Assembly (NCBI GenBank): GCA_023378865.1
Contig: JAMCSP010000026.1
Span: 1 to 53,797, forward strand
Source: Candidatus Parvarchaeota archaeon
GTDB taxonomy: Archaea; Nanobdellota; Nanobdellia; Parvarchaeales; Parvarchaeaceae
DNA length: 53,797 nucleotides
Direction of reading: 5' to 3'
The translations under genes were made by a program, and so were the position numbers. This document shows positions 1 through 53,797 of this stretch, piece by piece. Positions within the stretch are counted from its first letter, which is position 1; each line of letters begins with the position of its first letter. The notes under the pieces are model-generated. The model did no database searches and was not told the DNA's origin. It saw only the letters and a program-made list of their open reading frames with translations.

Positions 1-464
1 GTTGGGCAATACTGATCATAGTCATCGTAGCTGTAATCCTGTACTCTATGGGTATTTTTAACCCTAGAGCAAGTGTAACCGCAAGTAGCAGTGGGTTCAG
101 CCCATTCGCAGCAAGCGCAGCAATATGCAGTACATCGGGCTTAAAGGTATCCTTCTCAGTAGGAGGATTACCTGATGGAGCGACTGCAGCGATATTGGAT
201 AATTTGACGTTGAGTTCCCCAAGTGGGTTTACGTCGGGTATTCCAGCGACCGTCTACAGCGCAACAGGCGTGGCGGATGGCGATGCATTCAGTTCTACCA
301 CTGTAGCATCTGGAAACAGTTTTACAGTTAACGACTCAACTGCAATTTGTTCTACAAGCGGAGTACCTTTCACTGCTAGTGGGAAATTGGACTACTCTGT
401 TACAACAGCAGCAGGCACTGCAGTGTTTACAGCAACGGGTACAATAGCAGGAACAAGCAGCTAA
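1..464 (+). CDS. class III signal-peptide pilin-like protein (5' truncated)
   Basis: The reading frame is open from position 3 and lacks its start, which lies before the window. Codons from position 3 encode the hydrophobic helix WAILIIVIVAVILYS, identical to the downstream copy at 585-1064, so the Met at position 48 is internal. The rest is a Ser/Thr/Ala/Gly-rich secreted domain with two cysteines shared with the neighbour. In this family a prepilin peptidase removes the short N-terminal leader and the helix packs into a pilus. The predicted full length is about 168 residues, nine more than the neighbour, the difference lying in the divergent middle. The function as a surface filament or adhesin is inferred. 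Confidence 0.75.
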   Translation, partial: WAILIIVIVAVILYSMGIFNPRASVTASSSGFSPFAASAAICSTSGLKVSFSVGGLPDGATAAILDNLTLSSPSGFTSGIPATVYSATGVADGDAFSSTTVASGNSFTVNDSTAICSTSGVPFTASGKLDYSVTTAAGTAVFTATGTIAGTSS

Positions 465-470
465 AAATGA

Positions 471-500
471 TTTGATTTTTTATTTTTTCTTTTTTATTTT
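471..500 (+). terminator. oligo-T terminator of first pilin gene
   Basis: A T-rich run starts seven bases after the stop codon. Archaeal terminators are typically such oligo-T tracts. Positions 430-495 are identical to 1030-1095 behind the second pilin gene. Confidence 0.55.
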
Positions 501-555
501 AAAATAATGCAAGTTATAAAAAAGAGAATATCTTGTAGGCTCTTCGAATTTTAGA

Positions 556-564
556 CTTAAATAC
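556..564 (+). promoter_or_regulatory. TATA box of second pilin gene
   Basis: The motif CTTAAATAC is centred about 25 nt before the ATG at 585, which predicts a leaderless or nearly leaderless transcript. The remainder of the 465-584 gap is T-rich and shows no gene. Confidence 0.5.
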
Positions 565-584
565 TATCATTTTTTATTATAATT

Positions 585-1064
585 ATGGCAAAAGGACAGT
601 CAGCATTGGAATATATGATGACTTATGGTTGGGCAATACTGATCATAGTCATCGTAGCTGTAATCCTGTACTCTATGGGTATTTTTAACCCTAGAGCAAG
701 TGTAACCGCAAGTAGCAGTGGGTTCAGCCCATTCGCAGCAAGCGCAGCAATATGTAATACTACCGCAACATATGTATCCTTCTCAGTAGGAGGATTACCT
801 GATGGAGCGACCGCAGCAAGTCTGGTAAATTTGACGTTGAGTTCCCCAAGTGGGTTTTCATCAACTTCATTTCCCGTGACTGAAACATTTCCTACAGGCA
901 CAACAGTGTCATCAGGTAGTAGCTTTAAGGCTATAGTAGCGGCAACTTGCTCAACAAGCGGAGTGCCTTTCACTGCATCGGGTGCATTATATTATGGTGT
1001 TACAACAGCAGCAGGAACGGCAACTTTTAAAGCAACGGGTACAATAGCAGGAACAAGCAGCTAA
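585..1064 (+). CDS. class III signal-peptide pilin-like protein
   Basis: This 159-aa protein starts MAKGQSALEYMMTYGWAIL. The GQSALEY motif followed by a hydrophobic helix (residues about 16-31) is the class III signal peptide (DUF361-type) known from archaeal pilins, with processing expected next to the GQ. The mature part is rich in Ser, Thr, Ala and Gly and has two cysteines, typical of a secreted beta-rich pilin body. It is a tandem paralogue of the gene at 1-464. A TATA box 25 nt upstream supports this ATG. The pilin-like class is well supported; the actual role (adhesion, host contact) is unknown. Confidence 0.85.
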   Translation: MAKGQSALEYMMTYGWAILIIVIVAVILYSMGIFNPRASVTASSSGFSPFAASAAICNTTATYVSFSVGGLPDGATAASLVNLTLSSPSGFSSTSFPVTETFPTGTTVSSGSSFKAIVAATCSTSGVPFTASGALYYGVTTAAGTATFKATGTIAGTSS

Positions 1065-1070
1065 AAATGA

Positions 1071-1098
1071 TTTGATTTTTTATTTTTTCTTTTTTTAA
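1071..1098 (+). terminator. oligo-T terminator of second pilin gene
   Basis: This T-rich tract after the stop at 1064 matches the tract behind the first pilin base for base up to 1095. Confidence 0.55.
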
Positions 1099-1210
1099 AT
1101 TTACTAGCAGGTTATCTTTTAATTTTAGTTATTGTTTAAAGACAAACTGCTTAAATTACTGTTAGATATAATAAATTAACGTTTTTAACCTAACCTTTAT
1201 TAGTTATTAT

Positions 1211-1714
1211 ATGAAGAAAGCAGTTTATGCCGGCAGCTTCGATCCCATAACAATAGGCCATGAATGGGTGATTGAAAAAGCTGCATCCTTATTCGATGAA
1301 TTAGTAATAGCGGTAGGGGAGAATCAGCAGAAAAAAGAGGATTTTTCACTGGAAGAAAAGAAGAAAATGCTTGCATCCGTAACAAAAAACTATAAAAACA
1401 TAAAAATAGATGCTTTCAAGGGCGAATTTCTTGTGGATTATGTCAAAAGGATAAACGCTTTGTATATAGTAAGAGGAATAAGGACCGAAACTGATTTAGA
1501 GTATGAAAAAGGGATACAATACATAAATAGCAGGTTAAACGAGAACATAACAACTATTTTTCTTATACCGCCGGAGGACCTGTCAGTAGTAAGCTCCAGT
1601 CTGGTAAGAAGCTTAGTTGGAAGCAAAGGCTGGGAAAAAGTTGTTAGAAAATTTCTTCCAAATGAGGAATGTTATAGAATATTTGTAAACCATTATTCAG
1701 GCACTAAAATTTAG
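1211..1714 (+). CDS. coaD: phosphopantetheine adenylyltransferase, bacterial CoaD type
   Basis: CoaD transfers AMP from ATP to 4'-phosphopantetheine, the penultimate step of CoA synthesis. The 167-aa length fits bacterial CoaD (about 160 aa). Visible motifs are the nucleotidyltransferase signature GSFDPITIGHEWV (residues 8-20, with the T-x-G-H motif), YIVRGIRTETDLEYE in the middle and VSSSLVRSL near the end. Archaea normally use a separate, archaeal PPAT family, so this gene is probably a transfer from bacteria or a DPANN-specific replacement. It stands alone between the pilins and a convergent gene. Confidence 0.88.
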   Translation: MKKAVYAGSFDPITIGHEWVIEKAASLFDELVIAVGENQQKKEDFSLEEKKKMLASVTKNYKNIKIDAFKGEFLVDYVKRINALYIVRGIRTETDLEYEKGIQYINSRLNENITTIFLIPPEDLSVVSSSLVRSLVGSKGWEKVVRKFLPNEECYRIFVNHYSGTKI

Positions 1715-1718
1715 TCTT

Positions 1719-2399
1719 TTACTTTTTATCCGGCTTATCTTTTACTTTATACAGCAGGCTTCTTGCAAGATTGTTATTTAATTTGTTTAAGTAGTTTTCA
1801 GCTTTTTCTGATATTTTAGCATAGTTTTCATTTGAAAGTTTAAAGCTACTTTTCGCATTTACAGAGTTTCTTTTTTCTTGGTTTAGTATATCTGAATTGG
1901 AAAAATGTTCTGAAAATGTATCAATTGCTGTTTTAATATCGCTTTTATATAAAAAACTAGAGATTGCAAGAAATCCGGCAAGTGCTTCCACGTAATTCTT
2001 TGACTTTGAAATTGCATACCTGGTGGCTTCAGATTCAGGGAAGCAGTCTACTATATAACTGCCGCTGTTAATGTAAAGCAGCCTATTAAAATAATCTCTT
2101 GCGTTTTTGTTTTTATCTTTTATTTCATGGAAATGCCCTAATTCATGCCGTATTATGAATCTGCATCCCTCTCTTAGTTCACTTAATTCATCCTTTTCTG
2201 CTATAAAGTAGATTATGCGCTTGGTTTCATAAGATAGCCATATCTGGTTGTATCCTAAGGAATATGCCATGCCGTTGATATAATGCGGGAGTATATTCTT
2301 AGAGAGTTCAATGCTTTCGGTTATTCCAAGTTTTTGTGATAATAATGATTTGTATTTTTCATCATCTTTAAGGATTTTGTTCAACTTGCTGTTTTTCAT
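1719..2399 (-). CDS. putative zincin-like metallopeptidase
   Basis: I do not recognise the family. The 226-aa soluble protein contains RHELGHFHE, giving an HExxH zinc motif at residues 85-89. A downstream acidic segment (PESEATRYA, about residues 121-129) could supply the third, glutamate ligand as in gluzincins. No signal peptide or membrane segment is visible. The C-terminal third is helical and ends in a lysine-rich tail. It converges with coaD, with 4 bp between the stop codons. Peptidase activity is inferred from the motif only. Confidence 0.6.
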   Translation of the reverse strand: MKNSKLNKILKDDEKYKSLLSQKLGITESIELSKNILPHYINGMAYSLGYNQIWLSYETKRIIYFIAEKDELSELREGCRFIIRHELGHFHEIKDKNKNARDYFNRLLYINSGSYIVDCFPESEATRYAISKSKNYVEALAGFLAISSFLYKSDIKTAIDTFSEHFSNSDILNQEKRNSVNAKSSFKLSNENYAKISEKAENYLNKLNNNLARSLLYKVKDKPDKK

Positions 2400-2498
2400 C
2401 TATTTTCTAGATTTTAAATGATATAAAAATGTTTATTTAGGAGTGAGCAATGGGATATAAAACAAGTATATAATGAATGGATTACTAAATGATTCTTT

Positions 2499-3590
2499 AT
2501 GAAAGGAGAAGTAATTTACAGCTATTTTTATGATTTTTCGGATGAGATAGATCTTAAGGATGTTAAGAACTATTTTAGAGGGGCAGAAGAGTTTTCATTT
2601 TATGAGTATGGGAAGGCAGTGCCAGAAGGATTAAACCCGTTTGAACTTCCAATAGTGGTAAATACGGGCAAAAAAGAGATAGGTTTTGACAGTATAAACT
2701 TACCGGTCAACATACAGTGTGTAATATACTCGGTCGGAGCCATGGCGGTAAGGGTGCGTTCTCCCATTGAAAATCTTAATATTTCTTTATTAGAAAAGAT
2801 TACATTTGACAAAAGATTTGAAAACAAATTTAAGGAACTGGCAGAGGATACAAAAGCAAGGGTAGAAAAAACTCTTTCTAAGCACATTCAGATAAAAGAA
2901 AAAAGAGTATTTGAGATGTACAGGTCTTACTTTTTAGAGCAGTGTGCAGACAGTTTTGTAGATAAAAATAAGTGGTTTATAGCAGGTATCCTGTTAGACG
3001 AACAGAATTACAAGGAGCTATCAAAAGAATATGTAGCAAATACAATAAAGAGAAGTTTGTCGTATTACGGCTGTGATTCAGTCATAGTGGACTGGGATGC
3101 GATGTTTCTGATATCGAATACAAGCAATTATGAGAATGAAATAATGGTAGCGGATACTGCAAACATACAGCTTTTGGAATACAGGGTATACCAAAATGAG
3201 GTAAACAAGATGATAGATGCCGTAAATAATCGTTTTCTGAAAATGAACAGGAACCCTTTCTACATAATATTCACAAGGAGGAATATGATAAAGTTAAGCA
3301 AGGAAATAAGCGATTTCTATGCCGAGTACAAGGATCTTGTTGAGGGTATAAACCAGATAATCATGAGTTTTGGGGAATGGTATCTTGCCAGGATTTATTC
3401 TCTTCTTTCAGATGCCTTTCGTCTTACTGACCTAGCAAAAAGATTAGAAACTACGTTTGATATGCTTGTAAATATACGTAGTTTTATACAGAGTCATGTT
3501 TCGGAGGATACCAGCTCATTTTTAGAGTGGGTTGTTATACTTTTGTTTGTAATTGAAATAATTCTTATTATAATCCCCTTCTACAAATAA
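2499..3590 (+). CDS. RMD1/DUF155-like protein with C-terminal membrane anchor
   Basis: The 363-aa protein has a soluble N-terminal region, an amphipathic helical C-terminal half and one terminal membrane helix (about residues 341-361) preceded by LEWVVILL. The pattern resembles RMD1/DUF155 proteins: an LLEYRVYQNEV-type helix, a Trp-containing helix with a lY-x2-L pattern, then LEW plus a hydrophobic helix containing E-I. Eukaryotic relatives (RMND1) act in mitochondrial translation. The molecular role in archaea is unknown. Family assignment is by motif layout and is tentative. Confidence 0.5.
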   Translation: MKGEVIYSYFYDFSDEIDLKDVKNYFRGAEEFSFYEYGKAVPEGLNPFELPIVVNTGKKEIGFDSINLPVNIQCVIYSVGAMAVRVRSPIENLNISLLEKITFDKRFENKFKELAEDTKARVEKTLSKHIQIKEKRVFEMYRSYFLEQCADSFVDKNKWFIAGILLDEQNYKELSKEYVANTIKRSLSYYGCDSVIVDWDAMFLISNTSNYENEIMVADTANIQLLEYRVYQNEVNKMIDAVNNRFLKMNRNPFYIIFTRRNMIKLSKEISDFYAEYKDLVEGINQIIMSFGEWYLARIYSLLSDAFRLTDLAKRLETTFDMLVNIRSFIQSHVSEDTSSFLEWVVILLFVIEIILIIIPFYK

Positions 3591-3653
3591 AGTTATTTTA
3601 ATGCTTGGCATAAAAAGAAAGGCTTAATAAGGTGTACACTTCTTAAATAATTA

Positions 3654-4382
3654 ATGCTTACTAAGAGCAGAATTGATTTTAAGGGCGTAGTATTTGATTT
3701 TGATAACACATTAGTAGACACGAAAAAAACCATCTTGGAAGCATATACTAAGGTCTTTTCCGAAATGGCCGAAAAATTCAATGTAGACAAAGAAAGACTT
3801 ATTTCTGAAGCGGATGCTTTTCAGCAGGAAAAGATAAGAGAACTAGCAGAATCAAAGGCATCCTACAATCATGCAGACTGGATACCATTGATAGCGGAGA
3901 AAGGATCTATAAAATTAAATGAAAAAGAAAAGGAGTACTACAAACAGGTATTTTACTCTTATGTGATTGAGAACCAGAAGTTCTCAAGCGAAACAGAGGA
4001 ATTGCTCAAAGAATTGAAAAAAGATGGTAAAAAGCTGGCGCTTTTAAGTGAAAGGGACTCAATAAGCGGTTTAAAGGCCGAGAGGATAAATAAAGTTCCT
4101 TTTCACAAATATTTCGATGTTGTAGTAATAGCTGGAGAAACAATACCTTTCTCAAAAGCGAAGGACGGAGCTAAACCATTTATAGAAACCGCAAGGCTTT
4201 TGGGATTAAGCACGAAAGACATAATAATGGTTGGAGACAGGCGGGATTTAGATATACAAAATGCGAAAGAATCCGGAATGAAAGCGGTTCTGTTTACTGG
4301 CTATAATAATTCCCAGGAAAAATGCAATTATGAGCCTGACTTGGTAATAAGCGATATCTCAGAATTTGGCAGGATACTGTAA
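3654..4382 (+). CDS. HAD-superfamily phosphatase-like hydrolase
   Basis: HAD motif I is DFDNTLVD with nucleophile and acid/base at D15 and D17. Motif II is the Ser of LALLSERDS. Motif IV is GDRRDLD near residues 194-200, followed by the family's AKESGMKAVLF. An insertion between motif I and II forms a helical cap (C1 type). At 242 aa it is a standard phosphoglycolate-phosphatase-like size. The substrate cannot be read from the sequence. A paralogue lies at 15763-16479 with the same architecture. Confidence 0.8.
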   Translation: MLTKSRIDFKGVVFDFDNTLVDTKKTILEAYTKVFSEMAEKFNVDKERLISEADAFQQEKIRELAESKASYNHADWIPLIAEKGSIKLNEKEKEYYKQVFYSYVIENQKFSSETEELLKELKKDGKKLALLSERDSISGLKAERINKVPFHKYFDVVVIAGETIPFSKAKDGAKPFIETARLLGLSTKDIIMVGDRRDLDIQNAKESGMKAVLFTGYNNSQEKCNYEPDLVISDISEFGRIL

Positions 4383-4430
4383 AAAAATAAAGAATGAAAT
4401 GCATTTTAAAAGCTAAAGTCTGATAGCATA

Positions 4431-5678
4431 TTAAACTGCATATGGAAACAACCGATGGAAAGAATACGCTGCTAGCAGTACTAGAATAGCGGCAAACATT
4501 ATTGCCGAAGAAGATAAGAACACTAAAAATATATTGGACCCGTAATCAAACAGTCCGTTTCCTAATATCGGTCCAAGGCCGAAGGCTATTGGCTGCAGGG
4601 TATTATAAATGCTTATGTATTTAACCCTTTTGACATCTGTGTTATTAAGCATTTCATTGAATATTGCAAGCGTAACTCCCCCTCCGAATATTCCCATAAA
4701 GACCGCCGGAATCAAAAGCAGATATACACTTTTTATGGCAAACCAGACGAATGGCATAATGCCAAGTACGATACCGGAAAGGATAATCGCACGTGCTGCG
4801 GAATATTTTAAGATGAATTTTCCCCAGTATATTTGAGTGGAGATTGTTGACAATGCTATAATCAGGAAGATGATGCTGAACCATTCATCTCCGGCATTGA
4901 GGAACCGGCTACCAACTATGTACAGCGAAAAGTAAGGCTGGCTCATCTCATAGCCTAAAAACCAGATAAAAATGAAAAGCATGAAATGTGAAAAGCGTTT
5001 TATCGTTTTTACTGTTTGATAGTTTTTTCTCTTTTCAATTGGATAATTTGGTATGCTTTTCATAACCAGAAGCGACGCCATGGAAAACACGAACCCTACT
5101 ATGAATACTATCAAAAAGCTGTAAATTTTTGCATTTTCTGTAAGGTAAAATATCATAAGTGCCAGGATGTAACCTAACAGGCCGAATATTCCCATCATGA
5201 AATTCCTAAATGAAAAATATGTTGGTCTATGCTTCTTTTTGATTAGACTTGGGACCCACAGTGTCCAGGTGGTACCTGAGAAATAAGCAAAGAAAAACCT
5301 TAATGAAAGCAATGTTATTATCAGATAAACCAGGAAGGAATAGCCCTCAAACAATGACAGCAATGCAAGCGGTATCCATATAAATCTATCCAGAAAAGTT
5401 ATCATTACAGTAAGATTCCTTATGTTTTTAGTCCTTTCGCTGTATCTGTATGCAAATAGCTGGGCTATTGGGGTTATAAGCACAGGAATTCCTGTTATCA
5501 ATCCTATTGGCGCGTTTGAACCTATAAGAAAAACAACGAATGGAACTATGTAAGGAGTGGTCATGTTTGAATATACTGACCATAAAGAGCCATCTGTTAT
5601 GGAAAGGTTCATTGCAGCCTTCTCTTTCGAACCGCTCGGTAAAAAATATTCTTTTAGTATCTTTTTAAAGTTCAGCAT
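4431..5678 (-). CDS. MFS-type transporter
   Basis: The 415-aa protein consists of about 11-12 hydrophobic helices with short loops and a basic central loop (residues about 210-220), the two-times-six layout of the major facilitator superfamily. An N-terminal soluble stretch of about 30 residues precedes the first helix. The loop SERTKNIRN after helix 2 is at the position of the MFS loop 2-3 signature, although the consensus is weak. The substrate and direction of transport are not predictable. It is convergent with the HAD gene. Confidence 0.7.
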   Translation of the reverse strand: MLNFKKILKEYFLPSGSKEKAAMNLSITDGSLWSVYSNMTTPYIVPFVVFLIGSNAPIGLITGIPVLITPIAQLFAYRYSERTKNIRNLTVMITFLDRFIWIPLALLSLFEGYSFLVYLIITLLSLRFFFAYFSGTTWTLWVPSLIKKKHRPTYFSFRNFMMGIFGLLGYILALMIFYLTENAKIYSFLIVFIVGFVFSMASLLVMKSIPNYPIEKRKNYQTVKTIKRFSHFMLFIFIWFLGYEMSQPYFSLYIVGSRFLNAGDEWFSIIFLIIALSTISTQIYWGKFILKYSAARAIILSGIVLGIMPFVWFAIKSVYLLLIPAVFMGIFGGGVTLAIFNEMLNNTDVKRVKYISIYNTLQPIAFGLGPILGNGLFDYGSNIFLVFLSSSAIMFAAILVLLAAYSFHRLFPYAV

Positions 5679-5738
5679 AATAATATACTAAACAAATGGA
5701 AATAAATAGCGAAAGCAATAAATATTATGCTGTGATAT

Positions 5739-6728
5739 TTATAATTCTATTATAATTCTTCCGTCTTTTTCTTTGCTGCTATTCTCTTTAAATGCTTCCT
5801 TTGTTTCCTGAAAATTGAATTTTTTCCAGGTCTTTATCTTTAAATCTTTGGATTTATTTACCACTTCGGAAAATTGTTTAACTGAGCCACTTGTTGATCC
5901 TAGTATACTAAGCTGCTTAGAGTATAGCTGTGAAATATCTATTTTAGCATTACTCCCGGTTTCCGTTCCAAATGCAACCATTCTGCCGTTTTTACCTAAA
6001 AGCGAATAGCCTAAATCCCAGAATTTCTCTCCGATTGATTCTATAACTACGTCTGCCATATGTGAGTTAGTTATCTTTCTTACTTCTTCCAATGCATTTT
6101 CGTATCCAATTACATAATCCGCACCGAAATCCTTAACCCAATTCTTGCTTGAAATTGCAATGGTTTTTGCGCCCAGCATTTTGGCAAATTGTAGTGCAAA
6201 TACGCCTGTATTGCCGGATGCGCCAATTACGACAACAAATTCGTTTTTCTGTACTTTTGCTCTCTCCAAAGCATTGTAAGAGGTAAGTGCAGCTACAGGC
6301 AAGCTTGCGGCTAATTCAAAATTTACAGAATCCGGCAGCTTGAATGCATTCCTTCCATCAATGACAATATACTCTGCCAACCCGCCGTTCGATCCTATGC
6401 TGAATATGTATCCGTTATCACAAAGCATTTCGTTTCCACTTTTACAGTAAGAACATGTACTGTCAAAGTATCTGTTATAAATGCTTACTCTATCTCCTTT
6501 CTTTAATTCCTTTACCCCTTCACCCACTTCTTCTATTTCACCGGCAAATTCCGCACCGGGTATTTTTTCCGAATTTACAGGTATAAGATCAATAACCATA
6601 GAATCGACAGGATTCAATCCCACTGCCTTAACTTTTACAAGTACCTGCCCTGCTTTAACTTGGGGTTTTTCAACTTCCTTTAAATTTAAATTATCTATTC
6701 CGTTCTTGCTTAGAATCCAGGCTTTCAT
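5739..6728 (-). CDS. zinc-type alcohol dehydrogenase/quinone oxidoreductase-like protein
   Basis: This is a medium-chain dehydrogenase/reductase. The N-terminal GroES-like domain carries VGLNPVDS and PGAEFAGEI, where zinc-dependent enzymes would have the catalytic Cys and His, so it is closer to zinc-lacking quinone reductases. A partial structural-zinc lobe (CSYC plus a further Cys) remains. The Rossmann domain has VIGASGNTGVFALQFAK for NAD(P)H. I place the start at the ATG at 6728 rather than 6752. A TATA box lies 27 nt before it, which would put the 6752 ATG upstream of the transcription start. Substrate unknown. Confidence 0.8.
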   Translation of the reverse strand: MKAWILSKNGIDNLNLKEVEKPQVKAGQVLVKVKAVGLNPVDSMVIDLIPVNSEKIPGAEFAGEIEEVGEGVKELKKGDRVSIYNRYFDSTCSYCKSGNEMLCDNGYIFSIGSNGGLAEYIVIDGRNAFKLPDSVNFELAASLPVAALTSYNALERAKVQKNEFVVVIGASGNTGVFALQFAKMLGAKTIAISSKNWVKDFGADYVIGYENALEEVRKITNSHMADVVIESIGEKFWDLGYSLLGKNGRMVAFGTETGSNAKIDISQLYSKQLSILGSTSGSVKQFSEVVNKSKDLKIKTWKKFNFQETKEAFKENSSKEKDGRIIIEL

Positions 6729-6750
6729 ATCGTATAAGATATATGTTACC

Positions 6751-6760
6751 ATATAAAAGC
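6751..6760 (-). promoter_or_regulatory. TATA box for the MDR reductase gene
   Basis: On the minus strand this reads GCTTTTATAT, centred about 27 nt before the ATG at 6728. This supports leaderless initiation and the shorter protein start. Confidence 0.5.
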
Positions 6761-6987
6761 TTTTCTAATTAAATCAAGAGTTTTACTGAATATGTAAAAA
6801 TCTGTAAGCGATAAAAATCTATGTCAGTTATTATCTCTTTCTATAAAACATCCAGATTCAGTATTACCGTTCTTTAATGTTATTTCCTTAATATTTTGCG
6901 AGAAGATGTACTTACATTTTGACTTGGCTTAAGATCATATAATGTCAAATCTTAGGAATATTTAATATGTAAATTTCTTATATCTAT

Positions 6988-7021
6988 GTATATACAAAAG
7001 TATAAATATAAGTATACAAAA
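6988..7021 (+). promoter_or_regulatory. AbiE promoter with two GTATAC operator-like repeats
   Basis: TATAAATA (7001-7008) is centred 26 nt before the ATG at 7030. It is flanked by GTATATACAAAA (6988-6999) and GTATACAAAA (7012-7021). Each repeat has a self-complementary core. AbiEi antitoxins are known to repress their own promoters, so these are good candidate operators. The rest of the 6753-7029 gap shows no gene. Confidence 0.55.
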
Positions 7022-7029
7022 TATATATT

Positions 7030-7704
7030 ATGAAAGCAAAGGATTTCATGCGTGTACTCAATGATAATAACCTAAAAGTGTTCACGCTTAATGATGCAGT
7101 CAAAATAATACGGAAACCATCGAATTATGTTTCATTATTTCTATCCAAAATTGACTCAATAAAGCATCTGGAGCGTGGTAAGTATTATGTAGAAGGAATA
7201 GATCCAGCTAAAATAGCATCGAATGTAATCCATCCCTCTTATATAAGCCTTGTATACGCGTTAGCATACTACAAAAGCATAACGCAGATCCCTGTAACAA
7301 TAGATATAATGGCCTTGAGACAGCACCGGCCATTGAGAATAGAGGGCTTTAGTATAAGGTTCGTAAAGTTAAAGCGTAGTAGGTTCTTCGGTTATAGAAA
7401 TGATGACGGAGTTTTCATTGCAGATCCAGAGAAGGCAATCATCGATTGTCTGGTTTTCAATGTTGATTTTTTCTATGTATCAGAAAGTTTTATCAGCATG
7501 AAGGACAGGCTGGATATGAGCAAGCTTAAAGAGTATGCTAAGATAACAGATGACCGGGCGCTGATAAACCGTTTAGGGTTTATGCTGTCAAGAAATGGCA
7601 TAAATTCAGATGATCTACTCCCATACCGCTCTAATGTGTATGTGCGTTTATCTGCAAACGCTCGCGTAAAGGATAAAAAATGGAGAGTATTGTATGCTGA
7701 CTAA
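7030..7704 (+). CDS. abiEi: AbiEi-family antitoxin / transcriptional regulator
   Basis: The 224-aa protein has an N-terminal winged-helix-like region (residues 1-70, with a TLNDAVKIIRKP helix). It is followed by the AbiEi-type core, which includes a Y/I-rich segment around IHPSYISLVYALAYY and DGVFIADPEKAIIDCLVF. In type IV AbiE systems this protein counteracts the AbiEii nucleotidyltransferase and represses the operon. The stop overlaps the toxin start by 11 bp, the usual coupling. Upstream repeats flanking the TATA box fit autoregulation. Family assignment is based on the motifs together with the partner gene. Confidence 0.8.
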   Translation: MKAKDFMRVLNDNNLKVFTLNDAVKIIRKPSNYVSLFLSKIDSIKHLERGKYYVEGIDPAKIASNVIHPSYISLVYALAYYKSITQIPVTIDIMALRQHRPLRIEGFSIRFVKLKRSRFFGYRNDDGVFIADPEKAIIDCLVFNVDFFYVSESFISMKDRLDMSKLKEYAKITDDRALINRLGFMLSRNGINSDDLLPYRSNVYVRLSANARVKDKKWRVLYAD

Positions 7705-8455
7705 AAATGAACTTTTGGAATATAGAATCTGGCCTAATCGTTACCAGCTGGAGAAGGACTACCTACAGTATATAGTACTCGCGGAGATATTCAAGAGGTC
7801 TAAGGGAAAACTAGTCTTCAAAGGTGGGACTGCATTGCAAAAATGCTACGGGCTTGACAGATTTTCTGAGGATTTAGATTTCACCGCTGATTCTATGGAT
7901 GAAATAAAGGGGGTAGAAGAGGCATTGCAAGCCATTACAAGGCTGTATGGTGCTTCTTTCAAAAAATCTGAAAATGAAGTTTCCGTATCGTTCAACTTGA
8001 AGATAGAAGGGCCTCTTTTTGAGAAACCGCAATCGATGCAGACAATAATCATAGAGATAAGCAAAAGGGAGAAAGTATTACGTAAGCCACTGCTTATTCG
8101 ATTAATACCTAAATACCGTGACTTGGAGGCTCAATTAGTTGTAGTAATGGATAAGGATGAGATATTAGCAGAGAAGGCAAGGGCGCTTCTAACAAGAAGA
8201 AGAGCAAGAGACCTGTATGATACATACTTCTTATTGAATAAAGGGGCAAAAATAGACTTCGAGTTAATAAACAAGAAGCTCGAATATTACTCAAAAAAAT
8301 TTGATCTTTCTGTTTTAGTCAGCAGAATAAACGATTTGAAATCCGAATGGAACAAAGAACTTGGAATACTTATGGAATACCCTCCTGACTTTCAAGAGAT
8401 GGCAGAATTCGTCCTTAGATCCTTTAGAGAAGCAGAGAAAGCAGTTCGTGGATGA
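7694..8455 (+). CDS. abiEii: AbiEii-family nucleotidyltransferase toxin
   Basis: The 253-aa protein carries the polymerase-beta-like signature FKGGTALQKCYGLDRFSEDLD, with GG at residues 44-45 and the metal-binding acids at D60 and D62. The later conserved helix EKARALLTRRRARDLYD is also present. These are the hallmarks of AbiEii/AbiGii/MenA-type nucleotidyltransferases, some of which modify tRNA 3' ends and block growth or phage. All catalytic motifs look intact. It is translationally coupled to the antitoxin. The adjacent tRNA-Glu may mark an integration site, but no integrase is seen. Confidence 0.88.
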   Translation: MLTKNELLEYRIWPNRYQLEKDYLQYIVLAEIFKRSKGKLVFKGGTALQKCYGLDRFSEDLDFTADSMDEIKGVEEALQAITRLYGASFKKSENEVSVSFNLKIEGPLFEKPQSMQTIIIEISKREKVLRKPLLIRLIPKYRDLEAQLVVVMDKDEILAEKARALLTRRRARDLYDTYFLLNKGAKIDFELINKKLEYYSKKFDLSVLVSRINDLKSEWNKELGILMEYPPDFQEMAEFVLRSFREAEKAVRG

Positions 8456-8486
8456 AATAATGAGTGGTTACTATCCCACTCTAAAA

Positions 8487-8559
8487 TGCCCCGACCGGGA
8501 TTTGAACCCGGGTTTCCGCCTCGAAAGGGCGATGTCCTTGGCCTCTAGACTATCGGGGC
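8487..8559 (-). tRNA. tRNA-Glu (UUC)
   Basis: On the minus strand the acceptor GCCCCGA pairs with TCGGGGC, the discriminator is A and CCA is not encoded. The anticodon arm is TCGCC/GGCGG around loop CTTTCGA, giving anticodon TTC. The T arm contains GGTTCAAATCC. No intron is present. It is convergent with abiEii. Confidence 0.93.
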
Positions 8560-8613
8560 ATAGTTTATCTAAAAACTATTTAAACATTTAAAGATTGGGG
8601 CGTATAAATAAGT

Positions 8614-9834
8614 ATGCCAAATGTAACATTTTATTTTGAAGTACACCAGCCTTACAGGCTAAAGAGAGTTTATTCTTTTATAGAGAACAAGGAATTCATA
8701 GACGTAGATAGGAACAGGGAGATATTTAACAAGGTTGCAGACAAATGTTATATACCCATGACAAAGCTGCTGATAGACCTTGTAAAGGAATATCCCGAGT
8801 TTAAGGTCAATTTTTCTTTGACAGGCGTTTTTATGGAACAAGCAGAGATGTTCAGGCCAGAGGTTATCCAGCTTTTTCAGGAGTTGTTTGACACAGGGAA
8901 TATGGAATTGCTTGATGAAACATATTATCATTCTCTTTCATATCTTATAGACAAGCAGGAGTTCATAGAGCAGGTAAAGCAGCATAAATCATTGATGTAC
9001 CATTACTTTAAATTCCATCCGAAAATATTCAGAAACACCGAAGCGTTGTACTCAAATGATATCGCCGAAACAGTTGGAAAAATGGGTTATAACGGCATAA
9101 TAGCAGAAGGCTGGGAAAGAATATTGGGGTGGCGTTCACCTAACTATATTTACAGGGACCCCGGAGAAAATATAAAGGTTCTTCTAAGAAACTATAAGTT
9201 AAGCGATGACATAGCCTTCAGGTTTTCAACTCCTACGTGGAATGAATTCCCATTGACAGCTGATAAGTATTCCAACTGGGTAGCAAACAACGAAGGAAGT
9301 ACGGTAAACCTTTTTATGGACTATGAAACTTTTGGTGAACATCAATGGAAAGAAACAGGAATATTTGATTTTATGAGGGATCTGCCGGGCAAGCTAATAA
9401 GCAAGGGGGTCGGGTTTAACAAGGTATCAGAGGCAGTAAAACAAAAAGCAGCAGGCGTTGTAGACGTTCCATATTACCTTTCATGGGCGGACATGGACAG
9501 AGATTTATCTGCATGGCTTGGAAACCAGATGCAGGATGCAGCGTTCAATAAACTAAAAGCAATGGAAAGTGAAGTCCTACTTTCAGGGAATGAGGAACTA
9601 ATAAAAAGGTGGAGGATATTGCAGACCTCTGACAACTTTTATTACATGTGCACAAAATGGTTTTCCGACGGTGATATACACAAATATTTTAATGCTTATT
9701 CTTCTCCGTATGTAGCCTATTTGAATTATATGAACATAATATCACAGCTTGATTCTATGGTCAAAGCCTTCTTAAAGCAGCGTCATAAGCCTCAAGATAA
9801 ACAGGAAGGAACTTATCCCAGCCAAACTGACTAG
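8614..9834 (+). CDS. glycoside hydrolase family 57 (alpha-amylase-like)
   Basis: GH57 enzymes hydrolyse or transfer alpha-glucans. The region 1 motif HQP is at residues 11-13. The nucleophile motif FRNTEALY has E143, and the acid/base motif MDYETFGEHQ has D236. The length of 406 aa fits the alpha-amylase subgroup (about 400 aa). No signal peptide is seen, so it probably acts on an internal polymer. It converges on a glycogen-synthase gene and the two overlap by 74 bp at their 3' ends, so its last 25 residues may be non-essential read-through. Together they suggest an intracellular glycogen cycle. Confidence 0.9.
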   Translation: MPNVTFYFEVHQPYRLKRVYSFIENKEFIDVDRNREIFNKVADKCYIPMTKLLIDLVKEYPEFKVNFSLTGVFMEQAEMFRPEVIQLFQELFDTGNMELLDETYYHSLSYLIDKQEFIEQVKQHKSLMYHYFKFHPKIFRNTEALYSNDIAETVGKMGYNGIIAEGWERILGWRSPNYIYRDPGENIKVLLRNYKLSDDIAFRFSTPTWNEFPLTADKYSNWVANNEGSTVNLFMDYETFGEHQWKETGIFDFMRDLPGKLISKGVGFNKVSEAVKQKAAGVVDVPYYLSWADMDRDLSAWLGNQMQDAAFNKLKAMESEVLLSGNEELIKRWRILQTSDNFYYMCTKWFSDGDIHKYFNAYSSPYVAYLNYMNIISQLDSMVKAFLKQRHKPQDKQEGTYPSQTD

Positions 9835-11530
9835 CCAGATCATTCGCAGATATCTTCAATTTCAAAAGATCATCATCATCCATAAGTGCTATCTTAAGCA
9901 TATCTTTAGCTATCTGCACTATGCAATCTTCTCTTTTTCTTCCGAGCATTCTTTCAACAAAAACTCCCTTGTATCCATTATTGTAATCATTTAAAAGGTA
10001 CTGGCCAAAGCCGCTGTAATCCGATGTGAATGAGATTGACATGTATGCTGCCGCTTCCAAAGGAGTGTAGCCGAAAGGCTCATATTTTGAAAGGAAAAAT
10101 CCTGCAGTTGAAAGTGCAAGCATCTCATAGTAAGTAAGGTTAAGCAGTTCATCTCCTACTGCAAGGTACTTTGGATAGAATACAACCTTTACATGGTTTT
10201 CTACGGAATTATTAAGGTTGTTTTCTTTGAGTTTGTTTATTATTGCATCGTCGTTTTCAGAGTACGAAAGTATAAAAGGAGTAAGCGGGGGGTTTGTTGG
10301 CTTAGGTCTTCTAAGCTGTTTAATCAGCCTTTTTGAGTCGTTTATTATCTTGCTGTAAGCTTTGTCGATAGTGCCCTCCTCCATCTCTATTGAAGAAGCT
10401 ATAACGGAATCAAAGTTCTTCACGTCTTCATCCAAAGCTGATTTTATGCTCATATAAGTAAGATAGTTTGCCACTACATCATTTCTTACTCCTATCGTAC
10501 CAGATGGAACCGCTATAAGTGCTATAACGTAGCTGCCGTCTGTAAGCATTTTATCAAGTTTACCGAGCGCATCTATGAAAACATCATAGCCTTTATCATA
10601 AAATTCGTATCTGCCGCTTGTTATGAATACCCTTATGTTGCTTGGGTTAAGATCGTAATAAGGGAGGAAGTATGCATTCAGGAAATTATCAAGTTTCTTC
10701 TTTGCGTTTACCCTCATGGCAGTGAGTTCATCTGTCAACGGCAGGTTATCAGTGTCTATTCCATTTATTGTCACAAAATCTGGCTTTTTACCAAGTATTA
10801 TATTTGCTTCCTTTGCCACTACTCTGCTTACAGCTGTGAATATAGTTGCGTTGAATGCACCTGCTTTTTCCGTAAAGTGTTTTGCAGCTACCCCATATTT
10901 ATAAGGCATATCCGGTGTTATTCCGGTGTTTGCAATTACATATGCATTAGTGTTTCCGCCGGAATATGATATAGCTCTTCCAAGCACTGTAGCATGGACT
11001 GTAAACACCGTCGGTATTTTCACGTTTTTGTATTTTAAGTAAAGTATTGCTCCTGCAGAAAGCCATTCATGTACCTGTACTACTATGGGCTGCTTAATTG
11101 TTTTGCTCAATGCTTCTATTACAGCTCCTGCAGCATATGACCATGCAAGTGGTTCATTGTAATCCTCCGGCGAATTTAATGAGTCTATCTTGAAGCTGTC
11201 CCAAAAATCCTTTTTTATCTCGTTTATGTGTTTATTTTCAAATTCCTTTGCATCTATTAATATGAGGTTTACATCATGAGCAGAAGACCATTTTCCGAAG
11301 TATACCTTTACTCCGTCAAGCTTTACGTCTCCCATTGCATCTTTTATATATTGGGGAGGAGGGCTTTCCATGAATTCAACGGCTGCCTGATTTGGGTTAT
11401 AAAAGCCTATTGCTAGATAATTGTCCCCAAATTGTTTTTTCATGTATGCTGATTTAGAAGTCAAAACTGTCCATATCCCTCCCACCTTATTGCCGGCTTC
11501 AAATGATACCTCTATTAGAAATTTGTCCAT
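9761..11530 (-). CDS. GT3-like glycogen synthase
   Basis: The 589-aa protein resembles the eukaryotic-type glycogen synthase family (GT3). Matching stretches are FEAGNKVGGIWTVL near the N-terminus, VQVHEWLSAGAILYL, VFTVHATVLGRA, TAVSRVVAKEA with KPDFVTINGID, and near the C-terminus KVVFYPKYL and YEPFGYTPLEAA (the family's catalytic glutamate pair). GT3 enzymes use a sugar nucleotide to extend alpha-1,4-glucan. They are uncommon in archaea, where GT4/GT5 glycogen synthases prevail. It is convergent with the GH57 gene and they share 74 bp. Confidence 0.85.
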   Translation of the reverse strand: MDKFLIEVSFEAGNKVGGIWTVLTSKSAYMKKQFGDNYLAIGFYNPNQAAVEFMESPPPQYIKDAMGDVKLDGVKVYFGKWSSAHDVNLILIDAKEFENKHINEIKKDFWDSFKIDSLNSPEDYNEPLAWSYAAGAVIEALSKTIKQPIVVQVHEWLSAGAILYLKYKNVKIPTVFTVHATVLGRAISYSGGNTNAYVIANTGITPDMPYKYGVAAKHFTEKAGAFNATIFTAVSRVVAKEANIILGKKPDFVTINGIDTDNLPLTDELTAMRVNAKKKLDNFLNAYFLPYYDLNPSNIRVFITSGRYEFYDKGYDVFIDALGKLDKMLTDGSYVIALIAVPSGTIGVRNDVVANYLTYMSIKSALDEDVKNFDSVIASSIEMEEGTIDKAYSKIINDSKRLIKQLRRPKPTNPPLTPFILSYSENDDAIINKLKENNLNNSVENHVKVVFYPKYLAVGDELLNLTYYEMLALSTAGFFLSKYEPFGYTPLEAAAYMSISFTSDYSGFGQYLLNDYNNGYKGVFVERMLGRKREDCIVQIAKDMLKIALMDDDDLLKLKISANDLASQFGWDKFLPVYLEAYDAALRRL

Positions 11531-11607
11531 TACTTTATTGATTTTTTGTTGAATAAAAAACTATCTTAGTAGAAAGCTTTATTTATATCGCACGACATAT
11601 AAAAAGA

Positions 11608-12528
11608 ATGGTAGAAAAATTAATAATAATAGGTTCTGGTCCCGCAGGGTATACTGCTGCAATATACGCTGTAAGAGATGATTTAAATCCTTTGTTAATA
11701 AGGGGATTTGAAGTAGGCGGTCAGCTTATGCTTACGTCAGCAGTGGAAAACTTTCCCGGTTTCAAATCAATCTTAGGGCCGGATCTTATGGATAAGGTGG
11801 CAGAGCAGGTTAAAGCACTGAACTGCAGAGTAATAGATGATAATGTTTCCAAAGTTGATCTTAACGTTTATCCCTACAAAGTTTTCGTTGGCGATAAGGA
11901 ATATGAAACATATTCCATAATAATATCAACCGGTGCATCAGCCAGGTGGCTTGGATTGGAGAACGAGAAAAGGCTGATAGGAAAAGGAGTTTCCGGTTGT
12001 GCAGTCTGTGATGGGGCATTCTTCAAAAACAAAAGCGTTGTAGTGGTAGGAGGCGGGGACAGCGCAATGGAAGATGCAAGCTATCTTTCTACTCTTACAA
12101 GTTCAGTAACTTTGATTCACAGGAGGCATGAATTTAGGGCAAGCAAAATAATGCAGGACAGGGTTCTTTCTAACAATAAGATAAAAATAATCTGGGACAG
12201 TGAAGTGATAGATGTGTTGGGAAAAGAGCATGTAGAAGGCGTTAAAATAAAAAACCTGAAGACTAATGAAGAAAGCGAATTAAAGACCGATGGGCTTTTC
12301 CTGGCAATAGGCCATAATCCAAATACAGAGATTTTCAAAGGCTATCTCGATTTGGATGAAAACGGGTACATAAAGACAAGGGAGTTTACAAAGACCAGTA
12401 AAGAAGGTGTGTTTGCAGCGGGCGATGTTCAAGACAAACGTTACAAGCAGGCGGTTATCGCAGCAGGTTGGGGAAGCATGTGTGCAATAGACGCAAGAAA
12501 ATTCTTAGAAGAAAAAGGCCTAAACTGA
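11608..12528 (+). CDS. trxB: thioredoxin-disulfide reductase
   Basis: The 306-aa flavoprotein has the FAD motif GSGPAG (residues 9-14), the redox-active CAVC (C131 and C134), the NADPH motif GGGDSAMEDA and the C-terminal GVFAAGDVQDKRYKQ. It transfers electrons from NAD(P)H to a thioredoxin-like protein. No thioredoxin is adjacent in this window. A TATA-like element (ATTTATAT) lies about 26 nt before the ATG. Its 3' end overlaps the convergent GalT-like gene by 9 bp. Confidence 0.93.
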   Translation: MVEKLIIIGSGPAGYTAAIYAVRDDLNPLLIRGFEVGGQLMLTSAVENFPGFKSILGPDLMDKVAEQVKALNCRVIDDNVSKVDLNVYPYKVFVGDKEYETYSIIISTGASARWLGLENEKRLIGKGVSGCAVCDGAFFKNKSVVVVGGGDSAMEDASYLSTLTSSVTLIHRRHEFRASKIMQDRVLSNNKIKIIWDSEVIDVLGKEHVEGVKIKNLKTNEESELKTDGLFLAIGHNPNTEIFKGYLDLDENGYIKTREFTKTSKEGVFAAGDVQDKRYKQAVIAAGWGSMCAIDARKFLEEKGLN

Positions 12529-13491
12529 TTTTGTAATTTCCCTGAATTTTTTAACGTAATCCTCAGGTACCATAGTATTTACAAATACATTCTGGCCAAG
12601 CTCTATGCCCGCTAAGTTTGAAAGCCTTGGATAGATTTCTATGTGCATGTGATAATCCTTTTCTTTCTTGTTTTCGTGTATCACAAAGTTGTATGCCTGT
12701 TCCCCGAAAAGTTTTTTGTTTGTCTGTATTATTTTTTTAAGTCCTTCAACAAGCTGTTCTTTTTCTTCCTGGCTTAAATCCATTATATAGTTAACATGTC
12801 TTTTCGGCAGTATCATAGACTCACCTGAAAATCTTGATCCGTATGGTGCAATCGCTGCTACCTTTTCAGTTTCAAATAATACTCTTTGTTCTTCTTTTTT
12901 TATCGCATCCTCGTAGATGCAGGAATGGTTTTCTTTCAGATATTTCTTTGCTATATCTATCTCTACTGCAGGCGTGCCTAGGATTTCCGGCCAGGCTATT
13001 ATCTGCGTATGCGGGTGGCCTATGCTTGCCCCTCCAGAAGCTCCATAATTTTTGAAGACCATTACGTGCTTTATGTAATTCCTTGAATACAGGTCTTCTT
13101 CCCTTTCTATAAGTGTATTTAGCCATTCAAGTGATTTTTTGAGATCCATATTTTCAAATTTATCGAAATGCTTTGGGCTTTCTATCAAGACTTCATTGTA
13201 TCCATATCCTGCTATTGATGGGAAAAAGCCGTCTTCGTACTCTAAAGGAGTGTGTCCGTCCAATTCTGGAAATTTGTTTCTTATTACCATGGTTGTCCAA
13301 GGCTCATTTACGTGCATTATCTCTAGGTTAATTCTATCCACAGTATCCGGTTCAAACGGGCAGTCTTTAAGATTCTTTGCGCCTTCATCTTCTGTTTCCA
13401 GTTCCTTTGGCCTGTGTTCTCTTCCAGGAACTATGACTGAATAATAGCCTGTTCTATAGTCTCTTCTTATCTCGCTGTATTGGCTGTCCAT
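12520..13491 (-). CDS. galT: galactose-1-phosphate uridylyltransferase-like (HIT superfamily)
   Basis: GalT exchanges UMP between UDP-glucose and galactose-1-phosphate, feeding galactose into UDP-sugars. The active-site motif GHPHTQI carries H159 and the nucleophile H161. A C-terminal HMHIEIYPR-type segment is also present. The N-terminal zinc motif CPFCP of the family reads CPFEP here (C44, E47), so the structural zinc site is probably altered. At 323 aa it is near normal length. Its position beside the glycogen genes suggests hexose metabolism; related nucleotidyl- or adenylyl-transferase activity is also possible. Confidence 0.8.
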   Translation of the reverse strand: MDSQYSEIRRDYRTGYYSVIVPGREHRPKELETEDEGAKNLKDCPFEPDTVDRINLEIMHVNEPWTTMVIRNKFPELDGHTPLEYEDGFFPSIAGYGYNEVLIESPKHFDKFENMDLKKSLEWLNTLIEREEDLYSRNYIKHVMVFKNYGASGGASIGHPHTQIIAWPEILGTPAVEIDIAKKYLKENHSCIYEDAIKKEEQRVLFETEKVAAIAPYGSRFSGESMILPKRHVNYIMDLSQEEKEQLVEGLKKIIQTNKKLFGEQAYNFVIHENKKEKDYHMHIEIYPRLSNLAGIELGQNVFVNTMVPEDYVKKFREITKSV

Positions 13492-13616
13492 TTCTTATTA
13501 AAGTAATTTTTTAATTTAAAGTTTTAATTGATGCTATTTAAATAAATGCTTTGTAAGAAAAGCTGTTAACGTTAATAGGTGTATGAGCTGCAAAACCTAT
13601 TAAAACAGTGGAAAAC

Positions 13617-13626
13617 TTTAAATATA
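13617..13626 (+). promoter_or_regulatory. TATA box of the thermosome operon
   Basis: TTTAAATATA lies about 78 nt before the ATG, so the mRNA should start near 13645-13650 and carry a leader of about 50 nt. This is unlike the leaderless genes elsewhere in the window. Confidence 0.55.
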
Positions 13627-13643
13627 ACACTAAACTCTATTAG

Positions 13644-13676
13644 AGATATCAATGCAAGCATGCATTGAAGATATCT
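13644..13676 (+). promoter_or_regulatory. imperfect inverted repeat at the thermosome transcription start
   Basis: The left arm AGATATC-AATGCA pairs with the right arm TGCATT-GAA-GATATCT, with a 3-nt bulge on the right and a short loop. It sits at or just after the predicted transcription start. It could be a regulator-binding site for heat-shock control or a 5'-UTR hairpin. The structure is visible; the function is inferred. Confidence 0.45.
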
Positions 13677-13688
13677 AAGTTATTAGAA

Positions 13689-13694
13689 GGAGGT
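13689..13694 (+). promoter_or_regulatory. strong Shine-Dalgarno of thermosome gene
   Basis: GGAGGT lies 5 nt before the ATG at 13700 and fixes that start. Confidence 0.75.
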
Positions 13695-13699
13695 ACAAT

Positions 13700-15340
13700 A
13701 TGGCAGAAGGAATTCAACCAATTTTCATCTTACCAGAAGGATATAATAGGACAAGCGGAAAAGATGCACAGAGGAATAACATAGCTGCGGCTAAAGCTGT
13801 AGCAAACGCAGTAAAATCTACTTTAGGCCCAAGAGGAATGGACAAGATGCTTGTTGATAATATAGGAGATATAACAATAACGAATGATGGCGTGACTGTT
13901 TTGAAGAGCATGGAGATAGAAAATCCCGCAGCAAAGATGATAGTAGAAGTTGCAAAGACACAGGAAGAAGAGGTCGGGGATGGAACAACTACTGCAGTTA
14001 TAATCGCGGGAGAACTGCTTAAGAACGCAGAAACTCTTCTGGACCAGAGCATACATCCAACATTGGTTGCAAGAGGCTACAGGCTTGCAGCAAACAAAGC
14101 ACAGGAGATTTTGGACAAGATAAAATTGCACCTTGACATAGCCAATAAAGAAGATCTTAGCAGGATAGTCAAAACTGCAATAGTGGGTAAAAGCACCGGG
14201 GCGGATGCTCATATAGTTTCATTAATAGTAGATGCAGTTCAGCATGTAAAGTCAATGTCAGGCAAGAATGATACTCTGGATTTGGATGACATAAAAGTCG
14301 AGAAGAAGGTAGGCGGCGGTCTGCTGGATTCAAGACTGATAAAAGGAGTAATAATAGACAAGGAAAAAGTACATCCTGATATGCCGGATGAAATTAAAAA
14401 CGCAAAGGTTGCACTTCTGAATCTTGCACTTGAAATAGAAAAGACAAACATAGATGCACAGATAAGGATAGAAAAACCGGAACAATTACAGGCATTCCTT
14501 GATGAAGAGGAAAACATGCTAAGGGAGATGGTTGAGAAAATAAAAGCATCCGGAGCAAATGTAGTTATAGTACAGAAGGGAATAGACGATACGGCACAGC
14601 ACTTTCTTTCAAAAGCAGGGATACTGGCATTCCGCAGGGTATCTGAAAGCGACATGAAAAAGATTGGAAAGGCAACAGGCGCAAAAGTTGTAGCAACTCT
14701 TGATGAATTGGGCAAAGAAAGCCTGGGAGAAGCAGGAATCGTGCACGTTGAGAAACTTGCAGGAGAAACGCTTGCATTGATAGAAGAATGCAAGAATCCA
14801 AAGGCAGTAACAATACTAGTAAGGGGCGGAACAGAACATGTTGTAGATGAAATACAAAGGGCTATAGATGACAGCCTTGGAGATCTTAAATCAGTTATAG
14901 AAGATGGCGGTTCCATAGTAGCTGGCGGGGGAGCAGCAGAACTTGAGGTATCAAAGAACCTCAGGGACTTTGCAACCGGTCTTGAAGGCAGGGAACAGCT
15001 TGCAGTGAATTCATTTGCAGATGCATTGGAAGTAGTTCCTAAAACATTGGCAGAAAACGCAGGCCTGGATCCTATAGACATACTTGTTGAATTAAGAGCG
15101 GAGCATCAAAAAGGAAAAACCTGGGCAGGTGTAAACCTTTTGGACGTATATAAACCACAGGTGTCTGATATGTATAAAGAAGGAGTAATCGAGCCTTTAA
15201 GGACTAAAAAACAGGCGATAAAAAGTGCAAGCGAGGTCGCCGTTATGATCCTTAGAATAGACGATATAATAGCAGCAGGCAAGTCTGCAAATCAGCAGCC
15301 GCAGATGCCACCTGGTGGAATGGGAGGTTACGGAGATTAA
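13700..15340 (+). CDS. thsA: thermosome subunit (group II chaperonin)
   Basis: The protein is an ATP-driven cytosolic folding chamber subunit. The 546-aa length is typical. Visible are the N-terminal [15 protein letters not shown], the ATP-site segments [14 protein letters not shown] and GDGTTT (residues 93-98), a central apical domain with [16 protein letters not shown], and a C-terminal ATPase return with [12 protein letters not shown]. The tail is short, GGMGGYGD, rather than a long GGM repeat. It leads an operon with LSm and L37e (spacing 2 bp, then a 4-bp overlap). A strong SD, TATA box and inverted repeat precede it. No second thermosome gene is in the window. Confidence 0.97.
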
Positions 15341-15342
15341 TT

Positions 15343-15579
15343 ATGTCAGAAAATGTTTTGAGTAGGCCATTGGATCTTTTGAATTCGGCAAAGGGAAAAA
15401 TGGTTTTAGTAGAACTTAAGAATGGTCATGCTATAACAGGTAAATTGGTAGCATTTGATGTTCATATAAACGTTACTTTGGAAAACGCGGAAGAAAAGAA
15501 AGACGCAGATACTCTTAGAAAGCTGGGAAACGTATTTGTAAGGGGTGACACTATAATCCTTATTTCTCCAACTATATGA
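15343..15579 (+). CDS. Sm-like (LSm/SmAP) RNA-binding protein
   Basis: The 78-aa Sm fold protein has Sm1 motif KMVLVELKNGHAITGKLVAFD-like segment with HINVTLENA and Sm2 motif LGNVFVRGDTIILIS. Archaeal SmAPs form heptameric rings that bind U-rich RNA. It follows the thermosome gene by 2 bp and its stop overlaps the L37e start (ATGA). The LSm-L37e pair is a conserved archaeal arrangement, which strengthens the call. Confidence 0.95.
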   Translation: MSENVLSRPLDLLNSAKGKMVLVELKNGHAITGKLVAFDVHINVTLENAEEKKDADTLRKLGNVFVRGDTIILISPTI

Positions 15580-15758
15580 GCACAGCATCAATGGGTTTGC
15601 ACAATAGAAAACAGCCGCATGTAACATGCAGAAGGTGCGGCAAGGAATCCTACTTAAAGAGAAAACATTACTGTTCACATTGTGGTTATGGCAGAAGTTC
15701 AAAATTGAAGGCTTACGCCTGGAACAATAAAACCGTAAACGGTAAAAGAAAAGACTGA
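15576..15758 (+). CDS. rpl37e: 50S ribosomal protein L37e
   Basis: The 60-aa basic protein has a zinc finger with C18, C21, C33 and C36 (CRRC and CSHC), within the L37e pattern CRRCGKESY and HCGYGRSSK. It binds the large subunit rRNA. The start overlaps the LSm stop by 4 bp, indicating coupled translation. Confidence 0.95.
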   Translation: MSTASMGLHNRKQPHVTCRRCGKESYLKRKHYCSHCGYGRSSKLKAYAWNNKTVNGKRKD

Positions 15759-15762
15759 TTAA

Positions 15763-16479
15763 ATGTCAGAGAAGATTAAAGCAAAGGCATTGATATTTGA
15801 TTTTGATAATACTCTAGTAGATACACATTCCGCTATAAGCGGAGCATACTCAAGGATTGTTGAATTGATTTCTCTAAATTCCGGAATGGACAGCGGCTAT
15901 CTAATGCAGCAGCTTTTAAAGGCGCAGAAGGAAGTAATCGACGATGTTCCGCTGGTTTCAAGGCAGTATGACAGGAAAGCAGTCATAAAGAAAATGAATG
16001 AAAACCTGTCGCTTAACATGGATGAAAAGCAGGTAGAGGAGCTTTCTCAAATATTCTACAATTTTATACTGGAAAAAATAAGCTATTCAAGCGACACCGA
16101 AGAAATTCTAAAGGCCTTAAAAACAAGGGGCAAAAAGCTAGGGCTTTTGACAGATACAGATGTAAGGCCTGGTTTAAAGAAAAGGAGGCTTAACAGTTTA
16201 GGCTTTACAAAGCTGTTTGACGCAGTTTTAATCGCAGGAGAGGATATTCCTCAGAGAAAGAACAGTTCCATACCCTTTATCGAGCTGGCTAGGCTATTAA
16301 ATGCAGAGCCGGAAAGCACACTTGTAATAGGAGACAGGATGGATGCAGATATAGACAATGCAAAAGAGGCTGGCATGAAAGCAGTACTTATAGACAAGTA
16401 CTTGCCTCCAAACACAGGAATCCATGAGCCTGATGCAGTTATACACGAGCTTAAACAGCTTTTAGAGATTGTAGATTAA
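15763..16479 (+). CDS. HAD-superfamily phosphatase-like hydrolase (paralogue 2)
   Basis: Motif I is DFDNTLVD (D13 and D15), motif II is the Thr of LGLLTDTD, and motif IV is IGDRMDADI around residues 189-197. The helical cap and the FIELARLL-N/G-x-E segment match the HAD protein at 3654-4382, so the two are paralogues. It follows L37e by 4 bp in the same operon. Substrate unknown; a phosphoglycolate- or nucleotide-phosphatase role is possible. Confidence 0.82.
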   Translation: MSEKIKAKALIFDFDNTLVDTHSAISGAYSRIVELISLNSGMDSGYLMQQLLKAQKEVIDDVPLVSRQYDRKAVIKKMNENLSLNMDEKQVEELSQIFYNFILEKISYSSDTEEILKALKTRGKKLGLLTDTDVRPGLKKRRLNSLGFTKLFDAVLIAGEDIPQRKNSSIPFIELARLLNAEPESTLVIGDRMDADIDNAKEAGMKAVLIDKYLPPNTGIHEPDAVIHELKQLLEIVD

Positions 16480-16512
16480 TGATTATTAATATTTAAAGGG
16501 CTTTAAAATTAA

Positions 16513-17661
16513 ATGGAAAAGCTTAATGTAACGCCTTGGGAAGTGAGCGGTGAGCTAAATGATAATGCTTATTCTAAGTTAGTAGAGAGGTTCGGCGTTG
16601 ATCTAATAAATGATAATCTTCTAAGCAGAATAAAAAAGATTGCAAACGGAAAGCTTCACCCCTTACTTAGCAGAAATGTTTTCTTTGCCCATAGAGAGCT
16701 TAATCTTGTTTTGGATGACTATGAGAACGGTAAACCCTTTTATCTTTATACAGGAAGGGGCCCATCAGGAAAGATGCATATAGGCCACTTGCTACCGTTT
16801 ACATTTACTCTTTGGCTGCAGAAAACTTTCAACGTGGATTTGCTTATACAATTAACAGACGATGAAAAGTTTCTGGTAGGCAGCAGGGAGAAAAGCGAGA
16901 TAGAGAAATTTACAAATGACAATATACTTGACATAATAAGCTTAGGTTTTGATCCGAAAAAGACGCACATAATAGCAGATTACAAAAGCGCTAAAACTCT
17001 GTATTATTATGCAACAGATGTTGCAAAGCACATCACAGTGTCAACCATAAAGGCTGTTTTTGGCGTTAATGACAGCGATAATATAGGAAAGCTATTCTTT
17101 CCTTCAATGCAGATCACTCCCGCTTTTCTTCTTTCAGCTTTAAGAGGCAAAAATATGAGATGTCTTATACCCTATGCAATAGATCAGGATCCGTACTTCA
17201 GGGTTGCAAGGGATGTGCTTCCGAAATTAGGGTATTACAAGCCCTCTGCAATAATCTCAAAGTTTTTACCGTCATTGCAGGGCAATTCAGCAAAGATGTC
17301 TTCGTCAAAGGAAGAAAGTGCAATATTCTTAGAGGACAGCAAGGAGCAGGTCAGGAAAAAATTAATGAAATATGCATTTTCCGGCGGCAGGGATACACTG
17401 GAAGAGCAGAGAAAGTACGGCGCAAATCCAGATATAGACTTTGCATTTCTTGAATACAGCTTTTTAGAGGAAGACCAGGGAAAGGTAGACAAAGTATACC
17501 AGGAATACAAATCAGGTAAGATACTAAGCGGGGAAATGAAGGAGATAGCGGCTGAAAAAATATCAAGCTTTCTAGAGTCATTGAAGACTAAAAAGGAAAA
17601 GATGAAAGACAAAGTAGAAGAATATATGTTTAATCCAGAGAAAATAAAACTTTCTAACTAA
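16513..17661 (+). CDS. trpS: tryptophanyl-tRNA synthetase, archaeal/eukaryotic type
   Basis: The class I synthetase attaches Trp to tRNA-Trp. The 382-aa protein carries GPSGKMHIGHL (HIGH motif at residues 89-92), QLTDDEKFL, the archaeal/eukaryotic AIDQDPYFRVARDV segment and the KMSKS-type loop KMSSSKEESAIFLED. The leading AT-rich element TTTAAA about 20 nt before the ATG suggests its own promoter. No frame problems are seen. Confidence 0.95.
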   Translation: MEKLNVTPWEVSGELNDNAYSKLVERFGVDLINDNLLSRIKKIANGKLHPLLSRNVFFAHRELNLVLDDYENGKPFYLYTGRGPSGKMHIGHLLPFTFTLWLQKTFNVDLLIQLTDDEKFLVGSREKSEIEKFTNDNILDIISLGFDPKKTHIIADYKSAKTLYYYATDVAKHITVSTIKAVFGVNDSDNIGKLFFPSMQITPAFLLSALRGKNMRCLIPYAIDQDPYFRVARDVLPKLGYYKPSAIISKFLPSLQGNSAKMSSSKEESAIFLEDSKEQVRKKLMKYAFSGGRDTLEEQRKYGANPDIDFAFLEYSFLEEDQGKVDKVYQEYKSGKILSGEMKEIAAEKISSFLESLKTKKEKMKDKVEEYMFNPEKIKLSN

Positions 17662-17719
17662 GCACGTACTTTATTTTCTTCCATAAAACTTATATTCTTG
17701 GAAAACTACAATTAATAGT

Positions 17720-18208
17720 ATGCAGTTTAATCAAGCAAGGCTCAATCTGATTGTACTTATAATAATAAGTGTGATAGCAGTTATAGCAGTGGGCGGAGAT
17801 ATAGCTGCTTCTTTTTCAGTGGTGTTCAAGCCAATCAGTATTGTAAGCTTTACCTATTTCGTTGAAATTGCACTGATAACCGCTAGGATAGCAACGTTAG
17901 CAGGGGCATTAGTAACGGTTGTTTTTGTAGCACTGATACTGCTTGTTAACGCTAAACATACAAAAGACAGGGCCCCCTGGACAGGTTTTTTTCTGAATAA
18001 GGAGAGATCAAAGCAGTTTATCAGAAGAATAGAGATTCTGCTTTTATTCGGCTTCTTGGCTACAGTTGTTTTTGCTGTAAATGCAGTTACAAAGTTATTT
18101 CTTGCATACGGTTTGGTTGCAGCTTTTTGGCTTCTTGCCGTTTTATCGCTTCTAATAGCCGGCTTTTCATACGATCTTTACTTTAATTACTTTAGGAGGT
18201 TCTCATGA
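17720..18208 (+). CDS. small four-helix membrane protein, unknown
   Basis: I do not recognise this 162-aa protein. Four hydrophobic helices are visible at roughly residues 9-30, 52-77, 102-125 and 130-153, joined by a basic loop (about residues 78-101). No Cys or His cluster is present. The stop overlaps the start of the next membrane protein (ATGA), so the two are likely co-translated and may form a complex. Confidence 0.65.
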   Translation: MQFNQARLNLIVLIIISVIAVIAVGGDIAASFSVVFKPISIVSFTYFVEIALITARIATLAGALVTVVFVALILLVNAKHTKDRAPWTGFFLNKERSKQFIRRIEILLLFGFLATVVFAVNAVTKLFLAYGLVAAFWLLAVLSLLIAGFSYDLYFNYFRRFS

Positions 18209-18534
18209 GTTTCAGCATCCCGCTTCCAGTTGCGCTTTTGATTGCGGCCGCATGGGTTATAGCCTTCTTTATGTTTTATGCTAACATGCGTAAGATGGAT
18301 AGATTTTTGGTTCTTTTCTTTGCAAATCCAAAAAAGAAGGTATTGGGTTTAATTATTATACTTGCAAGCATGGTTGCTATCTCAGCAAGTTATATCGTAA
18401 CTCTGATTCAATACTTTTTAAATCCTGCATTAGTTACTTCTTCATTTCTGCAGGGAACCTATATATCTGGGTTTTACGGCGATGCAATTGCATTGCCATT
18501 AATTGTTTTGGGCTTTATCCTGTTTTCAATGTAA
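18205..18534 (+). CDS. small three-helix membrane protein, unknown
   Basis: The 109-aa protein has three hydrophobic helices at about residues 5-25, 47-71 and 88-109, with a basic loop KKKV between the first two. An SD-like AGGAGG lies just before the ATG within the preceding gene. No recognised family. Confidence 0.62.
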   Translation: MSFSIPLPVALLIAAAWVIAFFMFYANMRKMDRFLVLFFANPKKKVLGLIIILASMVAISASYIVTLIQYFLNPALVTSSFLQGTYISGFYGDAIALPLIVLGFILFSM

Positions 18535-18568
18535 TCTTTTTTTGTCTTTCAATCTTAAAAGGGAAAAG

Positions 18569-18607
18569 TATTTATATTGGTAATTATATATAATTATTAG
18601 TAATTAT
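18569..18607 (+). promoter_or_regulatory. promoter and phased TAATTAT operator of RHH gene
   Basis: The TATA element GTATTTATAT (18569-18578) is followed by TAATTAT at 18581, 18591 and 18601, exactly 10 bp apart. The last copy overlaps the ATG at 18606. Positions 18581-18596 form a perfect 16-bp palindrome. Ribbon-helix-helix proteins commonly bind such helically phased short repeats, so this is a likely autoregulatory operator. Confidence 0.6.
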
Positions 18608-18827
18608 GGAAGAACAAAAATTTACAACGGTTTCAATACCAAAACCCTTGGCGGATAAAGCCAAGAAGCTTATAGAGAAAACGGGTTTTACATCGCTTTC
18701 AAGCTTTGTAGAATATCTGCTCAGGGAGATAGTCTCTGAAAGCAGTGAAGACAAAAAGAAAAGCGAAGAAAAAGATGAGCGGGTGCTCGATCTTGAGGAC
18801 AAACTTAGGAAACTGGGTTATATGTAG
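18606..18827 (+). CDS. ribbon-helix-helix transcriptional regulator
   Basis: The 73-aa protein starts with a beta-strand FTTVSIPKPLADKAKKLIE followed by a helix and GFTSLSSFVEYLLREIV. This is the strand-helix-helix pattern of CopG/MetJ-type RHH proteins. The C-terminal part is a charged helix ending LRKLGYM. It sits directly upstream of a PAPS-reductase-family gene, with only 9 bp between, so it probably controls that operon and itself. The DNA target proposed is the phased repeat upstream. Confidence 0.78.
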   Translation: MEEQKFTTVSIPKPLADKAKKLIEKTGFTSLSSFVEYLLREIVSESSEDKKKSEEKDERVLDLEDKLRKLGYM

Positions 18828-18831
18828 GAGG
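18826..18831 (+). promoter_or_regulatory. Shine-Dalgarno of the PAPS-reductase-family gene
   Basis: AGGAGGT overlaps the RHH stop codon and lies 5 nt before the ATG at 18837, fixing that start. Confidence 0.65.
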
Positions 18832-18836
18832 TTAAC

Positions 18837-19667
18837 ATGGAAAATGAACAGTATTCGGTAAAAAAACAAAGGGTAGAAGGGGGATTAAGCCTGGAAGCAA
18901 AGGAGGAAATTGCGCTTATAGTAATAAAGGATGCACTGAAAAGATATAATCGGCCAACAGTTGTTTGGAGTGCTGGAAAGGACAGTACCGTGGTTTTGGA
19001 CTTAGTAAGAAGAGCATGCAAGGATCTGGGAATGCAGTTACCTCCTGCATTATTTATAGACCATGGCCAGCATTACGATGAAACCATGAAGATGCTTGAA
19101 GACATAAGCAAGGAATGGGGATTTAAGATGGTATACGCAAAGAACGAAGACGTTATCAAAAACGTAGGAAAGGATAACAAGATAAAGCTTAGCACTCTTA
19201 ACAAAATTAACCAGGAGGAAGCTAAAAGAATAGGGTTCAATGGAGAAGAGTTTGAGTATAGCCTGGAAACAGAAGTCGGTAACCACCTACTGAAAACAGT
19301 TGCAATGAACATGGCAATTGAAAAATACAGATTCGATGCCCTGTTTACTGGTGTTAGGTGGGATGAAAACGAAGCCAGATCTATGGAGGTTTTCATAAGC
19401 CCGAGAACACATCCGGATCATGTGAGGGTGCAGCCTATACTTCCATTTGCTGAGAGAAACGTTTGGGAGTATATATTCAAGTACAACTTGCCAATGCATC
19501 CGTTATATAAACTTGGGTACAGGTCAATAGACGGCAAATTTGATTCAAAGAAGACAAGCGATTTACCTGCATGGGAACAGGATCTTGAACATACCAGGGA
19601 AAGGGCAGGCAGGTCACAAGACAAGGAAGGAGTAATGGAAAAGCTCAGACTTTTCGGCTACATGTGA
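18837..19667 (+). CDS. PAPS reductase / CysD-family PP-loop protein
   Basis: The 276-aa PP-loop ATPase-like protein has SAGKDSTVVLDLVRRA (PP-loop), FIDHGQHYDET, GVRWDENEARS and RVQPILPFAERNVWEYI, which are family signatures of adenylyl-sulfate/PAPS-processing proteins and CysD. No sulfate-assimilation genes (ATP sulfurylase large subunit, sulfite reductase) lie nearby. It may act in sulfur transfer or nucleotide modification rather than assimilation. It ends LRLFGYM, like the upstream RHH protein. Confidence 0.82.
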   Translation: MENEQYSVKKQRVEGGLSLEAKEEIALIVIKDALKRYNRPTVVWSAGKDSTVVLDLVRRACKDLGMQLPPALFIDHGQHYDETMKMLEDISKEWGFKMVYAKNEDVIKNVGKDNKIKLSTLNKINQEEAKRIGFNGEEFEYSLETEVGNHLLKTVAMNMAIEKYRFDALFTGVRWDENEARSMEVFISPRTHPDHVRVQPILPFAERNVWEYIFKYNLPMHPLYKLGYRSIDGKFDSKKTSDLPAWEQDLEHTRERAGRSQDKEGVMEKLRLFGYM

Positions 19668-19668
19668 A

Positions 19669-20154
19669 ATGGAACAGCAGTTACGCGATATTTTGATGAA
19701 AGGAAATAAATGTTCCGCAGAAGAGTTAGACAAGCTTCTGAATGAAAAATCGCTTTATTATCTGCTGGTAAACACTGCCAGAAACAGCAATTCTTCAATA
19801 AGTATAACTAGAAAGTATGCCAGATTTTATACCGATAATTCTGCAGAATACTGTTTGAATCCGAAGTACTTTGAAAACAACAACAAACTTAGGCGGGCAG
19901 TTTATTCAATTGTTAAAAGCGCTTTTAAGGATTACAGTAGCATGAGAAAGGAAAACATCGAGATACTGTTAAACCATGATTACCAGGCAGATAAAGTTAA
20001 GGAAATAAAAAATGAGCTTGAGGAAGCATATAGCTTAATTGGCACTGATGCAGGCATGTATGAGGTTCCTGTTCTTGGAGATGCCCTCCAATTTTCCGTT
20101 AAAAAACTGTCGGTAAAAGCAATTAAAGACGGTGCACTTACAGAATACATTTAA
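19669..20154 (+). CDS. hypothetical protein, likely co-transcribed with PAPS-family gene
   Basis: This 161-aa soluble, mostly helical protein has no motif I recognise. Its ATG follows the preceding stop by 1 bp, so it belongs to the RHH/PAPS-family operon. Several Asn/Lys-rich segments are present and two cysteines (about residues 15 and 61) are not arranged as a metal site. Confidence 0.6.
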   Translation: MEQQLRDILMKGNKCSAEELDKLLNEKSLYYLLVNTARNSNSSISITRKYARFYTDNSAEYCLNPKYFENNNKLRRAVYSIVKSAFKDYSSMRKENIEILLNHDYQADKVKEIKNELEEAYSLIGTDAGMYEVPVLGDALQFSVKKLSVKAIKDGALTEYI

Positions 20155-20204
20155 GCTATTAGGTAATTATAAATATTTAAAGTATCTATTAAAGTAATCA
20201 TTGT

Positions 20205-20303
20205 GGCCTGGTAGCTTAGCCCGGTAGAGCACTGCTCTTATATGAGTATGCTCCAACATTTTAGGAAAAGCAGGGGTCCCGAGTCCAAATCTCGGCCAGG
20301 CCA
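20205..20303 (+). tRNA. tRNA-Ile (UAU) with intron
   Basis: The acceptor GGCCTGG pairs with CCAGGCC and the discriminator is A. The D arm is GCTTAGCCCGGTAGAGC, the anticodon stem CTGCT/AGCAG, and the T arm CCGAG/CTCGG. The 32-nt anticodon loop exceeds 7 nt by 25. Removing 20243-20267 gives loop CTTATAA with anticodon TAT at 20239-20241. A TATA-like TATTTAAA lies upstream. tRNA-Ile reading AUA with UAU instead of a modified CAU is rare in archaea. Confidence 0.88.
20243..20267 (+). other. 25-nt tRNA intron between positions 37 and 38
   Basis: A bulge-helix-bulge can be drawn. CTTA (20237-20240) pairs with TAGG (20262-20265) as the 4-bp central helix, and 3-nt bulges TAT and AAA carry the two cut sites. 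The inner helix GAGT/ATTT is weak, with G-T pairs. It matches the standard archaeal intron site. Confidence 0.78.
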
Positions 20304-20370
20304 ATATTATTCACAAAGTTTAAATAATACTATTGCTCTATTCTTTATCTGTAAAATAAAGGAGGTAAAA

Positions 20371-20697
20371 ATGGGAAAAAATTCTTTAGAAAAAATAGTG
20401 GATGAAATAAAGTCGTTGGATGCAGCGAATTACTCTTTTACCATTGAAAAAGAGCTTTACACTACCTACAATAAATTAGGTGAGAAGGCCGCTTTAGACC
20501 TTGCAGGCAAGATTCTGGAAAATAAGGCAGATTCTATCCTTACATCAAATAACCTTAAAACGATAAGCGGTACTGCAAAGATAATAAGCTATGTAAACTT
20601 GTATAATGAAATAAAAACGATGAGCGCTTCTTATAAGAATGAAGAGAGTAAAACAAGTGAAAACTGGGTTTTTTACTTGGCTAATCACAATAGATAG
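20371..20697 (+). CDS. hypothetical protein
   Basis: The 108-aa protein begins MGKNSLEKIVDEIKSLDAAN. A clear SD GGAGGT at 20361-20366 supports this ATG. The in-frame ATG at 20242 lies inside the tRNA-Ile gene and is rejected. It is helical, Lys/Asn/Ser-rich and of unknown family. Confidence 0.55.
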   Translation: MGKNSLEKIVDEIKSLDAANYSFTIEKELYTTYNKLGEKAALDLAGKILENKADSILTSNNLKTISGTAKIISYVNLYNEIKTMSASYKNEESKTSENWVFYLANHNR

Positions 20698-20698
20698 G

Positions 20699-20708
20699 TT
20701 TATAAATA
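20699..20708 (+). promoter_or_regulatory. TATA box with long leader to the zinc-ribbon gene
   Basis: TTTATAAATA predicts a transcript start near 20729, about 94 nt before the ATG at 20823. The leader ends with SD GGAGGA (20815-20820). Such a long leader is unusual in this window. Confidence 0.4.
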
Positions 20709-20822
20709 GACCAGTTCTTATACATAAGGTAGAGGAATGATGTTAGGGGGTTCTAGTAAGGGTTTATTGTTTGTTCAAACGTTCTCTTATTGGATTTCTA
20801 AACTTCGTTCTTAAGGAGGAAT

Positions 20823-20960
20823 ATGGCAAAATTCGAAAGAAGAATGTATAAAGCTGTATGTTCCGATTGTGGGAAAGAGACGGAAGTTCCTTTCCAGCCA
20901 CAAGAGGGCAGACCAGTTTACTGCAGAGACTGCTATAACAAGAGAAAAGGAACACAGTAA
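20823..20960 (+). CDS. 45-aa CxxC-type zinc-ribbon protein
   Basis: The short gene encodes MAKFERRMYKAVCSDCGKET with a second pair CRDC further on. The pattern CSDC-x17-CRDC is that of small zinc-ribbon proteins commonly annotated as CxxC-x17-CxxC proteins. C13, C16, C34 and C37 are the ligands. The basic tail and size suggest nucleic-acid or ribosome binding, which is inference. An SD GGAGG is 3 nt before the ATG, so the start could instead be the second Met (20844). Confidence 0.8.
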   Translation: MAKFERRMYKAVCSDCGKETEVPFQPQEGRPVYCRDCYNKRKGTQ

Positions 20961-21014
20961 TTCCTATTTTTAGTTAAATAGCAAAAATTTAAAATTTTTT
21001 TATTTTTTTATTTA

Positions 21015-22445
21015 TTAATCTTCAAACGTTCTAAGCTGCGGAAATGGTATAACTTCCTTTATGCTTTTTGAATCAGTGCCTATCATCTGTAGCCTATCAA
21101 TTCCTATGCCGACTCCTCCTGCGGGTGGCATACCATAACTCATGGCTTCTATGAAGTCCATATCAAATTCCTGCGTTTCATCTATTCCCCTGTTCTTTCT
21201 TTTCGCTTCTTCCTCAAACCTGCTTATCTGGTCCATCGGATCATTTAGTTCTGAAAATGCATTTGCTATCTCCATTCCTGCTATATACAGCTCAAATCTG
21301 TATACAAACCTAGGATCATCAGAAGTTTTCTTTGCCAGAGGGGATACCTCAATTGGAAATCTGGTGACAAATACAGGATCAATTATATTGTCGGATACCT
21401 TTGCCTCAAATATGGCATTTATAGCTTCCCCGTATGAATTTACTTTACTGTCTAGTTGCTTTCCTCTTTTTATTATTTCTTCTTCATTATCTATCCCTGT
21501 ATTTTCCTTTACCATCCCTTCCATTGTTTTTATCTGGAATTTTGACAGGTCTATCATTTTTTCCCCGAATTTGACCTTGTAAGTTTTGTTGGCTGCATAA
21601 ATTGACTCTTTTACTATCTCCTCGGTAAGCTCAAGCATTGTGCTTAAGTCACCATACGCTTGATAAGCCTCCATCATTATAAATTCAGGGTTATGCCTTG
21701 TATCAACGCCCTCGTTCCTGAAGTTTTTGCTTATATCAAAGACTCTTTCAAACCCGCCTACAAGAAGGCGTTTAAGGTAAAGTTCAGATGCTATCTTCAG
21801 GTAAAAATCTCTGTCCAGGGAATTGTAATGCGTTATAAACGGTTTTGCATTTGCACCGCCCGGTATTGGCTGTAATATCGGTACAGTAACCTCTGTATAT
21901 TTTTTATCCTCCATTATTTCCCTTATCTTAGAAAGCATCACGCTTCCTTTCTTTATCTTTTCCAGCGATTCTCTATTTATTATAAAATCCAAGTATCTTT
22001 TTCTGTACCTCTTTTCAGTGTCCTCAAGACCATACCATTTGGATGGTATAGGCAGCAGCGATTTGCTAAGAATTGTTATTTTCCTTGCGTCAATAGATAT
22101 TTCATTTGTTTTAGTTTTTACTATTGTGCCTTTTACTCCTATTATATCTCCAGTATCAAGTTCCTCTGCAATTTTTATTGATTCTTCATCAACATGCTTT
22201 TCTGAAAAGTATATCTGTATGCTGCCTTCCTCATCCTGTATGTCTATGAATTTTATCTTTCCATGATCTCTCTTTGCAATTATCCTTCCTGCTACAGTAG
22301 TTTCCTTCCCTTCAAGCTTTTCAAAGTTCTCCTTTATATCAATGGAATGCAGTTCTACATCGAACCTGCTGCCATAAGGTTCTATGCCCTCTTTTTTCAG
22401 CTTTTCGAGCTTTTCTACTCTTTCCCTGTCAAATTTAAATTCCAT
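21015..22445 (-). CDS. lysS: lysyl-tRNA synthetase, class II
   Basis: The enzyme charges tRNA-Lys. It has an N-terminal OB-fold anticodon domain (VAGRIIAKRDHGKIKFIDI) and a class II catalytic core with motif 2 FDISKNFRNEG and HNPEFIMMEAYQAYGD and motif 3 GVGIGIDRLQM. At about 476 aa it is complete. Class II LysRS is bacterial/eukaryotic in type, while many archaea use class I. I favour the ATG at 22445 (MEFKFDRE), although an ATG at 22457 is in frame. The 5' end overlaps the upstream MgtC gene. Confidence 0.92.
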   Translation of the reverse strand: MEFKFDRERVEKLEKLKKEGIEPYGSRFDVELHSIDIKENFEKLEGKETTVAGRIIAKRDHGKIKFIDIQDEEGSIQIYFSEKHVDEESIKIAEELDTGDIIGVKGTIVKTKTNEISIDARKITILSKSLLPIPSKWYGLEDTEKRYRKRYLDFIINRESLEKIKKGSVMLSKIREIMEDKKYTEVTVPILQPIPGGANAKPFITHYNSLDRDFYLKIASELYLKRLLVGGFERVFDISKNFRNEGVDTRHNPEFIMMEAYQAYGDLSTMLELTEEIVKESIYAANKTYKVKFGEKMIDLSKFQIKTMEGMVKENTGIDNEEEIIKRGKQLDSKVNSYGEAINAIFEAKVSDNIIDPVFVTRFPIEVSPLAKKTSDDPRFVYRFELYIAGMEIANAFSELNDPMDQISRFEEEAKRKNRGIDETQEFDMDFIEAMSYGMPPAGGVGIGIDRLQMIGTDSKSIKEVIPFPQLRTFED

Positions 22446-23691
22446 GGTATTGTACAAACAGTGTTATTAAAAGAGCAAGGCCAACTATCATTGAATAGCC
22501 GAATATCCCCTTTCTTGTGCTTTTATCCTTTGATATCAGCCCTATAAACCCTTTCTCTATTATCGCAGCAAACACTGATATGCCTAAAAGCATTGCAGCG
22601 TAGCTTGCGCTTATTTGGTGGCCTAAGAAAAGAGTACCCAATGCAAATGCAGCACCGACTATATTTGCAAGCGCGGATAAAAACATGTCAACTATAAGTA
22701 GATTTGGCGCTACAACTGCAACTATTCTTGAAACCGAAAGAACTACGAAAAAGACAGCAGCGAATTCCAGTGTTTTTACAAGAGGAAATGGATTATTTGG
22801 CCTTTCTGCTTTTCTGTTTATTTCATCCCTTCCCATCAAATATATCATTAAAAGGCTTATTATTGAAACTGCAGTCACAGGTATCATGTAATAGATGATT
22901 TTGGAGGATAGAGTTACTATATATATTATAAGAAGAGCCTGTATAAGGACCATAGGTATGTTTGCCGCAACTACAACATTGTAGACAACCGTTTTTCCAA
23001 GTTTTTTGAATTTGTTTCCCAGATTTATAAGGGCAAATGTAATAGTCGTGCCAGTTATTAAACTGCCTATTACAGTTGAGACAAGCAGGCCAGATTTTGA
23101 TACTCTAAGAATAGCATATTGAAGGAAAAATACGGTTCCTACCAATGCTACAAGCAGCCAGAACTGGAAAGGATTAAAGAAGCCATAAGGGCCCATGTAT
23201 GTATTTGGAAGCAAAGGCAGGATAACAAAGGATATTATAAGCAGGTTTATCGCTGCAATCATCTCGCTTTTCTTTATCGAAGTTATAAAATAGAGAAATT
23301 CCCTTTTGTAGAAGCTTATTGCAGTTATAAGTATGACTATAACTATTGCGTATTCGTAGTAACCTACCCCTACTAGCATCCCTGATAAAAAAAGTATCAT
23401 TGAACTAATGTATGTCGTTGCACCCGGATTTCTGGTCTTTGCATTCTTTTCAAAGTAAATTGCGCTTGAAAAAGCAATCATAACCGCAAATCCCGTTATT
23501 ATAATGGGAGGATATTTAAAAATCTCGTAAAAGATGGCAAAGATATCACCCAATAACGCTATGAATATTGATGTTCTGAACCCCATGAATATTTTTACGC
23601 CTTTCTGCATCCTATATTCATTTTCAAGTCCAAATACTGCTCCTAATGCTATTGAAAGAACTATGTATTCAAACGTCAAATCTATATTCAT
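22435..23691 (-). CDS. MgtC/SapB-DUF4010 membrane protein
   Basis: The 418-aa protein has about 11-12 hydrophobic helices. The N-terminal part has the MgtC pattern (GAVFGLENEYRMQKG, MGFRTSIFIALLGDIFA, NPGATTYISS), and the C-terminal half fits DUF4010, with GSLITGTTITFALIN and GLISKDKSTRKGIF. MgtC-type proteins relate to magnesium homeostasis or stress in bacteria; in archaea the role is unknown. The gene overlaps the lysS start by about 11 bp. Confidence 0.8.
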   Translation of the reverse strand: MNIDLTFEYIVLSIALGAVFGLENEYRMQKGVKIFMGFRTSIFIALLGDIFAIFYEIFKYPPIIITGFAVMIAFSSAIYFEKNAKTRNPGATTYISSMILFLSGMLVGVGYYEYAIVIVILITAISFYKREFLYFITSIKKSEMIAAINLLIISFVILPLLPNTYMGPYGFFNPFQFWLLVALVGTVFFLQYAILRVSKSGLLVSTVIGSLITGTTITFALINLGNKFKKLGKTVVYNVVVAANIPMVLIQALLIIYIVTLSSKIIYYMIPVTAVSIISLLMIYLMGRDEINRKAERPNNPFPLVKTLEFAAVFFVVLSVSRIVAVVAPNLLIVDMFLSALANIVGAAFALGTLFLGHQISASYAAMLLGISVFAAIIEKGFIGLISKDKSTRKGIFGYSMIVGLALLITLFVQYHGI

Positions 23692-23735
23692 TATTATTCT
23701 AAGAAATAAGTATTAATAAAGTTTGTTTATGTCTT

Positions 23736-24875
23736 TTACTTGTTGTATACTTCTATAAATTTCTCAGCTGCCTTTTCCCATGTAATATTATCAAGTTCTC
23801 TGTATGCGTTTTTTGTAATTTCCTTGTTTGCTTCGCTGTAATCCAGCAATCCGAGTATTAAATCTGCCATTTGTTCTGTGTCCCAAAAATCCACTGTAAG
23901 GGTGTTTCTTATAACTTCGGAAACTCCAGATTGAGATGACACTATTGTCGGGACATTAGAGGCTATCGCTTCCAGTGCCACTATCCCGAAAGGTTCAGAT
24001 ACAGAAGGCATTACAAATACATTTGCAATCGAATACAGCATTTCCATCTCTGCATCCGGAACTCTTCCCAGAAATATCACTTTGTCAGAAAGATCAAGAT
24101 TTATCGACAGGTTTATCAGATTTGAAAGCTCGGGCCCCTCTCCTATTATATAAAGTAAAGCATTGTCATTTTTTTCAGATACTATCTTAAATGCTTTTAT
24201 TAGATTGTCTATTCCCTTTTGTACAGATAGCCTTCCGACATAGAGTACAACTTTCCTGTTGCTGTCTCTTTTTATGCCATTGAATTTTTCTCTGTTTATT
24301 GCATTATATATAACGCTTGTCTTTTTTTCGTCAGCATGGTATAAAGAAATAAGCTCTTCTTTAAGCCTTCTACTTACAGTTACAATGGTATCTGCATTGT
24401 CTATTAACGCTTTCTCTTCCTTTTCTATCCTTTCCCAGGGTTTACCTGCAGTTCTATCATATTCAGTGCTGTGTATCGTTGCTACCAGTTTTTTCCCCGT
24501 TCTTTTTTTTATTTCTATTGCAGCTTTGCCGGTTACCCAGTCATTTGCATGTATAACATCAAACTCTACTTTAGATGAAAGTTCTGCTGCCTTATTTTTA
24601 TACTCTTCAACTTCATTAAAAACATCCCTGTAAAGGCTTTTTTCACTGTCACTGTTCATTCCTTTTTTAGTGCTTAGATCATACATGCTTTCAAAAAGCT
24701 CGCTTTCAAACGTAAGGAAATTTACACCCTCTATCGCAGTATGCTCCTTAAATGGGAGTATTACGTTTACTATTACTCCCTTCTCGGAAAGTGCTTTTAC
24801 AATATTATATGAATGAGTACCTAACCCCCCTACAGAGTGCGGAGGAAACTCCCATCCCAAGAAAAGAACTTTCAT
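23736..24875 (-). CDS. GT4-family glycosyltransferase
   Basis: The protein has a GT-B fold. The N-terminus MKVLFLGWEFPPHSVGGLGT is the glycogen/starch synthase-like donor loop start, and VILYVGRLSVQKGIDNLI-type and GEGPELSNL segments follow. The catalytic EPFGIVALEA motif (E-x7-E) is near the C-terminus. The start is set at the ATG 24875; the TTG at 24890 is only an in-frame extension. It could make a glucan or a surface glycan. It is about 380 aa, typical of the family. Confidence 0.88.
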   Translation of the reverse strand: MKVLFLGWEFPPHSVGGLGTHSYNIVKALSEKGVIVNVILPFKEHTAIEGVNFLTFESELFESMYDLSTKKGMNSDSEKSLYRDVFNEVEEYKNKAAELSSKVEFDVIHANDWVTGKAAIEIKKRTGKKLVATIHSTEYDRTAGKPWERIEKEEKALIDNADTIVTVSRRLKEELISLYHADEKKTSVIYNAINREKFNGIKRDSNRKVVLYVGRLSVQKGIDNLIKAFKIVSEKNDNALLYIIGEGPELSNLINLSINLDLSDKVIFLGRVPDAEMEMLYSIANVFVMPSVSEPFGIVALEAIASNVPTIVSSQSGVSEVIRNTLTVDFWDTEQMADLILGLLDYSEANKEITKNAYRELDNITWEKAAEKFIEVYNK

Positions 24876-24948
24876 GTTATTTTTCTGCAATTTTGTGTGT
24901 TATTACTTAAAATGATATGTTTTTTATTCTTTAAATACAATTAAATTA

Positions 24949-27084
24949 GTGGAAAAGTTAAGTGAGCTCAAGAGCTATATCCCAGAGAAAATATACGAAA
25001 GACTGAAGGAAAAAATAGAATATTTCATGCCCCCTCAGGCAGATGCAGTAAAGAGAGGGCTTTTTACCGGAAAGAACATGGTAGTGTCAGCTCCGACTGC
25101 TTCCGGTAAAACGCTGATAGCAGAGATGGCAATACTAAATTCTTTTCTTTCCGGCAAAAAATCGATTTACCTTGCACCATTGAGAGCGTTAATCTCGGAA
25201 AAGTACGAAGATTTCGTGAAGGAGAACAGAGATGTAAAAGCCATACTATCAATAGGAGATTACAATGAAAAAGATTACAACATAGACAAATACGATGTAA
25301 TCTTTGCTTCGACTGAGAAGTTCGACAGTATAATAAGAAACTCGCTGCATAAAATAGGCAATATAGGCTGCATAGTCTACGATGAAGTGCATTTGTTGTC
25401 TGATATTGGAAGAGGCCCGACTTTGGAATTCCTTGTAACATTGGACAAGCTTCTATTCCCAAACGCCCAGATAATCGGGTTAAGCGCTACTATAGGAAAT
25501 GCGGATGAAATGGCAGAATGGCTAAAGGCTGAGCTTGTAAAGAGCGATTTTAGGCCGGTCAAGCTTTCGAAGAAAAAGTACTTTGAAGGCGAGCTTATAA
25601 ATGGGAACGTGGAAAAAATAAACAGCGGTTATGAAGACCCGCTTTCAAACATAGCTTCGTGGCTTTTTAAGAATAATAAACAGGCTTTGGTTTTTTCTCA
25701 GAACAAAAGAACTGTTGTCGCAAATGCGAAGACTATTGCATCATTGATAGGAAACAAGCTTTCAGAGGATGACAGAAAAGGCCTTCTTTCCATTTCAAAA
25801 GAAGTATTGAATGTGCTTGAAAGGCCTACGACGCAGTGCGAAATACTTAGCGATCTTGTAAAGAGCGGAGTCGCATTCCATCATGCAGGTTTAGTAAACA
25901 AGCAGAGGAAGCTGATTGAAGATAATTTCAAAAAAGGACTTATAAAATTTATAGTAGCTACGCCGACACTGGCGATGGGTGTCAACCTGCCTGCAAATAC
26001 CGTTGTAATAAACTCAATAAGAAGGTACGGGGATTATGGAATGGAACTTTTACCCGCAATAGAAGTGGAGCAAATGATGGGAAGGGCAGGCAGGCCAAAA
26101 TACGATAAAGAGGGAAATGCCATAGTCGTTGCCAGGAATGACAATGATTTGGGTATAATAGAAGAGAAGTACTTCAGCGGAGAACTGGAACCGATAACTT
26201 CCAAATTCAACAGTGAAATAGCGATAAGGAAATATGCTTTAAATCTTTTCTGTCTGGGAATATACGATAAAGAAGACAGTATTCCTAATTTCTTTGATGA
26301 AACCTTTATGCATTTTAGCGGAATAGATGTTTATGATAAGATAGATGACGCAGTTTCATTTTTGGAAGAAAATGATTTTATAAAAGAGGATAAGGGAAAG
26401 ATTGAAGTTACCAGGATGGGCAAGCTTGTAAACTCGCTTTACATAGACCCATTGACAGGCTCATTGTTCATAAAATTTATTGACAGAATAAAGAAGAAGG
26501 AGAAAATTGAAGAGCTTGATCTATTGCATGTAATATTCTGCAGTGAGGAATTCAGAAATATAAGGGTAAATCAAAAGGAATTTCAGAAATATGAGGAAGA
26601 AAGCTATGAGCTTGATCTTTCAGCAGATGAAAACATCGTAGATTACGATCGTTTTATATCGGCAATAAAGATGGCGCATGTTATGCAGGACTGGATTTCA
26701 GAAATGACTGAAAAATACATGGAAGAGGAGTATGGTCTTCTTCCCGGAGAGTTCTACAACATACTTGAGAACACAAAATGGCTTGTTTATTCATTAAGCG
26801 AAATCGGTAAAGTAATGCAGCTAAGAAGAAGAGAAATAAATGAGATGGGTATAAGAATCAAAAATGGGATAAAAGAAGAGCTGATACCATTAGTATCTGT
26901 TCCAGAGATAGGAAGAGTTAGGGCAAGAAAGCTTTATTCAGCAGGCATAACGTCATTAAAAGCATTAAAAGAAGCAGGCATAGAACGCTTAAGCTCTCTG
27001 TTAGGCAGGGGAACTGCACAGAAGGTTTACGCGTATTTGCATAAAAATGAAAACACCCTGCTTGACAGAAAGGTATTTGTTTAA
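24949..27084 (+). CDS. hel308: Hel308/Ski2-like DNA helicase
   Basis: The SF2 helicase is 711 aa. Walker A APTASGKT is at residues 48-55 and the DEVH box at 145-148, followed by LSATIGN, FHHAGLVNKQR, ATPTLAMGVNLPA and the QMMGRAGRPKYD motif VI. The C-terminus has a helix-hairpin-helix like SVPEIGRVRARKL, as in Hel308. These enzymes unwind lagging-strand and fork structures in repair. A GTG at 24949 is the only start giving the full N-terminus. It is divergent from the glycosyltransferase gene. Confidence 0.87.
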   Translation: MEKLSELKSYIPEKIYERLKEKIEYFMPPQADAVKRGLFTGKNMVVSAPTASGKTLIAEMAILNSFLSGKKSIYLAPLRALISEKYEDFVKENRDVKAILSIGDYNEKDYNIDKYDVIFASTEKFDSIIRNSLHKIGNIGCIVYDEVHLLSDIGRGPTLEFLVTLDKLLFPNAQIIGLSATIGNADEMAEWLKAELVKSDFRPVKLSKKKYFEGELINGNVEKINSGYEDPLSNIASWLFKNNKQALVFSQNKRTVVANAKTIASLIGNKLSEDDRKGLLSISKEVLNVLERPTTQCEILSDLVKSGVAFHHAGLVNKQRKLIEDNFKKGLIKFIVATPTLAMGVNLPANTVVINSIRRYGDYGMELLPAIEVEQMMGRAGRPKYDKEGNAIVVARNDNDLGIIEEKYFSGELEPITSKFNSEIAIRKYALNLFCLGIYDKEDSIPNFFDETFMHFSGIDVYDKIDDAVSFLEENDFIKEDKGKIEVTRMGKLVNSLYIDPLTGSLFIKFIDRIKKKEKIEELDLLHVIFCSEEFRNIRVNQKEFQKYEEESYELDLSADENIVDYDRFISAIKMAHVMQDWISEMTEKYMEEEYGLLPGEFYNILENTKWLVYSLSEIGKVMQLRRREINEMGIRIKNGIKEELIPLVSVPEIGRVRARKLYSAGITSLKALKEAGIERLSSLLGRGTAQKVYAYLHKNENTLLDRKVFV

Positions 27085-27103
27085 CCTTTGTTATGAATAG
27101 AAT

Positions 27104-27715
27104 ATGAAAATACTTGCTGCATCAGACATACATGGAGATTTACAGGCCGCAGAGGCCCTTGCAAAGAAGGCAAAGAAGGAAAAAGCCGATTTGATAATAC
27201 TTGCCGGTGACTTATCAATATTTGGAAATGGGCTTGAAGGCTTGCTTAAGCCGTTCAAGGATGCAGACAAGAAAGTTGCATTGATTCCCGGCAATCATGA
27301 CAGCGAAGCTGATATTTTCCTGCTTAAGAAACGCTATCCAGATACAATATACGATTTACATAATTACTCTTTTAAAATCGGAGATGTTGGGTTTTTTGGG
27401 TGCGGATTAGCAAATATAGGCCCAAATGAGCTTTCAGAAGACGAACTTTACAAGAAGATACAGTCCTCTTATAATTACATAAAAAACTCAAAGAAGAAGA
27501 TAATGGTAGTTCATGTTCCTCCTTATAACACTAAACTTGACAATATAGGCAATAACATGAAGGTTGGGAGCACGGCTGTGAGAAGCATGATAGAAAAAAC
27601 AAAGCCAGATGCTTGCATATGCGGGCACATACATGAGACTTTCGGACTGGAAGACAAACTGGGTAAAACAAACATAATAAATGCAGGGCCAAAAGGAAAA
27701 ATAATAGAGATATAG
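27104..27715 (+). CDS. calcineurin-like metallophosphoesterase (YfcE/DUF-type)
   Basis: The 203-aa phosphoesterase has all metal motifs: SDIHGD (D8 and H10), AGDLS, GNHDS, VVHVPPY and CGHIHE. It is the single-domain class whose members hydrolyse phosphodiesters or phosphomonoesters; the substrate is not predictable. The start lies 19 bp after the helicase stop on the same strand, so it may be co-transcribed. Confidence 0.9.
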   Translation: MKILAASDIHGDLQAAEALAKKAKKEKADLIILAGDLSIFGNGLEGLLKPFKDADKKVALIPGNHDSEADIFLLKKRYPDTIYDLHNYSFKIGDVGFFGCGLANIGPNELSEDELYKKIQSSYNYIKNSKKKIMVVHVPPYNTKLDNIGNNMKVGSTAVRSMIEKTKPDACICGHIHETFGLEDKLGKTNIINAGPKGKIIEI

Positions 27716-27802
27716 ATTGATAATTTAGGTTAGGTATCAAAGCCGGAATATTATCTTCTACCCCATCAAAAGATAAATATCCTGTAATTCTTAAGATATC
27801 GT

Positions 27803-27894
27803 GGGCCCATAGTCTAGTCCGGATAGGACTGATGGCTTCGAATGCCTCAGTTGGAAGTAACCATCTGACGGGGGTTCAAATCCCCCTGGGCCCT
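27803..27894 (+). tRNA. tRNA-Arg (UCG) with intron
   Basis: The acceptor GGGCCCA pairs with TGGGCCC. The anticodon stem is GATGG/CCATC around a 25-nt loop. Removing 18 nt (27843-27860 or nearby) leaves CTTCGAA with anticodon TCG. A20 in the D loop (GGATAGGAC) supports Arg identity. The discriminator is T, which is unusual for Arg. Confidence 0.85.
27842..27859 (+). other. 18-nt tRNA-Arg intron
   Basis: The central helix CTTC (loop positions 32-35) pairs perfectly with GAAG near the intron 3' end, and 3-nt bulges GAA and TAA carry the two cut sites, as in archaeal bulge-helix-bulge introns between 37 and 38. The inner helix is weak. The intron reads ATGCC through GAAGTA; the exact ends may shift by one base. 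Confidence 0.68.
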
Positions 27895-27948
27895 GCTTTT
27901 TCTCAAACTTAATGTTTTTATATTAGAGTTAATCTTGAATATTCAGAT

Positions 27949-28506
27949 ATGGAAAGCCTTGATGAGAAAAGGGAAGTTAGAGGAGAAGCATCAGAACTTC
28001 TTAAGCTTCTTCTTGAAAGTAGGAAAGAAGGTCTTGCTTACATGCATGCGATTGTAGACGGCCCTGATTTTAATTACAAAAGCCTGGAAAGGAAGGATTT
28101 AAACAGCAGAAAGTACAGCCTTGAGAATTCTCTCTCCGGCATAGCAGAAACATTAAAACAGTACATCTGGGAATGTGATAAGCTTTCATTTGGTAATAAA
28201 CTGCAGAATGAATTGAGGCAGTATCTTGTAAAACCCTATCTTAAAGAGGGGCTTCAGGATCTTTTGGATGATGTCTTATATGATGTAACCCAGATATATA
28301 AAATAGAAATGGATAATTCTCATGATCTGTTTTTAAATGTAAACCACAGTAAAGGAGGTTACAAAGAAAATAACAAAAATGAAAATATAAAGAAAATTCT
28401 CAAAGAGATAAATGAAATAGAGGATTCAACCGAATTTGTATGCAATTTAGAGGATAGCATTGATTTTGCAAGAGGATTGAAGATTATAACCTATAAAAAA
28501 TTATAA
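27949..28506 (+). CDS. hypothetical helical protein
   Basis: The 185-aa protein is rich in Leu, Lys and Glu and predicted largely helical, with no recognisable motif, signal or membrane segment. A TATA-like TTTTATAT lies about 35 nt before the ATG. A TATA box of the next gene overlaps its stop codon, so the next gene is probably separately transcribed. Confidence 0.6.
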   Translation: MESLDEKREVRGEASELLKLLLESRKEGLAYMHAIVDGPDFNYKSLERKDLNSRKYSLENSLSGIAETLKQYIWECDKLSFGNKLQNELRQYLVKPYLKEGLQDLLDDVLYDVTQIYKIEMDNSHDLFLNVNHSKGGYKENNKNENIKKILKEINEIEDSTEFVCNLEDSIDFARGLKIITYKKL

Positions 28507-28508
28507 AT
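28500..28508 (+). promoter_or_regulatory. TATA box of winged-helix gene
   Basis: TTATAAATA overlaps the stop codon of the preceding gene and is centred about 27 nt before the ATG at 28531, predicting a leaderless transcript. Confidence 0.45.
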
Positions 28509-28530
28509 ACTTGCTAATCGTTTTGTAGTT

Positions 28531-28803
28531 ATGGGTTCAGATGATTCGAAAAAGAGTATAGCTAAATTGTTTCTTCACGATAAGCCCTTTCTTTTGCTGA
28601 AAGCTATAAATGAGAGCAGACAGCCAGTTTACGCTACGATGATCTCCAAGAAAATAGACTGCAGCTATGCTTACATAGTAAGACTGATAAAAGTAATGAA
28701 CAAGATGGATCTAGTGTACTTTGACGGGAGCAATCACAAGAAGATAATAAATCTCACGCAGAAAGGAAAGAAATTATTCAAGCTTCTGTCAGAAATAGAA
28801 TAA
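28531..28803 (+). CDS. small winged-helix transcriptional regulator
   Basis: The 90-aa protein has a MarR/ArsR-like winged-helix layout. The helix KPFLLLKAINESRQPVYATMISKKIDCS leads to the recognition helix YAYIVRLIKVMNKMDLV, then a wing with FDGSNHKKIINLTQKG. It probably binds DNA as a dimer. Its stop abuts the convergent gene's stop, with zero bases between. Confidence 0.72.
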   Translation: MGSDDSKKSIAKLFLHDKPFLLLKAINESRQPVYATMISKKIDCSYAYIVRLIKVMNKMDLVYFDGSNHKKIINLTQKGKKLFKLLSEIE

Positions 28804-29271
28804 TTAGTCTGTTTTGTCGATTGACTTGGCGTATTCCTCTATTTTGCTTAGCATTCTGTCTATTATGTAAGGTTTTATAAAACTTGATATTATCTCATTA
28901 AGTTTCATGTTTTCCTTTATTCTATAAAAACTATTTCTTTTTTCGACTAATCCAACAGCTATGAGTTTTCTTAAATCTCTAAGTATGTTTGCATACACTA
29001 TTTTTACCTTTCTTTTATACAGCTCCTTTATTATCTCATAGCTGTCCAGTCCTTCAGGCCTCTTTTTCCTTGCTTTAAGCAGTATGTCAAGTAAGTACAC
29101 TATCGCTATCCTGCTTTCCCCAGGGCTTATAAGTCCCAATGAAATGCAGAATCTCCTTAAGTTTGTATTATAATCGTTTGTCGGCCTTTCGAATTCATTT
29201 AAAGATATGCCGCTTAATGGCCGGTCTTTGAACAGTCTTTCCCTTATTTTTTTATTTTCTTTATTGTCCAT
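28804..29271 (-). CDS. winged-helix-like protein, unknown
   Basis: The 155-aa basic protein has a helix-turn-helix-like middle: LDSYEIIKELYKRKVKI followed by YANILRDLRKLIAVGLVEKR and a wing FYRIKENMK. The N-terminus is charged and unlike known regulators. It lies 6 bp downstream of the coiled-coil gene, in the same direction, so the two are probably co-transcribed. Target unknown. Confidence 0.58.
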   Translation of the reverse strand: MDNKENKKIRERLFKDRPLSGISLNEFERPTNDYNTNLRRFCISLGLISPGESRIAIVYLLDILLKARKKRPEGLDSYEIIKELYKRKVKIVYANILRDLRKLIAVGLVEKRNSFYRIKENMKLNEIISSFIKPYIIDRMLSKIEEYAKSIDKTD

Positions 29272-29277
29272 GAATCT

Positions 29278-30567
29278 TTATTTTTTCGTGTCTTGTGAAT
29301 ATAATTTGTTCTGCATTTCGACTACGTCATCCTTTGTTGCAAAGAGTGAAAGGCCGCTGTTTATTTTATTGACCGTGCCCTCCATTTCCGACAGTCTCTT
29401 GTTTAAATCATTTATTTTTGTGCTTAAGTCCATGAACTTATTCATGTTTGAATTTACCTGATTAAACATTACTTCTATTTTAGAAGTCTGTGAATTTACT
29501 CTGTTTTCACTGTCTTCTACATTTTTGTACACATTCTCCACGTTTTCAAATAGCTTTGCAGCGTTCTTTACCACAGATAGCGAATTTACCCTGTTTGAAA
29601 GCTCAGTAACCGATTTTGATAAATTATTGTTTGTATCTATTATCTTTTCGATTTCGCCCGACATAACTTCGGCTTTATCCTGCGTTTTTCTAAGTTCTAT
29701 AACAAGTTCTGCAGGGTTATAAGCTGTAACTGTGGACAAAGTTGACCTTGCACTGTTCATGAAATCATTAATATGGTTTTGCGTGTCGTTTATCCCCTTT
29801 TGTATGTTTTCAAATTCGCTGCTTACCGTTTCCATCTTCAGATTCAAGCCATTTATCTCTACGGTTAGTGAATTTACAGTATTGATTACTTTGTCAAATT
29901 TGCTTTCTGAGTCTACTTTGTATTTTTTAAGTTCATTTATGTCATCAGAAAACGAATTTATACTCGGTAATGAGGAATAAACAGTCTCATTTAACTTATC
30001 AAGCTTTTGTTGCAGTTCATTGTCGGCAGCTGATAAATTTGCGGCAGTTTCCTTCATATTCGTCATTGCCACTTCATATTGGCGTGAAAGTGCGGATACG
30101 CTGTCTTCTATTCTTTTAATGTTATCACTGTAATCCTTGTCTTTCATGTTTATGGCTTTTGCCACTCCATTAAAGTTTTCTATTGCTTTATTGACATTGT
30201 CAGAAAGCTCCTCCATGTTAGAGTGAATGAAATTAAAGGAATCATTTAATTTGTTTATTTTTGCCGCAGAATCATTGTAAGCATCGTTCATTTTTTCTAT
30301 TGATGAATTGAATGCGGATATTGCGTTATTTACAGCATTTGACAGTATAGACATATCCGAGTTTATCTTTTCAATTTTACCTTCAAGCTCTGTTGAGCCT
30401 CCTAGCTGATTTATTTTGTTGTTTAGTGCTATGTCCTGCTGGTTCAATGCATCTATTTTTTTGTATAAATCAGAAATTAATGTGCTTATGGAACTATTAA
30501 ATTTGTCAATTCCTGTAAGATATGATTCATAGTCTTTTCCTACGTTTTGATCATTATCGCTTTCCAT
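29278..30567 (-). CDS. long coiled-coil protein, unknown
   Basis: The protein of about 429 aa is almost entirely heptad-patterned, rich in Asn, Ser, Lys and Leu/Ile, with many LNDSFNF- and INSLT-like repeats and no globular domain I can name. It has no membrane helix. I place the start at the ATG 30567 because a TATA element lies 25 nt before it; the ATG at 30576 would lie upstream of the predicted transcript start. It could be a cytoskeletal, DNA-condensing or surface-associated protein; the function is unknown. Confidence 0.65.
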   Translation of the reverse strand: MESDNDQNVGKDYESYLTGIDKFNSSISTLISDLYKKIDALNQQDIALNNKINQLGGSTELEGKIEKINSDMSILSNAVNNAISAFNSSIEKMNDAYNDSAAKINKLNDSFNFIHSNMEELSDNVNKAIENFNGVAKAINMKDKDYSDNIKRIEDSVSALSRQYEVAMTNMKETAANLSAADNELQQKLDKLNETVYSSLPSINSFSDDINELKKYKVDSESKFDKVINTVNSLTVEINGLNLKMETVSSEFENIQKGINDTQNHINDFMNSARSTLSTVTAYNPAELVIELRKTQDKAEVMSGEIEKIIDTNNNLSKSVTELSNRVNSLSVVKNAAKLFENVENVYKNVEDSENRVNSQTSKIEVMFNQVNSNMNKFMDLSTKINDLNKRLSEMEGTVNKINSGLSLFATKDDVVEMQNKLYSQDTKK

Positions 30568-30585
30568 ATAAAGCATACTGCTCTT

Positions 30586-30597
30586 TTTTATATTTAA
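30586..30597 (-). promoter_or_regulatory. TATA box of coiled-coil gene
   Basis: On the minus strand this reads TTTAAATATAAA, centred about 25 nt before the ATG at 30567. It supports leaderless initiation at that codon. Confidence 0.45.
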
Positions 30598-30601
30598 ACT
30601 T

Positions 30602-31513
30602 TTAAACTACAGGGCTTTTTACAAGCTCTTCTTTTAGCTTACATGCCTCGCAAATATCATTGGCAGATGGGAAACCGCAGTACCTGCATTTGTTCATCTT
30701 TATGCCGCTATCCGCACTGTACCCCTTTTTTATCTCAAGCATTGCGTTTATCACGTTTCTTTTTGATCCTGTGAATTCCGTTTCCATCTGTTTTATTTTT
30801 CTGGAAATCAGGCCTCTAAAGCCCATCCCTGCATACGGGCATGGAGTATGTATGGCATTTATCCCGTTTAGCATGGAAAAAAGCATCGTTTCTTTTTCGT
30901 TCAGGAAAAGGAAGGGCTTTATTCTTGGAACAAACCCCTTTTCTTTAATAATCCCGGAATAAGCCCCAAGCCTCACCATCTTATCAATGTCATTCTGGAC
31001 AAGATTCATTATTACGTTTTCTGCTTCGTCGTCCATGTTGTGCGCAGTTGCAACTTTGTCCGCATGGACTTCTGAAGCGGCATAGTTTATAAGGTACCTT
31101 CGCAACACGCCGCATGCAGAGCAGGGTATCCCAGTCCTTGTTTTTGTTATTGAATCCATCGTACGGCCAGCAAAATCCTTGTATGAGTAAATTTTGTATT
31201 CTACTTCGTATTTGTTGCAGTAATCCTTCATTATTTCTATGGTTTTGTCCCTGTAACCTTTTATTCCCTCATCTATAGTTATTGAAACAATTTCATTTGA
31301 TTTTTTGAAGTATTTTGAAAGTATGTAAAGCAGTGATAATGAGTCTTTTCCCCCAGAATTCGCAACTGCTATTCTCTCTCCTTTTTTAATGAGCCCATAT
31401 CTTTTAATTGTAGAGAGAGTTATTTCCTCAAATCTCTGCTTGAAGTGCTCTGCGCAAAGTGTACCATTGTTTGTGGATATAACTGCCTCTGAACCGCATA
31501 TTTCACATTCCAT
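30602..31513 (-). CDS. ttuA: TtuA/Ncs6-family tRNA 2-thiouridine synthetase
   Basis: The 303-aa protein thiolates uridine in tRNA using sulfur from a ubiquitin-like carrier. Visible are the N-terminal zinc finger CEIC/C-AEH, the PP-loop SGGKDS (residues 53-58), PCSACG and TPCPYAG cysteines that may hold a Fe-S cluster, and a C-terminal zinc finger CRYC/CEAC. The start overlaps the stop of the carrier gene by 1 bp. It could modify U34 (Ncs6-like) or U54 (TtuA-like); the sequence alone does not settle this. Confidence 0.9.
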   Translation of the reverse strand: MECEICGSEAVISTNNGTLCAEHFKQRFEEITLSTIKRYGLIKKGERIAVANSGGKDSLSLLYILSKYFKKSNEIVSITIDEGIKGYRDKTIEIMKDYCNKYEVEYKIYSYKDFAGRTMDSITKTRTGIPCSACGVLRRYLINYAASEVHADKVATAHNMDDEAENVIMNLVQNDIDKMVRLGAYSGIIKEKGFVPRIKPFLFLNEKETMLFSMLNGINAIHTPCPYAGMGFRGLISRKIKQMETEFTGSKRNVINAMLEIKKGYSADSGIKMNKCRYCGFPSANDICEACKLKEELVKSPVV

Positions 31514-31716
31514 TATCCCCCTGAAAAAACCTCTACTACGTTTATTTCATCTCCTTCTCTTATACTTTGATCTTTTGTGTATATTTTTCCGTCCTTGCCT
31601 ACAAGTATTACTGAGTCATCATTAAGCGATAGTTTTTCAAGTAGCTCTGTTACAGAGTTGCTCTCTATTTTCACAGTTTTTTCTCCAAAATTTATGTTAT
31701 TGAGCTTTATTTCCAT
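31513..31716 (-). CDS. ubiquitin-like sulfur carrier (MoaD/ThiS/SAMP type)
   Basis: The 67-aa beta-grasp protein ends in EVFSGG. The C-terminal Gly-Gly is needed for adenylation and thiocarboxylation. Its place immediately before ttuA strongly suggests that it donates sulfur for tRNA thiolation, as TtuB does. It starts one base after the valS stop. No E1-like activating enzyme is in the window, so that partner must be elsewhere. Confidence 0.9.
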   Translation of the reverse strand: MEIKLNNINFGEKTVKIESNSVTELLEKLSLNDDSVILVGKDGKIYTKDQSIREGDEINVVEVFSGG

Positions 31717-34065
31717 TTAATTGATTATGTTATGCATGCTCTTTAAATCCTTTTCAAAAGGCTTTAGATCCTGCGGTATTTCAATCTTTATTTCGTCCCT
31801 CAATGAAAGCTTTTTCTCCTTTTTTGAATTCCAAATTTTGCTGTTGAATTCCATTAATTTATCCCCAAGGAGCAAAATTGCATCATCATATTTTTTTGAT
31901 TCTGGTATTCTCTGGTAATGGATGGATTCTTTACCGTAAAGTACGTCCCAAAGCGTTTGCGTTATAAAAGGAGTTACAGGTGCTATCAGCAGTAGTATCC
32001 TATTAAGAACGTAATTAAGCGTATAAATCGCAGCTTTTTTCTCATTTTCAGAAAAGTTCTCGCCGTATGCTCTTGCCTTTACAAGCTCTATATAATGCGG
32101 TGCGAATACGTTCCACACAAATTCCCTTATCTTATTTGCAGGAATAAAGGGGTTTAATCCTTCATAGCCTTTTCTGCATTCTTCTGTTAATTTTTCTGTA
32201 TAGGCAATTATCCACTTGTCGCTTTCATTAAGTTCTGCTTCATTGATATCTTCGGATTTTCCGAATTGGTTTATAAGCCTTGCAACATTCCACAGCTTTG
32301 TCAAGAATTTAGCACTCCCCTGCATTCTGCTCTCAGAGAAAAGGAAGTTGCTCCCAGGCAGAGCTTCCGAAGCAGCCCAGAACCTGAATGCATCTGCACC
32401 GTATTTATCTATTACAATAGTAGGGTCAATTCCATTCCCTTTTGATTTTGACATTTTTTCTCCATGTTCATCCAGGCCCATGCCGTCTATCCAGGCCTTT
32501 TCCCATGGCAGTTTATCAGTTAATAAGTAGCACCGTAGTATGCTGTAATTAAGCCAGGTTCTTATTATGTCTATTCCCTGCGTCCTTAGGCTAAGCGGAT
32601 ACGTTTTTTCATAGAAATCTTTGTCAGACAGATATTTTGTAACATACAAGGCGGAAACACTTGAATCCATCCAGGTGTCAAATGTTCTATCATCCCCAAT
32701 GAATTCTCTCCCGCCACATTTCGTGCATACTGCATTTTGCGGAGGCTTTTCCTTCCATGGCTGGTAATACCTGCCTTCCTCCGGTATGTATGGCTCGTTG
32801 CATTTTGTGCAGTACCATAGGGGTATCTCCGTTCCGTAATATCTTCTCCTGGAGATAGGCCAATCGGTAGAGACCTTAAGCCAGTTTATCAGTATCTGCT
32901 TGTGCTGTTCAGGAATCATTGTAAGTTCGTTTGCCAGCTCCTCTAATTTATCCTTTATGTCAGTGACCTTTAGGTAATACTCATCAAGAGGGATTATCTC
33001 TATGGGTGTTTTGCTTCTTTCGCACATCGGTGTTCTGTGTTGTATATTTTCTATCTTTTCCACGTAGCCTGCTTCTTGAAGCATCGAGATTATTTCTTTC
33101 CTTGCTTCCTTCACTTTCAGGCCCTTTAGCTTTTCTCCTGCATTTTCGTTCATCCTTCCATTCGTGTCTATTATGATGTTTTCAGGAAGCTTAAGCTCTT
33201 TTATAATCATTACGTCGTTGTAATCCCCATAGCTGCATATCATAACCGCACCGCTTCCAAATTCAGCCTTTGCATAGCTATGTGCGATTATTTTAACCTC
33301 TTTGTTGTATATGGGAGTAATAGCCGTTTTATTAATTAAATCCCTGAACCTTTCATCTTCCGGATTTACAAGTATTGCAGAACATGCACCTAAAAGCTCA
33401 GGGCGCGTACTTGCTACCAGTATTTTTTTATCCGAGCCTTTTATATTAAAGTAAAAATATACAAGGTTAGTATCCATTTCTTTGTATTCTATCTCTGCAT
33501 CGGCTATTGTAGTACCGCAGTCTATGCAGTAATTGCTTGGTCGTGTGCCTCTTATTATTTTTCCTTTTTTCCACATCTCTATAAAAGTGCTTTGGGTAAG
33601 TGTCCGGTATTCTACAGAGTCAGTTCTATAAACATTTTCAAAGTCAGCTGAATATGCAAACGATCTTAAAATTTCAAACATTTCTTTTTCCAGTTCATCA
33701 AGGGATTCTCTGCACAAATCTATGAATTTGTCTCTTGGGGTATCTCTCATTTTTATGTCATATTTCTTTTCAGCGTATCTTTCTACGGGTATTCCGTTTC
33801 TGTCCATCCCAACCGGAAACAGAACTTCTTTTCCAAGCATTCTTTGTGATCTTGCAATTGCGTCTATTTTCGAGTACTGGGCTGCTGCTCCCAAATGCCA
33901 AGGTCTTCCAGATGTATAAGGTGGAGGAGTATCGATGGAGAAGATTTTCTTTTCAGAGGATGGGGAAAAAGTCCATTTAAGTGAATTTACCTTCTTCTCT
34001 GCTTCTTTCTCTAGTCTTCTGTCCCAGTTCTTGTTTTCTTCAAATATTTTGCTGTCTTCGGCCAT
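31717..34065 (-). CDS. valS: valyl-tRNA synthetase
   Basis: The class I synthetase is 782 aa, with the HIGH motif as WHLGAA after PPPYTSGRP, editing-domain segments such as STRPELLGAC, zinc-binding CTKC/CTKC, the GIDIIRTWL segment, KMSKSKGN, and a DALRP-like anticodon domain. It is shorter than typical ValRS (about 850-950) because the C-terminal coiled coil is small or missing. It is followed by the carrier gene without a gap. tRNA-Val is at 53598-53670. Confidence 0.94.
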   Translation of the reverse strand: MAEDSKIFEENKNWDRRLEKEAEKKVNSLKWTFSPSSEKKIFSIDTPPPYTSGRPWHLGAAAQYSKIDAIARSQRMLGKEVLFPVGMDRNGIPVERYAEKKYDIKMRDTPRDKFIDLCRESLDELEKEMFEILRSFAYSADFENVYRTDSVEYRTLTQSTFIEMWKKGKIIRGTRPSNYCIDCGTTIADAEIEYKEMDTNLVYFYFNIKGSDKKILVASTRPELLGACSAILVNPEDERFRDLINKTAITPIYNKEVKIIAHSYAKAEFGSGAVMICSYGDYNDVMIIKELKLPENIIIDTNGRMNENAGEKLKGLKVKEARKEIISMLQEAGYVEKIENIQHRTPMCERSKTPIEIIPLDEYYLKVTDIKDKLEELANELTMIPEQHKQILINWLKVSTDWPISRRRYYGTEIPLWYCTKCNEPYIPEEGRYYQPWKEKPPQNAVCTKCGGREFIGDDRTFDTWMDSSVSALYVTKYLSDKDFYEKTYPLSLRTQGIDIIRTWLNYSILRCYLLTDKLPWEKAWIDGMGLDEHGEKMSKSKGNGIDPTIVIDKYGADAFRFWAASEALPGSNFLFSESRMQGSAKFLTKLWNVARLINQFGKSEDINEAELNESDKWIIAYTEKLTEECRKGYEGLNPFIPANKIREFVWNVFAPHYIELVKARAYGENFSENEKKAAIYTLNYVLNRILLLIAPVTPFITQTLWDVLYGKESIHYQRIPESKKYDDAILLLGDKLMEFNSKIWNSKKEKKLSLRDEIKIEIPQDLKPFEKDLKSMHNIIN

Positions 34066-34096
34066 TCTAATACAATATTGTTTTCGTTTTTATTCT

Positions 34097-35428
34097 TTAC
34101 TCGAAAGTTATTTCCTGGCCATCAAGCAGAATGTGCGAATTTTTGTTAAGTTCATATCCAAACTCCCTTGCCAGCTCTATATTTGCGCTTAACTTTTCTA
34201 TTCCGCCGTGCGAGGGTATCAAGTGTTTCGGCATAAGCATCTTTATAAGAAGTTTATGGTCGTTCTTAGATGCATGACCGGAGACATGTACGTCATCCGC
34301 GACGTTGACATTTAGGCTTTCAAGTGCGCTTTTTAGCATCCCCTTGTTTGCTTCGTTTATCGGGGTTGGTATCGTTCTGGAAGAAAATATCACTGCATCT
34401 TCATTTGAAAGGTGATATTGATACTGGCCGGTTACAAGCTTATCCAAAAATGCGCCTTTTTCTCCCTGGTGGCCTGTGCAGATAATTACATATTTTCCAG
34501 GCCTTTCCGCAACAAATTTAAGTGCACTGTTTATCTGCTCCTTTCTTACGGTAACTTCTGGCAGTGTTCCCCTGTTTATTATACCGGTGTTTATTGCTGC
34601 TTTTATGTACATATCCATGCTTCTGCCGAATATCATAACATTTCTGTTCATTTTCCTGCTTATCTCAACAATGTTCTTTATCCGTGCTATGTGTGAAGAA
34701 AAGGTGGATATGAATATTGTTTTATTGTCCAGGCTTTTTTTGATTACATCTTCAAGCATTATCTTTACAACGCTTTCTGAAAACGTATATCCATCCACTT
34801 CTGCGTTTGTAGAATCGGATATCAAAATGAATACTCCCTCCTTTCTAAGCTCTTCCAATCTTTCATAATCCGGCTTCTTTCCAAGTGTTGGAGTATTGTC
34901 AAATTTCCAGTCATTCGCATATACTATTACTCCATACTTAGTGTGCAGTGCTATCATTGAACTGTTTGGTATGGAATGCGTTATATTCACAAGTTCCAAT
35001 TTTATGTTCTCTGATATCTTGTACATTGTGCCAGTGTTTAGCTGTACAAGATTAAGCGATCTTACCTTAAAGTTTTTCATGAGGTTTTCTATTACCTTTA
35101 TAGTAAAAGGCGTAGCGATAACCGGACATTTATACTTTTGACTAAGAAAAGGTACTGCCCAGATATGGTCTAGGTGACCGTGTGTAAGCACAATTGCCTT
35201 TACCTTTTTGCCTTCTTCTAAAAAGAAGCTTCTGTCATCAGGTATAACCCCGTTGTCTATAAGCGCCGTCAGGTCGTTTACAGTTATGTCGTTTTTATCC
35301 TCCTCAAAATTAACGAGCTTTTCTATGTCTGCACCCATGTCGGTTAATACTATTTCACCGTCAACTTCTATTGCAGTCATGCTTTTTCCTATTTTACTAT
35401 ATCCTCCAAATGCTTTTACCTTTATCAT
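34097..35428 (-). CDS. rnj: RNase J-family ribonuclease (aRNase J)
   Basis: The metallo-beta-lactamase/beta-CASP protein has HGHLDH at residues 83-88, further THSIPNS and SDSTNAE segments, then VSGHASKNDH and PSHGG in the C-terminal half. At 443 aa it matches archaeal RNase J, a 5'-3' exoribonuclease for RNA decay. The start overlaps the PP-loop gene by 4 bp and valS follows after 31 bp. Confidence 0.92.
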   Translation of the reverse strand: MIKVKAFGGYSKIGKSMTAIEVDGEIVLTDMGADIEKLVNFEEDKNDITVNDLTALIDNGVIPDDRSFFLEEGKKVKAIVLTHGHLDHIWAVPFLSQKYKCPVIATPFTIKVIENLMKNFKVRSLNLVQLNTGTMYKISENIKLELVNITHSIPNSSMIALHTKYGVIVYANDWKFDNTPTLGKKPDYERLEELRKEGVFILISDSTNAEVDGYTFSESVVKIMLEDVIKKSLDNKTIFISTFSSHIARIKNIVEISRKMNRNVMIFGRSMDMYIKAAINTGIINRGTLPEVTVRKEQINSALKFVAERPGKYVIICTGHQGEKGAFLDKLVTGQYQYHLSNEDAVIFSSRTIPTPINEANKGMLKSALESLNVNVADDVHVSGHASKNDHKLLIKMLMPKHLIPSHGGIEKLSANIELAREFGYELNKNSHILLDGQEITFE

Positions 35429-36339
35429 ATTTCTTTTATAAACTCACCTACGTTTTCATATTTCTTTTTTTTGGAAAGATCCCTAAGAAGTTTGACAGTT
35501 CCACTGCCATACTGCATAGCTTTTTTTCTTCTTTCCGTTATTTTTCCGCTTAGTCCAATGGATTTACCGATTGAACGGACCGGAAATTTATCATAATTTT
35601 CCGCTAGCTCTTCTACGCTTTTTGAAAGAGCCGCTCCTATTACCTTATCATCAAGGTAGGGGAATGCAATTGATATATCCAATTTATGGGCAATCGAGTT
35701 TAATCTCCATAAATCCAGTGCAGGCATGTAGAAAAGCCTGGATTCCCTAAATTCACCAAGTTCCTCTCTTTTCATTGTTTTGTGTTTCTGGAATCCAAAA
35801 AATAGTTCATCGCTGCCTACCCCGCTTATTATCCTTTTCAATCTCATTTTCTTTGCTCTTTCAATTGACAAAAATTCAGTTATCCCCATTATTATGTTAT
35901 AAATGTCAAGTTTCAATTCTTTTAGTTCTTTAATGGCATGGATTAGATTTTCTTCTGTTATTGTTACATTATTCAAAGAACCGTTTAATTCACCGCTTAG
36001 AATGCCTGCATAGTAAGCATCTTCACTGTCTTCAGTGCCTGCAGATATAAGTTTTACCTCCTTGAATTCTTTAACTGCAATAGCAGCCAGAACAGATGAA
36101 TCTATCCCTCCTGAAACCAGAACAGAATCGGGTTTAAATCGTAGAATGCTGTCTTTTAAGGCCTGTGCAATATCCAGCTGTCCGGTTTTCTCATTTTTTC
36201 CTAGTTTTACTTTTATAACGTTATCTGAAATGGTTACTGCGGCTCCGCCTGGAAAAATAAACCTAAAATCAAAAATCTCTTCGTTTTTTGAGGCTGAATT
36301 TATCTTATCGATCAGTAATGTGTCATTTCTATTTTTCAT
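35425..36339 (-). CDS. asparagine-synthetase C-domain-like PP-loop protein without glutaminase
   Basis: The 304-aa protein carries the PP-loop SGGIDSS (residues 76-82), SAGTEDSEDAYYAGIL, ISGVGSDELFFGF and AFPYLDDKVIGAAL, all of the asparagine synthetase synthase domain. The N-terminal glutaminase domain is absent: only about 60 residues precede the PP-loop. It may use ammonia or a different substrate. It sits between DUF192 and rnj in an operon that mostly serves RNA and translation, overlapping both (11 and 4 bp). Confidence 0.85.
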   Translation of the reverse strand: MKNRNDTLLIDKINSASKNEEIFDFRFIFPGGAAVTISDNVIKVKLGKNEKTGQLDIAQALKDSILRFKPDSVLVSGGIDSSVLAAIAVKEFKEVKLISAGTEDSEDAYYAGILSGELNGSLNNVTITEENLIHAIKELKELKLDIYNIIMGITEFLSIERAKKMRLKRIISGVGSDELFFGFQKHKTMKREELGEFRESRLFYMPALDLWRLNSIAHKLDISIAFPYLDDKVIGAALSKSVEELAENYDKFPVRSIGKSIGLSGKITERRKKAMQYGSGTVKLLRDLSKKKKYENVGEFIKEI

Positions 36340-36673
36340 ATATTTTCATCTGTAGTTTGTCTCCCACTTTTATGTCATATTTTCTGTCTACAGGAAGTTC
36401 CAAAACATGCTGTGCGTCTTCGGGCCCATTGTAAAGCCGCCATTTTCTTGCAATGGTCTGATGCACTACTTTTAGATCCTTGTCAAGCCATATAACCCTT
36501 AATTCGAACCTTACAAAATTCATGTGTATGTCCTTTACATCCGGCAGGAAAGCGCCAGTTCCAGGACTTGAAACAAACATTAAACCCAAAATCCTGCTTG
36601 AAAGCGTTTTACAGTATTTGACGTCTTTTGCTATAATTTTTCCTTTTTTGTAGAAATCACATTTCTCTTTCAT
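36329..36673 (-). CDS. DUF192 protein
   Basis: The 114-aa protein matches the DUF192 pattern: SSRILGLMF near the start, DIHMNFVRFELRVIWLDKDLKVV in the middle and HVLELPVDRKYDIKVGDKL near the end. The family function is unsettled. Its start overlaps no upstream gene; its 3' end overlaps the PP-loop gene by 11 bp. No signal peptide is evident. Confidence 0.82.
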   Translation of the reverse strand: MKEKCDFYKKGKIIAKDVKYCKTLSSRILGLMFVSSPGTGAFLPDVKDIHMNFVRFELRVIWLDKDLKVVHQTIARKWRLYNGPEDAQHVLELPVDRKYDIKVGDKLQMKIYEK

Positions 36674-36741
36674 TGTTTTTTCTCCACTCTGTGCATAGTA
36701 TATTGATGTTTTTATTTGACTTTTTGCTATTCATATTATGT

Positions 36742-37341
36742 TTAAAATTCAAGTTCTTTTGATACAAAATCTTCAAGACTTACTTTTTCAAGTTTTTCTT
36801 TTTCCTCCTTCTTAGCCATGTTCATTGCAAGCAGGAATAATATCAATCCTATACTGTTTCCGCTTTTGTTGTTTCCAGGTATTATTAAGTCGATAAATGC
36901 AGTGCTGTTATCAGTATTTGTTATCCCAACAATTGGAATGTTTATCTTCTTTGCATCGTTTATTGCCCTTCTGTTTGATTTAGGGTCTGTTATTAACAGA
37001 ACTTTAGGCTCAAAGAAATTCTTATAGCTTATATTTGTAAGCGATCCGGCAAGGTACCTTCCGAAATTTACACTTATCCCCATTAGCTTGGAAAAATTAT
37101 AAACAGGATAATAAGCACTGTCAAGCGTTGATACCAACAATATGTTTTTTCTTTTGTAGCCGTTTAGGAATTTAGCAGCCAATTTTATCCTTTCGTCGAT
37201 AAGTTTTATATTCAGTATAGTAAATTTGTTTGGGATTTTCTTGAAAACAAACCTTTCAAACTCCTTATTATTGGCGTTTGCTCCTATTCTGGTTCCGTAA
37301 GTCTTGTACGCTTCCAACTTGTCTATTTTTTTAAATACCAT
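36742..37341 (-). CDS. rps2: 30S ribosomal protein S2 (uS2)
   Basis: The 199-aa protein has the S2 pattern YKTYGTRIGA, FTILNIKLIDERIKLAAKFL, GRYLAGSLTN, EPKVLLITDPKSNRRAINDAKKINIPIVGITNTDN and a NKSGNSIGLILFLLAMNM tail. It is the small-subunit platform protein. It lies 2 bp after the enolase gene; enolase-S2 linkage is a known archaeal arrangement. Confidence 0.93.
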   Translation of the reverse strand: MVFKKIDKLEAYKTYGTRIGANANNKEFERFVFKKIPNKFTILNIKLIDERIKLAAKFLNGYKRKNILLVSTLDSAYYPVYNFSKLMGISVNFGRYLAGSLTNISYKNFFEPKVLLITDPKSNRRAINDAKKINIPIVGITNTDNSTAFIDLIIPGNNKSGNSIGLILFLLAMNMAKKEEKEKLEKVSLEDFVSKELEF

Positions 37342-37343
37342 AT

Positions 37344-38510
37344 TTAATTCAATTCAATTAGCCTATTTATTTTCTCTATTCTTTCTCCTCTATTGATTCC
37401 AACTTTTAAATACTTTGCGTTTAGCCCTGTTGCCAGGTCTGCTATTATAGGTATAGACGTTTCCTCAGATCTGTGCGATACTACCTTATCTATTTTGAAT
37501 TTATCCGCAAGTTCTGAGTATTCTTTTACTTTGTACATAAGTCCTACTTGGTTTGGTTTTATAAGTGTCGAATTTATGTATTCATGTACTTTTTCAAGCC
37601 TTTCCGGAGTAGTCGCAGTCAGGTCATCGCCCACTATGATTGAGCCGCCCAGTAATTTAAGTACTTCTCCATAGTCCTCTGCAAGCGTTTCATCAACAGG
37701 GTCTTCTATATAAAAGATATCAAATTCATCTGCCAGTTTTTTTGTAATGTCTATCTGTTCTCCCCTGTCAACTTCTTTCTTTCCGTATATCGGCCTTTTG
37801 TAGGTGTATTTTCCATTTTTGTAGAATGTAGATGCAGCAAAGTCCAGTCCCAGTCTTATGTCCATGCTGCTTTCCTTTATTGTGCTTTCAATGGCTTCTC
37901 TTACTATTTTTATTGATTCGTAGTTGTCTAGCCCGCTTATGAATCCGCCTTCCGGGTCAACTCCCCCTATAAAACTGTCTGTCCTATCCTCAAGAAGTTC
38001 TTTCACTTTTTTGTATACTTTTAAGGTTGTATTTATGCTTTCAAAATTGCTATCTGCTATTGTTGTCACAAGTATTTCCTGTATATCCATTCCCAAGCCA
38101 GAGGCATGCATCCCCCCGCCGATCATCTTACACACGGGCATAACCTTATTTTTGCCGCCAAAAAGCTCATATGGCTCTTTGTTCATATCTGCACTTAAGC
38201 CGTATATTAATGCATAAGAAAGCGAAAGCGACGGTCCGCCTACAAACTCCGGAGGTATTTCTTTTTCTATTAAAAATATATCATCTATCGAATTTATCCT
38301 CTTTCCAGCCAGCTTTTTCAAGTATTCATTGAAGTTTTTTATCTCATCGTCTATGCCCTTGCTGAACTGGTTAACTTCATATTTACTGTTGCTTTCTCCT
38401 GCAGGAGATGAGCCCCTAAACCTGCCTTTCTCAGTGGTAAGCATTACTTCTATTGTGAAATTTGAATTTGCATTTAATATTTTAAGCGCCTTTATCTCTT
38501 TTATTTCCAT
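37344..38510 (-). CDS. eno: enolase (divergent, short)
   Basis: Enolase converts 2-phosphoglycerate to phosphoenolpyruvate. At 388 aa it is shorter than the usual 410-430. The key residues are present: His in GGGMHASG, Glu in IQEILV, Asp in LDFAAS, Glu in YIEDPVDE, Asp in VGDDLT, Lys in IKPNQVG, the HRSEET segment and Lys in YLKVG. The N-terminal active-site loop is altered (SSPAGESNS instead of the usual PSGASTG). Placed just before rps2. Confidence 0.9.
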   Translation of the reverse strand: MEIKEIKALKILNANSNFTIEVMLTTEKGRFRGSSPAGESNSKYEVNQFSKGIDDEIKNFNEYLKKLAGKRINSIDDIFLIEKEIPPEFVGGPSLSLSYALIYGLSADMNKEPYELFGGKNKVMPVCKMIGGGMHASGLGMDIQEILVTTIADSNFESINTTLKVYKKVKELLEDRTDSFIGGVDPEGGFISGLDNYESIKIVREAIESTIKESSMDIRLGLDFAASTFYKNGKYTYKRPIYGKKEVDRGEQIDITKKLADEFDIFYIEDPVDETLAEDYGEVLKLLGGSIIVGDDLTATTPERLEKVHEYINSTLIKPNQVGLMYKVKEYSELADKFKIDKVVSHRSEETSIPIIADLATGLNAKYLKVGINRGERIEKINRLIELN

Positions 38511-38530
38511 TTTTATTGTATAAGTTCATT

Positions 38531-39040
38531 TTATTTAAACATTTTTTCTACTTCAAGTATCTTATCGGAAAAATCAATGTTTTCCCCCCTTTCTTTTCCT
38601 TCAATTATCAACATAGCCTTTTTTACACTAATTTTTATGTTTCTTGTGTTGTTTATCTGGAAAACCTTCTTTTTCATCTCCAATGCTTCTGCATAAGTTC
38701 CGTTCATTGCCTCGAAAAGAGCGTTATCATAGATTTTTTCTTTTTTATACCCTCTTTTCTTAAGTCTCCTTATGAGTATTATAGGGTCTGTTCTAAGAAC
38801 TATGACAAGATCTATACTTTTTGATCTTATAAAGTGGGATAAATGGGAAACTACAAGCAGGTTGTCCTTTTTGTTCTTTTGAAACGCTTCGTTTACCTCT
38901 TTAAGCGTTACTTCCCTTTCTTTTTTTCCTTTTTTAAGAATTCGATTTAAATCTAATATCTCATAACCGGTTTTTCCTGCAAGTTCTTTTGCCAGTGTAT
39001 GTTTACCTGTTCCGGGCGTGCCCGATATCGCTATTATCAT
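38531..39040 (-). CDS. AK6/Fap7-family adenylate kinase
   Basis: The 169-aa protein has the Walker A motif GTPGTGKHT (residues 7-15), a short LID and VVSHLSHFI segment, and RTDP-type motif LRTDPIILIRRL. The family (AK6, hCINAP, Fap7) acts as a kinase and in small ribosomal subunit maturation, which would fit its place beside rps2. It leads the eno-rps2 run. Confidence 0.85.
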   Translation of the reverse strand: MIIAISGTPGTGKHTLAKELAGKTGYEILDLNRILKKGKKEREVTLKEVNEAFQKNKKDNLLVVSHLSHFIRSKSIDLVIVLRTDPIILIRRLKKRGYKKEKIYDNALFEAMNGTYAEALEMKKKVFQINNTRNIKISVKKAMLIIEGKERGENIDFSDKILEVEKMFK

Positions 39041-39091
39041 AGGTTATGAAAATTTTTAATATATTTATACTGATTCCTGTCATAAGATAAA

Positions 39092-40465
39092 ATGGACTCT
39101 GTGGAAAACAGATCAAAGTTATACTCTATTTTAGCAAGCTTAGATACCGATAATTTGCAGTCAATAGACGGGATTCTAAAAGACAGTGTAGATGAATCTG
39201 CTATAAACGCTGTCAAAAACCTTAACAGGGATTTTGTATATAAAAATTACGGGAAAGAGGGCCTGGAAAGATACCTGAGAAGTGTTCTCGATTGCTGGGA
39301 TGATTACAGAAGCAATGAATACGCAAATGGCAAAGAAGTTAAAAAGAAGCACGTTCTATCAAGCATACTTCTGTCTCCCGCTAAATTCGTTGCAAAAGCA
39401 TATGATTATATCCTAAGGAAGACAAACAGCCATTTTGTATCAACGACTGCGATGGGAACGCTTGCCGGTGGTTTCGCTTCGCTTCTAACATTTATTGGTG
39501 AGACGGCCTATTTCTCATCTTCATTGCACATACCCTTTGCAAGCCTTTTTGCTGAGGAATTAATGGTAAACTGGCCCGCTCTGGTGCAGGTACCTATAAT
39601 AACAGGTTTGATATCTGCTTTGTCTGTAGGGTTTATAGTTGGCGGAACGTCAGCAGTATTCGGCCATAAAAGATTAACCATAGAAGAAATAGAAGAAGAT
39701 ATCAAAAAGTATAGCAGAGAATTCAATGATACATTTGATAAGTACAATAAAGCACTATTTAAATCGAAAGTAGAACCTTCATTGGAAAACATAAATGGGA
39801 TTTACATGCTTTCCTCTGCAATGGCATATAAAAATGCAAGTGCTTCGGAGGAAAGCTTGATAGAATTTGAAAAATCAACGCTGCCTTATATTTCAAATGT
39901 CCTTAAAAAACACGTAAATTACAGGCTGATTTTTCACCATTCTCCAAAGGGAGTCGGCGGATTTACTTTGATATACAATTCCCTGCTTGGCAAGTTCGCA
40001 AAGAAGAACTCTTACAGCCCTGTTTTTGTGAATACCGAGAGATTAAATGCGGTTCCGGAGTACATTTTCGCGCTTTTCCATGAGTTAGCTCACGGAGCAG
40101 GTGCAACTACAGAGCAGATGGCGAGTTATTACGCTGAAAAGGCCATGGATTCATTGAAAGACGATTTTTCATTGGAGGGATATGACCTTTTTCTTTCAGT
40201 TAACAGGTTAGAATCTGCGATTTCAACGCTTGCTAAGAAATTTAGATCTGATAGTGATTTCTTCTCTGAAATTGAGAAGTTAAACCTTCCGCGTTTTGTA
40301 AAGGAATCATTTAATTACAGTTTCAATCCGATATTCTCTGCAGTCTTCCCTGTAAACGAAGCATTATACGGGGGCTTAATAGAATCAAAGTTCTCTGGTC
40401 TTTATGCATCCGGGCCGTACATTGCCAAAAAGATGGTCGAAAAAGGCGTAATTAAAACCTTTTAA
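39092..40465 (+). CDS. putative membrane zincin with HELAH motif
   Basis: I do not recognise this 457-aa protein. Its layout is an N-terminal helical domain of about 110 residues, two membrane helices (about 116-138 and 164-190), then a basic loop and a soluble C-terminal domain. That domain contains FHELAHGAGATTEQMA with HELAH at residues 330-334, and nearby Glu residues (E341, E349) could complete a gluzincin site. A TATA-like TATATTTATA lies about 27 nt before the ATG. The protease activity is inferred from the motif. Confidence 0.6.
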   Translation: MDSVENRSKLYSILASLDTDNLQSIDGILKDSVDESAINAVKNLNRDFVYKNYGKEGLERYLRSVLDCWDDYRSNEYANGKEVKKKHVLSSILLSPAKFVAKAYDYILRKTNSHFVSTTAMGTLAGGFASLLTFIGETAYFSSSLHIPFASLFAEELMVNWPALVQVPIITGLISALSVGFIVGGTSAVFGHKRLTIEEIEEDIKKYSREFNDTFDKYNKALFKSKVEPSLENINGIYMLSSAMAYKNASASEESLIEFEKSTLPYISNVLKKHVNYRLIFHHSPKGVGGFTLIYNSLLGKFAKKNSYSPVFVNTERLNAVPEYIFALFHELAHGAGATTEQMASYYAEKAMDSLKDDFSLEGYDLFLSVNRLESAISTLAKKFRSDSDFFSEIEKLNLPRFVKESFNYSFNPIFSAVFPVNEALYGGLIESKFSGLYASGPYIAKKMVEKGVIKTF

Positions 40466-40493
40466 TTTATACAAGATTTATTTTTATCGTAAG

Positions 40494-42020
40494 ATGGAAG
40501 AGGAAAAAATTATAAGGATGCTTAATAAGACTGATAAGATTTTGCTTTCTGCTATTGAAAAGGAGGACATGTTTTCAAGCGAGATAGAGTTAAAATACGC
40601 ATTGGAGAGAGCTGCAGTAATAAACTCAGCAAGGAAGCTTTTTTCGCTGGGCCTGGTTAAAATCGATAACATAACAGCAAATAAACTAAGACTTACTCCT
40701 CTTGGGCAGAAATATCTGAAAGAAGGACTGCCTGAATACAGAGTATTTGATTTTTTAAAAAGGAATGAGACAGTGGAATACAAGCAACTTTTTTACAGTA
40801 TTCCTATGGAGAAAAATGAGTTAAACGCATCAATAGGGGTATTGAAAAAAATGTTAGCAATAAATGTCGAAGGGGGAAAAATAACCGTAAATACCGATAA
40901 ATTAGAAAAAGTGGAAGAGCAAAATGAAGTTTTACAGGCGGTAGAAAAGGAACAGAATGTAAATTACGATGGCATAGCAGATCTTATAAGGCGCGGAATA
41001 ATCGAACAAGCAAGCGAAATAAGGGAAAAATTCTCCATAACCCAGCTTGGAATAAAAATACTAAAAAACAGTGAATTTACAGTAGAGTATGTAGACAAAC
41101 TTTCTCCTGGCAACATTAAAAACTGGAATGGATTGAAATTCAGGGAATACAGCGAAAAACCCGAGATATTTGATTCTTTATCAGGTAATTTAAATGTTAA
41201 GACAAAATTCATCTCATTGATAAAAGATGCCATGATCTCTATGGGCTTCTCCGAAATGCACAGTAATTACGTCGAATCTACTTTTTGGAACTTCGATGTT
41301 ATGATGTTCAGACAGGACCATCCGGACAGAGACATACAGGATACTGTTTACTTAAACGGAGGAAAGGCAACTATCCCGGCAAAGCTTATCAAAGAAGTAA
41401 AAAACGTTTATGAGCACGGGTTTTTTTCTTCCAGGTATAATGAATCCATAGGGTATAGAAGAACGTTTGATAAATTCAAAAGTGATTCTCTTATAATGCG
41501 CGGCCACACTACTGCAACAACCTTTAGATATATTTATGAATTTATCTCAAAAAACAAGGATAAACCGGCAAAGTTTTTTTCAGTCGATAAGGGCTTCAGG
41601 AATGAAACTATGGATAATACTCATTTACTTGAGCTTTATCAGATAGAGGGAGTAGTATACGATGACAATCTTACAGTTTCTGACCTTATAGGTTACATAA
41701 AACAATTTTATAAAAAAATAGGAATAGAAAATATAAGACTCAAGCCAACTTATAATCCTTACACAGAACCCAGCTTGGAGATACAGGCTTTCAGCCCCAA
41801 GCTTAAAAGGTGGCTTGAAGTGGGAAATTCCGGTGTGTTTCGGCCTGAAACTCTTAAGCCGTTCGGCATAAATAAAAATATAGTTGCATGGGGTTTCGGA
41901 ATGGAAAGAATGCTGAATCTTAAGCTTGGTATGGCAGATATCCGGGATCTTTATGGGGCATATACCGACTTGGATCTTTTAAGGCAGATCGAATCTGCCA
42001 GGGTGTTTGGTGAATTTTGA
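40494..42020 (+). CDS. pheS: phenylalanyl-tRNA synthetase alpha subunit
   Basis: The 508-aa subunit carries the class II catalytic core: motif 1 region NYVESTFWNFD, motif 2 RGHTTATTFRYI and KFFSVDKGFRNETMDNTH, and motif 3 GFGMERML near the end. The N-terminus has archaeal/eukaryotic winged-helix tRNA-binding segments (residues 1-90). It is directly followed by pheT with its stop 1 bp before the next start. Confidence 0.95.
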   Translation: MEEEKIIRMLNKTDKILLSAIEKEDMFSSEIELKYALERAAVINSARKLFSLGLVKIDNITANKLRLTPLGQKYLKEGLPEYRVFDFLKRNETVEYKQLFYSIPMEKNELNASIGVLKKMLAINVEGGKITVNTDKLEKVEEQNEVLQAVEKEQNVNYDGIADLIRRGIIEQASEIREKFSITQLGIKILKNSEFTVEYVDKLSPGNIKNWNGLKFREYSEKPEIFDSLSGNLNVKTKFISLIKDAMISMGFSEMHSNYVESTFWNFDVMMFRQDHPDRDIQDTVYLNGGKATIPAKLIKEVKNVYEHGFFSSRYNESIGYRRTFDKFKSDSLIMRGHTTATTFRYIYEFISKNKDKPAKFFSVDKGFRNETMDNTHLLELYQIEGVVYDDNLTVSDLIGYIKQFYKKIGIENIRLKPTYNPYTEPSLEIQAFSPKLKRWLEVGNSGVFRPETLKPFGINKNIVAWGFGMERMLNLKLGMADIRDLYGAYTDLDLLRQIESARVFGEF

Positions 42021-43664
42021 ATGGTAATGCTCAATTATGGAATTGATGAGATAAATAAAGCAATTGGAAAGAAGCTTAAGCTTGCAGACTACGAAAGGAT
42101 AGCCCTAAAGTTCGGATTGGATTTAGATGAAGGGGAAAACGTGCTTAATTTTGAGCTTACTTCTGACAGGACGGACATAGTTTCAAAATATTCGCTTGCA
42201 CACGTATTTGCCAGCCAGCTTGGCATAAAGATGAAAAGAAATCTCTCAATCAGCAGGGGAAAGGAAGGAGTTTTAGTTGATAATACCGAGAGGAAATTTG
42301 TCAACGTTCTTCATGTTGTTCTTGATAACAAAGTAGGAGAGGACTTAAATGAGATTATCTCTATCCAGGAAAGATTGGATAGAAACGTTGGCAGGAACCG
42401 GAAAAAATCTGCCATAGGATTTTTTGACTATGAAAAAATATCATTTCCGATAAAATACTGTGAAATTCAAAAAGAGGATGTAAGCTTTATACCTCTTGGA
42501 AGTTCTTCTCCGAAAAACTACAATCAGATAATGAAAGAAGTAAAGCAGTCAGTGGAATACAAAGATTTAATTCCTAAGAAGCCGATAGTGTGGATCGATA
42601 GTAAAAATAACATAATCGCTATGCCCCCAATAATAAACGCAGATAACTATTCTATAAACGAAAACACAAAAGAATTGTTTATAGATGTAACAGGGACTGA
42701 CAAGGAAACTGTAAATGCAGTGACTAAGATACTTATATACAACTTTCAGTTCCTAGGTAAAGTTTCAATTATTCCGGCAAAATACAAGAGCAATGCGGCA
42801 TCTACTGGTTTTTCATTGGAAACGCACGGGTTTTATTTAAACGAAGATTCGATAGAATCTGTACTTGGGAAAAGAATAACAAAGGAGCAGGCAGTTAAAA
42901 TACTGTCAGCGATGGATTATAGCATTAAATCCCTAGGCAAAGACATTATTGTCAAGCCCCCTTTTTACAGACAGGATGTTATGCACCAGGTTGACATAAT
43001 AGATGATATAATGCGGTCTTTTGGAGTCGATAATATAAATGAAAAAGTTCCGCATTCATATACAGAAGGCAGTTTTCTTTCCAATCATTACCTTATACAG
43101 AACATAAAGCAGGCATTAGTTGGTTTCGGCTATCAAGAAATAGACATAAACGCACTTACGAATGAAAAATATCAGTTTGCTGACACTTTCATTGAGGGAG
43201 AAGATTACGTAAGTCTGCTACAGCTTAAGAGCGGTGATGTTACTATGGTCAGCAGGTATATATTTCCCGAGTTATTGAGGCTTATTTCAAACAATCTGCA
43301 TAAGAAATTTCCTCAAAAGATATTCTCAGTGTCAGAAATAGTACAAGAAGGAAATTCTGATGTTACCTTCAAAAATAGGCTAAAACTTTCATTTGTATCG
43401 TGTGAGAAGGATGCAAACGTAACAGATACTTTGTCAATAATTAAAAAAGTGCTTTCAGATGCATTTGCAGTTAAATCAATATCCACAAATTACGTCGATA
43501 AGAAATACATTAAAACTTTCATAACAGGAAGAGCTTACAACATAATTGCTGACGGAAAGGAAGTAGGGTTCGCAGGCGAACTCCACCCTAGGGTTTTGAA
43601 TTCTTTCGGAATAGAACTACCGGTTTCATTGGCCGAGATATACATTGACGGGTTTGAAAAATGA
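42021..43664 (+). CDS. pheT: phenylalanyl-tRNA synthetase beta subunit
   Basis: The archaeal/eukaryotic-type beta subunit is 547 aa, with the B3/B4 editing-domain segment around NRKKSAIGFFDYEKI, the B5 segment VKPPFYRQDVMHQVDIIDDIMRSFGVDNI and the C-terminal FAGELHPRVL. It forms the alpha2-beta2 enzyme with pheS. Its stop overlaps the MBF1-like gene by 4 bp. Confidence 0.95.
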   Translation: MVMLNYGIDEINKAIGKKLKLADYERIALKFGLDLDEGENVLNFELTSDRTDIVSKYSLAHVFASQLGIKMKRNLSISRGKEGVLVDNTERKFVNVLHVVLDNKVGEDLNEIISIQERLDRNVGRNRKKSAIGFFDYEKISFPIKYCEIQKEDVSFIPLGSSSPKNYNQIMKEVKQSVEYKDLIPKKPIVWIDSKNNIIAMPPIINADNYSINENTKELFIDVTGTDKETVNAVTKILIYNFQFLGKVSIIPAKYKSNAASTGFSLETHGFYLNEDSIESVLGKRITKEQAVKILSAMDYSIKSLGKDIIVKPPFYRQDVMHQVDIIDDIMRSFGVDNINEKVPHSYTEGSFLSNHYLIQNIKQALVGFGYQEIDINALTNEKYQFADTFIEGEDYVSLLQLKSGDVTMVSRYIFPELLRLISNNLHKKFPQKIFSVSEIVQEGNSDVTFKNRLKLSFVSCEKDANVTDTLSIIKKVLSDAFAVKSISTNYVDKKYIKTFITGRAYNIIADGKEVGFAGELHPRVLNSFGIELPVSLAEIYIDGFEK

Positions 43665-44101
43665 ATTGTGAAATATGTGGTGCGTTTGAAGAGAACCTTT
43701 TCAGGACCGAAGTCGAGGGGGCAGTAATGAACCTCTGCAAAAACTGTTCAAAATACGGAAAAGTTATAGGGGATTCTGTTCAGGCAAGCAGCCAAGTACA
43801 GAGAAAGGCTGAAAGTGAAAGCCAGCTTAGATATGATTATTTAAATGAGATAAAGCATGCGCTGAATGAAAACGGGCTTTCAATCGAAGAAGTATCGGAA
43901 AGCATAAGATGTTCTCCAAAAGACCTAAAAAAGGTAGTAAACGGAGAAATGCTGCCGGATAAAAATATAACCGAAAAGCTTGAAAAATTATTAAAGATAT
44001 CTCTATATGAAATTGATTTTGTTTCCGACTCAGCTTTCAAAAAAGACACAGATGAATTGTCATTTGGGGATGTTGTTGACATCAAGAGAAGTAAAAAATA
44101 A
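43661..44101 (+). CDS. MBF1-like archaeal transcription factor
   Basis: The 146-aa protein opens with a zinc ribbon (CEIC...CKNC, residues 3-29) followed by a basic linker and a helix-turn-helix (residues 60-120: NENGLSIEEVSESIRCSPKDLKKVVNGEMLPDKN). This is the archaeal multiprotein-bridging-factor layout. The homologous eukaryotic factor links TBP to regulators. It is coupled to pheT by a 4-bp overlap. Confidence 0.85.
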   Translation: MNCEICGAFEENLFRTEVEGAVMNLCKNCSKYGKVIGDSVQASSQVQRKAESESQLRYDYLNEIKHALNENGLSIEEVSESIRCSPKDLKKVVNGEMLPDKNITEKLEKLLKISLYEIDFVSDSAFKKDTDELSFGDVVDIKRSKK

Positions 44102-44106
44102 ATGTA

Positions 44107-44189
44107 GCAGAGGTAACGAAGCGGTCAAACGTGTAAGGCTTAGGACCTTATGGCTTAGGCCTTCGAGGGTTCAAATCCCTCCCTCTGCA
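44107..44189 (+). tRNA. tRNA-Leu (UAG)
   Basis: The acceptor GCAGAGG pairs with CCTCTGC and the discriminator is A. The anticodon arm TAAGG/CCTTA surrounds CTTAGGA, giving anticodon TAG. A long variable arm (TGGCTTAGGCCTTC) is typical for tRNA-Leu. No intron is present. Confidence 0.93.
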
Positions 44190-44219
44190 TTTCTTTTATG
44201 CAAAAAGCCCAATGATAAA

Positions 44220-44229
44220 CTTAAATACT
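44220..44229 (+). promoter_or_regulatory. TATA box of sepF
   Basis: CTTAAATACT predicts a transcript start near 44250 and a leader of about 30 nt before the ATG at 44280. Confidence 0.45.
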
Positions 44230-44268
44230 AAAATTTGCTTATCTTCTTTAGTATTAAGATTAAGTTGT

Positions 44269-44274
44269 GAGGTG
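44269..44274 (+). promoter_or_regulatory. Shine-Dalgarno deciding the sepF start
   Basis: GAGGTG lies 5 nt before the ATG at 44280. It favours that start over the in-frame GTG at 44274, which overlaps the SD itself. Confidence 0.6.
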
Positions 44275-44279
44275 TGAAC

Positions 44280-44684
44280 ATGGTAAATCTTCCGTTTGAT
44301 AATTTCTTGAATATATTCAAGAAGAATGTAAATGTGGATTCCTCCAATCAGGGAAATGACTACGTTGAATTAGAGGTTGAGCAAGGGGACAAGCCTATGG
44401 CTAAAATATACGTGAAATACTACAATCTCAATAAGTTTGAGGACGCGAGTGCCATATTAAATGACATTCGTTCCGGGTATACATTATCCTTCATAAAGAT
44501 CAAAGAGATAAGGGAAAAAGGAGGAGTAGATGAGCTAAAAAGAACGATTTCTAAATTAAAGAAAAGCGCAGATGCTGCAGAAGCACAGATAATCGGCGTA
44601 GATGAAGATTATCTTTTAGTAGTGCCTGATTTTGTAAAGGTTGAAAAAGGAGAAGTATTGAGCAGTCAAGACAGCAAGGTTTAA
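44280..44684 (+). CDS. sepF: SepF-like cell-division protein
   Basis: The protein of 134 aa has an N-terminal short amphipathic segment (LPFDNFLNIFKKN) that may bind the membrane, then the SepF domain with YVELEV, AKIYVKYYNLNKFEDASAIL and DYLLVVPDFVKV. SepF anchors FtsZ to the membrane in archaea and bacteria. No ftsZ is in this window. Start chosen by the SD at 44269-44274. Confidence 0.85.
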   Translation: MVNLPFDNFLNIFKKNVNVDSSNQGNDYVELEVEQGDKPMAKIYVKYYNLNKFEDASAILNDIRSGYTLSFIKIKEIREKGGVDELKRTISKLKKSADAAEAQIIGVDEDYLLVVPDFVKVEKGEVLSSQDSKV

Positions 44685-44685
44685 C

Positions 44686-45012
44686 CTACTCGGAATTTTC
44701 TGCTTCTTTCGAATAATAAGCAGAGTTTATAGCTCCCATATCTGAGTCTTTTGTTATACTCAGCATAGTAAGCGACTTAACTGGATTAGCATCTTCCTTT
44801 TCTCCGTCGATTTTTACGGTATTAAATGAAAATGAAAGATCTTCAAAAAATTCTGCGGCACTTTTATCGATTCCTACTACGCTTGGCTTTGCAGTATTAA
44901 GTATATCTTTAACCTCGCTTAAGTTCTTTACCCTGTGTACCTGCACAGAATTATTTATTATTACTGCTACTATAATTCTGCCCTGATTTACCGCTATTCC
45001 CGCTCGTGTCAT
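44686..45012 (-). CDS. hypothetical protein, possible RNase H-like fold
   Basis: The 108-aa protein has a beginning GIAVNQGRIIVAVI and later VVGIDKSAAEF, a strand pattern reminiscent of RNase H-like folds, but no firm catalytic motif is seen. It overlaps the HemK gene by 62 bp in another frame, so one of the two boundaries may need correction. It converges with sepF. Confidence 0.5.
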   Translation of the reverse strand: MTRAGIAVNQGRIIVAVIINNSVQVHRVKNLSEVKDILNTAKPSVVGIDKSAAEFFEDLSFSFNTVKIDGEKEDANPVKSLTMLSITKDSDMGAINSAYYSKEAENSE

Positions 45013-45568
45013 ATATTTTTATAAGGATAAGCTCCTCGAAGAAAAAATTAACCGAAGATAACTTCTCAAAGCTAAGTCTTAAACGCTTTATCTCCTTATA
45101 TACTTTATCCGTATCATAAACGGTTGACAGGATGATAAATGCATTTCCCCTGTCTTTAAGGTGTGCTTTTAGTGAATGTATTAAGTCCATAGTGAGTTCA
45201 CTGCCTTCCTTTCCGCCGCTTAAAGCATGGTTTACCCACTTGCTTTCCTTTTTTTCTGGCAGATAGGGCGGATTTGCGTATATAACATCAAATTTTCTAT
45301 TTCCAAGAGAAGAGAATAAGTCTGACAGTATGCATTCAACGTTTTTAATCCCATTCCTCTTTGCATTGTATTTTATTGCCTTTATCGCATAAGGGTTTAT
45401 GTCTGCAAATGTAATCTTCTCGGCTCTATCCGCAGCATTTAATCCTATTATGCCGCTGCCTGCAAACATGTCAAGTACTTCACCATGTGCGTATTTTACT
45501 GCGGTCAAAAGAAGAAAGCTGTCTTCGGCAGGAGGGTAAACCCCTTTGAATTCCTTTATGTACACCAT
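44951..45568 (-). CDS. HemK/Mtq2-family protein methyltransferase
   Basis: The SAM-dependent methyltransferase has DMFAGSGIIGLNA (SAM-binding motif I), FADINPYA, and the NPPYLP catalytic motif of the Gln methyltransferases. Mtq2-like archaeal members methylate release factor aRF1 at the GGQ Gln. At about 205 aa it matches the single-domain form. I place the start at the ATG 45568 (MVYIKEFKG), with 45592 as an alternative. The C-terminal 21 residues overlap the next gene and are low-complexity, so are likely not structured. Confidence 0.85.
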   Translation of the reverse strand: MVYIKEFKGVYPPAEDSFLLLTAVKYAHGEVLDMFAGSGIIGLNAADRAEKITFADINPYAIKAIKYNAKRNGIKNVECILSDLFSSLGNRKFDVIYANPPYLPEKKESKWVNHALSGGKEGSELTMDLIHSLKAHLKDRGNAFIILSTVYDTDKVYKEIKRLRLSFEKLSSVNFFFEELILIKIYDTSGNSGKSGQNYSSSNNK

Positions 45569-45603
45569 ATCGAAACACTTATTAACAATCAATACTAGAT
45601 TAA

Positions 45604-46071
45604 ATGATAAATATGAAAGGATTCAGGAACTATTTATTGCTTGCTTTATTGATAGTGCTTTTGATCGGGTTTATTGCAGCTGGAAAAACTTCTCCTGCTT
45701 ACAAAGCACCGGTAGTTCATACCATAAACTGCAATTCCGTTAATCTCGGATTTAGCTATACTGCAAGTGCTAATGTAAAAGCACCTGAAAACACTAACAC
45801 ATTTTTTACCATAGGAGTAAATAACACTGGCAATGTAACTGAAGATATTGCTTTGACTGTAAAACCGTCTGAAAGCGTGCCATTTTCTGTCCAAGTTGCT
45901 AATTCTACAGAGCTTAATGTTAGTACAAGAGGATACACAAGTTTTGGAGTTTACTCTCCCTCAAAAATAGGAAATTATTCAGTTGTCGCAAACCTGTCGG
46001 CGAGTTATCTTAACTGCGTAAATTATAAGATAATACCTATAAACGTAACAGTGGTAAACTCTACCAGTTAA
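45604..46071 (+). CDS. secreted or membrane-anchored beta-rich protein
   Basis: The 155-aa protein begins with one hydrophobic helix (about residues 10-26: LLLALLIVLLIGFIAAG), a signal peptide or anchor. Next comes a Thr/Ser/Asn/Val-rich beta-sandwich-like domain with many N-x-S/T sites, of the CARDB/BACON-like kind. It has two cysteines near the ends. No known family is recognised. The stop overlaps the ATG of the OB-fold gene by 1 bp (TAATG). Confidence 0.65.
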   Translation: MINMKGFRNYLLLALLIVLLIGFIAAGKTSPAYKAPVVHTINCNSVNLGFSYTASANVKAPENTNTFFTIGVNNTGNVTEDIALTVKPSESVPFSVQVANSTELNVSTRGYTSFGVYSPSKIGNYSVVANLSASYLNCVNYKIIPINVTVVNSTS

Positions 46072-46406
46072 TGGAAAATCAGGTAATAAAGGATACTGAG
46101 ATTAAGGAGATAAAAGAAGACAATGCAAGAATCAGGTTCGTCGGAAAAGTGATTTCATTTGATGATAAAACCGGCGTGTTTGAGGTAGAAGATGGTGATC
46201 AAAGAATCACATGCCTTCCAAATTATCAGGAAAATGTGAAGTTAGAATCTGCAGAGTTAGTTCTTGTTACTGGAAGAAGCATTGCCGCGGATTCATCTTT
46301 TGAGGTAAGGGCAGACAAGACGGAAAAGATAAATATAAATGATTACAATAATTACAAAAAGTATTTAATAATAAGAAATGATCTATTAAGTAGCAATGGA
46401 AGCTGA
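46071..46406 (+). CDS. OB-fold protein, RPA/Stn1-like
   Basis: The 111-aa protein has the OB-fold strand pattern ARIRFVGKVISFDDKTGVFEVEDGDQRITC followed by LVLVTGRS, like the RPA32/RPA14 or Stn1 OB folds that bind single-stranded DNA. It overlaps PCNA by 11 bp and precedes it, suggesting a replication or repair role. Specific function is inferred. Confidence 0.68.
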   Translation: MENQVIKDTEIKEIKEDNARIRFVGKVISFDDKTGVFEVEDGDQRITCLPNYQENVKLESAELVLVTGRSIAADSSFEVRADKTEKININDYNNYKKYLIIRNDLLSSNGS

Positions 46407-47136
46407 ATTCAAGGATGCAGAAGTTTTTAAGAAGATGATGGACACAATAGGCAGTTTAATGTCTGATGTTTCTATAGACTTTAATGAAGAAGGATTTGCA
46501 ATAAAAGCAATGGATCCTGCTAACATAGCAATGGTCCTTTTTGAGGCTAAAAAATCCATATTTTCGAATTTCAACATAGAAAAGCCTGTAAAAATATCCG
46601 TTTCATTGGATGATCTAAATGGCATACTTAGACTGGCCAAGAAAGAGGATAAGATAAAGATGTCAGATTCGAAGAACAGGCTGATAATAGATATAAATGG
46701 CAGGAACAAGCAGCACTTTGGTATACCTTTAATAGATGAGAATTATACTGCACAGAAGATACCTCAGCTTAAGTTTACTGCAGAGGTTACTGTTTTAAGT
46801 TCTCTTATAAAGGATTCTGTAAAAGCGGCTTCCTTAGTTGACGATTCAATATACTTTACGGTTGACCGGCCCAGATTCATAATAAGTTCAAAAAGCGAAG
46901 AAAAGGAGTTTTCACAGGAGTTATCAATAAACGATAACAAGGAGATATTTGATTTAAAGTCCGAATCAACGACAAGGTCAAAGTACTCAATAGACTATCT
47001 TTCAAAGTTTATGTACGCCGTTGATCCAGAGAAGCCTATAAAACTTTCATTTTCAAACAATTATCCTCTTAAGATGGATTATGAAATAAATTCAGATGCA
47101 GTGATGTCGTTTATTCTTGCAAACAGGCTTGAGTAA
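46396..47136 (+). CDS. pcn: DNA polymerase sliding clamp PCNA
   Basis: The 246-aa clamp has the PCNA patterns VSIDFNEEGFAIKAMDPANIAMV, FSNFNIEKPVKISVSLDDLNGILR, and the C-terminal YAVDPEKPIKLSFSNNYPLKMDYEI. It forms the trimeric ring that tethers replication and repair enzymes. It is coupled to the preceding OB-fold gene. Length is standard. Confidence 0.95.
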   Translation: MEAEFKDAEVFKKMMDTIGSLMSDVSIDFNEEGFAIKAMDPANIAMVLFEAKKSIFSNFNIEKPVKISVSLDDLNGILRLAKKEDKIKMSDSKNRLIIDINGRNKQHFGIPLIDENYTAQKIPQLKFTAEVTVLSSLIKDSVKAASLVDDSIYFTVDRPRFIISSKSEEKEFSQELSINDNKEIFDLKSESTTRSKYSIDYLSKFMYAVDPEKPIKLSFSNNYPLKMDYEINSDAVMSFILANRLE

Positions 47137-47574
47137 TTAGAAAACGTAAAGTTCATCTTCGTATAAGTCTATGTCTTTAAGAAGAGCGGGTAGTGAATGG
47201 AAGTCTACTGCCAGCACCTTTTCTCCACCTTCTTTATGCATTAGCAATGAATTTGTTTTGTTTTTTGTAACCAGCAGTATTATGTTCTTTTTTTTCTTTT
47301 CCCCTTCCTTCTCAATAAAATTGTTGGCCCTTATCAGTTGGCTTTTCACAAATTCCCTTTCTTTCTCAGGCGGTATATATGAATGGTTTTTGCAGTCCAC
47401 AAAAAATCTTCTGTTTTTATCCTGTGCTATAAAATCAATCTGAAAACGCCTGTAAGTCTTAAATCTTATGTCCCGGTCTACTGCATAATCAAATTTTTCA
47501 AATATGTCAGCAGTATCATTTTCGAACTTTTTCCATTGATTACTGTCTTTCTTAAATTCCGTTCCGAAATACAT
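47137..47574 (-). CDS. PD-(D/E)XK-type nuclease-like protein
   Basis: The 145-aa protein has the core layout of the superfamily: helix with E18 (WKKFENDTAD), a strand with D47 (RRFQIDFIAQ) and the D60-C-K62 pair (FFVDCKNH). It resembles Mrr-like or Hjc-like restriction/resolvase folds. It converges with pcn with no gap, so a role in DNA repair or defence is possible. Activity is inferred. Confidence 0.68.
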   Translation of the reverse strand: MYFGTEFKKDSNQWKKFENDTADIFEKFDYAVDRDIRFKTYRRFQIDFIAQDKNRRFFVDCKNHSYIPPEKEREFVKSQLIRANNFIEKEGEKKKKNIILLVTKNKTNSLLMHKEGGEKVLAVDFHSLPALLKDIDLYEDELYVF

Positions 47575-47612
47575 AAGATATATAAAAGAGGCATATTAAT
47601 AAATTGTATCAA

Positions 47613-47683
47613 GCATCGGTAGTCCAGTGGTAAGACACTACCCTGCCACGGTGGAGACCCGGGTTCGAATCCCGGCCGATGCA
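47613..47683 (+). tRNA. tRNA-Gly (GCC)
   Basis: The acceptor GCATCGG pairs with CCGATGC and the discriminator is A. The anticodon arm CTACC/GGTGG surrounds CTGCCAC, giving anticodon GCC. The T arm is CCGGGTTCGAATCCCGG. No intron is present. Confidence 0.94.
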
Positions 47684-48004
47684 TTACCTTTTCTGTTTTT
47701 TTAGCATAATCTTTATGTAGATCCAGCTTTCCAGGTTTTTTATCGGTCTTGTTATTGAGCCTTCTCCGAATATAGAGAGCAAAAGAAGAACCGCAGAAAC
47801 AGCAGTTATTATGTATATGAATGGATAAAGTATATTCATATAACCGAGTATAGCGGATATTATTATAGTTACAATAAACCCTACTTCCTTTCTGTAAAAG
47901 TAAGTTATTCCTACGCCGGCTATTATCATTGCAAAGAACAGGTATGCGATGTAAGGATTTGTCTGCACCATCGAATTTATCATTATGTACAGTATATTTG
48001 TCAT
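47684..48004 (-). CDS. small membrane protein, unknown
   Basis: The 106-aa protein has three hydrophobic helices at about residues 18-36, 41-58 and 60-80, then a basic tail (SWIYIKIMLKKQKR). Its start overlaps the pth2 stop by 4 bp (ATGA), so the two are co-translated. The 3' end abuts tRNA-Gly. No family recognised. Confidence 0.62.
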   Translation of the reverse strand: MTNILYIMINSMVQTNPYIAYLFFAMIIAGVGITYFYRKEVGFIVTIIISAILGYMNILYPFIYIITAVSAVLLLLSIFGEGSITRPIKNLESWIYIKIMLKKQKR

Positions 48005-48360
48005 AAAAGTTTTAGCTTTGCGGTTATTCTGTTTATTTCGTCTGTATAATAGGGCCCTATTCCGATTGCAGTTTCAGTTCCGGGAGGAACCTGCGTTTGA
48101 CCGGCATCTTTTACGACCTGAAATGGTATGCCGCTTCTTTTAAGCTTATTTTTCAGTTCCTCAAATTCATCCTGTTCGTTTACCTTCAATACTATTTTTG
48201 TTTCACCTTCTGCTAACCATTTTTTGGCTATTTCCGGATAATTTTTTTCAGTATTAAGAAAGCTCATAAGACTTGCATGAGAGCCCTGTGCTACCAATTT
48301 TCCTGCTCCCATCTTCAGGTCTTTCCTTAGTATTATAACCTGTTTTATATCTTTTTCCAT
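48001..48360 (-). CDS. pth2: peptidyl-tRNA hydrolase, archaeal/eukaryotic Pth2
   Basis: The 119-aa enzyme frees tRNA from stalled peptidyl-tRNA. It carries the Pth2 patterns QVIILRKDLKMGAGKLVAQGSHA, the WLAEGETKIVLKV segment, and the C-terminal IPFQVVKDAGQTQVPPGTETAIGIGP. It is complete and shares its stop with the next gene's start. Confidence 0.95.
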   Translation of the reverse strand: MEKDIKQVIILRKDLKMGAGKLVAQGSHASLMSFLNTEKNYPEIAKKWLAEGETKIVLKVNEQDEFEELKNKLKRSGIPFQVVKDAGQTQVPPGTETAIGIGPYYTDEINRITAKLKLL

Positions 48361-48412
48361 ATATTATCTATAACAGAAACATATAAATATGAATCTGATA
48401 ATAAACTAACAA

Positions 48413-48598
48413 ATGGCAGAAGAGTTAGTTGAAACGGGAAAGAATTTTTGCATATCCTGCGAAAGAGATATATCAATAATAGATGATTCTGTGGTGTTCA
48501 ACTGCCCTAATTGCGGTACCAAGATTTCAAGGTGCGGAAAATGCAGGGGAAGAGGAGTGAATTACACCTGCAAAGTATGCGGTTTTGTGGGGCCTTAA
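48413..48598 (+). CDS. small zinc-ribbon protein (HVO_2753-like)
   Basis: The 61-aa protein has four CxxC pairs: CISC, CPNC, CGKC and CKVC, giving two zinc ribbons. It resembles the short archaeal zinc-ribbon proteins of the HVO_2753/DUF1610 kind. A TATA-like CATATAAATA lies about 27 nt before the ATG. It is followed by EF1-beta with a 1-bp gap, a known archaeal linkage. Probable role in translation or nucleic-acid binding. Confidence 0.85.
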   Translation: MAEELVETGKNFCISCERDISIIDDSVVFNCPNCGTKISRCGKCRGRGVNYTCKVCGFVGP

Positions 48599-48599
48599 T

Positions 48600-48869
48600 A
48601 TGGGAAAGGTAGTAATAAAAATAAAGGCGCTTCCGAAAGATACTTCTTCTAATTTAGATGATGTATCAGAAAAAATAAAATCATTTCTTTCAAAATACGG
48701 TTCAATATACAAAGTGGAAGTGCAGCCCTTGGCATTCGGCTTAACAGTGATAATGATAACACTTGTAGCAGACGAAGAACAGGGAACTTCAAAGATCGAA
48801 GAGGCATTTGCGTCATTCACTGATGCAAGTCTGAGCATATCAGAAGTAAGCAGAGCACCGGATTTCTGA
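48600..48869 (+). CDS. ef1b: translation elongation factor 1-beta (aEF1B)
   Basis: The 89-aa guanine-nucleotide exchange factor for EF1-alpha has the pattern GKVVIKIKALPKDTSSNLDD, the LSKYGSIYKVEVQPLAFGLTVI core, and ends in SEVSRAPDF, typical of the archaeal form. The start is the ATG at 48600; an ATG at 48585 in the zinc-ribbon gene would add five residues unlike the family. Confidence 0.94.
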   Translation: MGKVVIKIKALPKDTSSNLDDVSEKIKSFLSKYGSIYKVEVQPLAFGLTVIMITLVADEEQGTSKIEEAFASFTDASLSISEVSRAPDF

Positions 48870-49928
48870 TTATTTTAGATTATTTGCTTCTTCCAAAAAC
48901 AGATTCTTAAATTTCTCCTTATCTTTGTAATCTATAGAGCCACCGGATGCCTTATCATGCCCTCCGCCCTCACCTTTCATCTTTTTGAATATATTGTTAA
49001 GCATTGCAGGCAATTTTATATCTACACCGTTTGCCCTTAAGTTAAGACGCATAGTTCTTCCGTTTATTTTTGTCATGAAAACAAGGACATTACCGTAGTA
49101 TTCCTTGTCAAAACTGAGCTCAGTAACAAGTGTGGATGAATACCTCTTCTTTTTCTGGTCCAATTCATAAAAGTATATTCTTCCTAATCTCTGGGCGTTC
49201 TCCCTGAAATCTTTTTTCAGTTTTTCAAGTTCTTCTCTTACTTTTTTGTCTGCAAAAACAAGTTTTTGATTATTAAGAACGTCGGCAATAGAATTACTAT
49301 TAATTATGATTCCCAGAGCTTCATCTGCACCTTCTCTATTGTATAAAGTAGTCATTGAGCCTATCATTCCGGCAGCTTTCCCAAAGTCATTGTCGTACAT
49401 AAAATCATCCTTTCCTATTTTTACTCCATATTTTTCCGCCGTCTTTTTAACAAAATCGGAATTTTCCTTTCCTCCGGAATCTCCCACTAGGCCTATTGCG
49501 GCAGCCCAGTCAAGTTCTTTTATTTCCTGTTCGAATATTCTGTAAACAAGCAGCGAACAGGGGGTATAAGTAAGATCGCCCCAGATTTTTGGATTTGAAT
49601 ATGCCGGCAAATCAGCATTTATTATCTGATGATGGTCTATTATACAAAGGTTCTTATCCTTGAACAGTTGCAACTGGTCTTCCCTTATCTGCATATCACA
49701 TACTATTATGTTCTTGCTGTATTCCTGCATGTCAATATTTTTGTAGTCCTCATAGTTAGTAGGCCTGTAATAGTAAACTCCTTTGTTCATTTTTTTTAGG
49801 GCAGCAGTAAGCAAGGCTGCACTTACTATTCCATCCGTATCAAGATGGTAAAAAACAGTAAAATCATTGTTTTTCGATATGAAATCTCTTACACTCTCTA
49901 TGCTTTCTTTTTTCTTAATCTCATCCAT
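48870..49928 (-). CDS. RecJ-like DHH-family phosphoesterase
   Basis: The 352-aa protein has the DHH motifs: HLDTDG (residues 28-33, the metal-binding D-x-D), VCDMQI, DHHQ, and the GLVGDSG segment. The DHHA1 domain ends GEGGGHDKASGGSI. The family hydrolyses single-stranded nucleic acid or short oligonucleotides; archaeal GAN associates with GINS. It follows the large phosphoesterase by 38 bp on the same strand. Confidence 0.88.
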   Translation of the reverse strand: MDEIKKKESIESVRDFISKNNDFTVFYHLDTDGIVSAALLTAALKKMNKGVYYYRPTNYEDYKNIDMQEYSKNIIVCDMQIREDQLQLFKDKNLCIIDHHQIINADLPAYSNPKIWGDLTYTPCSLLVYRIFEQEIKELDWAAAIGLVGDSGGKENSDFVKKTAEKYGVKIGKDDFMYDNDFGKAAGMIGSMTTLYNREGADEALGIIINSNSIADVLNNQKLVFADKKVREELEKLKKDFRENAQRLGRIYFYELDQKKKRYSSTLVTELSFDKEYYGNVLVFMTKINGRTMRLNLRANGVDIKLPAMLNNIFKKMKGEGGGHDKASGGSIDYKDKEKFKNLFLEEANNLK

Positions 49929-49966
49929 AAGAATATCTGCAGATTATATTACTAATATTTATATGT

Positions 49967-52147
49967 TCAGTTCGCGAACTTTTTAAGTAAATTATCAAGC
50001 AAACGATTATATCTTGATCCGCCATCTGTCTGCATAGTATTTCTTATTCCTTGCAGGGGTATAAGCCTGTACTTTAAGTAAGAAGTTCCTATAGTTGTAT
50101 CGGTAGGTATGTAAAGTTCACTTATTCCCTTTGTGTAATTTGGCTTATGTATTATGTAACTTTCGAAGTAAGTTTCATTTTCAAGTGCAGGCACTGTAAT
50201 TGCTGCCATAGTTTTCCATTCTTCATCCTTCTTTTTTAATGCAAATTTTATTCCAGGTTCATGACAATCGCCTGCCATTGCTATATCAACCAGATCTTTT
50301 CCGGTGTTCTTAACGGTATTCATAAGAGATGTTCTTGCATCTACTCCACCTCTATAACCCGCACTGTGCATCTGCAGCAGTCCATATCTATCCAGGTATG
50401 GTGTTTCTCCCCTCAAAAGGTAATCGTCCACGTAAACAACTTCTTTAGTGCCGCTGTTTTCGAGCTTTGGTCCTATCATCCTGCCTTCGCTTCCGTTTCC
50501 AGTAGCTCTTTCAAAATGGTTTCCGCCAACGACATATGCCTTTTCAAATAAAGACCCCAATGGTTTAAGATATCTGTCAAGTCTCTTCTCCTGTTGGCCC
50601 AGGTCTATATCTGAATTGCCGTAAACTACTTTATGCAATTCAGACATGAAATTGCTCCTTGCCCTATCCTTGTCATTATCATTTAGTATGTCCTCAAGCT
50701 TTCCTAAAAATTCCTCTGGGCTTGGGGCTCTTGGCAAAGACATTTTAGTTCTCTGTGCCTTGTCGTTTCCGCCGTCTACCATGTCACCGCCTACAAACAA
50801 TATCCTCTTGTCTTTTGGTACCTGGCTTTTATTTATTATTTCCGGAATTTTTTCCATTGCTTCGTAATCTGATGCGGCATTTCCAACATGCCAGTCCGAT
50901 ATCTGGACCATCTCATAAAGTGATCCTTTAGTCTTTTCTTTGTCTATTCTGTACGGGTTTATACCTTTTTTAATTCCGCCTATGTCAATGTGTTCTATTT
51001 CAACGCTTTTGTCACCGTAAACTGATAATAATGATATTCCGCTGTCTTCAAACTGTGACAGCCTTTTTGACACATCAGTCTTGTTTAGACTGGCCCTTAG
51101 TTTGAACTGCTTGTCTATGTCCATCAGTGGACCCTGATTTAATATCAATACAGGGTCTTTCCTGCTTTGATAATCCAAAGCAGTGAATTCAGTAGCAGAT
51201 CCTCTGCCCGTTATGTAAATGTCTGCAAGTCTGCCATACTGTGCATCCAAATTAGCGTAATCTACTATCATATTTATATTTCTGTCGCTTGGCTTTCCTT
51301 CGTTTAATCCTGCAGTAAGTGCATTTATTGCATGGAAAACCTTCACTTTGAAACCATTTATCAGTATTTCTGCATCGGGATTGTTGTCTTCCTTTTCACC
51401 CAAGAAATTTTCGAATCTTTTGTAGACTTTTATGTTGTCTTCATTTTTGCCGCCGTTTAATACCATGTTAATCAGGTGCAGATATATGTCATTTGCTTTG
51501 TCCTTTATGCCTTTTTTATCAGAGGTCTTCCACTGAGAAGCCTTAAATTTATAACTTTCAGGTATTATTGACATTATTCTTTCTATTTCATCAGGCATTT
51601 TATCTTCAAGTTTGTTCTGTTTCTTATTCTTCTTGTTTATTTTCATCTTTTCTTCTTCTTTGTTGTTTCTTCTGCTTAGCCTTTCCAGTGCCTCGATTAT
51701 CATCTTTACATTTTTGTAATCGGTAACACCGTAGATATAGTATATAGGTACGTTCCTTTTCTTTGCCTCGTATGCTATGCTTTTCATTTGAATCTTTGCA
51801 AGCCTTGCAGCTTCTGTTAAATCATCAATGGAGTCTGAATCGTTTTTACCACGTTTTACTTCGTTGTATATCTCTTCTCCGTATTTTTCCTTTAATCTGT
51901 CTTCAACTAAATCCAGCCTTTCTCCCCTTAATCTGCTGTATTTATCGGGAATATACGCTAAGCCACCATTTATTACTATTCCATCGATTTTTCCTTCATA
52001 GTTCTTTATTATCTGGCCAAGATTGTTTAATACATCTTTATTGCTTAATTTGGTTGCAAGCTCTAATTCGGACATAACAAGAAGTCTTAATTTCGAATCA
52101 GAAGCATCATTTGGTTTTATTATTTCCTCAAGTGTTTTATCCCCCAT
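49967..52147 (-). CDS. tandem-domain calcineurin-like phosphoesterase
   Basis: The 726-aa protein has an active-looking C-terminal phosphoesterase domain: ISDWHVGN (D418 and H420), VGGDMVDGGN (D455), GGNHFER (N543 and H544), H594 and AGDCHE (H629). The N-terminal half repeats the fold pattern with degraded motifs: MSELEL at 25-30, INGGLAYIP at 59-67, YGVTDYK at 139-145 and ITGRGSA at 312-318. A charged linker (about 155-190) lies within it. The gene has a strong SD. The function is unknown; the neighbouring DHH gene suggests nucleic-acid turnover. Confidence 0.8.
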   Translation of the reverse strand: MGDKTLEEIIKPNDASDSKLRLLVMSELELATKLSNKDVLNNLGQIIKNYEGKIDGIVINGGLAYIPDKYSRLRGERLDLVEDRLKEKYGEEIYNEVKRGKNDSDSIDDLTEAARLAKIQMKSIAYEAKKRNVPIYYIYGVTDYKNVKMIIEALERLSRRNNKEEEKMKINKKNKKQNKLEDKMPDEIERIMSIIPESYKFKASQWKTSDKKGIKDKANDIYLHLINMVLNGGKNEDNIKVYKRFENFLGEKEDNNPDAEILINGFKVKVFHAINALTAGLNEGKPSDRNINMIVDYANLDAQYGRLADIYITGRGSATEFTALDYQSRKDPVLILNQGPLMDIDKQFKLRASLNKTDVSKRLSQFEDSGISLLSVYGDKSVEIEHIDIGGIKKGINPYRIDKEKTKGSLYEMVQISDWHVGNAASDYEAMEKIPEIINKSQVPKDKRILFVGGDMVDGGNDKAQRTKMSLPRAPSPEEFLGKLEDILNDNDKDRARSNFMSELHKVVYGNSDIDLGQQEKRLDRYLKPLGSLFEKAYVVGGNHFERATGNGSEGRMIGPKLENSGTKEVVYVDDYLLRGETPYLDRYGLLQMHSAGYRGGVDARTSLMNTVKNTGKDLVDIAMAGDCHEPGIKFALKKKDEEWKTMAAITVPALENETYFESYIIHKPNYTKGISELYIPTDTTIGTSYLKYRLIPLQGIRNTMQTDGGSRYNRLLDNLLKKFAN

Positions 52148-52153
52148 AATGTA

Positions 52154-52161
52154 CCCCTCCT
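52154..52161 (-). promoter_or_regulatory. strong Shine-Dalgarno of tandem phosphoesterase gene
   Basis: On the minus strand this reads AGGAGGGG, 6 nt before the ATG at 52147. It fixes the start. Confidence 0.65.
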
Positions 52162-52180
52162 GTTAATAGATGGATTTTTC

Positions 52181-52192
52181 CTTTTATAAATT
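52181..52192 (-). promoter_or_regulatory. TATA box of tandem phosphoesterase gene
   Basis: On the minus strand a TTTATAAAAG element lies about 40 nt before the ATG, giving a short leader of roughly 15-20 nt that contains the SD. Confidence 0.45.
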
Positions 52193-52217
52193 AAAGTTGA
52201 GTATTACTATAGTATTA

Positions 52218-53510
52218 CTAAATTTCGCTGAAGCCTGTGTACTTTCTAAGCACGTCCGGAATAATTATAGTTCCGTCTTTCTGTTGATAAGTATCAATTA
52301 TCGCTATCATTGTTCTTTGAATTGGCAGCCCTGTTCCGTCTAAAGTGTAAACATAATCTTTATTTCCTTTTTTATCCGCATATTTTATATTTAATCTTCT
52401 TGATATCCAGTCTGTTGTATTGTCAAACGATCCTACTTCCCTGTATTTTTCCTGAGAGTAAAGATAAGCTTCTATGTCATACTGTTTTACATCCCTAACG
52501 CCCATATCTCCTGTAGAGCAGCTTACTACCCTGTATGGTATATTTAGCTCTTTCCAGATCTCTTCGATATTTCCAAGCATTTCTTCATGGAAGCGTTTTG
52601 AATCTTCAGGCTTGCATAGTACTATCTGCTCCGTCTGATCGAATTGGTGCAGCCTAAATATTCCTTTTGTGTCTTTCCCATGCGCTCCCGCTTCCTTTCT
52701 GAAAGCAGGGCTTACTCCTACCATTTTTATAGGTAACTCTTCCTCAGGTATTACTTCATTTGAGTATTGTGCTATCATAGGGTGCTCGGTTGTAGAGATA
52801 AGAAAACGTTCTTCTTCCCCCTCTTCTTCTACGCCTGTAACCTTGTAAAGCGCATCTTCAAATGTTGCCATGTGTGCTATTCCGCTGTATATATCTCTTC
52901 TTATCATAAAAGGGGGTATGATTGGTGTATAACCCTTTGAAGCTATCTTTTGGATTGAGTACATCTCTAATGCAAGCTCTAATTGTACTAGTTTTCCTCT
53001 TATAAATACGAACCTGCTGCCCGCAATCTTTGCTGCTTTTTCAACGTCCAAAAGCCTTCTTTCCTCACCAAGATCAATATGGTTTTTAGTGGCAAAGTCT
53101 CTTTTTTTGATTTCTCCAAATTTTCTTATTTCAACATTGTCATTGTCATCCTTACCTTCAGGAGCCTCAGCACTTACAACATTAGGCAGCCATAAAAATA
53201 GATTTTTCGCTTCTTCTTCATATTTTGCTATTTCATCTTCCTCTGTTTTTATCTGCTGCATTATCTCTCTTACGTTTTTCCTTTCTTGTTCTTTCTCTTC
53301 TGTCTTATCTTTATTTTCAGCGAATTCTCTGCTTATTGTATTTCTTTTGTGTCTTAGTTCGTCTACTTCGCTTCTCTTCTTTTTAATAAGCTGATTTAAT
53401 TCGATTAATCTGTCAACAGGGTTTTCTATTGGAGGCGTTAAAAACCTCTTTTTTATAGAGGACAAAAGTTCATCTCTATGCTCATTTACATAATTTAAAT
53501 CGTAATTCAT
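52218..53510 (-). CDS. serS: seryl-tRNA synthetase
   Basis: The class II synthetase is 430 aa. The N-terminal coiled-coil arm (about residues 30-110) binds the long variable arm of tRNA-Ser. The catalytic core has TTEHPMIAQYSNEVIP, SPAFRKEAGAHGKDTKGIFRLHQFDQTEQI (motif 2 region) and the C-terminal LDGTGLPIQRTMIAIID motif 3. It is the standard rather than the methanogen-type SerRS. Confidence 0.95.
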   Translation of the reverse strand: MNYDLNYVNEHRDELLSSIKKRFLTPPIENPVDRLIELNQLIKKKRSEVDELRHKRNTISREFAENKDKTEEKEQERKNVREIMQQIKTEEDEIAKYEEEAKNLFLWLPNVVSAEAPEGKDDNDNVEIRKFGEIKKRDFATKNHIDLGEERRLLDVEKAAKIAGSRFVFIRGKLVQLELALEMYSIQKIASKGYTPIIPPFMIRRDIYSGIAHMATFEDALYKVTGVEEEGEEERFLISTTEHPMIAQYSNEVIPEEELPIKMVGVSPAFRKEAGAHGKDTKGIFRLHQFDQTEQIVLCKPEDSKRFHEEMLGNIEEIWKELNIPYRVVSCSTGDMGVRDVKQYDIEAYLYSQEKYREVGSFDNTTDWISRRLNIKYADKKGNKDYVYTLDGTGLPIQRTMIAIIDTYQQKDGTIIIPDVLRKYTGFSEI

Positions 53511-53597
53511 ATGGAAATATTATAATTTATCAATAAAAGCTTTTTTGTTTGATTTTAAATAAGCTTTTATATTTTATCTGTAATTTCTAGTAATTAT

Positions 53598-53670
53598 GGG
53601 CCCGTGGTCCAGCGGTTATGACGTCTGCTTGACGTGCAGAAGACCAAGGGTTCGAATCCCTTCGGGCCCA
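53598..53670 (+). tRNA. tRNA-Val (GAC)
   Basis: The acceptor GGGCCCG pairs with CGGGCCC and the discriminator is A. The anticodon arm TCTGC/GCAGA surrounds TTGACGT, giving anticodon GAC. The T arm contains GGGTTCGAATCCC. A TATA-like TTTTATATTTTAT element lies about 30 nt upstream. No intron is present. Confidence 0.93.
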
Positions 53671-53797
53671 CTATTTTTCTGTTGTCAGCTTCGTCCTCGC
53701 CTTCTATAACAAAAATAGATCCTTCTTGCAGTAGTCTGTGAAATCCATGCTTTATTCGAGCCATTTCATACAATAAATAACATTGCCAATTTATGCT
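53671..53797 (-). CDS. C-terminal end of an unknown gene (partial)
   Basis: On the minus strand the frame ending at the TAG (complement of 53671-53673) is open to the window edge, 42 codons. It includes EMARIKHGFHRLLQEGSIFV and ends with an acidic segment. The stop abuts the tRNA-Val 3' end. No family is recognised and the gene start is outside the window. An open frame of this length could arise by chance. Confidence 0.4.

Follow-up and report, generated by a model that had tools for sequence, protein, structure and literature searches.

An intron-bearing tRNA-Ile(UAU) appears to replace tRNA-Ile2(CAU) and TiaS in an archaeal phylum, and a hairpin in its precursor may serve anticodon modification

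A gene for an intron-bearing tRNA-Ile(UAU) lies in the 53,797-nucleotide stretch of Candidatus Parvarchaeota DNA that we analysed (the window), and this organism almost certainly uses its product to read AUA directly, replacing tRNA-Ile2(CAU) and the enzyme TiaS. The same replacement is very probably the prevailing rule in the phylum. Comparison of the precursors also brought into view a structure in which the unspliced intron, through its 5' half, pairs with exon nucleotides 21-32, and we are fairly confident that this hairpin is real and selected. An explanation that joins these observations, in which the UAU tRNA would depend on its intron for modification of U34 by way of the precursor hairpin, draws on analogy with yeast and is in our judgment evenly balanced between right and wrong.

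Read directly from the sequence, the locus holds every element that the earlier note had described: a cloverleaf, a 25-nt insert at 37/38, a CTTA/TAGG helix, two 3-nt bulges, and the anticodon TAT (Table 1). The intron (positions 20243-20267) is TGAGTATGCTCCAACATTTTAGGAA, the outer helix of the splicing fold (a bulge-helix-bulge, BHB) is CTGCT/AGCAG, and the spliced product folds as a tRNA with the anticodon loop CTTATAA and thus the anticodon UAU. The Rfam tRNA model gives 53.3 bits to positions 20205-20303 on the forward strand, where the gathering score is 29. ARAGORN called no tRNA at these positions under default settings; with introns allowed, it called a 25-nt intron in a gene spanning 20204-20304 but assigned the wrong anticodon (UGA). 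The earlier note had allowed that a better fold might yield another anticodon. The Ser-UGA fold is contradicted by the relatives, which conserve CTTATA and the BHB, and we rejected it. In four named relatives (L096, L099, L100, and L101), tRNA and intron are identical and adjoin the same synthetase gene; the arrangement of a 4-bp helix between two 3-nt bulges recurs in most of 50 relatives, and the helix CTTA/TARG is repeated throughout the phylum. Given that identity and that recurring helix, the gene is not a product of chance. The known BHB rule predicts the positions at which the endonuclease would cut, and the intron would be spliced as an ordinary BHB intron, leaving a tRNA-Ile(UAU) that we expect to be charged with isoleucine.

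Table 1. Features of the tRNA-Ile(UAU) gene and its predicted precursor folds, in window positions
Feature	Positions	Strand	Basis
5' exon of tRNA-Ile(UAU), nt 1-37	20205..20242	+	reading, Rfam, relatives
Anticodon TAT (UAU)	20239..20241	+	reading; conserved in all UAU genes read
25-nt intron at 37/38	20243..20267	+	identical in four named relatives
3' exon, nt 38-73	20268..20303	+	reading, Rfam
BHB central helix, 5' strand CTTA, partner 20262-20265	20237..20240	+	
BHB central helix, 3' strand TAGG	20262..20265	+	
BHB 5' bulge TAT, predicted cut 20242/20243	20241..20243	+	known BHB rule
BHB 3' bulge AAA, predicted cut 20267/20268	20266..20268	+	known BHB rule
Hairpin upper stem, 5' strand, nt 28-32, TGCTC, partner 20244-20248	20233..20237	+	
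Hairpin upper stem, 3' strand, GAGTA, intron 2-6	20244..20248	+	
Six-nt loop UUAUAU, U33-A37 plus intron nt 1	20238..20243	+	
Hairpin lower stem, 5' strand, nt 22-26, GAGCA, partner 20249-20253	20227..20231	+	
Hairpin lower stem, 3' strand, TGCTC, intron 7-11	20249..20253	+	
ACA at intron 14-16	20256..20258	+	position-specific across phylum; 15-17 in most possessing it

The window is contig C26 of a DPANN genome (G000) of 807,505 bases, 36% GC, and 91% completeness. Its closest named relatives are metagenome genomes of Nanoarchaeota and Candidatus Parvarchaeota, with 85-94% identity in the neighbouring class II synthetase, and NCBI assigns them to the kingdom Nanobdellati. AUA accounts for 70% of isoleucine codons in this genome, so that decoding of the main isoleucine codon falls to a single UAU tRNA gene; at 64 per 1000 codons, the use of AUA is heavier still than the earlier remark that ATA is used often had implied. 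When the whole genome was checked for tRNA-Ile2(CAU) and tiaS, as that note had recommended, it yielded only two tRNAs with CAU, an initiator-like gene at C12:11123 (AGCGGA start) and a presumed elongator tRNA-Met at C10:43374. A third CAU tRNA of the isoleucine type was not found in the tRNA listing of this 91%-complete genome, and with one CAU gene initiator-like and the other presumed elongator, no spare gene is left for tRNA-Ile2(CAU). TiaS (PF08489) was not detected in the genome by a search that was positive in 4 of 4 archaeal controls. The same search found TiaS in none of the 32 family genomes and none of the 371 phylum genomes, among them 243 that are at least 90% complete, which bears out the earlier suspicion that this organism may lack the enzyme. 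Both TiaS and tRNA-Ile2(CAU) could be present in the cells and simply have dropped out of the assemblies: the host genome is 91% complete, and the expected Thr-UGU and Ser-UGA tRNAs were also not found in it. However, the absence of TiaS from every one of the 243 most complete genomes in effect refutes this reading and makes it vanishingly improbable.

The body of the UAU gene is of the isoleucine type, with an acceptor and D-arm, including GGYCTGGTAGCTTAGCCCGGTRGAGC, that are common to the tRNA-Ile(GAU) gene at C10:13488. This likeness points to a duplication, as has been reported for Korarchaeum, in which tRNA-Ile(UAU) has one intron and resembles the organism's own tRNA-Ile(GAU) (PMC6000648). 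Other tRNAs of the host genome have peculiarities of their own. The presumed elongator tRNA-Met (C10:43374-43445) has G37 in the loop CTCATGA in place of the usual A37. An A occupies the wobble position of a tRNA-Leu(AAG) (C8:10910-10992, reverse strand) and a tRNA-Pro(AGG) (C19:43153-43227, forward strand), something very rare among archaea. The genome yielded neither a Leu(GAG) nor a Pro(GGG) tRNA, and the Leu(AAG) gene is nearly identical to Leu(UAG) at window position 44107.

Across the 371 genomes of the phylum sample, which we infer to be GTDB Nanoarchaeota/Nanobdellota, a strict DNA pattern for tRNA-Ile(UAU) matched 211, and the reversed-pattern control gave zero among the matches listed. 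With its strict D-arm, this pattern has low sensitivity (the corresponding GAU pattern recovers 20 of 60), and a looser pattern gave 40 matches that were mostly noise, with one clear new gene among them. Among 30 complete genomes that the strict pattern missed, a covariance model (R1) together with reading by eye uncovered the UAU gene in 19; in the other 11, it was not found by the model, the looser pattern, or reading. An intron at 37/38 is present in 122 of the 125 distinct UAU genes read, and the three intronless genes all belong to one large family, f52. For comparison, tRNA-Ile(GAU) genes of the same phylum carry an intron in 7 of 20 cases (Fisher p = 3e-11). Where there is one clear intron in a UAU gene, its length runs from 17 to 81 nt and is mostly 18-50 nt, so that length is free. 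A tRNA-Ile with UAU has been known in 2 of 167 archaeal genomes (PMC6000648), and the earlier statement that it occurs in a few lineages agrees with this literature but proved too narrow for a trait that is phylum-wide. Our survey of the open-access literature returned no report of a phylum-wide UAU tRNA or of the precursor hairpin. Some genomes of the sample (G034, G053, G074, G071, and G078) have tRNAs with several introns, in the D-arm, anticodon stem, and T-arm, and in two nearly complete genomes of family f4 the Rfam model finds just 20 and 27 tRNAs, apparently because of multiple introns.

In the phylum-wide form of the hairpin, an upper stem joins exon nucleotides 29-32 to intron nucleotides 2-5, a lower stem joins exon nucleotides 21-26 to intron nucleotides 7-12, and U33, U34, A35, U36, A37, and the first intron nucleotide form a loop of six bases. 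Position-wise permutation detects covariation of exon nucleotides 30, 29, and 31 with intron nucleotides 4, 5, and 3 and of nucleotide 26 with intron nucleotide 7. The pairing percentages come from 105 precursors aligned without gaps, family f52 having been set aside after inspection of the data. In this alignment, 90.5% of upper-stem cells are paired, compared with 81.8% in shuffles and no more than 48% in slid registers, and the stem contains 24 compensatory cells compared with 5.6 in shuffles, a value reached in 0 of 500 shuffles. Both stems taken jointly are 76.7% paired, compared with 71.5% in shuffles and at most 45% in slid registers. The pair between nucleotide 30 and intron nucleotide 4 is G:C, C:G, or G:U in 103 of 105 precursors and switches from G:C to C:G in families f1, f12, f16, and f46. 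The lower stem has at least five of its six pairs in 48 of 106 cases, compared with 8 or fewer in any other register, and in L174-L176 a change of nucleotide 25 from C to T is matched by a change of intron nucleotide 8 from G to A. Shuffle counts overstate significance, as the sequences are related, but a test at the family level holds: with one gene from each of 46 families, 0 of 300 permutations reach the observed mean. All of these tests used the same sequences on which the hairpin was discovered.

The structure is specific to the UAU tRNA, in that introns of other tRNAs at the same loci form all four upper-stem pairs in 1 of 44 cases and a nearly complete lower stem in 3 of 44. Predicted mean pairing probability is 0.63 for the hairpin and 0.05 for the BHB central helix, and the window precursor is predicted at -38.0 kcal/mol with the hairpin compared with -19.5 kcal/mol as a cloverleaf plus BHB. 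With the hairpin predicted to be the more stable fold, splicing would require a rearrangement. An ACA trinucleotide also recurs at a fixed place in the intron. It falls exactly at intron nucleotides 15-17 in 35 of 122 introns compared with 2.3 expected, a count that is independent of pairing, and outside f52 it starts at intron nucleotide 14, 15, or 16 in 43 of 106 introns, drawn from 24 families. In f52, three genes are intronless and the other introns mostly have neither hairpin nor ACA, so any mechanism that uses the hairpin is not universal. The UAU introns of that family (L115-L133) fold into a hairpin of another kind, in which a TTCGTTAGGA-like loop recurs, making them a natural contrast group. 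Two tRNA-Cys genes of the host genome (C4:862-970 and C13:64446-64554) show a separate intron-exon pairing, again with an ACA: their introns are about 38 nt long, and the 3' part of each (ACATAGCC and ACATGGCC) complements the D-arm (GGCTATGT).

As summarised in PMC7694415, Mandal 2014 found that an archaeal tRNA-Ile given a UAU anticodon by mutation binds AUG besides AUA. Since AUA is the main isoleucine codon of this organism, misreading of AUG cannot be a minor matter for it. We propose that the precursor hairpin, and not the mature anticodon loop, would be the substrate of a U34-modifying enzyme. U34, and possibly U36, would be changed early, to pseudouridine if yeast is a guide, with splicing coming afterwards; the mature tRNA would then read AUA and not AUG, and the intron would be retained as a modification guide. 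We give this role for the hairpin, which is argued by analogy, slightly less than an even chance. In yeast tRNA-Ile(UAU), pseudouridines at positions 34 and 36 need the intron (PMC11408192), and the likeness extends to a 37/38 intron that base-pairs around the anticodon and to the need to avoid AUG (PMC11408192, PMC4090602). In yeast, the anticodon itself is paired with the intron in a double helix and Pus1 does the modifying, whereas here the pairing flanks the anticodon without covering it, leaving it in a loop, and Pus1/TruA is almost absent. TruA is the family of yeast Pus1 and of the synthases for pseudouridines 38 and 39. It was absent from 99 of 100 phylum genomes sampled and present in 1 (of 14 controls, 12 were positive). 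The task must therefore fall to a different enzyme, and we dropped TruA/Pus1 as the modifying enzyme.

Cbf5 is one candidate and would act with no separate guide RNA. Its domain was found in 98 of 100 phylum genomes, and archaeal Cbf5 can modify U55 of tRNA without a guide in vitro (PMC7912444). In our own comparison, the hairpin resembles the U55 substrate: U34 is second in its loop, about 10-11 stacked pairs follow, and then comes ACA in the place of CCA. The precursor might in this way imitate a T-arm stacked on an acceptor helix, with Cbf5 pseudouridylating U34 and the intron serving as a built-in guide. We rate both the enzyme assignment and this imitation as unlikely. Unlike U55 substrates and H/ACA RNAs, the hairpin has a six-nt loop that is not a T-loop and has neither guide pocket nor kink-turn, and in contrast to H/ACA RNAs, ACA is present in under half of UAU introns. 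The internal loop of the hairpin, 2x1 or a single bulge, is too small to hold a target, and an intron-encoded H/ACA guide with a pocket of its own was dropped. The cbf5 gene of the host genome (C8:13005-13349, reverse strand) has an insert of its own that folds as a small BHB (GGGA/TCCC and CTTT/GAAG, bulges AGA and AAA). Its removal restores the protein motif, it is present in two species of the genus and absent in two, and it is probably a very short mRNA intron; crenarchaeal cbf5 introns lie at the same codon position (PMC2738675).

Several other accounts of the hairpin deserve weight. It could serve only the order of folding and splicing, holding the 5' half of the precursor until synthesis of the 3' half and later rearranging into the BHB for the endonuclease, with U34 handled elsewhere. 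RNA up to intron nucleotide 17 suffices for the hairpin, which could thus form during transcription, and intron nucleotides 2 and 3 also pair in the inner helix of the BHB (0.95 and 0.81). However, intron nucleotides 4 and 5, which covary with exon nucleotides 30 and 29, pair poorly in that inner helix (0.38 and 0.51), the other tRNA introns at the same loci splice without such a hairpin, and a fold more stable than the BHB would hinder splicing; we consider this account improbable. A still smaller chance goes to the hairpin as a shield that keeps Elp3 off U34 for as long as the intron is in place; U34 would then stay unmodified, or be modified differently, and no dedicated modifying enzyme would take part. 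Elp3, which makes U34 modifications, is present in 97 of 100 phylum genomes, and the yeast intron does block Elp modification (PMC11408192), but U34 would again be exposed to Elp3 once spliced unless it had been changed, and a mere shield does not need an ACA at a fixed place.

About as doubtful as a shield is the view that no special modification exists, the ribosome or IleRS of these archaea tolerating UAU without harmful misreading of AUG, as may be so in certain bacteria with UAU, and the intron being simply inherited. Some bacteria do use a tRNA-Ile3(UAU) instead of CAU (PMC8450103), and the UAU gene is intronless in three genomes of f52. Simple inheritance leaves unexplained both a covarying hairpin that is specific to the UAU tRNA and the retention of the intron in 122 of 125 genes. 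Least probable among the accounts of the hairpin, and very unlikely in our estimation, is that a partial duplication of the 3' exon left the intron behind as a relic, with leftover pairings that are unselected; some introns are indeed similar to the 3' exon of their own gene, such as CCATTGGT in L326, but compensatory changes have arisen in several families, as with the pair between nucleotide 30 and intron nucleotide 4.

Among known systems, the closest are the UAU tRNAs of Nanoarchaeum equitans and Korarchaeum cryptofilum, which likewise have no tRNA-Ile2(CAU) (PMC8450103), and an intron-bearing tRNA-Ile is common to N. equitans and Nst1 (PMC3655853). Those two organisms are described as two exceptions, whereas here the trait spans a phylum, and their descriptions (PMC8450103, PMC6000648, PMC3655853) contain no conserved exon-intron hairpin of the kind found here. 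The archaeal system of tRNA-Ile2(CAU) and TiaS, based on agmatidine, answers the same need at the same codon, but its CAU gene and TiaS are both absent here. Archaeal tRNA-Trp introns carry box C/D guides, and the tRNA-Met intron of N. equitans has a guide-like RNA. As in those cases, a tRNA intron may here direct modification of its own tRNA; unlike them, the UAU introns are mostly 18-50 nt, no C/D boxes were noted, and the pairing lies within the precursor.

In the isoleucine/methionine box, position 34 has to carry a special base in most prokaryotes, and just two archaea are named as exceptions in reviews. What had been an exception of two archaea appears here as the prevailing rule of a large phylum, and a conserved exon-intron hairpin supplies a concrete reason for keeping the intron. 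How archaea with UAU avoid misreading AUG is an old question that can now be tested on one small RNA. Intron-dependent modification of tRNA-Ile(UAU) has been known from eukaryotes, and our results suggest an archaeal parallel with a different enzyme. If the Cbf5 reading is true, this phylum would have given up agmatidine and would hold an archaeal counterpart, by another enzyme, of the eukaryotic intron-dependent modification of tRNA-Ile(UAU).
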